This document shows, one piece after another, positions 1 through 51,352 of a stretch of 51,352 nt of DNA. Each line of letters begins with the position of its first letter. The first letter of the stretch is position 1. The position numbers and the translations under genes are program-made. Under the pieces are notes generated by a model, which saw only the letters and a list, made by a program, of their open reading frames with translations, had not been told where the DNA came from and made no database searches. Origin of the DNA: Gammaproteobacteria bacterium (lineage in GTDB: Bacteria; Pseudomonadota; Gammaproteobacteria; DSM-19610); assembly GCA_030621785.1 (NCBI GenBank), contig JAUXGZ010000003.1, positions 1-51,352 of the forward strand. Reading direction: 5' to 3'.

Positions 1-1
1 C

Positions 2-574
2 GCACAGCAACACACCATCCGCTACAGCCGCCCCGGAACTCGCATCGACCTGGGCGGAATTGCCAAGGGACACGCAGTAGACCGTAGCCTGGCACTGCTG
101 AAACAGATGGGTATCGAACATGCACTGATCACCGCGGGTGGCGACAGCCGGGTAACGGGAGACCGCTGGGGACGCCCCTGGACTATCGGAGTGCGTAACC
201 CGCGCGACAGGGACAAACTGGTAGCAGTCGTTCCCCTGATGGACGTTGCCGTATCGACATCCGGTGACTATGAACGCTTCTTCGAGGAAGACGGCGTGCG
301 CTATCATCATATCATCGACCCGGCGTCGGGCGACTCGGCGCGTGAACTGCGCAGTGTCACTATTATCGGCGCCGACGCCACCACCACCGATGCACTGTCT
401 ACCAGCGTTTTTGTTCTTGGCCTGGAACGCGGCCTGGCACTGGTCAACCGCCTGGCAGATACCGACGCCATTCTGGTCGATGGTAACGGTCGCATGCATT
501 ATTCGGCGGAGCTGGAAAGCGTCAGGGAAACCGGTCAAAACATCAAGCCCCGGTCAGCATCCGGCACGCCCTGA
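2..574 (+). CDS. apbE: FAD:protein FMN transferase (ApbE), 3' part
   Basis: ApbE-family enzymes move FMN from FAD onto a Thr or Ser of target proteins, usually at the periplasmic side of the membrane. The reading frame is open from the window edge, so the N-terminus (including any signal or lipoprotein peptide) lies outside. The family motif 'DLGGIAKGHAVD' is encoded just before the first ATG in the ORF track, so that ATG at 107 is internal. Further family signatures are 'ALITAGGD', 'STSGDYERFF', 'HIIDP' and 'DALSTSVFVLG', which together form the FAD/Mg site. The gene ends about 230 bases before the next one on the same strand, so co-transcription is possible but not shown. The flavinylated substrate cannot be identified from the window. 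Confidence 0.9.
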   Translation, partial: AQQHTIRYSRPGTRIDLGGIAKGHAVDRSLALLKQMGIEHALITAGGDSRVTGDRWGRPWTIGVRNPRDRDKLVAVVPLMDVAVSTSGDYERFFEEDGVRYHHIIDPASGDSARELRSVTIIGADATTTDALSTSVFVLGLERGLALVNRLADTDAILVDGNGRMHYSAELESVRETGQNIKPRSASGTP

Positions 575-805
575 CAACAAGCTGACAGCCCTGAACCGCA
601 CCTGGCAGCCTCCATTTCCCGAAATTCCGGCCGACAAGCTCCCTGTATCCCGGAATGGCACAAAGTTTGCGGTTTTTCCGGCAGCCGACAACAGAAATGT
701 GATCGGCTTCATAACCCGCCTGTGACCGGTATGGCAATCACCGTCGCAGTAGCGGGACATACTGCACGTGGGCAGCATTCGTTGTCCGGGACGCCGGGAG
801 GGCGT

Positions 806-1327
806 ATGAAAATTTGTTCCAGAATCGCAGCCGGGCTGCTGCTGTGGCCTCTGCTGTGTAGCGCCGAACCATCCGCGCCGCCGGACCCGGGCTTATCCGA
901 ACAGGTACAGGACCTGAAAAAGCAGGTACTGGAACTCAATCGCGACCTGTTCCTGCTCGAGGAGGAACTGCTGTTTCCCTCCAACACCCAGGTATCGGTA
1001 TTCGTATCCATGGACGTCGGCGAATTCTTCGCACTCGACTCGGTCAAGCTGAAGATCGACGGCAAGGAAGTAGCCGATTACCTGTACACCGAGCGAGAAG
1101 TGAAGGCGCTGGTACGTGGCGGCGTGCAACGTATCCATATCGGCAACCTGCGTACCGGAGAACACGAACTGGTCGCCTTCTTTACCGGCAAGGGTCCGCA
1201 CGGCCGCGACTACAAGCGTGGTGCCACCATGAAGATCACCAAGGCACTGGGCCCAAGCTACGTTGAACTGAAAATCGTCGACAGGACCAGTAACTACCGG
1301 CCCGAATTTGCCATCAAGGAATGGTAG
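806..1327 (+). CDS. Secreted coiled-coil protein, first gene of the Agl/Glt-like operon
   Basis: The predicted protein has 173 aa: a signal peptide (about residues 1-20, ending near 'LLCSAEP'), a short heptad-like coiled coil ('LKKQVLELNRDLFLLEEELL') and a beta-rich domain beginning 'VSVFVSMD'. I chose the ATG at 806 over the ORF-track start at 722. It has a strong Shine-Dalgarno (GGGAGGG) just upstream and gives a clean signal peptide. I do not recognise a named family; similar small proteins occur beside TPR/TolQ/TolR/AgmX-type clusters. The stop overlaps the next start by 7 bases, which indicates translational coupling. Function is unknown; a periplasmic partner of the motor complex is an inference from position. 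Confidence 0.75.
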   Translation: MKICSRIAAGLLLWPLLCSAEPSAPPDPGLSEQVQDLKKQVLELNRDLFLLEEELLFPSNTQVSVFVSMDVGEFFALDSVKLKIDGKEVADYLYTEREVKALVRGGVQRIHIGNLRTGEHELVAFFTGKGPHGRDYKRGATMKITKALGPSYVELKIVDRTSNYRPEFAIKEW

Positions 1328-3183
1328 TGTCCAGGCAGCGCTTTTCGATCCCGCTACTTTTATTTCTGTTGGCATGTACGGTCGGCAGCCGGGCGGCGCC
1401 GGAACCGCCACAGCAAGTACGCGACCTGCATTATGGCGAAGTATTGTTTCATTTCTATCAGCAGGACTACTTCACCGCCATCACCCGCCTGATGATGGCC
1501 AGTGAACAGCAGCAGTTACAGCACCACGAAAACGAAGCCGAACTGCTACTGGGTGGCCTGCAGCTTTCCTACGGCATGCTCGATCAGGCCGAGGCACGTT
1601 TCCGCCGGCTGATCGGTCCTGATACCGATCCGGAAACAAAGAGCCGGGCCTGGTTTTACCTCGCCAGGATCGCGTACCAGCGCGGCTTGTTCCGCAAAGC
1701 CCGTAGCGCACTGCAGGAAGCCGGCCTGCCGGATAATCCCGGTCAACGGGCAGAACTGCTGCTGTTGACCGCCAACGTCCGTATGGCACTGGGCGAAAAT
1801 AATGAAGCGGCCGAAGCGCTGTCCGACGCACGGGCACCGGAAGACTGGCACGAATATCTGAGAATCAACCGGGGCATTGCACTATTGCGAGCCGGCCACA
1901 CCAGCGAAGGGCGCGAAGTGCTCGATCAACTGGGCCAGTCCCGCGCCGGCAACGAGGAACTGCGCGCCCTGCGGGATCGCGCTAACACCGGTCTGGGTTA
2001 CGAACTGCTGCGCGCCGGTGAAGCCGGACAGGCCCGTGACTACCTGGGCCGCGTCCGGCTGAGTGGCCCTTATATGCAGGCCGCACTGCTGGGTGCAGGC
2101 TGGGCCGACGCCGACCTGGGACACTACGAAGAAGCGCTGGTACCCTGGCTAAAATTACTCGAACAGAGCAGTTTCGACGCCCCCGTTCAGGAAGCGCAGC
2201 TGGCGGTTCCCTATGCATTTACAAAACTGGGGGATAACCAGCGCGCCATTCATTTCTATGAAGCCGCTATCGCGCACTATGACCGGCAGCAACAGGATCT
2301 GGACACAGCCATCGACAGCGTTCAGTCCGGCGCCATGCTGGCATTGCTGGATCAGGCCGATACCGGCACCTCCGGCGGCTGGCTGCACGCCAACCCCGAG
2401 CTGAAAAATGCACCGGCCGATCGCTACCTCGTCGATGTGTTGTCCGGCAACCGTTTCCAGGAAACCCTGAAAGACTACCGGGACCTTGGCTACCTGAACG
2501 TGCTGCTGGGCGAGTGGCAGGAAAATATCGGCGTTTACTACGACATGGTCGACGCGCGCCGACTGGCCTACCAGCAGCGAGAACCGCTCATCCGCGCACA
2601 ACTGGAACAAAATAGCGCCCGCTCACTGGGCGAACGATGGCAACAATACCGGCAGAAACTCGACCGGCTGCAGGCAGACGATGACCCGCAGGGCCTGGCC
2701 ACCGGCAAGGAACAGCAACAGTGGCAAATGCTTGAACAGCTTCAGGCGCGGCTGGCAGCCATGCCTGGCAACCCTCGCCAGGAAAAAATGCTGGAGCGGG
2801 CCAAATGGCTGCAAGGCGTACTCTACTGGCAGATCCAGGCAGATTACAAAACCCGGCTGTGGAAAATACGCAAACAACTCGGGGCGCTGGAAAGCGGCGT
2901 AGCGGAAGCCACGCAGCGGCACGAGCAGGTCAGCACAGCGCTCAGCAATGTCCGCAACGGTTTCGCCGGTTACGAACAGCGTATCGAGGTACTGCGCAAG
3001 CGCATCTTCGCACTGCAACCGGACATTCGTCAGGCGCGCACCGATGCCAGTGTCGTGTTACGCCAGCTGGCGCTGCAGGAACTCGAACAGCGCAGGCAAC
3101 GCCTGGCCAGTTACCGCAGTCAGGCCCGCTATGCGCTGGCCCGCACCTACGACCAGCTGGCGCATAACGGAGAACCTGGATGA
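1321..3183 (+). CDS. Periplasmic TPR-repeat protein of the Agl/Glt-like system
   Basis: The protein has 620 aa. It starts with a signal peptide ('FSIPLLLFLLACTV') whose Cys is not followed by a typical lipobox context, so a soluble periplasmic product is likely. Many helical TPR-like repeats follow, for example 'AELLLGGLQLSYGMLDQAEARF' region motifs and 'AWFYLARIAYQRGLFRKA'. The last third (about residues 440-610) is charged and probably coiled coil. It overlaps the gene before it by 7 bases and the next by 4 (ATGA). TPR proteins of this size next to TolQ/TolR-type channels are part of Agl/Glt-like envelope machines, where they serve as scaffolds. The TPR assignment is firm; the role is inferred from context. 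Confidence 0.78.
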   Translation: MVVSRQRFSIPLLLFLLACTVGSRAAPEPPQQVRDLHYGEVLFHFYQQDYFTAITRLMMASEQQQLQHHENEAELLLGGLQLSYGMLDQAEARFRRLIGPDTDPETKSRAWFYLARIAYQRGLFRKARSALQEAGLPDNPGQRAELLLLTANVRMALGENNEAAEALSDARAPEDWHEYLRINRGIALLRAGHTSEGREVLDQLGQSRAGNEELRALRDRANTGLGYELLRAGEAGQARDYLGRVRLSGPYMQAALLGAGWADADLGHYEEALVPWLKLLEQSSFDAPVQEAQLAVPYAFTKLGDNQRAIHFYEAAIAHYDRQQQDLDTAIDSVQSGAMLALLDQADTGTSGGWLHANPELKNAPADRYLVDVLSGNRFQETLKDYRDLGYLNVLLGEWQENIGVYYDMVDARRLAYQQREPLIRAQLEQNSARSLGERWQQYRQKLDRLQADDDPQGLATGKEQQQWQMLEQLQARLAAMPGNPRQEKMLERAKWLQGVLYWQIQADYKTRLWKIRKQLGALESGVAEATQRHEQVSTALSNVRNGFAGYEQRIEVLRKRIFALQPDIRQARTDASVVLRQLALQELEQRRQRLASYRSQARYALARTYDQLAHNGEPG

Positions 3184-5966
3184 AGCACCACGCACGTCTG
3201 CTGGTGCTGACTCTGGGGCTGGCAGCTACCGGCTGCTCTTCCCTGTCAGAACACAATGACGCCACCATCAGTTCGCTCGAAAGTCCGGAACTACCGGAGG
3301 TGACGGCAGCCACGCCGCAGGACAACCGCGCAGCCGCCATGCGTCACTACCAGGCATTTCTTGACGAATCTTCCGATAACCGCTTTGTTCCCGAGGCCAT
3401 GCGCCGACTGGCCGACATCTACCAGGCCGAGGAACAGGAAGCTGTCATGCAGGGTACTTCCCTGCCCGGCAGCACAAATTCGCGCGCCGCAGAACTGTAC
3501 GCAGAACTGCTGCAGCGGTTTCCGCAACACGAGCGCAACGACAGCGCCCTTTATCAGCTGGCCCGCGCCCATGAACAAAGTGGCGACCTGCAGCCCTCCA
3601 TGCTGGCGATGACCCGCTATTCCACCGACTATCCCGGCGCCAACAGGTACGACGAGGTCCAGTTCCGCCGTGGCGAGTACCTGTTCACCCGGCGTGACTA
3701 TGCCGGCGCCGAGCTTGCCTACCTGGCAGTACTCGACCGGGGCACGGATTCCGTATTTCATCGTCAGGCGCTGTACAAGATCGGCTGGGCACGCTTCAAG
3801 CAGGACCACTACGAAACAGCACTGGATGCCTACATACAGTTGCTGGACGAGAGCATTGTCACGCATGCCTCGGCAAGCTTGCCGGATAATCTGGAACGTG
3901 CCGAACAGGAACGCGTCGAGGACACCCTGCGCGCAGTCAGCCTGAGTTTTTCCTACCTTGGTGACAGCACGGAAATCCGCAATTACTTCAGCAACCGCGG
4001 TCCGCGGGAATACGAGCCACTGCTGTACGCAAAACTGGCCGCCCTGTACCTGAGCAAGGAACGCTACACCGATGCCGCCGAAAGCTACCGGCTGTTTGCC
4101 CGGGTACATCCACAGCACCGGGAAGCACCCCTGTTCCAGTCGCGGGTAATCGATGTCTTCAAACAGGCCGGATTCAGTAGTCGGGTACTGGAAGAAAAGC
4201 AGGCCTTCGTGGAACGCTATCAGCCCGCCAGCGATTACTGGAAGGAACGCGACCCGGCGGCGGCCACCGATGTCATGCGCCAGGTACAACGCCACCTTGC
4301 CGATGTAGCGCAGCACTACCATGCCCGGGCGCTGGAAGTGAAAAACACTGCCGGCTGGGATGCAGCCGGGAAATGGTACCGCCTGTACCTGTCATCGTTC
4401 CGCAACAGCGAACGCGCCCCCTACATGAACTTTCTCTACGCAGAGTTGCTGACCAGTGCCGACAGGGATGCACAGGCAGCGGCCGAATACGAACAGACTG
4501 CTTATGCATACGGCAGCTACGACAAGGCGGCGGAAGCAGGCTATGCAGCGGTGCTCGCCTACCGAAAGCACGAGGCCAGGGTGGACGCGCAGCACAGACC
4601 CGATTGGCACCGACGCTCCATTGACAGCAGCCTGCGCTTTGCCGCCGCGTTCCCCACACACGAATATGCGCTTCCGGTGCGCACCCTGGCTGCCCGGCAG
4701 CTGTATGTGCTGGGTGATTATCAGGCCGCGATCGAAGCCGCCCGGCCGGTGAGTATCGATACCCGGGCATCACAGAAACTGCGCACCACAGCCTGGACGG
4801 TTATTGCCCATGCACAATTTGATCTGCATGACTTCGAACAAGCCGAAGCTGCCTATCAGCAGGTACTGGCACAACCCGGCCACAAGAAAAGCGAGTATGC
4901 AAAGCTGCAGGAGAAACTTGCCGCCAGCATTTACAAGCAAGGTGAACAGGCACGCGAGCGGGGCGAGCTGAACATAGCCGCGCAGCACTTCCTGCGTATT
5001 GCCGGCGCGGTACCCGCATCCGGCATCAATACCACCGCCCAGTACGACGCCGCAGCCGCGTATATCGCGCTGAAGAACTGGCCCGATGCAATCCGTATTC
5101 TGGAACGCTGGCGTCAAAACAATCCGCAGCACCAGCTGAATACCGATGTAACCCGCAAGCTCGCAGTCCTCTACCAGGAGAACAAACAGCCGGTGCAGGC
5201 GGCGGCCGAGTTCGGGCGCATCGCTGAGCGCGAAAAGGATCCGGCACTCCGACGCGAAGCCCTGTGGACCATGGCCGGTCTCTACGAACAGGCTCGTATG
5301 GACAGACAGTCCATTACGGCGTGGAAGAACTACATCCGGCAGTTCCCGCAACCGCTGGAGCCATCCCTGGAAGCGCGCTACAAACTGGTATTACTGTACG
5401 GCAAAGCCGGCGTCACCGACAAACAGCGCTACTGGCAAAAACAGATCATCGCAACCGATCGGAACGCCGGGCGGCAACGCTCCGATCGCAGCCGCTTCCT
5501 GGCGGCACACGCGCAGCTTGCCCTGACCGCGGCAGATCTTGCTGCCTACCAGGCAACCCGACTGCGTGAACCCCTGAAGAAAAATCTGGCGCGCAAGCAG
5601 AAATACCTGCAGGCAAGCATCAAGGGTTACAAGGCCGCCGCCGCTTACCAGGTATCGATGGTGACCACACAGGCCACCCATGAAATCGGCACACTGTATC
5701 GTGACTTCGGCAAGGCGCTGATGGAATCCGAGCGGCCGGGCGGGTTAAATGCCGAGGAACTGGAGCAATACGAAATACTCCTGGAAGAACAGGCCTATCC
5801 GTTCGAGGAAAAAGCTATCGCAGTCTACGAAACCAACGCGCAGCGAATCCCCGCCGGCATATACGACAAGTGGGTGCGCAAAAGCATGGCGTCACTGGCC
5901 GAACTGATGCCGGTACGTTACGCCAAACAGGAAAGAGGTGAGAAATTTGTCGCCGTTTTACAATAA
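3180..5966 (+). CDS. Large TPR-repeat lipoprotein of the Agl/Glt-like system
   Basis: The protein has 928 aa, with an N-terminal lipobox ('LAATGCSS') predicting a lipid-anchored protein. The residue after Cys is Ser, compatible with outer-membrane sorting. Tandem TPR motifs fill almost the whole chain, such as 'ALYQLARAHEQSGDLQPSM', 'ALYKIGWARFKQDHYETALD' and 'AWTVIAHAQFDLHDFEQAE'. The start overlaps the previous stop as ATGA. It is the largest protein of the operon and resembles the TPR lipoproteins found with AglQRS-type motors in Myxococcus and relatives. An outer-membrane scaffold that receives force from the inner-membrane channel is the likely role, inferred from context. Confidence 0.8.
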   Translation: MKHHARLLVLTLGLAATGCSSLSEHNDATISSLESPELPEVTAATPQDNRAAAMRHYQAFLDESSDNRFVPEAMRRLADIYQAEEQEAVMQGTSLPGSTNSRAAELYAELLQRFPQHERNDSALYQLARAHEQSGDLQPSMLAMTRYSTDYPGANRYDEVQFRRGEYLFTRRDYAGAELAYLAVLDRGTDSVFHRQALYKIGWARFKQDHYETALDAYIQLLDESIVTHASASLPDNLERAEQERVEDTLRAVSLSFSYLGDSTEIRNYFSNRGPREYEPLLYAKLAALYLSKERYTDAAESYRLFARVHPQHREAPLFQSRVIDVFKQAGFSSRVLEEKQAFVERYQPASDYWKERDPAAATDVMRQVQRHLADVAQHYHARALEVKNTAGWDAAGKWYRLYLSSFRNSERAPYMNFLYAELLTSADRDAQAAAEYEQTAYAYGSYDKAAEAGYAAVLAYRKHEARVDAQHRPDWHRRSIDSSLRFAAAFPTHEYALPVRTLAARQLYVLGDYQAAIEAARPVSIDTRASQKLRTTAWTVIAHAQFDLHDFEQAEAAYQQVLAQPGHKKSEYAKLQEKLAASIYKQGEQARERGELNIAAQHFLRIAGAVPASGINTTAQYDAAAAYIALKNWPDAIRILERWRQNNPQHQLNTDVTRKLAVLYQENKQPVQAAAEFGRIAEREKDPALRREALWTMAGLYEQARMDRQSITAWKNYIRQFPQPLEPSLEARYKLVLLYGKAGVTDKQRYWQKQIIATDRNAGRQRSDRSRFLAAHAQLALTAADLAAYQATRLREPLKKNLARKQKYLQASIKGYKAAAAYQVSMVTTQATHEIGTLYRDFGKALMESERPGGLNAEELEQYEILLEEQAYPFEEKAIAVYETNAQRIPAGIYDKWVRKSMASLAELMPVRYAKQERGEKFVAVLQ

Positions 5967-6549
5967 ATTCTGCATCGCCGTACTCACTGCCGTGCTACTG
6001 GGTGGATGTACCGGCAGCATGGTAAAACCGGACGCAGGGAGTACGCCACAAGCCGCCACCAAACTGCCGCGCGCATACGAACAGGCACTGGGCCTGATGC
6101 GTACCGGCGACTACCCGGCAGCCATCCCCGCACTGCAGGCCTTCATCGAGGAGCAGCCGGAACTGGCCGGTCCCCGGGTCAATCTCGGCATTGCTTTCCG
6201 CCAGACCGGCCAACATGACAAAGCTCTGCAAGCACTGCACGAAGCCGTGCGACTGAACCCTGACAGTGCCACCGCCCATCATCAGCTGGGTATCGAGTAT
6301 CGCGAACAGGGCCGCTTCGAGTCAGCACAGCAAGCCTATCAACAGGCGCTGACGCTGGATGCGGATTACGCCCTGGCGCACCGCAATATCGGCATCCTGT
6401 ACGACCTGTACCTGCAACAGCCGGTGCTGGCACTCGATCATTACCGCAGCTACCTGGAACTGGAAACTGAACCTGACAAAACCGTCAACCGATGGGTAGT
6501 CGACCTGGAGCGCCGCACCGCCAGTGCGCAGGCGAGTGCCAAACCATGA
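5938..6549 (+). CDS. Small TPR lipoprotein of the Agl/Glt-like system
   Basis: The protein has about 200 aa, with a lipobox ('VLLGGCTGS') and four or so canonical TPRs ('ALGLMRTGDYPAAIPALQAF', 'ALQALHEAVRLNPDSATAHH', 'AYQQALTLDADYALAHRN'). The ORF-track start is a GTG overlapping the previous gene by 29 bases. A TTG at 5947, placed six bases after an AGAGGTGA sequence, is an equally good start and gives the same signal peptide. It ends in an ATGA overlap with the next gene. The context suggests a lipid-anchored assembly factor for the same envelope complex, much as PilF/PilW serves type IV pili; that comparison is inference. Confidence 0.75.
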   Translation: MRNLSPFYNKFCIAVLTAVLLGGCTGSMVKPDAGSTPQAATKLPRAYEQALGLMRTGDYPAAIPALQAFIEEQPELAGPRVNLGIAFRQTGQHDKALQALHEAVRLNPDSATAHHQLGIEYREQGRFESAQQAYQQALTLDADYALAHRNIGILYDLYLQQPVLALDHYRSYLELETEPDKTVNRWVVDLERRTASAQASAKP

Positions 6550-6833
6550 AAGCGCGTCAGCACCGGGTATGTGGCTATCTGACTGCACTGCTGCTGTTCT
6601 GCAGTCTTGCCCCGGCAACGGCCACCGAACGCCTGGAGCTCGATGGCATGGCCGTCATCGGTAATCGTGAGCTCCCCAAGGCTCTGTTCATTGTTCCCTG
6701 GAAAGACCCGGGTGCCGCCGAAGCACCCAACCGGCCGGTCAACAGCCTGGTCAATGAGACCCTGCAACCCGTCGATCCGGAAGTTTTCCGCAGAAAACTT
6801 CAATATTTCGACACAGTTCACAAAACAGACTAA
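6546..6833 (+). CDS. Small secreted protein of the Agl/Glt-like operon, unknown family
   Basis: The predicted protein has 95 aa, starting at the ATG that overlaps the previous stop (ATGA). The longer ORF-track start at 6492 would overlap far into the preceding gene and break the signal peptide. Residues 1-27 form a clear signal peptide ('LTALLLFCSLAPATATE'). The mature part is short and contains 'LDGMAVIGNRELPKALFIVPW', a pattern recurring in proteins next to TonB/AgmX-type clusters. No catalytic motif is visible. It immediately precedes the ExbB-like gene (53-base gap with a strong Shine-Dalgarno). The function is unknown; involvement in the same complex is an inference. Confidence 0.65.
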   Translation: MKARQHRVCGYLTALLLFCSLAPATATERLELDGMAVIGNRELPKALFIVPWKDPGAAEAPNRPVNSLVNETLQPVDPEVFRRKLQYFDTVHKTD

Positions 6834-6886
6834 AGCTGCCGGGCTTTGGCCCCGAAAACCCGTACGTTACTCATAAGGAGTTCAGC

Positions 6887-7531
6887 ATGGATATCTATTC
6901 ATCACTCGTTCAGTTCTTCCAGTCCGGCGGACTGTTCATGTACCCCATCGTGGTAGTGCTGGCTCTCGGGGTCGCTATCGCCGTGGAACGCTACGTCTAT
7001 CTGACGGCCGCACGCGCCACCAACCAGCGTGTGTGGAAACAGGTAATGCCGCTGCTGATGGAAGGCAAGTACAGTCAGGCAGTCGCCATCACCGAGAAAT
7101 CCCGGGCAGCGCTGGGACGCATTCTGCGCTACGGACTGAACCGTGCAGATGGCTCACAAAAACGTGACGACGTGGAAGTGGCCATGGAGGAAGGCCTGAT
7201 GGAGACCGTGCCACGGCTTGAGAAACGCACTCATTACCTGGCTACCTTCGCCAATATCGCCACCCTGCTGGGACTGCTCGGCACCATCATGGGACTGATC
7301 CAGGCCTTTACCGCGGTTGCCAATGCCAATCCGGCGGAGAAAGCCGACATGCTGTCTGCCAGTATCTCGGTAGCCATGAACACCACGGCCTTTGGCCTCA
7401 TGGCCGCCATCCCGCTACTGCTGATCTACACTGTGCTGCAGACCAAGACCACCGAGCTGGTCGATAGCCTGGAAATGGCTTCCGTGAAATTCCTCAATAT
7501 CCTGACCGAGCGTAAGGGAACCGCTGCCTGA
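6887..7531 (+). CDS. MotA/TolQ/ExbB-like proton channel subunit (AglQ-like)
   Basis: The protein has 214 aa and the three-helix topology of the TolQ/ExbB family: TM1 about residues 14-38, a long cytoplasmic loop, TM2 about 117-142 ('LATFANIATLLGLLGTIMGL') and TM3 about 159-184 ('MNTTAFGLMAAIPLLLIY'). The 'LLGLLGT' and 'TTAFGL' signatures that line the proton path are intact. It has an excellent Shine-Dalgarno (AAGGAG, six bases before ATG) and shares one base with the next start (TGATG). In this family five copies surround two TolR/ExbD-type subunits and use the proton motive force to drive a periplasmic rod. Placement with TPR lipoproteins and an AgmX-like protein points to an Agl/Glt-type rather than a Tol or siderophore system. 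Confidence 0.9.
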   Translation: MDIYSSLVQFFQSGGLFMYPIVVVLALGVAIAVERYVYLTAARATNQRVWKQVMPLLMEGKYSQAVAITEKSRAALGRILRYGLNRADGSQKRDDVEVAMEEGLMETVPRLEKRTHYLATFANIATLLGLLGTIMGLIQAFTAVANANPAEKADMLSASISVAMNTTAFGLMAAIPLLLIYTVLQTKTTELVDSLEMASVKFLNILTERKGTAA

Positions 7532-8061
7532 TGAAACGGCGCTGGCGCAAACAACACACCGGGGCTCCGGCCGAAGTAAATATTACGGCCTTCATGAACC
7601 TGATGGTCATCCTGGTACCGTTCCTGCTGATCACTGCCGTGTTCTCCCGCATCACCGTGCTAGACCTGAACCTGCCGGCGCCCGGAAGCGCACAACCACT
7701 GTCTGCAAGGGACGAACCGGAACTGCAACTGGAAATTACCGTGCGCGAAGAGGCTATCGAAATCGGCGACCGCAAGCGCGGGCTACTGAAGTTTATCCCG
7801 GTAGCAAGCGACGGCAGTCACCTGGTGAAAGTATCAACGATGCTGCAAAGCATCAAGGCACGCTACCCCGACAAGCAGGATGTAACCCTGCTGCTGGAGA
7901 GCGATATCACCTATGAGCGGGTGGTGGAAATGATGGATACCCTGCGCGTCGCACGGGTCGAGCAGGAAGACGGGGCTGTCTTTGCTGAACTGTTCCCTGC
8001 CATTTCCATCGGCGACGCGCCGGTTGTGGATCTGCGCACCGCTAAAAGGAACCGCAAATGA
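7531..8061 (+). CDS. TolR/ExbD-like protein 1 with Asn in place of the membrane Asp
   Basis: The protein has 176 aa with a single N-terminal membrane segment (about residues 18-38) and a periplasmic domain, as in TolR/ExbD. The family pattern around the membrane Asp normally reads like 'N-[VIL]-TPL-x-D'. Here the matching stretch is 'VNITAFMNLMVILVPFLL', so the proton-carrying Asp position is Asn23 and the Pro is Ala. The periplasmic part has the usual 'VLDLNLP' start and a C-terminal dimer region ('VTLLLESDITYERVVEMMDTL'). It is coupled to its neighbours by TGATG and ATGA junctions. A heterodimer with the next gene product is likely; in that case only the partner supplies the titratable Asp. 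Confidence 0.87.
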   Translation: MKRRWRKQHTGAPAEVNITAFMNLMVILVPFLLITAVFSRITVLDLNLPAPGSAQPLSARDEPELQLEITVREEAIEIGDRKRGLLKFIPVASDGSHLVKVSTMLQSIKARYPDKQDVTLLLESDITYERVVEMMDTLRVARVEQEDGAVFAELFPAISIGDAPVVDLRTAKRNRK

Positions 8062-8558
8062 AGCAGTCGCGGCGCGCCAGACGCATGCAGCGTCACCACC
8101 AGCGCAACAAAGGCACACCAGCCTTTAACCTGGTGTCACTGATGGATATCTTTACCATCCTGGTATTTTTTCTGCTGGTCAACTCCGGTGAAGGTGAAGT
8201 GCTGCCGAGCACCAAAAGTGTCGAACTGCCGGAATCTATCTCTGAACAGAAACCCGAACAGAACGTTGTTGTGATGGTCACCAGAAAAGACGTCCTGGTG
8301 CAGGGTACACCGGTAGCCACACTTGCTGCGATCGACAAGCGAGACCGCGCGGCGATCAACTCGCTGCTGGGTGCGCTGCAGGCACAACAAAAGGCCCGCA
8401 TCCTTGGCAACAGCAAGGCCGCGGTGCCTGCCGTCACTATCATGGGCAGCAGGCAGATTCCCTATCACCTGCTGAAATCTGTCATGGCCGCCTGCACCGA
8501 AGCGGGTTACGGCAAGATTTCACTGGCGGTATTGCAGAAACCGGCGCAGGAAAGCTAG
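8058..8558 (+). CDS. TolR/ExbD-like protein 2 with conserved membrane Asp
   Basis: The protein has 166 aa, TolR/ExbD-like, with one membrane helix ('FNLVSLMDIFTILVFFLLV'). It keeps the Asp (residue 30) used for proton translocation in this family. An Arg/His-rich cytoplasmic N-terminus precedes it, and a periplasmic domain follows ('VELPESISEQKPEQNVVVMV'). The ATGA overlap with the previous gene and the three-base gap to the next show tight coupling. Two TolR-type genes after one TolQ-type gene is the aglQ-aglR-aglS arrangement known from Myxococcus gliding motors, which supports assignment to that branch rather than to a standard ExbBD pair. Confidence 0.88.
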   Translation: MKQSRRARRMQRHHQRNKGTPAFNLVSLMDIFTILVFFLLVNSGEGEVLPSTKSVELPESISEQKPEQNVVVMVTRKDVLVQGTPVATLAAIDKRDRAAINSLLGALQAQQKARILGNSKAAVPAVTIMGSRQIPYHLLKSVMAACTEAGYGKISLAVLQKPAQES

Positions 8559-8561
8559 CTT

Positions 8562-9518
8562 ATGTCGATGGTCTATTCCCATTCCCTGCTGCTGCCCTGG
8601 TCGGTCTCGTCAGAAGATCAGCGCCGTTTTCGCGGGATACTGGTCGGCATGCTGGTGTTTACGATGGTGCTGGGGATCACCATTCCCCTGTTGCCGGTAT
8701 TCAAGGCAGCCGCACAACAGGAGGTTCAGCTTCCACCGCGGATAGCCAAACTGATTTTCGAGAAACGTACCGAACCGAAACCACCACCGAAGCCCGAGCC
8801 GGTAAAAAAAGCCGAACCCAAAGCGGATAAAAAAGCATCGAAGAAACCTCTGCCGAAAAAGAAAGTGCCGCCGAAAGTAGCAAAGAAACCGGCGCCCAAA
8901 CCAAAAGTGGATGTCGTCGAACAGGCGCGCAAAAAAGCTTCCAGCGCCGGCCTGCTTGCCATGTCGGATGCGCTGGCTGATCTGCGCGACCAGTCTGTCG
9001 ATGAGTTGCAGGGAGGGAAACGCCTGAGCAACAGCGGCACCAAAGCCAACCGCACCGAGCGTTCCCTGCTTAGCTCAAGAGTCGGTTCTGCCAGCAAGGG
9101 CATCAATACCGCTGCCCTGAGCCGTGACACCGGTTCCACACAACTGGCTGGCCGCACCGCGACCCAAGTAAAAAGTTCCATCGATGCGCTATCACCGAAC
9201 CGAAAATCGCAAGGCAACCGTCGCAGTGCTTCGCGTAGCATCGAGGAAATCCAGATCGTGTTCGACAAAAACAAGAGCGCTATCTACAGCATGTACAACC
9301 GCGCGCTGCGCAAGGATTCAACCCTGCAGGGCAAGCTTGTTCTGCAACTAACCATTGCACCGTCCGGCAAGGTTACCGGCATCGAACTGGTTTCCAGCGA
9401 GCTCGGCGATCCGGCACTGGAACGCAAACTGGTGCAACGCATCAAGATGATCAACTTTGGTGCCAAAGCAGTAGGTAGCGTCACACTCACCTATCCCATT
9501 GACTTCCTGCCGGCATAA
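8562..9518 (+). CDS. TonB-like / AgmX-PglI C-terminal domain protein
   Basis: The protein has 318 aa. Residues about 22-47 form a membrane helix ('GILVGMLVFTMVLGITIPLL'). Residues 65-118 are a Pro/Lys-rich, TonB-like periplasm-spanning stretch ('EPKPPPKPEPVKKAEPKADK'). Residues about 225-318 match the AgmX/PglI C-terminal domain pattern ('SIEEIQIVFDKNKSAIYSMY', 'GKLVLQLTIAPSGKVTGIEL'). As I recall the domain, it usually carries a pair of Cys that can form a disulphide; here Met and Lys occupy those places. It would carry motion from the channel complex to the TPR lipoproteins at the outer membrane. That role is inferred from homologous systems; the domain order is seen. Confidence 0.85.
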   Translation: MSMVYSHSLLLPWSVSSEDQRRFRGILVGMLVFTMVLGITIPLLPVFKAAAQQEVQLPPRIAKLIFEKRTEPKPPPKPEPVKKAEPKADKKASKKPLPKKKVPPKVAKKPAPKPKVDVVEQARKKASSAGLLAMSDALADLRDQSVDELQGGKRLSNSGTKANRTERSLLSSRVGSASKGINTAALSRDTGSTQLAGRTATQVKSSIDALSPNRKSQGNRRSASRSIEEIQIVFDKNKSAIYSMYNRALRKDSTLQGKLVLQLTIAPSGKVTGIELVSSELGDPALERKLVQRIKMINFGAKAVGSVTLTYPIDFLPA

Positions 9519-9544
9519 GCCCGGCAATACCCGAGGCAAGCATC

Positions 9545-9775
9545 ATGCGTAAGCGCATACGATTACTCACTGCACTCACTATCCTGCTGCTGTTCGGCTG
9601 TTCCGGTGACAACGGAGAGTCCGAGTCTGCTACACGGGCAACGGCACCCGTCAACACCAGCCGCGTATCGACCGAGAATGTGTTCAGCAGCCAGGTACAG
9701 GCCCTCGAACAAGCGGAACAGGTCGACCGGATGGTACTGGAACATAAACGGGCCATTGACGCCCGGCTGCAGTAA
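9545..9775 (+). CDS. Small lipoprotein, last gene of the Agl/Glt-like operon
   Basis: The protein has 76 aa with a textbook lipobox ('LLLFGCSG'), then a Ser/Thr-rich linker and one predicted amphipathic helix ('VFSSQVQALEQAEQVDRMVL'). It begins 26 bases after the AgmX-like gene on the same strand, so it is probably part of that operon. No family is recognised. The size and layout resemble small lipoproteins that accompany TonB-like and Tol-like systems. A role in tethering the complex is possible but only inferred. Confidence 0.65.
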   Translation: MRKRIRLLTALTILLLFGCSGDNGESESATRATAPVNTSRVSTENVFSSQVQALEQAEQVDRMVLEHKRAIDARLQ

Positions 9776-10042
9776 TTTTCGTCTCGATACGGCAACCGGG
9801 TCTGTTCCGTCCCCGGAAAAAACAGTGCGACCGGCTGCCCGTTTTCGTATACAATGTTTCGCATCAGGCAAATAGCGATCCGTGACCGCTGTCTTGTGAC
9901 GCTCTGGCCTGGACTACAAATTGGTTGCGTATCCTTTAAGTCTACTCAGAAGCTCCATCCGGTATCTCCTGTAATTCACCTTTTTGAGATCTGCAATTAA
10001 TTACGTGTTTATTTTTTATACTATTTTTCGAAGGTAATTTAC

Positions 10043-10249
10043 ATGACTACAGGTACCGTTAAGTGGTTCAATGAAGCCAAGGGCTTCGGCTTTATCTCTC
10101 CGTCTGATGGCAGCGCCGATGTGTTCGTGCATTTCTCTGCCATCCAGGGCGGTGGCTTCAAGTCACTGGCGGAAGGACAGGCGGTCTCGTTTGACGTTGA
10201 AAATGGCCCCAAGGGTCTACAGGCTGCAAACGTTAACCCGACCAGCTGA
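10043..10249 (+). CDS. Cold-shock domain RNA/DNA-binding protein (CspA family)
   Basis: The protein has 68 aa, the usual length. The start '[20 protein letters not shown]' holds RNP1 (KGFGFI), and RNP2 is 'DVFVHFSAI'. These are single OB-fold proteins that bind single-stranded nucleic acid and melt RNA structure. The Shine-Dalgarno is AAGGT, eight bases upstream. The gene stands alone, with an AT-rich leader of about 150 bases upstream, a pattern typical of csp genes with structured leaders, and an intrinsic terminator right after it. Whether it is cold-induced cannot be read from sequence. Confidence 0.95.
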
Positions 10250-10270
10250 TAATTCCTCAGCAAGCCCCAT

Positions 10271-10303
10271 AAAAAAGAACCCCGCTCGCGGGGTTCTTTT
10301 TTT
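10271..10303 (+). terminator. Intrinsic terminator after the cold-shock gene
   Basis: A perfect hairpin (GAACCCCGC / GCGGGGTTC, two-base loop TC) is flanked by an A-run and followed by seven T. It lies 21 bases after the stop codon of the csp gene. The A-run before and T-run after also make it a usable terminator for the minus strand, where the dockerin-protein gene ends 15 bases further on, so it may serve both converging transcripts. Confidence 0.95.
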
Positions 10304-10317
10304 GACAGGGTGGCCAA

Positions 10318-11877
10318 TCAGGGTGCCTGGCTTGACGGGCCGGGCGGCCCAAAGAACATCTGTTTCTGTATGGCAAGATCGGCAAAGTCCACCCGCTGGT
10401 CGCCATTGAGATCTGCATCCGGATCCGCGGTGAAGAATACGCTCTTCAATTTGGCCAGATCGGCGAAGTCGACCCGCAGATCATTATTCAGGTCCGGGTC
10501 ACAGACGTTGCCATAGCCGTCGTCATCCGTGTCCAATTGACTGTTGCCGCCGGCATCGGGGTTGAGTGGCCCATTGGGTACGAGGATGCAGTTATCTTCG
10601 TTGTCTGAAATACCGTCACCGTCGAAATCCGAGGAGTTGCAGTAATGACTCAGGTCCTCATCGAAAATCACAGTACCTGCGATGTCTACTCGACCTGTAT
10701 TCTCGTAGGTATTCCGGTCGTCATTACAACCCGGTACAACCGTGATACCGGCTGGCGGGCCGGTGAGATCGAGAACCTGGGCGGTAGCGGTATAGGTCCA
10801 TGTTTCACCCGGTGAGAGGATCATATCCCCGTCATCGGTGGCAGTATCCAGTATCGGCGTCACTCCGGGTTGATTGTCTGTGACCGTAAGCTCGGCCTCC
10901 GCAAAAGTGTCTCCACCCGTGTTCATTACTTCATATGCCCACGTAATCGTCGCACCTGGTTCAATACGCGGCACGTCGGGATCATTCGCGCCATCAGCCT
11001 GATTGCCATTGGTGAGTTTCTCGACGCTGATAGCCGCGGAAAGTGGAACAGCTGAGAAATTGACTGCTTCAACATGCGCCAAATCAAATCCCGGTGCAGT
11101 TGGAAAGCCACCATTTTCAAGGCTCAGGACCTTCACTGAACGAACTTGTCCGGTAAAGCCGATACTGGCCAAATCAAAGCTCGTTAAAGTGGCCCCGTCT
11201 GCTACGCCGAGTAAAGTAAAGTCAGACGGGTTTGTCGAAAGCAGAGAACTTACATAAATTTCTGCATTTTCCGCAGCATTACCAACTTCGGAAATTAATA
11301 CGTCATTACCTGGCCCGTCAATGATTACACCATTGACAAAACCAACGGTAACAAATGAACCTTCCGGCAATGACAGGTAATCGGATGTTGGGCCAGCATC
11401 ATCGCCCAACACCACACTGAACGGTACACATCTGGCAGAAGAAGCGGGAGGAGGAAAGGCGCCACCCTGGCCTTCCGGGCATGACAATGATCCGTTTCCA
11501 CTGTCAAAATACTCCACCACGATATCCGCGAACCCGCTTGCGTCGTCAGCATTGAGAAGATCCGTGTCGTGGCGGCGTTCTTCGCAGTCGGTAAGTCCGT
11601 TGGCATCGAGACACAACGATACTGGATCAGGCAAAGCCGATGCAGGAACCACATTCCCGGTTTGCGCCGCAACCGTCACGTCGATGACGCCCGCGGAATC
11701 CGGCGCACACGCTGTCCCGACCGGGTACGGGGACGCACCCGGGGCTACTCTTAACCGATCGTTGCGATCCTCACAGAATGCCGCAGCCGGCTTTGCTACT
11801 GTCGCCGACAGTATAAGCACCACAAGCATGGCCGGTCTGATTATTGCCACATCAACAGGACCCAGTGAATTTTCCAC
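10318..11877 (-). CDS. Secreted surface protein with TSP3-like and dockerin-like repeats
   Basis: The protein has 519 aa. The start is a GTG with a good Shine-Dalgarno (GGGGAG). A signal peptide runs to about 'ATVAKPAAAF'. The central part contains a DUF11-like stretch ('TVTDNQPGVTPILDTATDDG', 'SPGETWTYTATAQVL'), typical of large surface proteins. The C-terminus has a thrombospondin type-3-like calcium motif ('DFDGDGISDNEDNC', 'DTDDDGYGNVCDPD'). Two dockerin-type calcium loops follow ('DLNNDLRVDFADLAKLKSVF' and 'DLNGDQRVDFADLAIQKQMF'), ending 11 residues before the stop. No sorting tail is visible. Dockerins normally bind cohesins, and no cohesin is seen in this window. Extracellular function is unknown. 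Confidence 0.82.
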   Translation of the reverse strand: MENSLGPVDVAIIRPAMLVVLILSATVAKPAAAFCEDRNDRLRVAPGASPYPVGTACAPDSAGVIDVTVAAQTGNVVPASALPDPVSLCLDANGLTDCEERRHDTDLLNADDASGFADIVVEYFDSGNGSLSCPEGQGGAFPPPASSARCVPFSVVLGDDAGPTSDYLSLPEGSFVTVGFVNGVIIDGPGNDVLISEVGNAAENAEIYVSSLLSTNPSDFTLLGVADGATLTSFDLASIGFTGQVRSVKVLSLENGGFPTAPGFDLAHVEAVNFSAVPLSAAISVEKLTNGNQADGANDPDVPRIEPGATITWAYEVMNTGGDTFAEAELTVTDNQPGVTPILDTATDDGDMILSPGETWTYTATAQVLDLTGPPAGITVVPGCNDDRNTYENTGRVDIAGTVIFDEDLSHYCNSSDFDGDGISDNEDNCILVPNGPLNPDAGGNSQLDTDDDGYGNVCDPDLNNDLRVDFADLAKLKSVFFTADPDADLNGDQRVDFADLAIQKQMFFGPPGPSSQAP

Positions 11878-12285
11878 GTTCGCTCCCCGTAAATCCGGTT
11901 ATCAGAGCCGCGCAAATAAATAATCGTCCAAAGATTGCGATGGACTTTTTATGTGAACCTTGCCGCAACACAAAAGCCGGGCCAAAAGACAAGCAAATTG
12001 GACGATTACTGATTTCCGCAGATCTTACGTGTCCGGCACAGCTTTACAAATCAATATAGGTCAGGATTCGAGAATTATCCACCCGCCTTTTCCGCCAGTA
12101 TTAGTGACAATTGTGTTCTGACCCCGAATTCCGACATGGTTACCAATGAACGCACCACCCTCAGCACTGGTGCGCACCCCGCTGCTGGTACACTCAGTAA
12201 TGCGCAATGCCTCGATCGTCAGTGTATTAGCGAAGGCGCTAATGTACCTTGCCTGCCTGATTTTGGGTTAGCTGGCAAACAGGGC
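11878..12285. other. 408-base gap with no supported gene
   Basis: It separates two minus-strand genes. Short ORFs exist but none has a Shine-Dalgarno or a recognisable protein. It must hold the promoter of the dockerin gene, but no convincing -35/-10 pair stands out. A segment near 12107-12134 (containing 'TTCTGACCCCGAATTC') resembles sequences I have seen around RAYT-type transposase genes; no transposase is present here. Confidence 0.5.
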
Positions 12286-13470
12286 TTACAAGTGGCGCAA
12301 GTAAAACAAATACAGTCGCTCGAAGCCGTTTTTGACCGAAATCAGCCTGGATGAGTGTCGTGGAAAAATATTCCAGAACGGCGGCTTGTCGTCACTGGCG
12401 GCGTGTAGCCACAACGCATCGTTTTCCATGTTCAGGATACAGGACAACTCGAAGCGATAGTTGCTATCCGGCGCCTGGCCTTTCAGCGTCGCGCGCATGT
12501 TTTTCGCCGCTGACTCGGCGCGCAGTTGCGCCATATGAGCCTGGTGGGGGACCCAGGGGGGTGGGTCTTCGTGGTTGCCGCAGTCACCAGCGGCAAACAC
12601 CTGCTCCAGACCCTTTACCCGACTGTATTTATCGACATCGATATGCCCGCCGACCGACACCGGCAGGCAGGTCTTGTGTGTCCAGCCTGGCGCGGTAATA
12701 CCGGGGGTAAACAACACCAGGTCCGCCGGCCTGAAGGTGCCATCCTTGTCGACCATGCCACCTTCGACGAATTCCGCCGGTTCGTAGCCATAGTCGAGCA
12801 CAATACCCCGCTCCCGCAGGCTATCGGTAATCATCCCGGCCTCACCCGGCTTGATGTCGGGCGAAAACAGATGGATTTCGAATTGCTCCCGTACACCCCT
12901 CTTTTTCAGGGCATAGTCGAGCAGGCAGGCGCACTCATACATCTGCCCGCCGCGACCGGCGACAAAACCATCACGCTTGTTGAGTTTGAAACCGACGTAG
13001 ATCACACCCCGCTGCAGGTGATCCAGCCTCTCCATGAAGGCATTCATAGCGTCTGGCCCGGCGCAGGGTGAGAAACTATGCTCCCCGGCACCAGGGATGT
13101 CGTCGGTCATAAAGGCCGGGCCGATGCCAATGAACAACGCATCATTGCGGTATGTTCCGTTGGTGGTCACTACCGTTCTGCCGCCATCCCGTATATCGAC
13201 CACCTGGTCATCGACAAACCGAACATTGCGACGCCAGAGATAGCGGCGAATGTCTACGGTGATTCCCTGCCTGGTCTTTTTCCTGGTGATGAACTCGGGA
13301 ATGGCCGGGAAGTAGACAAAATTCCCGTTGCCGATTACGGTGATCTCATAGCGCGAATACAGCCGGCGCAGAAAAAATGCAACTAGCGGATATACCGGCA
13401 GCACCAGCAGGTAGCTGAGAAAAAACAACGAGGCAAATCCATTGCCAATAATGATGATTTTCTTCTTCAT
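12286..13470 (-). CDS. NDH-2 / sulfide:quinone reductase-like FAD oxidoreductase
   Basis: The protein has 394 aa. The N-terminal FAD site reads 'KIIIIGNGFAS', with Ser where the third Gly of GxGxxG usually stands. The second FAD segment 'LEQVFAAGDCGN' is intact, as is the 'ALFIGIGP' segment. The family transfers electrons from NADH or sulfide to quinone at the membrane. The stretch between the first glycine motif and beta-strand 2 ('YEITVIG') is longer than usual and strongly hydrophobic ('SYLLVLPVYPLVAFFL'), suggesting a membrane-dipping helix. The substrate cannot be assigned: no clear pair of redox Cys at canonical SQR positions was identified. It stands alone between secreted-protein genes. 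Confidence 0.8.
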   Translation of the reverse strand: MKKKIIIIGNGFASLFFLSYLLVLPVYPLVAFFLRRLYSRYEITVIGNGNFVYFPAIPEFITRKKTRQGITVDIRRYLWRRNVRFVDDQVVDIRDGGRTVVTTNGTYRNDALFIGIGPAFMTDDIPGAGEHSFSPCAGPDAMNAFMERLDHLQRGVIYVGFKLNKRDGFVAGRGGQMYECACLLDYALKKRGVREQFEIHLFSPDIKPGEAGMITDSLRERGIVLDYGYEPAEFVEGGMVDKDGTFRPADLVLFTPGITAPGWTHKTCLPVSVGGHIDVDKYSRVKGLEQVFAAGDCGNHEDPPPWVPHQAHMAQLRAESAAKNMRATLKGQAPDSNYRFELSCILNMENDALWLHAASDDKPPFWNIFPRHSSRLISVKNGFERLYLFYLRHL

Positions 13471-13579
13471 TAGTATGTTCCTTGGCGAATCGCAGGCCTG
13501 TCAGTGGCCGCCATGAGTCCCACAGCCACTGACCAATGTCGCTTACTTAAGCATAATATCTACAACAGGACATTAATTT

Positions 13580-13650
13580 CGTCATCCCGGTCGGCGTAAC
13601 CGATCCTGCCTTTCCGGAGATTGCTTCACTGCGTTCGCAATGACGGGGAT
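13580..13650. repeat. Dispersed-repeat-like element between two accessory genes
   Basis: The stretch begins with CGTCAT and ends with ATGACG. It contains 'GATTGCTTCACTGCGTTCGC', a phrase common in intergenic repeats of many proteobacterial genomes (the reverse reads like 'cattgcgaacgcagtgaagc'). It lies in non-coding DNA downstream of a minus-strand gene. The repeat status is recalled from other genomes, not shown by a second copy in this window. Confidence 0.5.
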
Positions 13651-13713
13651 TAGCCATAGCCGGCCGACCACTTGCAGCTTTCGGTCTGCCGGAATCTTTA
13701 TCGGGTTCGGATG

Positions 13714-14505
13714 TTAAGGCTGTGGCGCCGGGACCGGTACGCCGATATCGCCGTCATGCACCGGCCATGCATCTTCAAGGGCGCTCTTGTAGCTGACACC
13801 CTGCAGACCACTGAGGAAGCTGAAGTCCCAGGCCTGACTCGCACCGTACTCCGTACCGGAGCGGTAGAAGCCTGACTGGATATTGCTAAACGGACCGGTA
13901 TTGCGCAGACCAAAACCGGGCTGTTGGGTACACCAGGGCACGCCGGGGTCGCATTGGCCGAGATTGGCCAGATTCACATAGTACATGTGCCCCAGTTCCG
14001 AAACCGGAGCATGAGCATCATCCCGCCAGCCACCGTTCGACCCGTCAGTGGTGGCACCTGAAAAACCATGATCTGTGCTGGCATCCGAGCTTTTGCCGGT
14101 GTCAAAGCTGCTGCCATCAACCGGACTGACCATCGGTAAACGCCAGCCGTTGAACCCCAGGTAGTAAGCTGCATTCATGGCATCGATCCAGTGCAGCACA
14201 CCTGGCCAGTTCATCAGTCCACTGGTATCGATGTAGCCATCCATGCCACTGCTGTCCGCTGGATGCGGACCCAGAGCAACCCTGGTCGGCAAACCAAATG
14301 TATCGGTCGCGGCCAGCTGCGCGTTGGCGAGCCAGGTAATATCCAGCAGCGTATCGTAATACGCATCGATCGTGGTCAAATTGCCGTCAAGATCACGTGG
14401 CTCAAGCGTACTCGCCCAGGTACCCGGCACCGGGCCGGCCTGTACGGTAGTAACAGCCGCCAGAACCAGGGCAGTGGCAAGCAGATATTTCCAGCGTGCT
14501 CGCAT
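13714..14505 (-). CDS. Secreted DUF1566/Lcl-like domain protein
   Basis: The protein has 263 aa from an ATG with Shine-Dalgarno AGGAAC. The longer ORF-track start (14568) adds a charged tail ahead of the signal peptide and lacks a good ribosome site. A signal peptide ('LLATALVLAAVTTVQAGPV') is followed by the pattern seen in DUF1566/Lcl-type secreted proteins: 'YDTLLDITWLANAQ', 'WIDAMNAAYYLGFNGWRLP' and 'AWPVHDGDIGVPVPAPQP'. Related proteins often continue into a PEP-CTERM sorting helix after the 'VPxP' stretch. This one stops there, and no such helix is found in the other frames downstream. It is probably released outside the cell. Function unknown. Confidence 0.72.
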   Translation of the reverse strand: MRARWKYLLATALVLAAVTTVQAGPVPGTWASTLEPRDLDGNLTTIDAYYDTLLDITWLANAQLAATDTFGLPTRVALGPHPADSSGMDGYIDTSGLMNWPGVLHWIDAMNAAYYLGFNGWRLPMVSPVDGSSFDTGKSSDASTDHGFSGATTDGSNGGWRDDAHAPVSELGHMYYVNLANLGQCDPGVPWCTQQPGFGLRNTGPFSNIQSGFYRSGTEYGASQAWDFSFLSGLQGVSYKSALEDAWPVHDGDIGVPVPAPQP

Positions 14506-14616
14506 CACCGGTTCCTGACAAGCCCCGCGAACGTTTTCATTGTCTTCATCCTGCCCCTCGTTCAACACCCGGCCTTGCCGCCGGCATCGATCATTAATAC
14601 AGCAAACCCGACACGT

Positions 14617-15393
14617 CTATACTACCGCAAGATCCGCTTCCGGCGACAGGGCCTCAGCCACCAGCGACTGGTAGAAACCGATATGATCAAAGGGTCGCCG
14701 GATGCTTTTTTTCGGCAGCCCGAGGTTCCAGCCGGCCTGCTCCAGGTGATCTGCCCGTATCACGCCCCTGAACGCTCCCCAGCTTGCCGATGCCACGCTG
14801 ACCTGACTGTCGTTGTCACCTGCCTGGCCTTGCAACACGCGGCTTTGGCTACGATACAGCAGCGGCAGTTCCGTCACCGGACGGCAGCCGGCCCAGGAAC
14901 GGTAACAAACGTCCGCGCGATCAGGCGTATCCCGGTTGAATTGTGCACAGGCGTGCGGAGTGAGTTCGAGAATACCGGGGTACAGGAAATGCCGGGCGAA
15001 CGACTGCACCAGCCCACGCGTGTTCTCAACCCAGTGTACCAGCTCCGCACCCTGGTGTGGCGTGCCCACCGTGGTCAGAGAGCGAATCCGGCAAGCCGGA
15101 TCCCGGTTGCTGATCAGATCACGTGCATCCAGTCCGCCCATGCTGTGGGCAATCAGGTGGATGTCCTCAGCCCGGAGTTGATCGATAAACACCTGCAATA
15201 CACCGGCTCGACTGGCGATCGAAGCGGCAGAGGGAACCAGCGGATAATGAAAAGATACCCCTGGCACCTTCAAGCGCGTATCGAGGCCACGAAAGTAGCG
15301 AAACCCGGGCCACCATGAACGTACTGCGTCCGGACCCAGAATACCGTGCAGGAACACCACCGCCCGTTTCGACTCCTGTCTGTCTGCATTCAC
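14617..15393 (-). CDS. Alpha/beta-hydrolase, lipase-like
   Basis: The protein has 258 aa. The oxyanion segment is 'AVVFLHGILG', the nucleophile elbow 'HLIAHSMGGLDARDL' (Ser in AHSMGG), and a later His is in 'DHIGFYQSLV'. 'TTVGTPHQGAELVHW' is typical of triacylglycerol lipases and esterases. The ORF track starts at 15537 with 48 extra residues. I prefer the GTG at 15393 because GGAGGT lies nine bases ahead of it and the hydrolase fold begins directly afterwards; the longer version would also run into the large inverted repeat. No signal peptide is seen with this start, so a cytoplasmic or membrane-surface esterase is likely. The substrate is unknown. Confidence 0.8.
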   Translation of the reverse strand: MNADRQESKRAVVFLHGILGPDAVRSWWPGFRYFRGLDTRLKVPGVSFHYPLVPSAASIASRAGVLQVFIDQLRAEDIHLIAHSMGGLDARDLISNRDPACRIRSLTTVGTPHQGAELVHWVENTRGLVQSFARHFLYPGILELTPHACAQFNRDTPDRADVCYRSWAGCRPVTELPLLYRSQSRVLQGQAGDNDSQVSVASASWGAFRGVIRADHLEQAGWNLGLPKKSIRRPFDHIGFYQSLVAEALSPEADLAVV

Positions 15394-15535
15394 GTTCGCG
15401 TTACCTCCTCTTCCATTCACACGGCTTTCAATATGGCGTGGCCGCGATGCAACTCCGGCTGACCAGTGCGGCTCCTGAAGATCGAGGGTTATCCAAGTAT
15501 AACGTTCCCGGATCGCCTTACCGTTGAATTTACGC

Positions 15536-15733
15536 ACTATTCAGCTCAGTGAGCGCGGGTCATGCCTCTGACCGAATTGACCGCGCCTTGAAATGGACCG
15601 GCTTTTCAGGAACAAGCCTGCCTTTGTTTAAGCGTAGCGAGTTTAGGCAGGCGCTGAAAAGCCGGTCCATTTCAAGGTGAAAAGCGGTCATTTGAGGGAA
15701 GAGGCATGACCCGCGCTCACTGAGCTGAATAGT
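15536..15733. repeat. Large imperfect inverted repeat (~88-base arms)
   Basis: The left and right arms start and end with 34 bases that are exact reverse complements ('ACTATTCAGCTCAGTGAGCG...' at the left). A second matching block of about 22 bases ('TTGAAATGGACCGGCTTTTC' on the left) and a short third block (GCCTGCCT) follow, around a roughly 20-base centre containing 'AAGCGTAGCGAGTTT'. No ORF or transposase lies inside. It looks like a non-autonomous (MITE-like) element or a fossil repeat, and would form a long stem in single-stranded DNA or RNA. Only one copy is in the window. Confidence 0.85.
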
Positions 15734-15802
15734 TACGAATTTACTAATCTTTCTCTGGTCAGTTATTTAAGCATTTACTAATAAGCAGGCGCCTTGCTAT
15801 TA

Positions 15803-15817
15803 TGAGAACCATTCTCG
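15803..15817 (+). promoter_or_regulatory. Candidate Fur operator before feoA
   Basis: TGAGAACCATTCTCG is a near-perfect palindrome that fits the Fur 7-1-7 core TGATAATnATTATCA at most positions. It lies 25 bases before the feoA start, where Fe2+-Fur would block transcription. This fits the known iron control of feo operons. Binding is inferred from the match. Confidence 0.7.
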
Positions 15818-15841
15818 TTTATTGGGACGGATAAAAAAAGG

Positions 15842-16072
15842 ATGTCCAGCCACCCCCTCAGTGATACCCCGGTTGGCCAGAAGGTTCGCCTGGTGGCCAT
15901 CAGTGGCGGCAAGCAGCTCACCCGGCGCCTGCTGTCGATGGGCCTGACCGTCGGCTCCGAACTCGAGATCCTGGCCCATCGCGGCCGTGGGGTGGTGGTG
16001 GCGAAACAGGGCAACCGGGTCGCACTGGGCAGGGGCATCGCCGAAAAACTGCACGCGGTAAAACTCGACTGA
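15842..16072 (+). CDS. feoA: Ferrous iron transport protein FeoA
   Basis: The protein has 76 aa with an SH3-like fold, the usual FeoA length. The recognisable core is 'RRLLSMGLTVGSELEILAH' and 'GRGVVVAKQGNRVALGRGIA'. FeoA is a small cytoplasmic partner of the FeoB transporter. It is the first gene of feoABC and shares one base with the feoB start (TGATG). The Shine-Dalgarno is weak: an A-rich run with GG sits almost against the ATG. The upstream Fur-like site fits iron regulation. Confidence 0.93.
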   Translation: MSSHPLSDTPVGQKVRLVAISGGKQLTRRLLSMGLTVGSELEILAHRGRGVVVAKQGNRVALGRGIAEKLHAVKLD

Positions 16073-18423
16073 TGGCCGGTTGCTGCGAAAACGGCAAACC
16101 CGCACCCGGCAACCGGGCAGCGCTGACCATTGCACTGGCGGGTAACCCCAACTGCGGAAAATCCGCACTGTTCAATGCCTTTACCGGTATTCGCCAGAAA
16201 ACCGGTAACTGGCCCGGCGTAACCGTCGATCGCAAGGAAGGCCGCTTCGAACTGGATGGCCGCGAGGTCGCGGCTATCGACCTGCCCGGCATCTATTCAT
16301 TTGACGCCAGCTCGCTCGATGAAGAAGTCAGCCGTGACTACCTGCTGTCACGCGATGCCGACCTGGTGGTCAACGTCATCGATGCCTCCAATCTGGAACG
16401 CAACCTGTACCTCTCGGTGCAACTGCTGGAAATGGGCGTACCGCTGGTAGTAGCGCTGAACATGATGGACGTGGCGCGCAAACGCGGTATCGAAATCGAT
16501 ACTGAACTACTGTCGCGGGAACTGGGCTGCCCGGTGGTACCGGTAGTAGCGGTCACCCGGGAAGGCCTGAGCGAACTGAAAGCACGCATGCTGGCAGTCG
16601 TCGATAACCGGGAACAGGGCGGTTTTCCACTGGCCCTGGATGAAACCATCGAACAGGCGATTGTCGACCTGGAGCCGTCACTGGCGGAACTACCGGCCGC
16701 CAACCGGCGCTGGCTGACCCTGAAACTGATCGAAAGCGGCGACAGCGGCAATGAACTGGAAACGGCGGTGGGAGAAAAACTGCAATACTGGCGGCGCCAG
16801 ATTGCCGGACGCGCCGGCGAGGACGCCGATATCCTCATCGCCGATTCGCGCTACGGCCACGCCCACACCCTGGCGCGAAGAGTCACGCGCAGCAAAGGTC
16901 TGCTGACCCGTACCCTGAGTGATCGCATCGATCAGATCGTGCTGGGTAAATGGACCGGCATCCCGATGTTCCTCATTATCATGTACCTGATGTTCCTGTT
17001 CACCATGAACATCGGCGGCGCCTTTATCGATTTCTTCGACGGCACGGCCAATGCCCTGTTTGTCAGCGGCTTTGGCGAACTGCTCAGCAGCCTTGGCGCG
17101 CCGGACTGGCTGCGCGTCTTTCTGGCCGACGGTGCCGGTGGCGGCGTACAGATCGTGGCCACCTTCATCCCCATCATCGGGGCGCTGTACCTGTTCCTGT
17201 CGGTGCTGGAAGATTCCGGCTACATGGCACGTGCCGCTTTCGTCATGGATCGCTCCATGCGCGCCATCGGCCTGCCTGGCAAGGCCTTCGTACCGTTAAT
17301 CGTTGGTTTTGGCTGCAACGTGCCGGCAATCATGGCGACCCGCACGCTGGAAAACGAACGTGAACGCAAGCTCACTATTCTGATGAACCCCTTCATGTCC
17401 TGCGGAGCACGCCTGCCGGTATACGCGCTGTTTGCAGCCGCCTTCTTTCCTTCGTCGGGCCAGAACATCGTATTCGCGCTGTACCTTATCGGCATCGCCA
17501 TCGCCATACTCACCGGACTGCTGATGAAAAACACCCTGCTGCCCGGCAAGAGCAGCGGTTTCATGATGGAGCTGCCGCCCTATCACCTGCCGACCCTGAA
17601 GGGCATCTCTCTGCGTGCCTGGGACCGGGTACGCGTGTTCGTAAAAGAGGCCGGCCAGGTCATCATTCTCATGGTGCTGGCGCTGAACCTGCTGAATTCC
17701 ATTGGCACCGATGGTTCCTTCGGTAACGAGGACAGTGAACAATCCGTCCTCAGCGCGACCAGCCGCGCCCTGATCCCGATGTTCGCGCCGATGGGTATCC
17801 AGGAAGACAACTGGCCGGCCGTGGTCGGCGTCGTTTCCGGTGTGCTGGCCAAGGAAGTGGTAGTCGGCACGCTGGACAACCTGTACGCGAGCCTTGCCGA
17901 AGATGGATCCGGTGCGGAAGAAGCCCCGTTCGATCTCTGGCAGCAACTGGGCAATGCTGCCGCTACCATCCCGGCCAATTTTGCAGCACTGGGCGAAGCG
18001 CTGCTGGATCCCATTGGCCTGGACCTGGGTGACCTTTCCGACCGCGGTGCCATTGCGGCGGAACAGGGCGTCAGGCAAACAGTATTCGGCACCATGCAGG
18101 AGCGTTTCGACGGCCAGATCGGTGCCTTCGCCTACCTGCTGTTCGTGCTGCTGTATTTCCCCTGCGTGGCCACCATGGGCGCCATCAAGCGCGAGGCCGG
18201 CCGGCCCTGGGCCATATTCGTGGCCGGCTGGACCACGAGCGTCGCCTACATCACCGCCGTCAGCTTCTACCAGGTTGCCAACTGGAACGCCCACCCGACC
18301 AGCTCCGCGCTGTGGCTGGGCGGACTGTGGGGCGCCTTCGCCATGCTGATCGTGTTCCTGCGTCGCTGGGGACAGCGTGGTCAACAACCGGCTGCGGCTG
18401 CGACCGCGAGCGCCAAGGCATGA
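16072..18423 (+). CDS. feoB: Ferrous iron transporter FeoB
   Basis: The protein has 783 aa, full length. The N-terminal G-domain has G1 GNPNCGKS (24-31), G2 Thr in NWPGVT (46-51), G3 DLPG (70-73) and G4 NMMD (130-133). A helical regulatory segment follows, then a polytopic membrane domain with Gate motifs ('GFGCNVPAIMATRTLENERE' and 'NPFMSCGARLPVYALFAAAF'), whose Cys are typical of FeoB. The protein imports Fe2+ across the inner membrane. The N-terminus begins MAGCCENGK, with two adjacent Cys, a variation I do not know from E. coli FeoB. It is coupled to feoA by a one-base overlap and followed by feoC after six bases. Confidence 0.97.
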   Translation: MAGCCENGKPAPGNRAALTIALAGNPNCGKSALFNAFTGIRQKTGNWPGVTVDRKEGRFELDGREVAAIDLPGIYSFDASSLDEEVSRDYLLSRDADLVVNVIDASNLERNLYLSVQLLEMGVPLVVALNMMDVARKRGIEIDTELLSRELGCPVVPVVAVTREGLSELKARMLAVVDNREQGGFPLALDETIEQAIVDLEPSLAELPAANRRWLTLKLIESGDSGNELETAVGEKLQYWRRQIAGRAGEDADILIADSRYGHAHTLARRVTRSKGLLTRTLSDRIDQIVLGKWTGIPMFLIIMYLMFLFTMNIGGAFIDFFDGTANALFVSGFGELLSSLGAPDWLRVFLADGAGGGVQIVATFIPIIGALYLFLSVLEDSGYMARAAFVMDRSMRAIGLPGKAFVPLIVGFGCNVPAIMATRTLENERERKLTILMNPFMSCGARLPVYALFAAAFFPSSGQNIVFALYLIGIAIAILTGLLMKNTLLPGKSSGFMMELPPYHLPTLKGISLRAWDRVRVFVKEAGQVIILMVLALNLLNSIGTDGSFGNEDSEQSVLSATSRALIPMFAPMGIQEDNWPAVVGVVSGVLAKEVVVGTLDNLYASLAEDGSGAEEAPFDLWQQLGNAAATIPANFAALGEALLDPIGLDLGDLSDRGAIAAEQGVRQTVFGTMQERFDGQIGAFAYLLFVLLYFPCVATMGAIKREAGRPWAIFVAGWTTSVAYITAVSFYQVANWNAHPTSSALWLGGLWGAFAMLIVFLRRWGQRGQQPAAAATASAKA

Positions 18424-18429
18424 GCCGGG

Positions 18430-18702
18430 ATGATCCTGTCTGATATCCGCCGTTACCTGGAACAACGCGGCCAGGCTACGCTGGCCGATATCGCCCTGCA
18501 CTTTGACGCCAGCCCGGATGCCGTGCGTGGCATGCTGGAAGTCTGGATGCGCAAGGGCAGGGTTCAGCGCCGAATGGCAACCGGTTCCTGTGGCAGCAGC
18601 TGCAACCAGTGCGCCCCGGCGGCGACCGAGATCTACGTATGGGGAGGCCGCGAAGACGACCCCGACGCGTCGCTACCCGACAGTTGCGGACACCGGGCGT
18701 AG
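18430..18702 (+). CDS. feoC: FeoC-like winged-helix protein with Cys cluster
   Basis: The protein has 90 aa: an N-terminal winged helix ('LSDIRRYLEQRGQATLADIA', 'VRGMLEVWMRKGRVQR') and a Cys motif 'GSCGSSCNQCAPA' matching the FeoC C-x4-C-x2-C-type cluster, here more compact. FeoC is thought to regulate FeoB stability or feo transcription, and its cysteines can hold an Fe-S cluster. It lies six bases after feoB and ends 12 bases before the converging ubiA gene. Confidence 0.88.
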   Translation: MILSDIRRYLEQRGQATLADIALHFDASPDAVRGMLEVWMRKGRVQRRMATGSCGSSCNQCAPAATEIYVWGGREDDPDASLPDSCGHRA

Positions 18703-18714
18703 GTTGTCCCGTGC

Positions 18715-19572
18715 TTAGCGGGCCAGATAATCCAGCACGATACCGGCAAACACAACGGCACCGAACCAGTTGTTATTCAGAAACGCCTGAAAACAGGCCT
18801 TTGGCTCGCGATCGCGTATCAGGTATTGCTGGTACAGGGCCAGCGCAGCCGCCAGCAGCAAACCAAAAGAGTAATAACTTCCCAGGTCCGCAACCTGCCC
18901 CGCCAGTGACAGTGCACCCAGCACCATCAACTGGATAACAGCGATGATCGCACGGTCGGCATCACCGAACAGGATCGCGGTGGACTTCACCCCGATTTTC
19001 ACATCATCTTCCCGATCCACCATGCCATACATGGTGTCGTAGGCGGTTGCCCACAGGACCGTAGCGATGTACAGCAACCATGCCATCCTCGGCACGCCGC
19101 CGGTCTGCGCGGCGAAGGCCATCGGCACCGCCCATCCGAATGCGGCCCCCAGATAAATCTGGGGCAGGCTGGTATAGCGTTTCATGAAAGGGTAGCTTGC
19201 CGCCAGCACTACGCCCACCAATGACAGGTAGATAGTCAGCCGATTCAACAACAATACCAGCGCAAACGCGGCCAGACACAGAATGGCAAACAGGAGCAGC
19301 GCCTCCACCGGCTGGACACGACCGGCAGCAACGGGACGATCCCTGGTGCGTGCCACGTGGGGGTCGAAACCGCGGTCCGCATAATCATTAATCACGCACC
19401 CGGCCGAACGCATCAGGATTACACCGGCGACAAACACCAGCAGCACCGGCAGATCGGGGTGTCCTTCACTGGCAATCCATAAGGCCCACAGCGTCGGCCA
19501 CAGCAACAGGAGGATGCCGATCGGTCTGTGCAGGCGCATCAGCAACGCGTATTGAACCAGTCTGTCTTTCAT
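18715..19572 (-). CDS. ubiA: 4-hydroxybenzoate polyprenyltransferase UbiA
   Basis: The protein has 285 aa with eight or nine membrane helices. The two Asp-rich motifs that bind Mg-prenyl diphosphate are '[20 protein letters not shown]' and '[20 protein letters not shown]', both intact. It joins the polyprenyl tail to 4-hydroxybenzoate in the inner membrane, the second step of ubiquinone synthesis. It follows ubiC on the same strand with an 18-base gap, the usual ubiCA operon. Confidence 0.96.
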
Positions 19573-19590
19573 TCCCGCAGTACGCCTTCT

Positions 19591-20151
19591 CTATACGCCC
19601 AGTTCCGGCAGAAATACTTCTGTCACCAGCAAGGGCTTGCCCGCGACGCGAAAAACCGAGCGCCGCCCCCATATGATCGAGGGCTTGCTATCCAGACCAT
19701 AGACCGCGGTCGAGAACATCGCCTGCCCATGGCTGATCCTGGCCAGTTCCACGATGCCCCGTCGCATGCCGGGATCGGCAAACAGGCGGGCACCCAGCGG
19801 GCGATTGCCCAGGTACACCAGACGCCGCTGGGCGCCGGTAAGTGTACCCGCCGGAATAATGGTACGTGCAAACACCCAGGGCCTTTCGTCACACAACAGC
19901 CGCACCTCGCGCACCCAACCAATCGACGATGCGCGCATGTCGAGCACCCTGGATTCGTCCAGGCGTGGTCGGTACCAGCCCTCGTCCAGCACCTGCACAC
20001 GGAAGCGGCCTCCACAGGCGCGTTTCAGCCGGTCAGTCAACGAGGCAGGATCGAGCAACCAGGCACGCAGTTCCGCAGGGATTTTGGTGCGACTCCAGCG
20101 CCGGTGACTGATCCAGGCCGGGGCGGTAATCGTTTTGCGGGCACGTGGCAC
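19591..20151 (-). CDS. ubiC: Chorismate lyase UbiC
   Basis: The protein has 186 aa. It converts chorismate to 4-hydroxybenzoate and pyruvate in the cytoplasm. The recognisable segments are 'VREVRLLCDERPWVFARTII' (the Arg is a substrate ligand), 'LGNRPLGARLFADP' and the C-terminal 'GKPLLVTEVFLPELG', which contains the active-site Glu. It is first in a ubiC-ubiA operon. Its start region overlaps the ORF-track start of the divergent pseudo-M48 gene, which is one reason to move that gene's start downstream. Confidence 0.93.
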   Translation of the reverse strand: MPRARKTITAPAWISHRRWSRTKIPAELRAWLLDPASLTDRLKRACGGRFRVQVLDEGWYRPRLDESRVLDMRASSIGWVREVRLLCDERPWVFARTIIPAGTLTGAQRRLVYLGNRPLGARLFADPGMRRGIVELARISHGQAMFSTAVYGLDSKPSIIWGRRSVFRVAGKPLLVTEVFLPELGV

Positions 20152-20342
20152 AACGGGAATTCTCCGGATACTTCGACAGGAGGATTATCGCAGAAGAACC
20201 GTTGAAATGTGCACCGCCCGGCATGAATCGCATCACAGTTCGGAAAACCGGGCAGCCATCTGCGCCTCGAACAGGACCCGATTCACAGTCTGGCCTTCAT
20301 AAAGGCCGCAGTGGTGCCGCAAACCTGTCACGAGGACTGAAT

Positions 20343-21839
20343 TTGAATGAAATCTGCGTGACCACTACCAATCCGGACTGGCTGGGAAACCTTGGCCGTA
20401 GACTGCAAAAACCGCTCGACCGTTCCGAGCGCCTGCGACTGGGCCTGCTTTGTGTTGCCAATGCAATCGGCTGCCTGCTGGTCCTGTCTCCGGCACTTCT
20501 GAGTATGACGGCAAGTGCTGCAGCCCTGTATTTCGGCCAGCATCTGAACGGCCCACTCGACTGGTTTCTGTTTGAGTTACTGGGCGTGTGCGCGCTGTTA
20601 TGCGGCATTGTGGCCGCGGACCTGCTGTTTTCACGCCCGGATTTCGCTAGCGGCGTTCCGCTCACAGAGGCACAGTCTCCCGAGCTGTTCGCCATGCTGA
20701 AACGCCGACTGTCCCATTTCAGGCTGGAGACTGTTAACCAGGTATACCTGGACGACGGCACAGAGTTGCAGATCGATGCTTCTCCGCGCTGGCTGTTGCC
20801 GTTTGTGCACCGGCGGCAACTGCGTATCGGCGCGGCACTGCTGTTCTTCCTTAGCCCGGCACAGTTCCGTCTGGCCCTGGCAGGCACCGTATCGGCACAT
20901 GCAACGACCCGCCACAGCATGCGCGGCTCGCTGGCCCAATCGCGCCGTGACTGGAACAGAATTGCCACGGCCGTCAACCGGCGCAGTTCGATCAGCTCAA
21001 AAATCCTGCGCCGGCCACTCGGCTGGATCGCGGCACTGGTTGATGCGCTTGGCAAGGGACTGGAGCAACACGACAGACAGATGCAATACCGCTGGCTGCG
21101 AAACAATACCGACGAAAGAAGCGCCACCGAACTGCTCGCAGCCCGGACTGTCGCAGCCGAATTTCTCGATAAACAGTACTGGCCGATGATACTGAAAGCG
21201 GCCGATCGCTGTCCGCAACCCGTAGTGCACCCGTTCGGACATTTCGAGTTGCTGCTGCAACGCACACTGCAGGAAGCCGACGTCCGGCGCTGGCTGACGA
21301 ATGTCCGCACTCGCTCTGCAGATCATTGTGACCTGCTCGCCGAGCTGGGCATCGATTTCCTGAAATGGGCCGGCACCCCGACCGACAGTGCATACAACGC
21401 CCTGTTTGCCGCGCCCGCTGTGCTGGACCGGCTGGACCATTACTGGCGTAAACAGATCGAACCCGAATGGAACCAACGCCATCAACACTTTCAGCAAAAA
21501 CAGCAGCGCTTTGAAAGACTGCAGGAACTCGCCACGCAACAGGCCTTGCATGGCCGTTCCGCACTGCGTTATATCAAACTCGCAGCCGACCTGCTGGATC
21601 GAGAACAGGCCATCGAAGCCTGGCAGTCCACCGTTGCAGCCAACTTCAGCGATGCCTCGGTGTGTTTTGCCTGCGGCCGCTCACTGCTGGCGGCAAACGC
21701 CACAGACACGGGACGCGAAGCACTTGAACGCGCCGCCGAACTCAGCCCCTCCCTGACGGGCGGTGTCAAAAAACTACTGAGAGAATACCGGGTGGATGCA
21801 TCAACCGGCGCACAACAGATCGCCTACACCTCACCATAA
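20343..21839 (+). CDS. Membrane protein, degenerate M48-peptidase-like with TPR tail
   Basis: The protein has about 498 aa if it starts at the TTG at 20343, which has CGAGGA seven bases ahead. The ORF track begins at 20145 inside divergent ubiC. Two membrane helices lie near the N-terminus ('LGLLCVANAIGCLLVLSPAL', 'FLFELLGVCALLCGIVAADL'). The domain that follows has the layout of M48 peptidases ('ELFAMLKRRL', 'LLFFLSPAQFRLALAGTV'). Where the HExxH zinc helix should be it reads 'SAHATTRHSM', so the catalytic Glu and the spacing are lost. The conserved tail of that family ('YWRKQIEPEWNQRHQHFQQ') and a TPR-like end ('DLLDREQAIEAWQSTVAANF') are present. A catalytically dead relative is likely. 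The 3' end overlaps recG by 16 bases (convergent). Confidence 0.7.
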   Translation: MNEICVTTTNPDWLGNLGRRLQKPLDRSERLRLGLLCVANAIGCLLVLSPALLSMTASAAALYFGQHLNGPLDWFLFELLGVCALLCGIVAADLLFSRPDFASGVPLTEAQSPELFAMLKRRLSHFRLETVNQVYLDDGTELQIDASPRWLLPFVHRRQLRIGAALLFFLSPAQFRLALAGTVSAHATTRHSMRGSLAQSRRDWNRIATAVNRRSSISSKILRRPLGWIAALVDALGKGLEQHDRQMQYRWLRNNTDERSATELLAARTVAAEFLDKQYWPMILKAADRCPQPVVHPFGHFELLLQRTLQEADVRRWLTNVRTRSADHCDLLAELGIDFLKWAGTPTDSAYNALFAAPAVLDRLDHYWRKQIEPEWNQRHQHFQQKQQRFERLQELATQQALHGRSALRYIKLAADLLDREQAIEAWQSTVAANFSDASVCFACGRSLLAANATDTGREALERAAELSPSLTGGVKKLLREYRVDASTGAQQIAYTSP

Positions 21840-23911
21840 CGCACAGATTTTCCCAACCACCGACGCACAATAGGCTGCACATTCTGCGGCTCGCATTCCA
21901 GCAGATAGCCGGCTGCCTGCTCCACCTTGTCGAGCAAAGCCTGGTCTCGTATCAGGTCGGCAATGCGAAACTGCACCATACCGGTCTGACGTGTCCCGAG
22001 CACCTCACCGGGTCCGCGCAACTCCAGGTCGTGGCGCGCAATTTCGAATCCGTCACCGGTTTCGCGTATGACCGCCAGGCGCTTGCGCGCCATTTGCGAT
22101 AACGGACCGCGGTACATCAACACACAACTACTCTGCAGCGCACCACGCCCGACACGACCGCGCAGCTGGTGTAACTGGGACAGGCCGAGTCGCTCTGCGT
22201 TCTCGATAATCATCAACGAGGCATTTGGCACATCGACACCGACCTCGATGACAGTGGTAGCGACCAGCAAATCAATATCCGCGGCCTTGAAGGCGGCCAT
22301 GCAGTGCGCTTTATCGGCCTCCTTCATGCGACCATGCACCAGCGCCACACGCAGCTCCGGCAACGTTTCGGTCAACAGCCGGGCGGTCTCCTCTGCGGCC
22401 TCGCACTGCAGTGACTCGGATTCCTCGATCAGGGTGCATACCCAGTAGGCCTGCCGACCATCCCGACAGGCATCACGCACCCGCTGAATCACCTCGTCGC
22501 GGCGGCTATCGGGTATCACCACCGTCTGTACCGGTATGCGCCCCGGCGGCAGTTCATCGATAACAGAAGTATCCAGGTCGGCGTACAAGGTCATCGCCAG
22601 GGTACGCGGGATCGGCGTGGCCGTCATAATCAACTGGTGCGGCAACAGAGCACCGGCCCGGCCCTTGTCACGCAGTGCCAGGCGTTGATGCACGCCAAAG
22701 CGGTGCTGCTCGTCGATCACGATCAGCCCCAGCTGGTGGAACACGACATCCTGCTGGAACAACGCGTGGGTTCCCACCACTATTTGCAGGCCGCCCCCGG
22801 CAAGCTCGTCCAGCACCACTGCCCGAGCCTTGCCCTTGACCTTACCGGACAACCAGCCAACCCGTATGCCCAGTGGCTCAAACCAGGCGGTGAAGTTCTG
22901 CAGATGCTGATCGGCCAGTAGCTCCGTAGGAGCCATCACCGCCACCTGGCAACCATTGTCAACGGCGCGCGCGGCGGTCGCAGCGGCTACCACGGTTTTG
23001 CCGGAACCCACGTCGCCCTGGACCAGGCGCATCATGGGGTGTGTCTGTGCCAGATCCTGCAGCAACTCATCGATGACGCGCCGCTGGGCCGTGGTCAAGC
23101 GAAATGGCAAACTGCCGATCAGGCGCTCCGTCAGCTCTCCGCCAGGCCGAAGCGAAACCGCACGCAGGCGGCGGGCACGCTCACGCAGACGACGCAAGCT
23201 AAGGTGATGCGCCAGCAGTTCCTCGAAAGCCAGCCGGCGCTGCGTCGGGTGTACCCCGGCCTCCAGCGCCTCCAGCTGCGCATCGGCTGGCGGTCGGTGT
23301 ACATAGCGCAGCGCAGTGTGCAAATCCACCAGTTGATGGGTGCTCAACAATTCAGCTGAAAGCCACTCGGGCAGACAATCCTGCTCCAGCAATTGCAATG
23401 CCTGGTCGCTGAGCTTGCGCAGGGTAAGCTGGTGTACCCCTTCTGTCGTGGGGTACACGGCGGTCAGCCGGTCCTCGACCTGCGGCGACTCGCCCTCGGC
23501 CAGACGCTGGTATTCCGGGTGTACCATCTCCGGCGTAGCGGGGCCCTTGCGTACTTCGCCGTAAATGCGCAACCGGCACCCGCGCACCATGTTCTGCTGC
23601 TGTGCCTTGCTAAAATGGAAAAAACGCAAGGTCAACGCACCGCTACCGTCGCTCACCCGTACCAGCAGACTGCGGCGTCGGCCGTAAGCGAGCTGCGCCA
23701 GTTCTACCTCGCCTTCGACGACCGCATGGTCACCGAAACGCAGCGCACCGATTGGTGTAACGCGGGTGCGGTCCTCGTAACGCCGTGGCAAATGAAACAA
23801 CACATCCTGGACAGTTTCTATACCCAGTACCGCCAGCCTGGCAGCCGAGCGCGGACCAACACCGCGCAGCGTAATAACCGGCAGTGTGTCCAGCGCAGTG
23901 TCGTTTTTCAA
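21824..23911 (-). CDS. recG: ATP-dependent DNA helicase RecG
   Basis: The protein has 695 aa. The N-terminal wedge/OB domain ('GVGPRSAARLAVLGIETVQD', 'YEDRTRVTPIGALR') is followed by an SF2 helicase: Walker A GDVGSGKT (299-306), DEQHRFG (motif II), 'MTATPIPRTLAMTLYADLDT' (motif III), and the C-terminal 'HQLRGRVGRGALQSSCVLMY' and 'DGFEIARHDLELRGPGEVLG'. RecG reverses stalled replication forks and processes R-loops and Holliday junctions. It is the last gene of the minus-strand block and starts six bases after ridA. Confidence 0.97.
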   Translation of the reverse strand: MKNDTALDTLPVITLRGVGPRSAARLAVLGIETVQDVLFHLPRRYEDRTRVTPIGALRFGDHAVVEGEVELAQLAYGRRRSLLVRVSDGSGALTLRFFHFSKAQQQNMVRGCRLRIYGEVRKGPATPEMVHPEYQRLAEGESPQVEDRLTAVYPTTEGVHQLTLRKLSDQALQLLEQDCLPEWLSAELLSTHQLVDLHTALRYVHRPPADAQLEALEAGVHPTQRRLAFEELLAHHLSLRRLRERARRLRAVSLRPGGELTERLIGSLPFRLTTAQRRVIDELLQDLAQTHPMMRLVQGDVGSGKTVVAAATAARAVDNGCQVAVMAPTELLADQHLQNFTAWFEPLGIRVGWLSGKVKGKARAVVLDELAGGGLQIVVGTHALFQQDVVFHQLGLIVIDEQHRFGVHQRLALRDKGRAGALLPHQLIMTATPIPRTLAMTLYADLDTSVIDELPPGRIPVQTVVIPDSRRDEVIQRVRDACRDGRQAYWVCTLIEESESLQCEAAEETARLLTETLPELRVALVHGRMKEADKAHCMAAFKAADIDLLVATTVIEVGVDVPNASLMIIENAERLGLSQLHQLRGRVGRGALQSSCVLMYRGPLSQMARKRLAVIRETGDGFEIARHDLELRGPGEVLGTRQTGMVQFRIADLIRDQALLDKVEQAAGYLLECEPQNVQPIVRRWLGKSVRYGEV

Positions 23912-23917
23912 CCAGGT

Positions 23918-24301
23918 TCAACCCAGGACCAGAACGGCATCCATTTCCACTGCTACATCCCTGGGCAATGCGGCCACGCCGACGGCCGCGCGGGCCGGGT
24001 AGGGTTCCCGGAAATAGTCCGCCATCACCTGGTTGACCAGGGGGAAATCTGCCAGATCAGTGAGATAGACGTTCAGCTTGGCAATGTTGTCCAGGTGGCC
24101 ACCGGCAGCCTGCGCCACCGCCTGCAAATTATCGAATACCTGCCGGATCATGACTTCCATGTTGCCTTCCACCAGCTCCATGCTTTCCGGTAGCAGCGGA
24201 ATCTGCCCGGAGAGATACACCGTCGTACCGACCTGCACCGCCTGCGAGTAAGTACCGATCGCCTGTGGTGCCTGGTCTGTCTGGATTATCCTGCGTTGCA
24301 T
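23918..24301 (-). CDS. ridA: RidA family reactive imine deaminase
   Basis: The protein has 127 aa, the usual length. Family signatures are 'APQAIGTYSQAVQVGTTVYL', 'SGQIPLLPE', 'VYLTDLADFPLVNQV' and 'YPARAAVGVAALPRDVAVEM', the last including the catalytic Arg. RidA hydrolyses reactive 2-aminoacrylate and other enamines in the cytoplasm. It sits between spoT and recG where E. coli has trmH. Location beside spoT is also known from Pseudomonas. Confidence 0.95.
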   Translation of the reverse strand: MQRRIIQTDQAPQAIGTYSQAVQVGTTVYLSGQIPLLPESMELVEGNMEVMIRQVFDNLQAVAQAAGGHLDNIAKLNVYLTDLADFPLVNQVMADYFREPYPARAAVGVAALPRDVAVEMDAVLVLG

Positions 24302-24329
24302 TCCCCGCTCCCTTTCATTGTGTATTCTG

Positions 24330-26495
24330 TTATCCCTTGCTGCGGGTAATACGCAGCACCGACGGCAACTTGCGAATGCAGCGCATGACGCGAGCCAGGT
24401 GCTGCCGATCGTGCACCGTCATGACAAAGACCAGCGAAGTATCCAGCCCGTCGCGCTCTTCGATCGATACGTTTTCGATATTGGATCCGGTTTCGGAAAT
24501 CACAGCGGCTACGGTCGCCAGCACGCCTTTCTGATTATTGACATCGACACGGATTTCAGCCGGGAAATCCCCCTCGATGTCCGACTGCCACTCCACATCC
24601 ACCCACTTGTCAGGGCGGCTTCTATAATCGCCGAGATTACTGCAGGTCTCGGTATGAATAACCAGGCCGCGACCGGTACTGATAAAGCCGACAATCGGGT
24701 CGCCGGGAATGGGACGACAGCAGCGCGCAAAGTGCACCACCATGCCCTCGGTGTCACGGATTGCCAGGGGGCGGCTACGCTGCTCTTCCTGCTGACGGTC
24801 TTCACGCCCCTCATCCACGGGCATCAGTCGTCTCGCCACCAGCATCGCCATGCGATTCCCAAGGCCGATATCGGCATACAGGTCGTCACGATGGTCAAAA
24901 CCACAATCCCGGGTTACCTGTTCGATCATCACGACATTGATGTCCCGCAGACTGGAGTCAATCGTGTACAACGCCTTGTCGAGCATACGCCGACCAAGAT
25001 CGATGGCCTCATCCTTCTGCAGGTTTTTCAGGTAATGACGAATATTGGAACGCGCCTTGGCGGTAGTAACAAAGTTTAGCCAGGCCGGGTTGGGGTGTGC
25101 GCCGCTGGCAGTAATAATTTCCACCGACTGACCGTTGTGCAGCGTGGTGCGCAGCGGCGCCAGGCGCCGGTCAATTTTGGCTGCAATACAGGTATTGCCG
25201 ACATCCGTATGCACAGCATAGGCAAAGTCCACTGCCGCTGCACCGCGCGGCAGGTTGAGAATATCGCCGGCCGGCGTAAATACGTAGACCTGATCTGGAA
25301 ACAGGTCTATCTTGACGTTTTCCAGAAATTCAAGGGAGTTGCCAGCGTTTCGCTGCATTTCAAGAAGCTCCCGCAGCCACAGGCGGGCGCGGGTCTGGGC
25401 ATTGTTGCCACCGCCGGAAGCGTCAGAACTCTTGTACAGCCAGTGCGCCGCAATACCCGATTCGGCAACGCGCTCCATATCCTCGGTGCGAATCTGTACT
25501 TCGATGGGCACACCGTACGGACCGAACAGCACCGTGTGCAGGGACTGGTAACCGTTGGCCTTGGGGATGGCGATGTAGTCCTTGAACTTGCCGGGCACCG
25601 GTTTGTACAGGTTGTGCATCGTACCCAGCACCCGATAGCAGGTATCCACACTGTTGACGATAATGCGGAAAGCATACACATCGAATACTTCGTTGAACGA
25701 GCCGACACGGTCGCGTATTTTTCGGTACAGGCTGTACAGGTGCTTTTGCCGGCTGAGCAGACGACAGTCCGCCTGCTCCTCGTCCAGGCGCTGCTCGATC
25801 GCCGTCTCGATCTTGTTGAGAATTTCCTTGCGATTGCCGCGCGCCTTGCGCACCGCCTCCGACAACACCCGGTGGCGCATCGGGTACATGGCCTCGAACC
25901 CCAGCTCCTCCAGCTCCAGGCGAATCTGGTTCATACCCAGTCGATTGGCGATCGGCGCGTAGATATCCAGTGTTTCGCGCGCAATACGCCGCCGCTTGTC
26001 GGCACGCATCACTCCCAGCGTACGCATGTTGTGCAGGCGGTCGGCAAGCTTGACCAGGATGACACGAATATCGCGTACCATGGCCAGCATCATCTTGCGG
26101 AAGTTCTCTGCGTGCTGTTCGGCCTGGCTTTCAAACCTGATCTGGGTGAGCTTGCTGACGCCGTCCACCAGTTCGGCCACCTGTTCACCGAACTCGGTCC
26201 GCACCACGTCCTTGGGAGTACCGGTATCCTCGATCACATCGTGCAGAATCGCAGCTACGATGCTCTGGTAATCCATGTGCATTTCACCGAGAACGCGCGC
26301 CACGGCAACCGGGTGATAGATGTACGGTTCGCCTGACATCCGGTGCTGGCCTTCGTGCGCCTCGGCACCAAACAGGTAGGCGCGATAGACCTCCTGCACC
26401 TGGTCGCCCGGCATGTAGGTCTCGAGCATTTCCAGCAGGTCGCTGATCAAATACCGTGATGCACCGGCATCGGCGGCATTCGCGGAGGTCGACAT
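24330..26495 (-). CDS. spoT: (p)ppGpp synthetase/hydrolase SpoT
   Basis: The protein has 721 aa. Its domains in order are: HD hydrolase ('AAILHDVIEDTGTPKDV', HD at 85-86); synthetase ('RVLGTMHNLYKPVPGKFKDY', 'IPKANGYQSLHTVLFGPYGV', 'EVQIRTEDMERVAESGIAAH'); TGS ('DQVYVFTPAGDILNLPRGAA'); helical and zinc-finger-like region with the 'HFARCCRPIPGDPIVGFIS' signature; and C-terminal ACT ('SNIENVSIEERDGLDTSL'). The HD pair is intact, so hydrolysis is expected, and overall similarity is to SpoT rather than RelA. I start at 26495, the ATG with GGAAA upstream; two earlier ATGs in the ORF track lack ribosome sites. An intrinsic terminator separates it from rpoZ. Confidence 0.96.
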   Translation of the reverse strand: MSTSANAADAGASRYLISDLLEMLETYMPGDQVQEVYRAYLFGAEAHEGQHRMSGEPYIYHPVAVARVLGEMHMDYQSIVAAILHDVIEDTGTPKDVVRTEFGEQVAELVDGVSKLTQIRFESQAEQHAENFRKMMLAMVRDIRVILVKLADRLHNMRTLGVMRADKRRRIARETLDIYAPIANRLGMNQIRLELEELGFEAMYPMRHRVLSEAVRKARGNRKEILNKIETAIEQRLDEEQADCRLLSRQKHLYSLYRKIRDRVGSFNEVFDVYAFRIIVNSVDTCYRVLGTMHNLYKPVPGKFKDYIAIPKANGYQSLHTVLFGPYGVPIEVQIRTEDMERVAESGIAAHWLYKSSDASGGGNNAQTRARLWLRELLEMQRNAGNSLEFLENVKIDLFPDQVYVFTPAGDILNLPRGAAAVDFAYAVHTDVGNTCIAAKIDRRLAPLRTTLHNGQSVEIITASGAHPNPAWLNFVTTAKARSNIRHYLKNLQKDEAIDLGRRMLDKALYTIDSSLRDINVVMIEQVTRDCGFDHRDDLYADIGLGNRMAMLVARRLMPVDEGREDRQQEEQRSRPLAIRDTEGMVVHFARCCRPIPGDPIVGFISTGRGLVIHTETCSNLGDYRSRPDKWVDVEWQSDIEGDFPAEIRVDVNNQKGVLATVAAVISETGSNIENVSIEERDGLDTSLVFVMTVHDRQHLARVMRCIRKLPSVLRITRSKG

Positions 26496-26587
26496 TACGC
26501 GCTTTCCAGTATGATCATTCATCTGAATGATAGGCGAATTTGGTCCGGGCCGCATTTCCGGCACGCAGGTCGCTCCACGGCCGGAAA

Positions 26588-26622
26588 TTGAAAAAGCCCC
26601 TGCAGGTAAACCTGAGGGGCTT
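26588..26622 (-). terminator. Intrinsic terminator after rpoZ
   Basis: On the minus strand an eight-base outer stem (AAGCCCCT / AGGGGCTT) and an inner CAGGT/ACCTG stem are followed by a T-run. It lies about 30 bases after the rpoZ stop and before spoT, so spoT must depend on read-through or its own promoter. Confidence 0.85.
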
Positions 26623-26653
26623 CGCCGACGCCTGCTGCAATGCAGGTAGTCGC

Positions 26654-26962
26654 TTATTTAAACCGGGCGGCAGAGTGATCCCGGATGGCCGGGGCCGCCT
26701 CGCTGACGGATTCGCCAGCCGTGGCCTGTCCCTGCCCGGTATTCTCATCGTCGCTGGCGTTTTCGTCCTGCTCCAGAATAGCGGGACCAATGTGGCTTTC
26801 GGCAATCTCGCGCAGTGCCACCACGGTCGGCTTGTCGTTTTCCCAGTCCAGGAAGGGCTCGGCTCCGCGTGCCAGCTGTCGCGCCCGCTTGGTAGCGACC
26901 AGTACCAGCTGAAAACGGTTATCAACGTGATCGAGACAGTCTTCTACAGTGACACGTGCCAT
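26654..26962 (-). CDS. rpoZ: RNA polymerase omega subunit
   Basis: The protein has 102 aa. The start '[20 protein letters not shown]' and '[14 protein letters not shown]' are diagnostic, and '[17 protein letters not shown]' closes the conserved part. Omega helps assemble beta' and forms part of a ppGpp site in RNA polymerase. The C-terminal 30 residues are acidic and low in complexity ('[20 protein letters not shown]'). It follows gmk by 46 bases on the same strand, the gmk-rpoZ-spoT order of many gammaproteobacteria. Confidence 0.96.
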
Positions 26963-27000
26963 ATTCGGTTCGCCAGATTACGATTTCGGACGGGCGAGTG

Positions 27001-28525
<1,525 letters not shown>

Positions 28526-28735
28526 CCGCACCAACCTCCAGTCAAGTCAGGCTCGCAGATGCCGATGAAACAGCAATGCAACGACCTGTTTTTGTAAAGA
28601 ATTCCACCGGGCAACCACACCACTCGCCAGACCGGTGGACGCGCTGGCGAGCGGCGACAGTGTACCAGAACCCCGGGTCCAGCCAACTATGGCACGGGCT
28701 TCAACAGCTTGCGGGGCTAACCGCAAGGCCAGAGC

Positions 28736-29680
28736 ATGCTACGCAAGAAACTGGATAGCCTGCCCGCCGGCACAGTACTGGACAACTATCGCCTGGAACG
28801 CACCCTCGGTGGTGGCGGTTTCAGCGTGGTCTACCGCGCCCTGGAACTGTCGACCGACCGCCGGGTGGTCATCAAGGAATACATACCCAACAAGCTCGCC
28901 CGCCGGGATCGTAACGGCCAGGTGTGCGCAAGAAGCGAGCAGACCGCCGACCGGTTCAGCCGCGGCCGCAAGCTGTTCTTCCAGGAAGCCAGCACGCTGG
29001 CGACCCTGAAACACCCGAATATCGTCGATGTGTTCAATTTCTTCCAGGCGAACGGGACCGCCTACATGGTGATGGCGTACCGTCATGGAGAGAACCTGCA
29101 GAGCTACCTGCAATCACGCCGCGGCGGCCTGAGCGAGACTTTCCTGCGCACCGTCTTCCCGCAGTTACTGGATGGCCTGGAACTGATCCACAGCAATGAC
29201 CTGCTGCACCTGGATATCAAGCCCGGCAACGTGCATATCTGCCGCGGCGGCCAACCACTACTGCTGGATTTCGGTGCCGTGCACGGTTTCCCGCAAAGCC
29301 GGCAGGAACAGCCGGGGCAGATTATCAGCCCCGGTTTTTCACCCGTCGAACAATACGGCAACGACGGCTATGTCGGCCCCTGGACCGACCTGTACGCCAT
29401 CGGCGCAACCATGCGCACCTGCATCGAGGGTCGGCCACCGCTGAATGCCAGAAGCCGCCACGAGGCCGACAGCCTGCGGCCGGCGCGCGACACTTTCAAT
29501 AAACGTTATTCCGAAAGCCTGCTGCAGGCTATAGACCGGGCCATGGAGGTGGATCCCCTGCTGCGCCCACAGAGCGTGGCTGAATTCCGTGCCGCGCTGT
29601 TGCAGGAATCGCCACCGGCGACCGACGAACCGCGTTCAGCATTCAGTCGGCTGGCGAACAGCTTGCTGGGTCGGAGTTAA
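28736..29680 (+). CDS. Serine/threonine protein kinase (Hanks type)
   Basis: The protein has 314 aa, a bare kinase domain with no membrane helix or sensor. The glycine loop is 'LGGGGFSVVYRA', with catalytic Lys47 in 'VVIKEYIP' and a Glu in 'FFQEASTLATLKHPNI'. The catalytic loop HLDIKPGN (158-165) has Leu where RD kinases have Arg, and the DFG motif is at 178-180. The activation segment ends 'GFSPVEQYGNDGYVGPWTDL'. It is followed three bases later by a PP2C phosphatase, so the two form a reversible phosphorylation switch. A small hairpin precedes the start. The substrates are unknown. Confidence 0.93.
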   Translation: MLRKKLDSLPAGTVLDNYRLERTLGGGGFSVVYRALELSTDRRVVIKEYIPNKLARRDRNGQVCARSEQTADRFSRGRKLFFQEASTLATLKHPNIVDVFNFFQANGTAYMVMAYRHGENLQSYLQSRRGGLSETFLRTVFPQLLDGLELIHSNDLLHLDIKPGNVHICRGGQPLLLDFGAVHGFPQSRQEQPGQIISPGFSPVEQYGNDGYVGPWTDLYAIGATMRTCIEGRPPLNARSRHEADSLRPARDTFNKRYSESLLQAIDRAMEVDPLLRPQSVAEFRAALLQESPPATDEPRSAFSRLANSLLGRS

Positions 29681-29683
29681 AAC

Positions 29684-30553
29684 ATGCCGGAACACCGTAC
29701 GGCATTCACCAACCGCCTGGGCAATCGTTCCAGCAACCAGGATCGTTGTCTGGTGCTGAATCGGTCCGGCCAGACGCTGCTGGTGGTTGCCGACGGCATG
29801 GGTGGCCACGCTCGCGGCGACCTGGCAGCCCAGACTGCGATCGACAGCCTGACCGCCAGCTTCCGCCGTGAGTCGGCCCGGATTGCCGATCCACAGGCAT
29901 TCCTGCTGCATGCGCTGGAAACCGCGCATCTGGATATCGTCGGGGCCGGCAATGCCCAACGGCCACCGGTGGTGCCACGCACCACTTGTGTGGCCTGCCT
30001 GGTAGACGACAACCGGGCCAGCTGGGCACACGTCGGCGACAGCCGGCTATACCTGCTGCGCGAGGGCCAGGTATTCCGGCGCACGCGCGACCACACACCG
30101 CTGGAAGAACTGCTGCGCACCGGCGTCATCAGCGATGACGAAATGCGCAGCCATCCACTGCGCAACAGTGTCAGCCGCTGTTGCGGAGGCTGCGCGCACC
30201 CGCCACAAATCAGCATGGACAGTGCCGAGCTGCAAGCCGGCGACACTCTGCTGCTGTGCTCGGACGGATTGTGGTCCGCACTGCCGGAACAACAATTGAT
30301 CGATCTCGCGGGCAGCGACGACCTCGAGGCCGCCACCAACCAGCTGGCCGCACTGGCTGAAACCACCAGTTATCCGCACAGCGACAATATCAGCCTGGCA
30401 ACCCTGCGCTGTATGTCAGCGGCTACAGACAAGCCGGCGATACCGACAGCCCCAAGCGCCCCCGGAGCATCGCCGGAAGACCCCGTACAACAGGCAATTG
30501 ACGATATTCATCGAGCAATGCTGGACTATGCCTCCGAAATGAAAAAGAATTAG
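29684..30553 (+). CDS. PP2C-family protein phosphatase
   Basis: The protein has 289 aa and is cytoplasmic. Metal-binding and catalytic signatures are 'NRSSNQDRC' (14-22), 'VVADGMGGHARGDLAAQTAI' (from residue 34), 'WAHVGDSRLYLLREGQVFRR' and 'LLLCSDGLWSALPEQQL'. The C-terminal 45 residues are Pro/Ala-rich and then helical ('QQAIDDIHRAMLDYASEMKK'), an extension beyond the PP2C fold. It sits three bases after the kinase gene, so it is expected to reverse that kinase's phosphorylation. Confidence 0.93.
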   Translation: MPEHRTAFTNRLGNRSSNQDRCLVLNRSGQTLLVVADGMGGHARGDLAAQTAIDSLTASFRRESARIADPQAFLLHALETAHLDIVGAGNAQRPPVVPRTTCVACLVDDNRASWAHVGDSRLYLLREGQVFRRTRDHTPLEELLRTGVISDDEMRSHPLRNSVSRCCGGCAHPPQISMDSAELQAGDTLLLCSDGLWSALPEQQLIDLAGSDDLEAATNQLAALAETTSYPHSDNISLATLRCMSAATDKPAIPTAPSAPGASPEDPVQQAIDDIHRAMLDYASEMKKN

Positions 30554-30595
30554 CGGCGTAACATACCCCCTGCCACTCATTTCGAGGAACAAGAT

Positions 30596-31312
30596 ATGCG
30601 CCCCAGTAACCGCGCACCGGACGAGATGCGCCCGGTCACCCTTACCCGTAACTACACCATGCATGCCGAGGGATCAGTACTCGTCGAATTCGGCAATACC
30701 CGGGTTCTCTGCACGGCCAGCATCGAGGATCGAGTGCCCGGATTCCTGCGTGGCAAGGGCCAGGGCTGGGTCACCGCGGAGTATGGCATGCTGCCACGCT
30801 CCACCACGTCGCGCATGGGCCGGGAAGCCGCACGCGGCAAACAGGGTGGGCGCACCATGGAAATCCAGCGCCTCATCGGCCGCTCCCTGCGCGCCATCGT
30901 GGACATGAAGAAACTCGGCGAACGCTCGGTCACCATCGACTGCGACGTCATACAGGCCGACGGCGGCACTCGCACCGCCAGCATCACCGGCGGTTACGTC
31001 GCACTGGCCGATGCCGTCAACAAGCTGCTGAGTGACGGCTCGCTCAAGAAAAACCCCTTGACCGGTTCGGTGGCATCGGTATCGGTGGGTATTTACAAGG
31101 GAACACCGGTACTCGATCTCGACTATCCGGAGGACTCCAACGCCGAAACCGACATGAACGTCGTCATGACCGATGCCGGCCACTTCATCGAGGTGCAGGG
31201 TACCGCCGAAGGCCATCCGTTCACCGAAGACGAGATGCACCGGATGCTGGCACTGGCGAAAAAGGGCATTGCCGAACTCTGCGACCGGCAGCTGGCAGCG
31301 CTGGCGGTATGA
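30596..31312 (+). CDS. rph: Ribonuclease PH
   Basis: The protein has 238 aa. It is a phosphorolytic 3'-5' exonuclease that trims tRNA and rRNA 3' ends. Signatures are '[20 protein letters not shown]', '[20 protein letters not shown]', '[20 protein letters not shown]' and '[20 protein letters not shown]'. It overlaps rdgB by four bases (ATGA), the rph-rdgB pairing common in gammaproteobacteria. Confidence 0.97.
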
Positions 31313-31902
31313 ACCGGCGCATCGTCCTTGCCACCGGCAACCAGGGCAAGGTTCGCGAAATCAACCAGTTGCTGGAAAGCAGCGGACTGGAGACCGCACC
31401 CCAGTCCGACTTCGACGTGCCGGAAATAGAGGAAACCGGGCTGACCTTCATCGAAAATGCCATCCTCAAGGCGCGCAACGCCGCGGCCCACTCCGGGTTG
31501 CCGGCGATCGCCGACGACTCCGGCCTGGAAGTCGATGCCCTGCAGGGCGCTCCCGGCATTTACTCAGCGCGTTACGCCGGTAGCGGTGCTAGCGACCAGG
31601 CCAACCTGGAGAAACTGCTGCGAGACATGAGCGACGTAGCCGAAGCGCAACGCGGGGCGCGTTTCCAGTGCGTTATGGTCTACCTGCGTCACGCCGCCGA
31701 CCCCACTCCGTTGATCTTTCAGGGCACCTGGGAAGGCAGCATTCTGGCTGCACCGCAGGGTGACAACGGCTTTGGTTACGACCCGGTGTTCCATGTCCCC
31801 GGCGAACGCTGTTCCTCGGCCGAACTGGAGGCCGGGGTGAAGAATCGCCTCAGCCACCGCGGCCAGGCACTGCGCAAACTGGTCGGCGCGTTGGCGACGT
31901 AA
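31309..31902 (+). CDS. rdgB: XTP/dITP diphosphatase (RdgB/HAM1)
   Basis: The protein has 197 aa. It removes non-canonical purine triphosphates (XTP, dITP) from the nucleotide pool. Signatures are '[19 protein letters not shown]', '[14 protein letters not shown]', '[20 protein letters not shown]', '[14 protein letters not shown]' and '[14 protein letters not shown]'. It overlaps rph (ATGA) and precedes hemW by 19 bases. Confidence 0.96.
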
Positions 31903-31921
31903 ACGCCGGCACCGACCGCGA

Positions 31922-33112
31922 TTGCCTGCCTTGCCCGACTTCCAGACCTTGCCGCCGCTGGCCCTCTACGTTCACATACCCTGGTGTGTGCGGAAATGTC
32001 CATACTGCGACTTCAATTCGCACCCGCTACGCGAGCCGCTGCCAGAGTACGAGTACGTCGCGGCCCTGCTGCGGGATCTGGAACAGGATCTGCCCTCGGT
32101 GTGGGGGCGCACCGTACAGAGCATCTTTATCGGTGGTGGCACACCCAGCCTGTTTTCGTCCGACTCGATTGAACTCCTGCTGAGTGGTATCCGTGCACGC
32201 CTGCCGCTCAAACCCGGCGCCGAGATCACCCTGGAGGCCAATCCCGGCACGGCGGAGCAGGAACGCTTTAGCGGCTACCGCGAGGCCGGGATCAACCGGC
32301 TGTCCATCGGAGTGCAAAGCCTGTCCGATTTTCACCTGCGTGAACTGGGTCGCATTCACAATGCACAGGAAGCCATCAGAGCGGTGGAAACGGCGCGCGC
32401 GGCCGGCTTCGACAACTTCAACCTGGATCTGATGTTCGGCCTGCCGCAGCAAGACCGGCAACAGGCACTCGACGACCTGCGGGCGGTAATTGAACTACAG
32501 CCGACACACCTGTCCTGGTACCAGCTGACGCTGGAGCCCAACACCTTGTTTCATGCCCGTCCTCCACCGTTGCCCGACGACGATCAGCGTGCGGAAATGC
32601 AGGCTGCCGGCGAGTCCCTTTTCGAACAGCACGGCTATACGCAGTACGAGGTGTCTGCCTGGTCACAACCGGGCAAACAGTGCCGACACAACCTCAACTA
32701 CTGGCAATTCGGCGATTACCTGGGCATTGGCGCAGGCGCTCATGCCAAGATCAGCAATGCCGCCAGTGGCCGAATATGCAGAAGCTCGCGGAAACGCCAC
32801 CCGCTGGAATACCTGCAACACGCCGCAACCGGTTCCGCTGTTTCCGAACGGCGCGAACTGGCCGATGCAGATATTGTGTTTGAATTCGCACTAAACCGGC
32901 TGCGCCTGAAACAGGCATTCACGCTGACCGACTTCGAGAGCGCCTGCGGTTTGCCACGTGGCAGCCTCGAAAAACCAATCGCTGCAGCCGTTGTGCAGGG
33001 ACTGCTGGTCCGGGACGGCGAACAGATCCGGCACACTGCACAGGGCTGGTCGTTTCTCAATGACCTGGTGGAACAGTTTCTGCCGGAAGCAATCGAGAGT
33101 GACAATGCTTGA
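31922..33112 (+). CDS. hemW: HemW-like radical SAM protein
   Basis: The protein has 396 aa. The radical SAM cluster is C22-x3-C26-x2-C29 in 'YVHIPWCVRKCPYCDF'. SAM-binding segments are 'SIFIGGGTPSLF' and 'LEANPGTAEQERFSGYREAG'. HemN-C follows ('YTQYEVSAWSQPGKQCRHNL', 'YLGIGAGAHAK'). HemW is a heme chaperone, not a coproporphyrinogen oxidase. Both candidate starts (31922 and 31931) are TTG codons. Its stop overlaps the next small gene by eight bases. The order rph-rdgB-hemW is widely conserved. Confidence 0.93.
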   Translation: MPALPDFQTLPPLALYVHIPWCVRKCPYCDFNSHPLREPLPEYEYVAALLRDLEQDLPSVWGRTVQSIFIGGGTPSLFSSDSIELLLSGIRARLPLKPGAEITLEANPGTAEQERFSGYREAGINRLSIGVQSLSDFHLRELGRIHNAQEAIRAVETARAAGFDNFNLDLMFGLPQQDRQQALDDLRAVIELQPTHLSWYQLTLEPNTLFHARPPPLPDDDQRAEMQAAGESLFEQHGYTQYEVSAWSQPGKQCRHNLNYWQFGDYLGIGAGAHAKISNAASGRICRSSRKRHPLEYLQHAATGSAVSERRELADADIVFEFALNRLRLKQAFTLTDFESACGLPRGSLEKPIAAAVVQGLLVRDGEQIRHTAQGWSFLNDLVEQFLPEAIESDNA

Positions 33113-33293
33113 CTGCATATGGATAGACTGCCCCTACTGCGGCGAATGCTTCGAAACCAGCGTCGACTGCAGCGCTGGAAACCAGCACTACATAGAGGAC
33201 TGCCAGATTTGCTGTCGACCGATAGAGGTATACGTCAGTACCCATTCGGATGGCAGCCTCGCGGACGTAAGCGCCGGACGAGACGATGACTGA
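33105..33293 (+). CDS. CPXCG-motif cysteine-rich protein
   Basis: The protein has 62 aa. The start ATG lies within the end of hemW; the ORF track gives a longer, spurious N-terminus. Two Cys pairs, C9-P-Y-C12-G and C33-x2-C36 ('DCQICCRPIEV'), match the CPXCG family, a presumed small zinc ribbon of unknown function widespread in gammaproteobacteria. The C-terminus is acidic and disordered ('SLADVSAGRDDD'). Translational coupling to hemW is likely. Confidence 0.85.
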   Translation: MLDCIWIDCPYCGECFETSVDCSAGNQHYIEDCQICCRPIEVYVSTHSDGSLADVSAGRDDD

Positions 33294-33392
33294 AATTCCC
33301 GGGAACCCGTCCAGCCCTGCCCCGTCATTTATTTAGCAGAAAAAAACCGGGTGCGATAAGCTATTGAATAAAAGTAGTTAACTTTTTTGACG

Positions 33393-33438
33393 AAACATGG
33401 ACATTCGGCGTCTTTTTTGTAGGAAATCGTCCATGTTT
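33393..33438. repeat. Inverted repeat AAACATGGAC / GTCCATGTTT
   Basis: Two perfect ten-base arms are separated by 26 bases that include a T-run. It lies 85 bases downstream of the CPXCG gene and upstream of the promoter-like site. It could be an operator for a dimeric regulator or the stem of a leader RNA. No second copy was noticed in the window. Confidence 0.6.
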
Positions 33439-33461
33439 GCCGCCAAAAGCTGCCCCCTGGC

Positions 33462-33491
33462 GGGACAGAATTCATAAATTACAATTATAAT
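33462..33491 (+). promoter_or_regulatory. Sigma-70-like promoter candidate for the DUF3135 gene
   Basis: The -35-like GGGACA (four of six matches), an 18-base spacer and a perfect -10 TATAAT lie about 130 bases before the DUF3135 start. It is a visual match only. Confidence 0.4.
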
Positions 33492-33622
33492 TCAAGCAGA
33501 TAACAAGCTTTTCGTCGCCGTTTGGGTGCCATGCTCCCATGTGATAGTCTTTTCTCCAGCAACACCAAAAACACCAATAATCGCAGCCACACAGGACTGC
33601 GAATCGCCCGGAGGTAATTGTC

Positions 33623-33991
33623 ATGGCGCAAGTAAAGTCCGCACAGACCGACGCAAGAACCCCACTGATCGATTTCGATCAGTGGGCAAAACTGGCAAAA
33701 TCGGACCCGGAAGCCTTTGAGGCGCAGCGAGAAAAAGCGATCGAGGACATGATCGGACTGCTGCCGGCACACCGCCAGCAACGCATGCGCTGCCTGCAAT
33801 GGAAAATCGACCAGGTGCGTAACCGCGCCGGCACTCCGCTCGCCGCGTGCATCCGCATCAGCGAAATGATGTGGGATTCCCTGACCGGTTCCGGTGGTCT
33901 GCGCGATGTGCTGGGCCAGCTGAGCCAGGAATCCGTGCAACCCCTGCCAAGGGCACCGGTACTGGAAATGCGGCCCTCCCGGCAACCGTAA
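33623..33991 (+). CDS. DUF3135 domain protein
   Basis: The protein has 122 aa and is probably cytoplasmic. It matches the DUF3135 pattern: 'FDQWAKLAKSDPEAFEAQRE', 'QQRMRCLQWKIDQVRNRAGT' and 'PLAACIRISEMMWDSLTG'. Function is unknown for the family; it is all-helical and common in marine gammaproteobacteria. The Shine-Dalgarno is GGAGGTAA, eight bases before ATG. It stands alone between a cysteine-rich protein and rpmE. Confidence 0.82.
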   Translation: MAQVKSAQTDARTPLIDFDQWAKLAKSDPEAFEAQREKAIEDMIGLLPAHRQQRMRCLQWKIDQVRNRAGTPLAACIRISEMMWDSLTGSGGLRDVLGQLSQESVQPLPRAPVLEMRPSRQP

Positions 33992-34120
33992 GCGCCCCGG
34001 CAACCGGCCCTGGGCATTGGGCTTGTCCGCACCGGATGTTTGCAGTATCATTCGCCGCCTTTCGGCAGCTGTGCCATCCGTTCCGGTGCACTGTCAGCAA
34101 TGATTTGAGGTCAGGACCGC

Positions 34121-34333
34121 ATGAAACCGGATATCCATCCCGCATACAGTGACATCAACGTAAGCTGCAGCTGCGGCAACAGCTTCAAGACCCGTTCCAC
34201 CGTGGGCAAGGATCTCAATATTGAAGTCTGTTCACAGTGTCACCCGTTCTACACGGGCAAACAGAAAATGCTGGATACCGGCGGGCGCGTAGACCGCTTC
34301 CGCAAGAAATACGGGATCAACAAATCCTCCTGA
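34121..34333 (+). CDS. rpmE: Ribosomal protein L31
   Basis: The protein has 70 aa. It is the zinc-binding (C+) form with C16, C18, C37 and C40 ('SCSCGNSF', '[14 protein letters not shown]'). It belongs to the 50S subunit at the intersubunit bridge. The stop shares a base with the start of the nuclease gene (TGATG). An intrinsic terminator begins 24 bases into that next gene, so most rpmE transcripts probably end there. Confidence 0.97.
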
Positions 34334-35133
34334 TGCCGGCAAAATCCTGGGTCAACAAAAAGGCGCCCTGCTCGGGCGTCTTTTTTTTACTGCTGATCTT
34401 CTCGCCCGGAATATACGCCGCCGCCTGCACGCCGCCCGCTTCCGCCGACACGGTAAAGGTCCGTCAGGTGTACGACGGCGACACGCTGACACTCTCCGAC
34501 GGCCGCAGGATACGCCTGATCGGTATCAATACGCCGGAAATGACCAGCAAGAAACACCCCGGCGAGCCGCTGGCGATCGAGGCTCGCAACCGCCTTCGAC
34601 AACTCTTGTTCCAGCATGGCAACCGGGTACAGATAGTGGTCGGCAAGGAGCCGAAGGACCGTTACGGACGCACCCTCGGGCACCTGTGGTTACCGGGCGA
34701 CGAAAGCATCACCGCCACCCTGCTACGCGAAGGCTACGGCTGGGCGATCACCGTGCCTCCCAACCTCGGCTACCTGGACTGTTATCAGTCCGCTGAAAAA
34801 ACCGCCCGTGAGCGTGACAACGGGGTCTGGAAACATTCCCGCTACCAGCCGGTGCAATCCACCGACCTCAAGCTTAGCAGCAGCGGTTTTCAGCGAGTAC
34901 GGGGCGCAATCACCCGTGTGAACCGGGGCGGTGGAGCCCTGTGGATTAACCTCGAAGGACGCTTCGCCATCCGCATCCCGGAAGCCGACCTCGAATGGTT
35001 CCCCGACCCACCGGAACGCTCCTGGATCGGCCGGAAAATCGAGGTGCGCGGCTGGCTGTACAGCGTCAAAGGTGAACTGCGCACCAACGTTCACCACCCG
35101 GCTGCGCTGCAGATCCTGAACCAGGGCCTGTAA
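34333..35133 (+). CDS. Secreted SNase-like (thermonuclease) nuclease
   Basis: The protein has 266 aa from the ATG overlapping the rpmE stop; the ORF-track start at 34237 lies inside rpmE. A signal peptide ('SGVFFLLLIFSPGIYAAA') is followed by a staphylococcal-nuclease fold with 'VRQVYDGDTLTLSDGRRIRL' and 'IGINTPEM'. Catalytic Arg/Glu/Arg equivalents are in 'RIRLIGINTPE', 'EPLAIEARNRL' and 'DRYGRTLGHLW'. A C-terminal extension of about 90 residues is OB-like ('RVRGAITRVNRGGGALWINL'). It would cleave DNA or RNA outside the cytoplasm. Its signal-peptide codons contain the rpmE terminator. A nuclease follows rpmE in Pseudomonas too. Confidence 0.88.
   Translation: MPAKSWVNKKAPCSGVFFLLLIFSPGIYAAACTPPASADTVKVRQVYDGDTLTLSDGRRIRLIGINTPEMTSKKHPGEPLAIEARNRLRQLLFQHGNRVQIVVGKEPKDRYGRTLGHLWLPGDESITATLLREGYGWAITVPPNLGYLDCYQSAEKTARERDNGVWKHSRYQPVQSTDLKLSSSGFQRVRGAITRVNRGGGALWINLEGRFAIRIPEADLEWFPDPPERSWIGRKIEVRGWLYSVKGELRTNVHHPAALQILNQGL
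34357..34388 (+). terminator. Intrinsic terminator of rpmE inside the nuclease signal-peptide codons
   Basis: The hairpin GGCGCCC / GGGCGTC (one G-U pair, TGCT-type loop) is flanked by an A-run and followed by eight T. It begins 24 bases inside the nuclease ORF, where the T-run codes for Phe-Phe-Leu of the signal peptide. It would stop most rpmE transcripts and pass the nuclease only at low level or by translation-linked read-through. Confidence 0.85.
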
Positions 35134-35171
35134 CGAACAAATTATTCACCTGAGGAAGCGGGGTCAGCGGC

Positions 35172-35206
35172 ACAGGTTGGGCTGAGCCCGCGAAGCCCAG
35201 GCTGTA
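35172..35206. repeat. Short dispersed-repeat-like hairpin (TTGGGCT...AGCCCAG)
   Basis: The arms ACAGGTTGGGCT and AGCCCAGGCTGT nearly pair around 'gagcccgcga'. The sequence resembles the widespread 'GGTTGGGCTGAGC...GAAGCCCAAC' intergenic repeat of many bacteria. It lies between the nuclease and M48 genes, just before the latter's start. The repeat identity is from memory. Confidence 0.5.
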
Positions 35207-35234
35207 GAATCCACGTATGGCCGACATCCGGATA

Positions 35235-36686
35235 ATGAAACTCCTGCAGCACCTCCTGCTGATCACTGTGCTGGCTAACCTGGCCGGCTGCGCTACCAAC
35301 CCGGTCACCGGCGACCAGGATTTTGTCCTGATGTCGGAACAGGAAGAAATCAGCCTCGGTCGCAACTACCACAAGCAAATCCTCCAGGAAATGCCGGCCT
35401 ACAAGGACCCGGCACTGACCGCCTACGTGAACCAGGTCGGGCAACGCGTGGCACGTGTCAGCCATCGCGCAGAGCTGGATTTCCACTTTACCGTTGTCGA
35501 CTCCCCGCAGGTGAACGCATTTGCCCTGCCGGGCGGCTACGTCTACGTCAACCGCGGCCTGCTGGCCTATCTCGACTCGGAGGCCGAACTGGCCGCCGTA
35601 CTGGGACACGAAGTTGGCCATGTCACTGCCCGCCATGGCGTCCGCCAGCAGAGTGCCTCGACCGCCGCCGGCGTCGCCGGAGCTATCCTACAGGCCACCA
35701 CCGGAGTACAGGGCTCGCAGGATCTGTTTAACGTATTTGGCAAGGCAATCCTGAGTGGCTACGGCCGCGAGCACGAACTCGAGTCCGACCGGCTCGGAGC
35801 CCAGTACCTGGCCCGGGCAGGATATGATCCGCAGGCCATGCTGGACGTTATCGGCGTGCTCAAGAACCAGGAAATCTGGGCCAAACAACTGGCACGCGAG
35901 AAAGGCACCGCACCAGCCAACTACCATGGCGTGTTTGCCAGCCATCCCGATAATGACCGCCGGCTGCAGGAAGTGGTAGGCGAAGCCAGTCACCTGAAAA
36001 CCAGCAACACACCACGGATCGGTCGACAGGAATACCTGCAACAGATGGAGGGCCTGACCTACGGCCCCGGAGAGGATGAGGGCGTGGTGCGTGGCAACCG
36101 TTTTCTGCACAAACCGCTAAACTTTGGCCTGACCTTCCCCGAAAGATGGAAAATCGCCAACCAGACCGACCGGCTGATCGCCACCGATCCGGGCCAGAAG
36201 GGATTCATCGAAATCACCATCGACCCGCGCCCCGCGAAGCTGACTCCGGCCCGGTTCATGAAGAAAAAGGGCCTGAAAGATCTGCGTGGCGGATCTGCGT
36301 TCAAGGTTGGCAAGTTTAGTGGCTATACGGGCACGGCCCCGGTGAAGATTTCCCAGGGACAACGCCTGGCCCGCTTTACCGTCCTGTTCGATGACAACAA
36401 TGCGTTTCTTTTTAGCGGCGTCAGCATCGATCCACGCCAGCGGCAGAAATTCGACAAACAGTTCCTGGCAATCGCACGCAGCTTCAGGCGTCTGTCCGCC
36501 GCCGAACGCAAGCAGGCCAGCGCCCGACACCTGCACCTGGTCAAGGCCAAAGCCGGCACGCGCATGGCAGACCTGGCGCGCAAATCGCCATTGAGGGAAC
36601 ACGCCGAGGAACAGCTGCGGCTGCTGAACAATCTCTACCCCGAAGGTGAACCGGAAGCCGGCCAGACTCTCAAGCTGGTACGTTGA
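35235..36686 (+). CDS. M48 family metalloprotease lipoprotein
   Basis: The protein has 483 aa starting at the second ATG (MKLLQHLLL), which gives a clean lipoprotein signal with lipobox 'LANLAGC'. The first ATG (35217) adds six residues. The zinc motif is HEVGH ('AVLGHEVGHVTARHG'), and the third ligand Glu is in 'HELESDRLGAQYLARAGYDP'. The M48 core resembles BepA/LoiP periplasmic proteases. The C-terminal half has an extra domain and a LysM-like end ('KAKAGTRMADLARKSPLREH', 'YPEGEPEAGQTLKLV'). A role in outer-membrane protein quality control is likely, by family. It keeps every catalytic residue, unlike the pseudo-M48 gene at 20343. Confidence 0.9.
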   Translation: MKLLQHLLLITVLANLAGCATNPVTGDQDFVLMSEQEEISLGRNYHKQILQEMPAYKDPALTAYVNQVGQRVARVSHRAELDFHFTVVDSPQVNAFALPGGYVYVNRGLLAYLDSEAELAAVLGHEVGHVTARHGVRQQSASTAAGVAGAILQATTGVQGSQDLFNVFGKAILSGYGREHELESDRLGAQYLARAGYDPQAMLDVIGVLKNQEIWAKQLAREKGTAPANYHGVFASHPDNDRRLQEVVGEASHLKTSNTPRIGRQEYLQQMEGLTYGPGEDEGVVRGNRFLHKPLNFGLTFPERWKIANQTDRLIATDPGQKGFIEITIDPRPAKLTPARFMKKKGLKDLRGGSAFKVGKFSGYTGTAPVKISQGQRLARFTVLFDDNNAFLFSGVSIDPRQRQKFDKQFLAIARSFRRLSAAERKQASARHLHLVKAKAGTRMADLARKSPLREHAEEQLRLLNNLYPEGEPEAGQTLKLVR

Positions 36687-36735
36687 ACAATAATACGGTC
36701 AGTACTGCTATGATGTGGCACCGTTGATTCGCTGT

Positions 36736-38007
36736 ATGGCAAAAACCGCTATGTATGAAGATCTGAAACAGAAGACTCTCGATTACCACGAATTTCCCAC
36801 CCCGGGAAAGGTATCGATCAACATCACCAAACCCTGCACCACCCAGGCAGAACTATCGCTGGCCTATACACCCGGTGTCGCCGAGCCGGTGCGTGCCATC
36901 GCCGAAAACATCGACAACGCGTATCGCTACACCAGCAAGGGAAACCTGGTTGCAGTAATCACCGACGGCACTGCGGTACTGGGCCTGGGGAATGTCGGCG
37001 CACTCGCCGGCAAGCCGGTCATGGAAGGCAAGGGCGTACTGTTCAAACGCTTTGCCGATATCGACGTGTTCGATATCGAAGTGGACGCCGACACGCCCGC
37101 ACAGTTCATCGAAACCGTCGCGCGTATAGCCGGTGGCTTCGGCGGCATCAACCTGGAAGACATCGCGGCACCCCACTGTTTCGAGATCGAACGCATACTG
37201 ATAGAACAACTGGACATACCGGTATTTCACGACGACCAGCACGGCACCGCGATCATTATCTGCGCCGGCCTGCTGAATGCACTGGAACTAAAGGGCAAAC
37301 AGCTGGCACAGGCGCAGATCGTCTGCCTGGGTGCCGGTGCTGCCGGTATCGCTTCGATGCGCCTGTTGATAGCGCTGGGCGCACAGCCGGAAAACATTTT
37401 CATGGTCGACCGCAGCGGTATCATCCATAGCGAGCGCACCGGTCTCAATGTCTACAAACAGGAGTTCGCCGTCCATACCGACCGCCGCACGCTGGCAGAC
37501 GCCATGCAGGGCGCAGATGTGTTCATTGGCGTATCCGGCCCCAACCTGGTCAGCGCTGACATGCTCGCCGGCATGTCTGACCACCCCATTGTTTTCGCAC
37601 TCTCCAACCCGGACCCGGAAATCAATCCGCAGCTGGCCCACGAGGTACGTCCGGACATCATCATGGCAACCGGCCGCAGCGACTTTCCCAACCAGGTAAA
37701 CAACGTACTGGGGTTTCCGTTTATCTTTCGCGGTGCACTGGATGTACGGGCAACGGTAATCAACCAGGAAATGCAGATGGCCGCAGTCGAGGGACTGCGT
37801 GCGCTGACACACGAACCGGTACTACCTGAAATTCTCGAAGCCTACCGGCTGGACAAGATGGAATTCGGCCCGAACTACATCATTCCCACACCGTTTGACC
37901 CACGCCTGATGGATTTCGTACCGCCCGCAGTCGCACAGGCTGCGGTGGACTCAGGCGTAGCCCGAACCGGCTTCCCGCCGCACTACAGGCCGGCACCACA
38001 CCTTTAA
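36736..38007 (+). CDS. maeB: Malic enzyme (NAD(P)-dependent)
   Basis: The protein has 423 aa from 'MAKTAMYEDLKQ'; the ORF-track start adds seven residues. Signatures are 'SLAYTPGVAEPVRAIAENID', 'LGLGNVGALAGKPVMEGKGV', 'DIDVFDIEVD', 'HDDQHGTAIIICAGLLNALE' and the NAD(P) fold 'CLGAGAAGIASMRLLIALG'. It converts malate to pyruvate and CO2. The length is that of the short form, without the phosphotransacetylase-like domain that makes E. coli MaeB about 760 aa. The symbol is by similarity of the N-terminal part, and the coenzyme cannot be settled. It overlaps the converging gene by four bases. Confidence 0.92.
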   Translation: MAKTAMYEDLKQKTLDYHEFPTPGKVSINITKPCTTQAELSLAYTPGVAEPVRAIAENIDNAYRYTSKGNLVAVITDGTAVLGLGNVGALAGKPVMEGKGVLFKRFADIDVFDIEVDADTPAQFIETVARIAGGFGGINLEDIAAPHCFEIERILIEQLDIPVFHDDQHGTAIIICAGLLNALELKGKQLAQAQIVCLGAGAAGIASMRLLIALGAQPENIFMVDRSGIIHSERTGLNVYKQEFAVHTDRRTLADAMQGADVFIGVSGPNLVSADMLAGMSDHPIVFALSNPDPEINPQLAHEVRPDIIMATGRSDFPNQVNNVLGFPFIFRGALDVRATVINQEMQMAAVEGLRALTHEPVLPEILEAYRLDKMEFGPNYIIPTPFDPRLMDFVPPAVAQAAVDSGVARTGFPPHYRPAPHL

Positions 38008-38609
38008 CCTTCAAGCAACGCCTCAACTTCCGGGCGGGACGCCCTCACCATGGGCTTTCCATCCACCGGACTGCGTGGCGCCTCACGGCGCCCTTCGACC
38101 GGAAACACCACCACCTCCACCGGGGTTTCGCCGGCCATAAACTGGTAGGCAGGCAACTCACTCCACTCCTCGCGACTGACGCGCAGACGACGGCTGACAG
38201 TCACGAAGGGAACTTTCGCTTCCATCAGGAACAGACCCACGTCTTCGGCGGTATCGGCAAACAGGTGCAAATTGATATCCGCGTGCCGGCCAGCAGTCCC
38301 GCTCAACACCGAACCTACCAGCCGGGGCCGGAAGCTGGTAAAAAAAAGCATGGCCTGAATGGCCGCCTCGCGCAGCGAACGCAGGTGGCTGGCCTGTTCA
38401 TCACTGTGGAACAGGCGTTGGTGTTCGGAGAGTGCCGCTTCGATTTCCTTATTGCGTGGCATATTACGCGTATCGGGTGCCCCGAGGTGCTGGGCTGCCT
38501 TGCGCTTGGCGGCATGAAAATCCTGAATGCCTTCCTCGTCCATCAGTCGGGCCGCTTCCTGGGCAATACGTGCCCGCATTTGCTGGTCTCGTCCTGCAGC
38601 TCTGCCCAT
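38004..38609 (-). CDS. Conserved nucleotidyltransferase-like protein
   Basis: The protein has 201 aa. The N-terminal helices ('EAARLMDEEGIQDFHAAKRK') precede a segment like the nucleotidyltransferase core: 'RPRLVGSVLSGTAGRHADIN', then 'LHLFADTAEDVGLFLME'. The first Asp (in HADIN) fits the G-S...D-x-[DE] pattern, but the second acidic position is Asn, so activity is uncertain. A late Asp-free strand is 'TPVEVVVFPVEGRREAPRSP'. I recall the family as widespread and unnamed. It begins 28 bases after mrcA on the same strand. Confidence 0.7.
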   Translation of the reverse strand: MGRAAGRDQQMRARIAQEAARLMDEEGIQDFHAAKRKAAQHLGAPDTRNMPRNKEIEAALSEHQRLFHSDEQASHLRSLREAAIQAMLFFTSFRPRLVGSVLSGTAGRHADINLHLFADTAEDVGLFLMEAKVPFVTVSRRLRVSREEWSELPAYQFMAGETPVEVVVFPVEGRREAPRSPVDGKPMVRASRPEVEALLEG

Positions 38610-38637
38610 GATCTTCCCGACCTTTAAGAACTATTTG

Positions 38638-41097
38638 TCAGAATAACGGCTCATCCGCGTCATCGGCCTGCTTCGCCAGCCCGCGGGGCTGGGCCGGCTC
38701 GCTGTAGCGCTGCGGCACATGGTCCGGCCGGAAGAGTTCGAACAGGCCACCTGACTGTCCTGCCGGCAACAGAAGACCGGTTTTCGGTTCGATACGCACC
38801 GTCACCAGGTCCGCCGGCTGGGGCAACAGGTGCTCCGGCATATCCTTCAGGGCTTCGCCCATGTAGCTCACCCACATCGGCAAGGCCGCTTTACCGCCGG
38901 TTTCACGGCTACCGAGCGGTGCCACTTTGTCGAAACCAACCCATACGGTAGTCACCAGGTCGGCATTGAAGCCACAGAACCAGGCATCCCGCTGATCATT
39001 GGTAGTCCCCGTTTTGCCCGCCAGATCATTGCGCCCCAGCACCATGGCTTTACGGCCGGTGCCGCGTTTAATGACATCCCGCAACATAGAGGTAATCAGG
39101 TAAACATTATCCGCTTCCACCGTGGATCTGGCATAAGCTTCCACCGTGGATCTGGCATAAACAGGTAGCGGCTCCTGGCGTTCTTCCGCGGCACCGGAAT
39201 CTGCAGCAGCCGGCACCAGGTCAACATCGGTCACCTCTTCCTCACAATCCAGGCAGGCGACCGGTGGATTCACCCGGAACAGTACCCGCTTGCGGGCATC
39301 CTGTATTTCCTGGATGAAATAGGGCTCGACATAAAAGCCTCCATTTGCGAACACACTGTAACCACGTGCCATTTGCAGGGGTGTAACCGAGCCGCTCCCC
39401 AGTGCCAGCGACAGATTTCTCGGAACCTGGCTGGAGGCAAAACCAAAACGCTGAACATACTTGACGGCATAGCGCGGCCCGATGGCCTGCAGCAGCCGGA
39501 TAGAGACCAGATTGCGCGAATTGGTCAGCGCCACGCGCATGCGTGTAGGACCGAAAAACTTGCCACTGTAATTTTCCGGGCGCCAGGTCGTTTCCAGTGA
39601 CGCATCATCAAATACCACCGGCGCATCGTTGAATACACTGGCCACCGTGTAACCCTTGGCCAGCGCAGCCGAATAGATGAACGGCTTGAAGCTGGAGCCG
39701 GGCTGGCGTTGTGCCTGCGTCGCACGATTAAATTTGCTGGTGTAGAAATCGAACCCGCCGACCAGCGCCTGCAAGGCGCCGTCCCCGGGGTATACCGACA
39801 CCAGCGCCCCGGCGACATTCGGGATCTGTGCCAGGCTCCACTTGCCGTCCGCCAGCGCCTCGACGCGAATCAAATCACCCGGCTTCAGCACCTCGCCAGC
39901 CGTTTTCAGTTTCGGTCCCCGGCGGTTGGCACTGCGGTAGGCACGTGCCCAGGAAATACCGTCCCAGTCGAGATCCGCATAGCCGTGGCCGGCAATATAG
40001 ACACGCGCAGCCTTTTCCTGCACCTCGACCACCAGCGCGGCAGGCAATCCGCCCACGCGGCGGAATTTCTTCAGGATAGCCTGCAACTCTTTTTCCGGTG
40101 CTTGCGGTTCCAGCTCGAAATTACGCACGTCGCCGCGGTAACCATGGCGACGGTCATAGGCGAGCAGCGCCGACCTGAGCGCCCGGTTGGCTGCCTGCTG
40201 GCGCCCCCTGTCCAGCGTGGTCATCACCCGGAAGCCGGCGGTATAGGCATCCTTGCCATACTCTCTGAGCATGTGCGCACGAACCATCTCGGCCACATAC
40301 GGAGCCTCTACCTCGATAACCGGGGTATGCAGGCTGGCGTCATCGGGCCGTGCAAGTTCGTCGCGATAGACCTGGGCATCGATAAAACCCAGCACATACA
40401 GTCGCCCGAGCACATAGTCACGCCGTTCCAGTGCGCGCTGCGGGTTGCTGACCGGGTTATTGGTCGATGGCGCTTTCGGCAAACCGGCAATCATGGCGAT
40501 CTGGGCGATATTCAGTTCATCCACGGACAGACCGTAGTACACCTGGGCAGCCGCCCCCACACCGTAGGCACGCTGGCCGAAATAGATCTTGTTCAGGTAC
40601 AACTCGAGGATTTCCTGCTTGGTCAGGTACTGCTCGATTTTTAGCGCCAGAAAGATCTCGGTCAGCTTGCGCAGGTAGGTCTTTTGCCGGGACAGAAAGA
40701 AATTTCGCGCCACCTGCATGGTAATTGTGCTGCCACCCTGACGTTTCTGACCGGTACGAATCAGCTCCACTCCAGCCCGAATGAGCCCCTGATAATCGAC
40801 CCCGGGATGCTCGAAAAAGCGATCATCCTCGGTCGCCAGAAAGGCGTGGACCACCATCGATGGCAGGTCCTCGTAGCGCACCGGAACACGCCGCTGTTCG
40901 CCGAATTCCGCGATCAGGTCATTTTCCCGCGTAAAAATCCTCAGTGGAACCTGAAGTTGCACGTCCTTCAGCCGCTCTATGGGAGGAAGCTGGGGTTCGA
41001 TATAGAAATAGGCAGCGATCGTGATCACTAACCCGGCTACAAACAAGGTAAACCCGGCTGCCAGGAGAAGACGCAGTAAACGTAACAGAATTTTCAT
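38638..41097 (-). CDS. mrcA: Penicillin-binding protein 1A
   Basis: The protein has 819 aa. It is bifunctional, with one N-terminal membrane helix ('LLLAAGFTLFVAGLVITIAA'). The GT51 glycosyltransferase shows 'FLATEDDRFFEHPGVDYQGL' (catalytic Glu), 'QGGSTITMQVARNFFLSRQK' and 'EILELYLNKIYFGQRAYGVG'. An OB-like domain follows. The transpeptidase has the nucleophile Ser in 'QPGSSFKPFIY', 'SRN' and 'AGKTGTTNDQRDAWFCGFN'. It polymerises and crosslinks peptidoglycan in the periplasm. Residues about 646-661 are an exact duplication, 'YARSTVEAYARSTVEA'. It is divergent from pilM, as ponA is from pilMNOPQ in Pseudomonas. Confidence 0.97.
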   Translation of the reverse strand: MKILLRLLRLLLAAGFTLFVAGLVITIAAYFYIEPQLPPIERLKDVQLQVPLRIFTRENDLIAEFGEQRRVPVRYEDLPSMVVHAFLATEDDRFFEHPGVDYQGLIRAGVELIRTGQKRQGGSTITMQVARNFFLSRQKTYLRKLTEIFLALKIEQYLTKQEILELYLNKIYFGQRAYGVGAAAQVYYGLSVDELNIAQIAMIAGLPKAPSTNNPVSNPQRALERRDYVLGRLYVLGFIDAQVYRDELARPDDASLHTPVIEVEAPYVAEMVRAHMLREYGKDAYTAGFRVMTTLDRGRQQAANRALRSALLAYDRRHGYRGDVRNFELEPQAPEKELQAILKKFRRVGGLPAALVVEVQEKAARVYIAGHGYADLDWDGISWARAYRSANRRGPKLKTAGEVLKPGDLIRVEALADGKWSLAQIPNVAGALVSVYPGDGALQALVGGFDFYTSKFNRATQAQRQPGSSFKPFIYSAALAKGYTVASVFNDAPVVFDDASLETTWRPENYSGKFFGPTRMRVALTNSRNLVSIRLLQAIGPRYAVKYVQRFGFASSQVPRNLSLALGSGSVTPLQMARGYSVFANGGFYVEPYFIQEIQDARKRVLFRVNPPVACLDCEEEVTDVDLVPAAADSGAAEERQEPLPVYARSTVEAYARSTVEADNVYLITSMLRDVIKRGTGRKAMVLGRNDLAGKTGTTNDQRDAWFCGFNADLVTTVWVGFDKVAPLGSRETGGKAALPMWVSYMGEALKDMPEHLLPQPADLVTVRIEPKTGLLLPAGQSGGLFELFRPDHVPQRYSEPAQPRGLAKQADDADEPLF
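39113..39160. repeat. Perfect 24-bp tandem duplication inside mrcA
   Basis: Two identical 24-base units (39113-39136 and 39137-39160) encode the duplicated octapeptide 'YARSTVEA' on the minus strand. The reading frame is kept. The units are identical to the last base, so the event is recent or the array is unstable. A collapse or expansion error in assembly is possible but would normally remove rather than add a copy. Confidence 0.95.
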
Positions 41098-41245
41098 AAA
41101 TGCAGTGGACTGTGACCCAATTCAAACTAAAAACACAAGGATTTCTAAACTTCAGTATAAAGCGTCCGATAATTGGAATCGAACCCGGAACTAAAAGCGC
41201 TCTTTAAATGACAACCGATTACTGGCGCTTTCTGATCCTCAATAG

Positions 41246-42357
<1,112 letters not shown>

Positions 42358-42358
<1 letters not shown>

Positions 42359-42927
42359 TGGCACATATCAATCTGCTGCCCTGGCGCGAGGAACTGCGCA
42401 AGCAGAAACAGCAACAGTTCATTGTCATTTCCGCAGGTACCGCCATTGTCGGCGTACTGCTGGTGCTCATGGTGCACATGCAAATCGACGTACTCATCGA
42501 CCGGCAGGACCAGCGCAACAGTTTCCTGGAAAGCGAGATCAGCGCCCTGGACAAGAAGATAGCCCGGATAAAGGACCTGGAAAAAACCAAAACGGCACTG
42601 CTGGCACGCATGGATATTATCCAGCAACTGCAGCGCAGCCGCCCCCAGAGCGTGCACCTCATGGATGAGCTGGTATACACCCTGCCCGACGGAGCCTACC
42701 TGAGCCGCATTGCCCAGAGTAATACATCACTAACCCTTACCGGCAGGGCACAGTCCAACGCCCGGGTATCTGCCTACATGCGCAATATCGACAGCTCGGA
42801 CTGGATGGGTGGACCGAAGCTGGATGTCATCAAGACCACCGAAGATGGCCGCAGCCGCAACGCCAGCTTTGTGCTGCGGGCAAACCAGCAGACACCGGTC
42901 AGTAAATCTGACGAGGAGCAAGGCTGA
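42358..42927 (+). CDS. pilN: Type IV pilus assembly protein PilN
   Basis: The protein has 189 aa from the ATG overlapping the pilM stop; the earlier ORF-track start is inside pilM. The PilM-binding 'INLLPWREELRKQ' is at residues 4-16. A single membrane helix ('FIVISAGTAIVGVLLVLMVH'), a periplasmic coiled coil and a ferredoxin-like fold ('YLSRIAQSNTSLTLTGRAQS') follow. It pairs with PilO in the alignment complex. The junction with pilO is a TGATG overlap. Confidence 0.96.
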
Positions 42928-43520
42928 TGGATCTGTCTGAACTGAATGATCTCGATCTTGGCAATATTGCCAACTGGCCACTACCCGCCCGCATCGTGAT
43001 GGTTGTCATGATTTTCGCGGCCGTACTGGGCCTTGGCTACTGGCTGGATATAAAGGACCAGGGCATACGCCTCGAAACGGTGGAAAAGAAGGAAATCGAG
43101 CTCCGGCAGACCTTCGAAGTCAAGGCCAAGAAAGCTGCCAACCTGGTTGCCTACGAGCAGCAGCTGGAAGAAATCAAGGAATCCTTTGGCGCCATGCTGC
43201 GGCAGCTGCCTAACAAGACAGAAGTCGCAGAGCTGCTGGTGGATATATCCCAGACCGGGCTGGCCAGTGGCCTGGAATTCGAATTATTCAAGCCGCAGAA
43301 CGAGATACCCAAGGAGTTTTATGCCGAATTACCTATCAGCATCAAGGTCAAGGGCAACTATCACGAATTCGGCAACTTCATCAGCGGGGTGGCCGCTCTG
43401 CCCCGCATTGTCACGGTACACAACGTGAACATCAGCAGGGACAAGAATAGTGGCGAACTGGCCATGAACATCCTTGCCAAGACCTATCGATACCTGGATG
43501 AAGAAGGAGGCGCACAATGA
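42927..43520 (+). CDS. pilO: Type IV pilus assembly protein PilO
   Basis: The protein has 197 aa. It has a short cytoplasmic start, a membrane helix ('IVMVVMIFAAVLGLGYWLDI'), a coiled coil and a ferredoxin-like periplasmic domain ('GLEFELFKPQNEIPKEFYAE', 'SIKVKGNYHEFGNFISGVAA'). It forms heterodimers with PilN and contacts PilP. Overlaps at both ends (TGATG, ATGA) show coupling within the operon. Confidence 0.96.
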   Translation: MDLSELNDLDLGNIANWPLPARIVMVVMIFAAVLGLGYWLDIKDQGIRLETVEKKEIELRQTFEVKAKKAANLVAYEQQLEEIKESFGAMLRQLPNKTEVAELLVDISQTGLASGLEFELFKPQNEIPKEFYAELPISIKVKGNYHEFGNFISGVAALPRIVTVHNVNISRDKNSGELAMNILAKTYRYLDEEGGAQ

Positions 43521-44053
43521 TTCGCCGGCATCCCGTTGCATACGGTATTGCCGCGGTGCTGGCCGTGACACTCACGGCCTGCAGCGGCAACAACACGGAA
43601 GATCTGCACGCCTATGCGGAGCAAGTCAAGGCGCGGCAGCACGCCAGAGTCGAACCTCTGCCGGAGTTCACGCCGTATGAGACGCACCTGTACCAGGCAC
43701 TGAACGACCGCGACCCGTTCACGGTACCGGTACGTTCACAGCCCCGCTCGACGATCGCCCAGAGTTCCAACAATGGTCTTTCACCTGACTTCAACCGGGC
43801 GCGCGAACCACTGGAAAGTGAGCCACTGGACAGTCTTCGCATGGTCGGAACACTGGAACGCGGCCACATATCCTGGGCTCTGGTACGCATGAGCGACAGC
43901 ACTATTCACCGAGTCCAGCCCGGCAATTACCTGGGCGAGAATCACGGAAAAATCATACGTGTAACCGAATCTGAAGTCGAAGTTTCCGAGATCGTACCGG
44001 ATGGCCTCGGGGGATGGATGGAACGCCAGGCTGCACTGGGACTGAGCGAGTAA
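43517..44053 (+). CDS. pilP: Type IV pilus lipoprotein PilP
   Basis: The protein has 178 aa with a lipobox ('VTLTACSG'), an extended linker, 'YQALNDRDPF' (family signature) and a C-terminal beta-sandwich ('LRMVGTLERGHISWALVRMS', 'VQPGNYLGENHGKIIRVTES'). It bridges PilNO in the inner membrane to the secretin PilQ. It overlaps pilO by ATGA and is followed by pilQ after 13 bases. Confidence 0.96.
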   Translation: MIRRHPVAYGIAAVLAVTLTACSGNNTEDLHAYAEQVKARQHARVEPLPEFTPYETHLYQALNDRDPFTVPVRSQPRSTIAQSSNNGLSPDFNRAREPLESEPLDSLRMVGTLERGHISWALVRMSDSTIHRVQPGNYLGENHGKIIRVTESEVEVSEIVPDGLGGWMERQAALGLSE

Positions 44054-44066
44054 TTTGGAGACGAAA

Positions 44067-46160
44067 ATGAACGCTACGATGACATGGAATCAAACGGTGA
44101 AGGGCATTCTGCTCGTTGGAACCCTGCTCCTGAGCTGCGCCTGGCAGCAGGTATCTGCAAGTACACCGCAGATTAACACTCTCAACTCAATTGATTTTGC
44201 GGGGCTGCCCGGTGACCAGGTGCAAATCACCTTCAACCTCAGCCAGCCGGCAAGCAATCCGGCCAGCTTTACCATTGACAACCCGGCACGTATCGCACTC
44301 GACCTGCCTGATACCAGGAGCGCGCTGAAACAACGCTCCCGGGAAATCGGGGTCGGGGCGGCAAAAAGCATCACCACAGTGCAGGTGAAGGACCGAACCC
44401 GGGTGGTGGTCAACCTGTTCGAGATGGTTCCCTACGAAACCCGAACCGATGGCAATCAGCTCATTGTGCTACTCGGCAAGGGCGCCGGCAAGAGCGCACC
44501 GGGCAGTGATACGACACGAGCTGCCAGCTCGAACACCTCCATAACCGATATCGATTTCCGGCGTGGTGATGATGGTGAGGGCCGGGTCATCATTTCTCTG
44601 TCTGATCCATCGATCCCGGTAGACTTGAACCAGCAGGGCGGCAAAGTAGTGATGGACTTCCGCGGTGCGTCACTGCCGGAAGAACTGCAACGCCGTCTGG
44701 ATGTCACCGATTTCGCCACGCCGGTGAAGCTCATCGACACCGAAAGCAGTCGCAACGGCGTGCATATAGAAATCACCTCACTCGGCGAGTACCAGCACCT
44801 GGCCTACCAGTCGGACAACCAGTTTACTGTCGAAATCCGCAAGACCACCAGGGAAGAACAGGAAGCCCGCAAGAAATCCGAATTTGGCTACACCGGCGAA
44901 CGCCTGTCGCTGAACTTCCAGAACATCGAAGTTCGTGCAGTACTGCAGCTGCTGGCGGACTTCACCGGCACCAATATCGTCGTCAGCGACTCGGTTAACG
45001 GCAGCCTCACCCTGCGCATGCAGAACGTACCCTGGGACCAGGCACTGGATATCGTGCTGCGCACCAAGGGCCTGGACAAGCGTCTGAATGGTAACGTAAT
45101 GCTGATTGCACCCAGCGCAGAAATCGCGGCTCGTGAAAAACTGGAACTCGAATCCCAGAAGCAGATCGAGGAACTTGCTCCGCTGTACGCGGATTTTATC
45201 CAGGTCAACTACGCCAAGGCGGCGGAACTGGCTGCACTGCTGAAAAGCGCAGACAGCTCACTGATGTCCAACCGGGGCAAGGTCACCATCGATGAGCGCA
45301 CCAATACCCTGTTGCTGCAGGATACCTCGGAGAAACTGGAGCAGATTCGCCGCATGGTGGCACGTCTGGATATCCCGGTTCGCCAGGTGCTGATCGAGTC
45401 CCGTATCGTGCTGGCCAAGAACGATTTTGCCCGCGACCTGGGCGTCAAATTCGGCTGGAGCCGCGCCAGTAGCTTCGATGACGACAAATTCTTCACCATC
45501 GGCGGCCGGGAAGACGGTGACACCGATTTTGGCGGCGACACGGGCTTTGAAACCCCCGCCGGCTCCGGGTTTGAAGGGCTGATCACCGACCTGCCGGCAC
45601 TCAATCCGTCCGGCTCCATCGGACTGGCCATCGGCCGCATCGGCAGCCACCTGCTGCAGCTGGAACTCAGTGCCATGCAGCTGGAAAACCGTGGCGAAGT
45701 CGTCTCCAGTCCACGGGTCATCACCTCCAACCAGCAGGAAGCGCTGATCCAGCAGGGTGTGGAAATCCCCTACCAGCAGGCCTCCTCAAGTGGCGCCACG
45801 GCCGTGACCTTCAAGGAAGCGGTACTGCAGCTGAAGGTAACACCGCAGATCACACCGGATGACCACATCATCATGGATCTCGATGTCAGCAAGGACAACG
45901 TCGGTGAAGTGTTCAACGGCGTCCCCAGTATCGATACCCGTAACGTCCGGACCAGCGTACTGGTAGACAACGGCGAAACCCTGGTACTGGGCGGGATCTA
46001 CGAGCAGAGCCGTAAAAGAGAAGTCGAACGGGTACCGTTTTTCGGTGAACTGCCAGGCCTCAGCTGGCTGTTCAAGACCGAGCGAAACACGGATGACAAG
46101 AGCGAAATGCTCATCTTCGTCACGCCGAAAATCATAAAGGACGAGATCGCCCTCAACTGA
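44067..46160 (+). CDS. pilQ: Type IV pilus secretin PilQ
   Basis: The protein has 697 aa from an ATG with GGAG six bases upstream; the ORF-track TTG at 44055 lies before that. It begins with a signal peptide ('[19 protein letters not shown]'). Two AMIN domains bind peptidoglycan ('[20 protein letters not shown]', '[20 protein letters not shown]'). An STN/N0 domain ('[20 protein letters not shown]'), an N1 domain and the secretin channel ('[20 protein letters not shown]', '[11 protein letters not shown]') follow. It forms the outer-membrane pore for the pilus. A terminator-like hairpin follows, overlapping the aroK start. Confidence 0.97.
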
Positions 46161-46194
46161 TACTGCTTGTCTCCGGACACAGTTTCTGGCATAC

Positions 46195-46229
46195 CTGCCC
46201 GGCATGAGCAAGCCGGGCAGTTTTTTTTT
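46195..46229 (+). terminator. Intrinsic terminator spanning the aroK start codon
   Basis: The perfect eight-base stem CTGCCCGG / CCGGGCAG has the aroK ATG in its ten-base loop and is followed by nine T, which encode part of 'SFFL'. It would end pilMNOPQ transcripts 35-70 bases after the pilQ stop. In read-through RNA it would place the aroK start in a hairpin loop, so it may control aroK translation as well. No Shine-Dalgarno is visible before the ATG. Confidence 0.85.
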
Positions 46230-46728
46230 GGTGGGCCCCATGGGGGCTGGAAAGTCCACAATCGGGCGCCAGCTTGCGCGCACGCTGCACAAGGACTTCT
46301 ACGACAGCGACCGCGAAATCGAGCTACGCACCGGCGTAGATATCCCGCTGATTTTCGATCTGGAGGGCGAGGCCGGTTTCCGCAAGCGTGAGCACGAAAT
46401 GATCGATACCCTCACCCGCCTGCGCGACATTGTGCTTGCCACCGGCGGCGGTGCCGTGCTGGACCCGGACAACCGGCGCAACCTGGCCGCCCACGGACAG
46501 GTCATCTACCTGCACACTTCGGTCGATCAGCAACTCCAGCGGACGGCCCATGACCGCAACCGCCCGCTGCTGGAAACCCCCGACCCGCGCACCCGTCTGG
46601 AAGAACTGCTGGCCGTACGCGACCCCCTGTACCGCGAAATTGCCGACATCATCATCGATACCGACGGCTGCCGCATCCACGATGTGATTCGCCAGGTCCA
46701 GAAACACTACGATGACAACCGGGAGTGA
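46204..46728 (+). CDS. aroK: Shikimate kinase
   Basis: The protein has 174 aa. The P-loop is GPMGAGKS (11-18), with '[19 protein letters not shown]' (shikimate Asp), '[14 protein letters not shown]' and the lid '[12 protein letters not shown]'. It phosphorylates shikimate on the way to chorismate. The start lies in the loop of the hairpin described separately. The alternative GTG or ATG codons further in would cut the first beta strand, so the ATG at 46204 is kept. The order pilQ-aroK-aroB is conserved in gammaproteobacteria. Confidence 0.96.
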
Positions 46729-46736
46729 ACACTCCA

Positions 46737-46772
46737 CCGGCTAAAAGCCGGATCAATCGGCCATACGGCCGC
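46737..46772. promoter_or_regulatory. Two small hairpins between aroK and aroB
   Basis: CCGGC-TAAAA-GCCGG (46737-46751) and a second stem CGGCC-ATA-CGGCCG-type (about 46758-46771) lie back to back in the 108-base aroK-aroB gap. There is no T-run, so they are not standard terminators. They may stabilise or process the transcript. Confidence 0.5.
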
Positions 46773-46836
46773 AGAGTCCGGTTGCAGACACCTATTTCTT
46801 TGGCCTGCGCGCCAGTTTCCATTATCCTTGGGCCCC

Positions 46837-47931
46837 ATGAAGAAAATCCTGCACCTGGATCTGGGCGAACGCAGCTACCCCATCCACATCGGCCCCGACC
46901 TGTTATCACTGTCGGAACTCTACCAGCCACACATACGCGGCTTGCAGGTCATGATTGTCAGCAATGAAACCGTCGCCCCCCTGTACCTCGACACGGTGCG
47001 CGACGCACTGGCTGATTTCCAGCTGGAGCAGGTCATTCTTCCCGACGGAGAACAGTACAAGAACCTCGATATTCTCAAGCTTGTCTTCGATGCCCTGCTG
47101 GAAAAGCGCTTCAACCGTACCTGCTGTATTGTAGCGCTCGGCGGCGGAGTAGTGGGTGACATGGCCGGTTTTGCGGCTGCCAGCTACCAGCGTGGCGTGG
47201 ATTTCATTCAGCTTCCGACTACCCTGCTGGCCCAGGTGGATTCCTCCGTCGGCGGTAAAACCGGCGTCAATCACCCGCTGGGCAAAAACATGATTGGTGC
47301 CTTCCACCAGCCACGCTGCGTAATAGCCGACACCAGCACCCTGAACACGCTGGACGACCGCCAGCTATCTGCCGGCATCGCCGAAGTCGTAAAGTACGGC
47401 ATCATCCAGGATGAAAACTTTTTCAGCTGGCTGGAAGACAACATGGAACATCTGCTGCAGCGCGACAGCGAGACGCTCATCCACGCCATCGAACACTCCT
47501 GCCGCTGCAAGGCCGACATCGTGGCGGCTGACGAACGCGAAAGCGGCAAGCGCGCGCTGCTCAACCTCGGCCACACCTTCGGTCACGCCATCGAGACTGC
47601 CACGGGCTACGGCAACTGGTTGCACGGCGAAGCGGTGGCAGCCGGCATGGCCATGGCGATGGACCTGTCGGCCCGGCATGGCTGGCTGGGCGATGAGGAC
47701 GTGGAACGGGTGCGCAGACTGCTTCAGCAAGCGCACCTGCCGGTCGAAGCCCCAGCGGAAATCAGCAGCCAGCAGTTTCTCGACCTCATGGCGATCGACA
47801 AGAAAACTGTAGATGGCGGTATCCGGCTGGTATTGCCGGACAAAATCGGTTCGGCCAGGGTTTGCAGCGACTTCGACCACAGGCTGCTGCTGCAAACCCT
47901 GGAACAGAAACTGCCGTTGGCCGACGCATGA
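46837..47931 (+). CDS. aroB: 3-dehydroquinate synthase
   Basis: The protein has 364 aa from the ATG ([19 protein letters not shown]); the ORF-track TTG is nine bases earlier. The NAD site '[20 protein letters not shown]' and '[20 protein letters not shown]' are intact. Metal-ligand regions are '[20 protein letters not shown]' and '[18 protein letters not shown]'. It makes 3-dehydroquinate from DAHP, the second step of the shikimate pathway. The stop shares bases with the dgt start (ATGA). Confidence 0.97.
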
Positions 47932-49109
47932 GTACACCGCTGCAGAATCCGGCCACCGGCAGCAGACTCGCACCGTATGCCGCAACCGATGCTGCCAGCC
48001 GCGGCCGACTCCATCCGGAGCCTGCACCGGACTACCGCAGCGAGTTCCAGCGCGATCGCGACCGCATTATCCATGCGGCTGCGTTCCGGCGCCTTGAATA
48101 CAAAACCCAGGTATTCGTCAACCACGAAGGCGACCTGTTCCGCACCCGCCTCACCCACTCCATCGAAGTCGCCCAGATTGCCCGCTCTATCGCCCGCGCC
48201 ATGCGTCTTAACGAAGACCTGACCGAAGCCGTCGCGCTGGCCCACGACATGGGCCACACACCCTTCGGTCACGCCGGACAGGATGCGCTCAACGAATGCA
48301 TGCAGGACCATGGCGGGTTCGAACATAATCTGCAATCGCTGCGCGTGGTAGACGAACTGGAAGAGAAATATGCCGCATTTTCCGGGCTGAATCTGACCTT
48401 CGAAACCCGCGAGGGCATCCTCAAGCACTGTTCGTTGAAGAATGCCGCCCGGCTCGGCGAACTGGGTGAACGTTTCCTGCAGAAAACGCAGCCCGGCCTG
48501 GAAGCCCAGCTGACCAATCTGGCGGACGAAATCGCCTACAATAGCCACGATGTCGATGATGGCCTGCGAGCCGAATTACTCAGCGTGAAACAGCTCACCG
48601 AAGTTCGCCTGTTCAGGGACCAGTACGAAGAAGTGAAGGCACTCTACCCGGGCCTTTCACGGCGCCGCACCATACACGAAATCGTACGCCGGCTGATCAA
48701 CTGCCAGGTCGTCGATCTGGTGCAGAGCAGTGAAAAACGACTGACCGAACAGCGCCCCGCCGACCTGGATGCAGTACGCAGCCAGGCGGAGCCACTGATC
48801 ACGTTCAGCGACGGCATGCGCGAGCGCAACCTGGAACTTAAACGCTTTTTGCGCCAGAACCTGTACCGCCATTATCGGGTACACCGCATGTCTGCCAAGG
48901 CACTGCGTGTCATTCGCGACCTGTTCAATGCCTTTTTTGACGACCCCCGCCTGCTGCCGGAGGACGCACAGCACAACGTGCAACGACTCCGCGAACAGGA
49001 TAGTGAGCACGGCCAGGCGCGCGCCGTCGCCGACTATATTGCCGGCATGACAGACCGCTACGCGATCACGGAACACGAACGCGTCTATAATCCCGGGAAA
49101 CTTACCTGA
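47928..49109 (+). CDS. dgt: dGTPase-like HD-domain triphosphohydrolase
   Basis: The protein has 393 aa from the ATG overlapping the aroB stop; the ORF-track start lies inside aroB. HD-domain ligands are in '[19 protein letters not shown]', '[20 protein letters not shown]' and a later Asp ('[15 protein letters not shown]'). '[20 protein letters not shown]' is characteristic of dGTPase-like proteins. The family hydrolyses dGTP or other dNTPs to nucleoside and triphosphate. In Pseudomonas aroB is followed directly by the damX-like gene, so dgt is an added member here. Confidence 0.93.
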
Positions 49110-49129
49110 GTCGGGTACGAGATGCTGGC

Positions 49130-49402
49130 ATGCGTATCTATATGCAAATACCACCTGGAGACAATCGCCCTCCCCGGTACTACGACCTGCACCTGCAGGA
49201 GGATCTGCTGGGAGGCTGGACACTGGTCCGGGAATGGGGATTTCAGGGCGCCGGAGGCCGTTTGATCCGGGATCACTATGTAGACCGCGAGAGGGCGGAA
49301 CAGGCCATGTTCAAGGTACGCGACACACAACTCACGAAGGGCTACCAGGTCGTATTCATGCAGGCTGACCGGCAGCTACCGGCAGATGGCACACCGGAAT
49401 GA
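49130..49402 (+). CDS. WGR-domain protein
   Basis: The protein has 90 aa consisting almost wholly of a WGR domain ('YYDLHLQEDLLGGWTLVREW', then 'GFQGAGGRLIRDHYVDRERA'). The W-G...G...R pattern is intact, and WGR domains are thought to bind nucleic acid, as in PARP proteins. There is no other domain. It follows dgt by 20 bases and overlaps the next gene (ATGA), so it is co-translated with the SPOR protein. The function of stand-alone WGR proteins is not established. Confidence 0.85.
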   Translation: MRIYMQIPPGDNRPPRYYDLHLQEDLLGGWTLVREWGFQGAGGRLIRDHYVDRERAEQAMFKVRDTQLTKGYQVVFMQADRQLPADGTPE

Positions 49403-51099
49403 GTCCTTCACAGACCCGGGCTCGGCAACCGGTTACCTATCTGGATAGCTATGCACTGCAATTCGCCCCCTTCGGCGACCAGGCTGATGAGCGTTTTTTT
49501 TACGCCGGCGGCCCGCTCATGCAACGCCTCGACCTGCTTACCCACCTGACCCGTTTTGGTGACTCGGCAGTGCTCGTTAGCGGGCCGGCGGGCAGCGGAA
49601 AAACCACGCTGCTGAAACACTTCATCGACCAGACCATCCGGCAGTGGAACATCTGCCAGCTGGATGGCGAGCAGTTCGAACAGGCGCCCGGGAAACTGGT
49701 GGCGATCATGGGCGGCCACCGCGACACGGCGCTCGACATCCTGCTCGATGAATGGCAGGTGCATACCGATCCTTCGCAGCTGCTGGTCATCGTGGTAGAC
49801 AACGCCGAGCAACTGCAACCGGATGACCTCAAACAGCTGGGGCTACTACTCAACAGTCCGTATAACGAACGGGTTCGCCTGGTTTTGTTCGGCAGTGACG
49901 AAACCGCAAGCAGGTTCAATGAAATTCGCCAGCAGGGTCTTTTTCCGGAAACCCTGCAGCTACTGGAAATGCCCCGACTGTCTGCGGAGGAAACCTCGTC
50001 CTACCTGATGTATCGCCTGGTGGTTGCCGGTTACAGCGGCGAAAGTCCGTTCTCCGACACCGAGGTACGAGCCATTTGCAAGGCGGCCGACGGGCGACCG
50101 GGAGAAATCAACCGACGCGCCCACGAGTCTCTGCTGGAACGCAAGGCACGTTCAAGATACGGGCGAATACCACCAGCCGGCGCAGGGAAAAAAAGCCGCA
50201 GCCTGGCGTGGATCGTTGCCACTGCGGTCGTTATCCCGGTGGTCGCTTACCTGGGCTGGCAGCGCTACGGCGAAGCTCCATCCTCGACCCTGCGCAGCGC
50301 CGGCGGTACACGGATAACCGAGTTGCCGCTACAGTTACCGGAGCCCGCTACATTGCTGACGCAACCCGCCCCAACGGCAGCACCCGTGATAGCACCTGCC
50401 GACGACTATAATATTCCGGTCGACCAGGCGCCGCTGGAAGTCGTCACTGCAGCACTGCTTCCGGTGGCTCCGACCGACGAACCGGCCGCGGACCAACAAC
50501 CAGTCCCTGAAGATATCTCGCCCGAAAAAACCCTGGCAGAGCTCACTGTACAGGAACAGGACAAAACCGGGACCGAAACCGAAACCGAGACCGAGACCGA
50601 AATGGTTTCGGCTCCAGAGCCCGCCGAAACGCACGTCGTACCACCACTCACTGCCGCCCTGGAACCAGCGCCGGTCAAGGCAGAATCCACACCGGCACCC
50701 GAACAGCCGGCAACGACTCCCGAGCCGCAACCGGCACAACCGAAAACCAGCGGGCCACACCGGGAACCCTGGCTACTGCAACAGCCGGCCTCCTCCTACA
50801 CCCTGCAGCTGCTGGGCTCACGCAGCGAAAAATCGATTAGTGATTTCATCCGCCAGTATCAACTGGATGCCGACAGGAGTGCCTGGTATCGGGGAACCTA
50901 CAAGGGTGCTGACTGGTACGTGCTGGTGTACGGCATCTACGCCGATCGCGTTACCGCCGGCGCCGACCGTGACCGCCTGCCCGCCGGTGTGCGGAAGGGC
51001 AAGCCATGGCTGCGTGATCTCGGTTCGGTACAACAGAGCATTCGGAAAACGTCCTCGCCCCAGGAGCCTGTCGGACTTAGGAACAATCTACTCCGCTGA
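49399..51099 (+). CDS. damX: DamX-like AAA ATPase with SPOR domain
   Basis: The protein has 566 aa. The N-terminal AAA domain has Walker A GPAGSGKT (62-69) and Walker B-like 'LLVIVVDNAEQL'. A membrane helix lies at about residues 271-290 ('LAWIVATAVVIPVVAYLGW'). A Pro/Glu/Thr-rich linker follows, with five TE units. The C-terminal SPOR domain ('SYTLQLLGSRSEKSISDFIR', 'YKGADWYVLVYGIYADR') binds denuded peptidoglycan at division sites. It matches the protein that follows aroB in Pseudomonas, and DamX affects cell division in E. coli. The symbol is by similarity of layout. Confidence 0.88.
   Translation: MSPSQTRARQPVTYLDSYALQFAPFGDQADERFFYAGGPLMQRLDLLTHLTRFGDSAVLVSGPAGSGKTTLLKHFIDQTIRQWNICQLDGEQFEQAPGKLVAIMGGHRDTALDILLDEWQVHTDPSQLLVIVVDNAEQLQPDDLKQLGLLLNSPYNERVRLVLFGSDETASRFNEIRQQGLFPETLQLLEMPRLSAEETSSYLMYRLVVAGYSGESPFSDTEVRAICKAADGRPGEINRRAHESLLERKARSRYGRIPPAGAGKKSRSLAWIVATAVVIPVVAYLGWQRYGEAPSSTLRSAGGTRITELPLQLPEPATLLTQPAPTAAPVIAPADDYNIPVDQAPLEVVTAALLPVAPTDEPAADQQPVPEDISPEKTLAELTVQEQDKTGTETETETETEMVSAPEPAETHVVPPLTAALEPAPVKAESTPAPEQPATTPEPQPAQPKTSGPHREPWLLQQPASSYTLQLLGSRSEKSISDFIRQYQLDADRSAWYRGTYKGADWYVLVYGIYADRVTAGADRDRLPAGVRKGKPWLRDLGSVQQSIRKTSSPQEPVGLRNNLLR
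50572..50601 (+). repeat. Hexanucleotide repeat in the damX-like linker
   Basis: Five in-frame copies of ACCGAA/ACCGAG encode five Thr-Glu units in the periplasmic linker. Three copies end GAA and two GAG, so the array is short and slightly diverged. Length change by slippage would keep the frame. Confidence 0.85.
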
Positions 51100-51352
51100 A
51101 GGGATGTCGCCGGCACAGCGCCGTGTCGGCACGCTGTTCATCCGAGCGATGAAACGCAGTACATGCACTCTTAAGGAAGGTCTGATTAATTCATTGCGAG
51201 CATCCCCACCCCGCTGCGCGGTCACGAATCAGGGAAGAACTGTAGGGTCGAATTCACTTGTGCCCGGCGCTTTATCGGGTATTCGACCGGTCGAGACTGG
51301 CCGAATAAATTCGGCCCTACAGGTGTAACCTGTTGCCCGGTGTGCCTTCAAA
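51100..51352. other. Non-coding end of window with hairpin
   Basis: No gene is supported. A hairpin GCCGGCAC / GTGTCGGC (51109-51130) lies just after the damX-like stop without a T-run. The rest holds the inverted-repeat element at 51240-51322. The next gene lies beyond the window. Confidence 0.6.
51240..51322. repeat. Inverted-repeat element CTGTAGGG...CCCTACAG
   Basis: The ends CTGTAGGGTCGAATTCA and the reverse complement of AATTCGGCCCTACAG match with few differences. Inside lie a 12-base perfect palindrome TCGACCGGTCGA (51283-51294) and a hairpin GGCCGAAT/ATTCGGCC. The end motif is like intergenic repeats seen in other genomes. One copy is present in this window. Confidence 0.75.

Follow-up and report, generated by a model that had tools for sequence, protein, structure and literature searches.

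Published models of ExbBD, TolQR and MotAB place two axle subunits in the channel of the wheel, and the Asp residues of these subunits are used alternately, with the axle turning by 36 degrees per proton (PMC12215075, PMC12583513); the initial annotation of the locus considered here had described this model as it stands in the literature. The family to which this locus belongs keeps exactly one of the two Asp. In the window (the whole analysed stretch of 51,352 nucleotides, part of a 75% complete gammaproteobacterial MAG), the gene of an ExbB-type wheel subunit is followed by two ExbD-type genes, D1 and D2, and D1 has Asn at the motor position. Hence the question is whether D1 and D2 are the two arms of one axle with a single proton site, or whether they belong to separate rings or serve different roles.

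The three genes are part of a block of nine genes on the forward strand, extending from 722 to 9518, the order of which is kept in about 40 of the 45 long relatives. The nearest relatives in public records carry the labels Thiohalobacter and Thiogranum. The genes are listed below; fractions give the long loci with the same gene in place.

722..1327 (+): secreted protein of about 170-200 aa, first gene of the block, with no match to a Pfam family; 40/45
1321..3183 (+): TPR protein, GltC-like by position, with Pfam TPR matches; 41/45
3180..5966 (+): large TPR lipoprotein-like protein, GltD-like by position, with Pfam TPR and YfiO matches; 43/45
5938..6549 (+): TPR lipoprotein, GltE-like (NCBIfam GltE, E=7e-16, score 58.1 against an equivalog cut-off of 225); 44/45
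6549..6833 (+): small secreted protein of 94 codons, start uncertain, with neither a Pfam nor an NCBIfam match; 44/45
6887..7531 (+): ExbB/AglR-type wheel subunit (PF01618, 106.5 bits)
7531..8061 (+): D1, ExbD-type axle subunit without the motor Asp, 176 aa (PF02472, 53.5 bits)
8058..8558 (+): D2, ExbD axle subunit with the motor Asp, 166 aa (PF02472, 58.4 bits)
8562..9518 (+): GltG/AgmX-like TonB-type force transducer (NF033768, 69.5 bits, cut-off 40); 44/45

The transducer consists of one TM segment, a Pro/Lys-rich linker and an AgmX/PglI C-terminal domain. The GltC and GltD models of the Pfam/NCBIfam profiles have no match in the block, in which three TPR proteins sit in the corresponding place, and the scores against the tolQ, exbB and tolR equivalogs of NCBIfam stay below the cut-offs (69.8 of 221, 52.6 of 206 and 28.5 of 127, respectively). 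Judging from sequence, this is a core complex of the Agl/Glt type in a gammaproteobacterium. It is a motor of its own, as two more ExbD genes, of the ordinary kind, lie elsewhere in the genome.

The Agl/Glt core complex (AglR, AglQ, AglS; GltC, D, E, G) is known from Luciano et al. 2011 (PMC3169522), where the cluster is reported to occur in gammaproteobacteria, its function there being called unknown; the motor Asp did not turn up in a term search of the article. The present operon resembles this complex in having one ExbB-type gene, two adjacent ExbD-type genes after AglR, TPR proteins and a transducer with the AgmX/PglI domain. It differs in the Asn of D1, whereas AglQ and AglS are both said to carry Asp in a 2022 review, according to which it is not known whether the two pair (PMC9389320); given this account, the Myxococcus motor may be free of the D/N asymmetry. 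A further difference is that no gliding partner genes are shown at the present operon. Thus, the motor class and the gene set are known, and what is new is the fixed D/N asymmetry, of which we found no report in the open-access papers searched.

The initial annotation assigned Asn23 and an Ala in place of the usual Pro to D1, and Asp30 to D2, and both the codons and an alignment of the two proteins together with 32 ordinary ExbD sequences bear this out: D1 Asn23, D2 Asp30 and the family Asp share one column. The codons are the following.

7588-7590 (+): GCC, D1 Ala20
7597-7599 (+): AAC, D1 Asn23, motor-Asp column
8145-8147 (+): GAT, D2 Asp30, motor-Asp column

The usual Pro is also absent from D2, which has Ser27 there. 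The D1 protein sequence is EVNITAFMNLMVILVPFLLITAVFSRI and that of D2 is FNLVSLMDIFTILVFFLLVNSG; both score above the Pfam ExbD (PF02472) cut-off of 25.4 bits. Another acid of D1 aligned with the Asp, considered in the initial annotation as a finding that would overturn its reading, was looked for and is not there. The D1 helix contains no substitute acid, the only nearby acidic positions being -8 and -6, both of which are also acidic in ordinary ExbD, and no conserved substitute acid was found in the wheel helices of 298 relatives. Seven residues past Asn23, D1 has a near-invariant Pro30 (7618-7620; 291/298), absent from D2 and from ordinary ExbD, which is a possible D1-specific helix kink.

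Both proteins are predicted with confidence by AlphaFold2 (pLDDT 85.5 for D1, with Asn23 within the predicted helix 18-43, and 87.8 for D2). In Foldseek comparisons the predicted fold of D2 matches periplasmic ExbD structures (8pek with E=5e-5), and that of D1 matches 8pek more weakly, with probability 0.99 and E=8e-3; no close sequence relative was found among solved structures. The helix is among the best-conserved parts of D1, and the ExbD N-terminal signature E-x-N-I-T is kept.

The first collection scan, in which one search word included the D1 Asn, yielded 80 loci; the search was redone with ExbB as the query against whole genomes (369 from the class, 399 from the phylum, and in addition those of several orders). 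In all 341 operons having both genes the order is ExbB-D1-D2; five loci without D1, D2 or both were taken as cut by contig or fetch ends and left uncounted. Among the 298 non-redundant operons, the motor column of D1 holds Asn in 283, Ser in 14 and Asp in one, and that of D2 holds Asp in all 297 readable cases. Thus, the suggestion that the Asn might be fixed across homologous loci holds in the sense that D1 is non-acidic in 297 of 298. The reversed pattern, with Asp in D1 and a neutral residue in D2, was never met among these operons, and ordinary ExbD of the same class has Asp in 32 of 32 proteins.

A bias from the Asn-containing search pattern was considered and rejected, as the tally without the pattern-found set gives the same result (226 operons: Asn in 211, Ser in 14, Asp in one). 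The Ser, encoded by AGT or AGC, replaces the D1 Asn in two groups (L215/L297-L305 and L172/L373-L380), and the D2 Asp is kept in both; hence the conserved feature of D1 seems, from these sequences, to be a neutral polar residue.

On the tree of the ExbB partner, D1 Asn23 underwent three residue changes against 73 synonymous AAC/AAT switches of its own codon, with 31 changes at the neighbouring D1 Asn17 and none at D2 Asp30. A single transition would turn Asn into Asp, and yet Asp is missing, so selection keeps it out; by this codon evidence, Asn23 is a selected residue, neither frozen nor an error. In the family tree, which has long branches and in which deep placement is rough, D1 and D2 form two clades (support 100/99 and 100/97), and ordinary ExbD groups with neither. 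The single Asp-bearing D1 (operon L028, the same as L204) is nested inside the D1 clade, and thus the loss of Asp looks ancestral and the Asp of this D1 is best read as a return.

The L028 operon is the only one with Asp in both partners, and both also have Pro at -3. Its ExbB departs from the relatives at several near-invariant pore positions (T126M, S157A, T166N, P176T), as if the whole motor had changed together. The operon is a naturally occurring D/D case for comparison inside the D1 clade.

Several features speak for D1 and D2 acting jointly. The initial annotation described the genes as adjacent and coupled, and they are always adjacent (341/341) and often overlapping: in the window the ATG of D2 overlaps the TGA of D1 as ATGA, the same overlap occurs in 164 of 298 operons, and nearly all D2 starts lie at most 40 bases from the D1 stop. 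There is one ExbB gene per D1-D2 pair. An acidic residue at -8 is present in 288 of 298 D1 proteins vs 4 of 298 D2 proteins, and Thr at -4 in 297 vs 22. The dimerisation-strand motif ending in Pro is found in 289 of 298 D1 proteins, and D2 has an LP motif of its own, with Pro58 in 298 of 298; these Leu-Pro-ending motifs match the intermolecular strand described for ExbD (PMC10771500). Thus, by the alignments, the features of ExbD are retained by D1 and D2 in a complementary fashion.

In the direct-coupling analysis D1-D2 was the most covarying gene pair, with 13 of the top 30 couplings, compared with 6 for ExbB-D1, 8 for ExbB-D2 and 2, 5 and 7 for the GltE-like control pairs, although the analysis had 158-182 effective sequences and some of the top couplings are topologically impossible. 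When operons were re-paired with near relatives, no inter-gene coupling was left in the top 30. The covariation thus mildly favours a contact between D1 and D2. Natural D1-D2 fusions were absent from the loci. From synteny, gene overlap and the modest covariation we infer a D1/D2 heterodimer.

In the wheel, Thr133 and Thr167 of the pore Thr rings are invariant (298/298), and Val162, at the position of E176 in ExbB and E173 in TolQ, is never acidic in the 298 relatives (Val, Ile, Thr or Leu). This TM3 Glu is the proposed proton attractor of ExbB and TolQ, and of the two TolR Asp residues in TolQR, one is H-bonded to the Thr ring and the second is turned toward the proton path (PMC12583513). In MotB, Asn at the motor site serves as a mimic of the protonated Asp (PMC9389320). 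As Asn and Ser can bond the Thr ring but release no proton, D1 would be the neutral arm and D2 the cycling arm.

Hence the operon rather likely encodes a proton motor of Agl/Glt core type, with five ExbB/AglR subunits surrounding one helix of D1 and one of D2 (5:1:1) and with one titratable Asp. D2 Asp30 would be the sole titratable proton site on the axle, and D1 Asn23 (sometimes Ser) would lie against the Thr133/Thr167 ring as a permanently neutral, H-bonding stand-in for a protonated Asp. Protons would be loaded and unloaded only as Asp30 passes a subunit, resulting in no more than five protons per turn rather than ten or, alternatively, in a limited back-and-forth stroke of the axle with no alternating 36-degree steps, and the motion would reach the outer-envelope TPR proteins through the GltG-like protein. 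The broader claim, that this is a natural single-proton-site motor with an obligate heterodimeric axle of one Asp and one neutral arm, with a different step size or a reciprocating stroke, fixed in the gammaproteobacteria bearing the operon, we hold to be about evenly balanced. What speaks against a D/N axle is M. xanthus AglQ D28N, which loses proton conductance and function (PMC3858216): a relative of this motor would be intolerant of such an axle, if AglS has its Asp.

The proposed axle can be compared with other motors. ExbB-ExbD-TonB and TolQ-TolR-TolA share with it a wheel with invariant Thr rings, the ExbD fold and a TonB-type transducer, but here the two axle subunits are unlike and the wheel is without the TM3 Glu; Asp in both axle subunits, as in proton-carrying ExbD/TolR, is found here in D2 and not in D1. 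The MotA-MotB stator belongs to the same 5:2 ion-driven wheel-and-axle family with an essential Asp (PMC9389320), but there the axle is a MotB homodimer, with Asp in both copies. For TolQ-like rings whose axle proteins are paired vWA proteins (2025 study, PMC12204202), mixed axle pairs are predicted and the genes lie side by side, but both vWA partners are described with Asp.

Alternatively, there could be two kinds of ring, an active one of ExbB with a D2 homodimer and an inert one of ExbB with a D1 homodimer, serving as a brake or a peptidoglycan anchor. The mimicry of a protonated, non-cycling state by Asn (PMC9389320) and the dimerisation motif that D1 retains for itself would fit this arrangement, but the strict pairing of the genes, the frequent ATGA overlap and a D1-D2 covariation above the controls point the other way, and complementary retention of motifs follows more easily from one mixed dimer; we consider two rings unlikely.

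Somewhat less likely still, D1 could be an accessory subunit of ExbD fold outside the pore, for instance a linker between the wheel and the GltG-like transducer. Such a role would agree with the missing catalytic residue and with the fold match to ExbD being weaker than that of D2, whereas the high conservation of the D1 TM helix and the kept E-x-N-I-T signature argue for a place in the pore, and the role of the transducer is already filled by the GltG-like protein. A further arrangement may consist of D2 homodimers with D1 elsewhere.

It is quite improbable that the D/N pair turns in the ordinary way, with a second Asp that all such motors can do without and an Asn that was tolerated after duplication. 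The exact residue is indeed not fixed, as a few lineages have Ser, but the few residue changes against the many synonymous ones (3 vs 73), the one return to Asp in 298 operons, the Asp of all 32 ordinary ExbD proteins and the dead engineered AglQ D28N (PMC3858216) are not what mere tolerance would leave. A sequencing error or a decayed gene, the former also considered in the initial annotation together with Asp in homologues, is ruled out by Asn or Ser in 297 of 298 relatives, the open frame and the confident predicted fold.

A large and widespread natural family with one Asp makes the need for both sites and the stepwise turning testable with native proteins and not with crippled mutants. D1 and D2 can be labelled separately, which gives a fixed orientation handle, impossible with a homodimer. 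The D/N asymmetry also brings into focus what role the Agl/Glt core may have in gammaproteobacteria that do not glide.

No relatives were found on viral contigs. On plasmids, two Vibrio records carry a distant variant with Ser in D1 and Asp in D2. In one of them (plasmid pMBL96 of Vibrio alginolyticus; L226, 1-9727), the D1 with Ser is annotated as hypothetical. This distant motor adjoins genes for a large Ig-like protein, an outer-membrane barrel and a LapG-like cysteine peptidase, a neighbourhood that suggests action on a surface adhesin.
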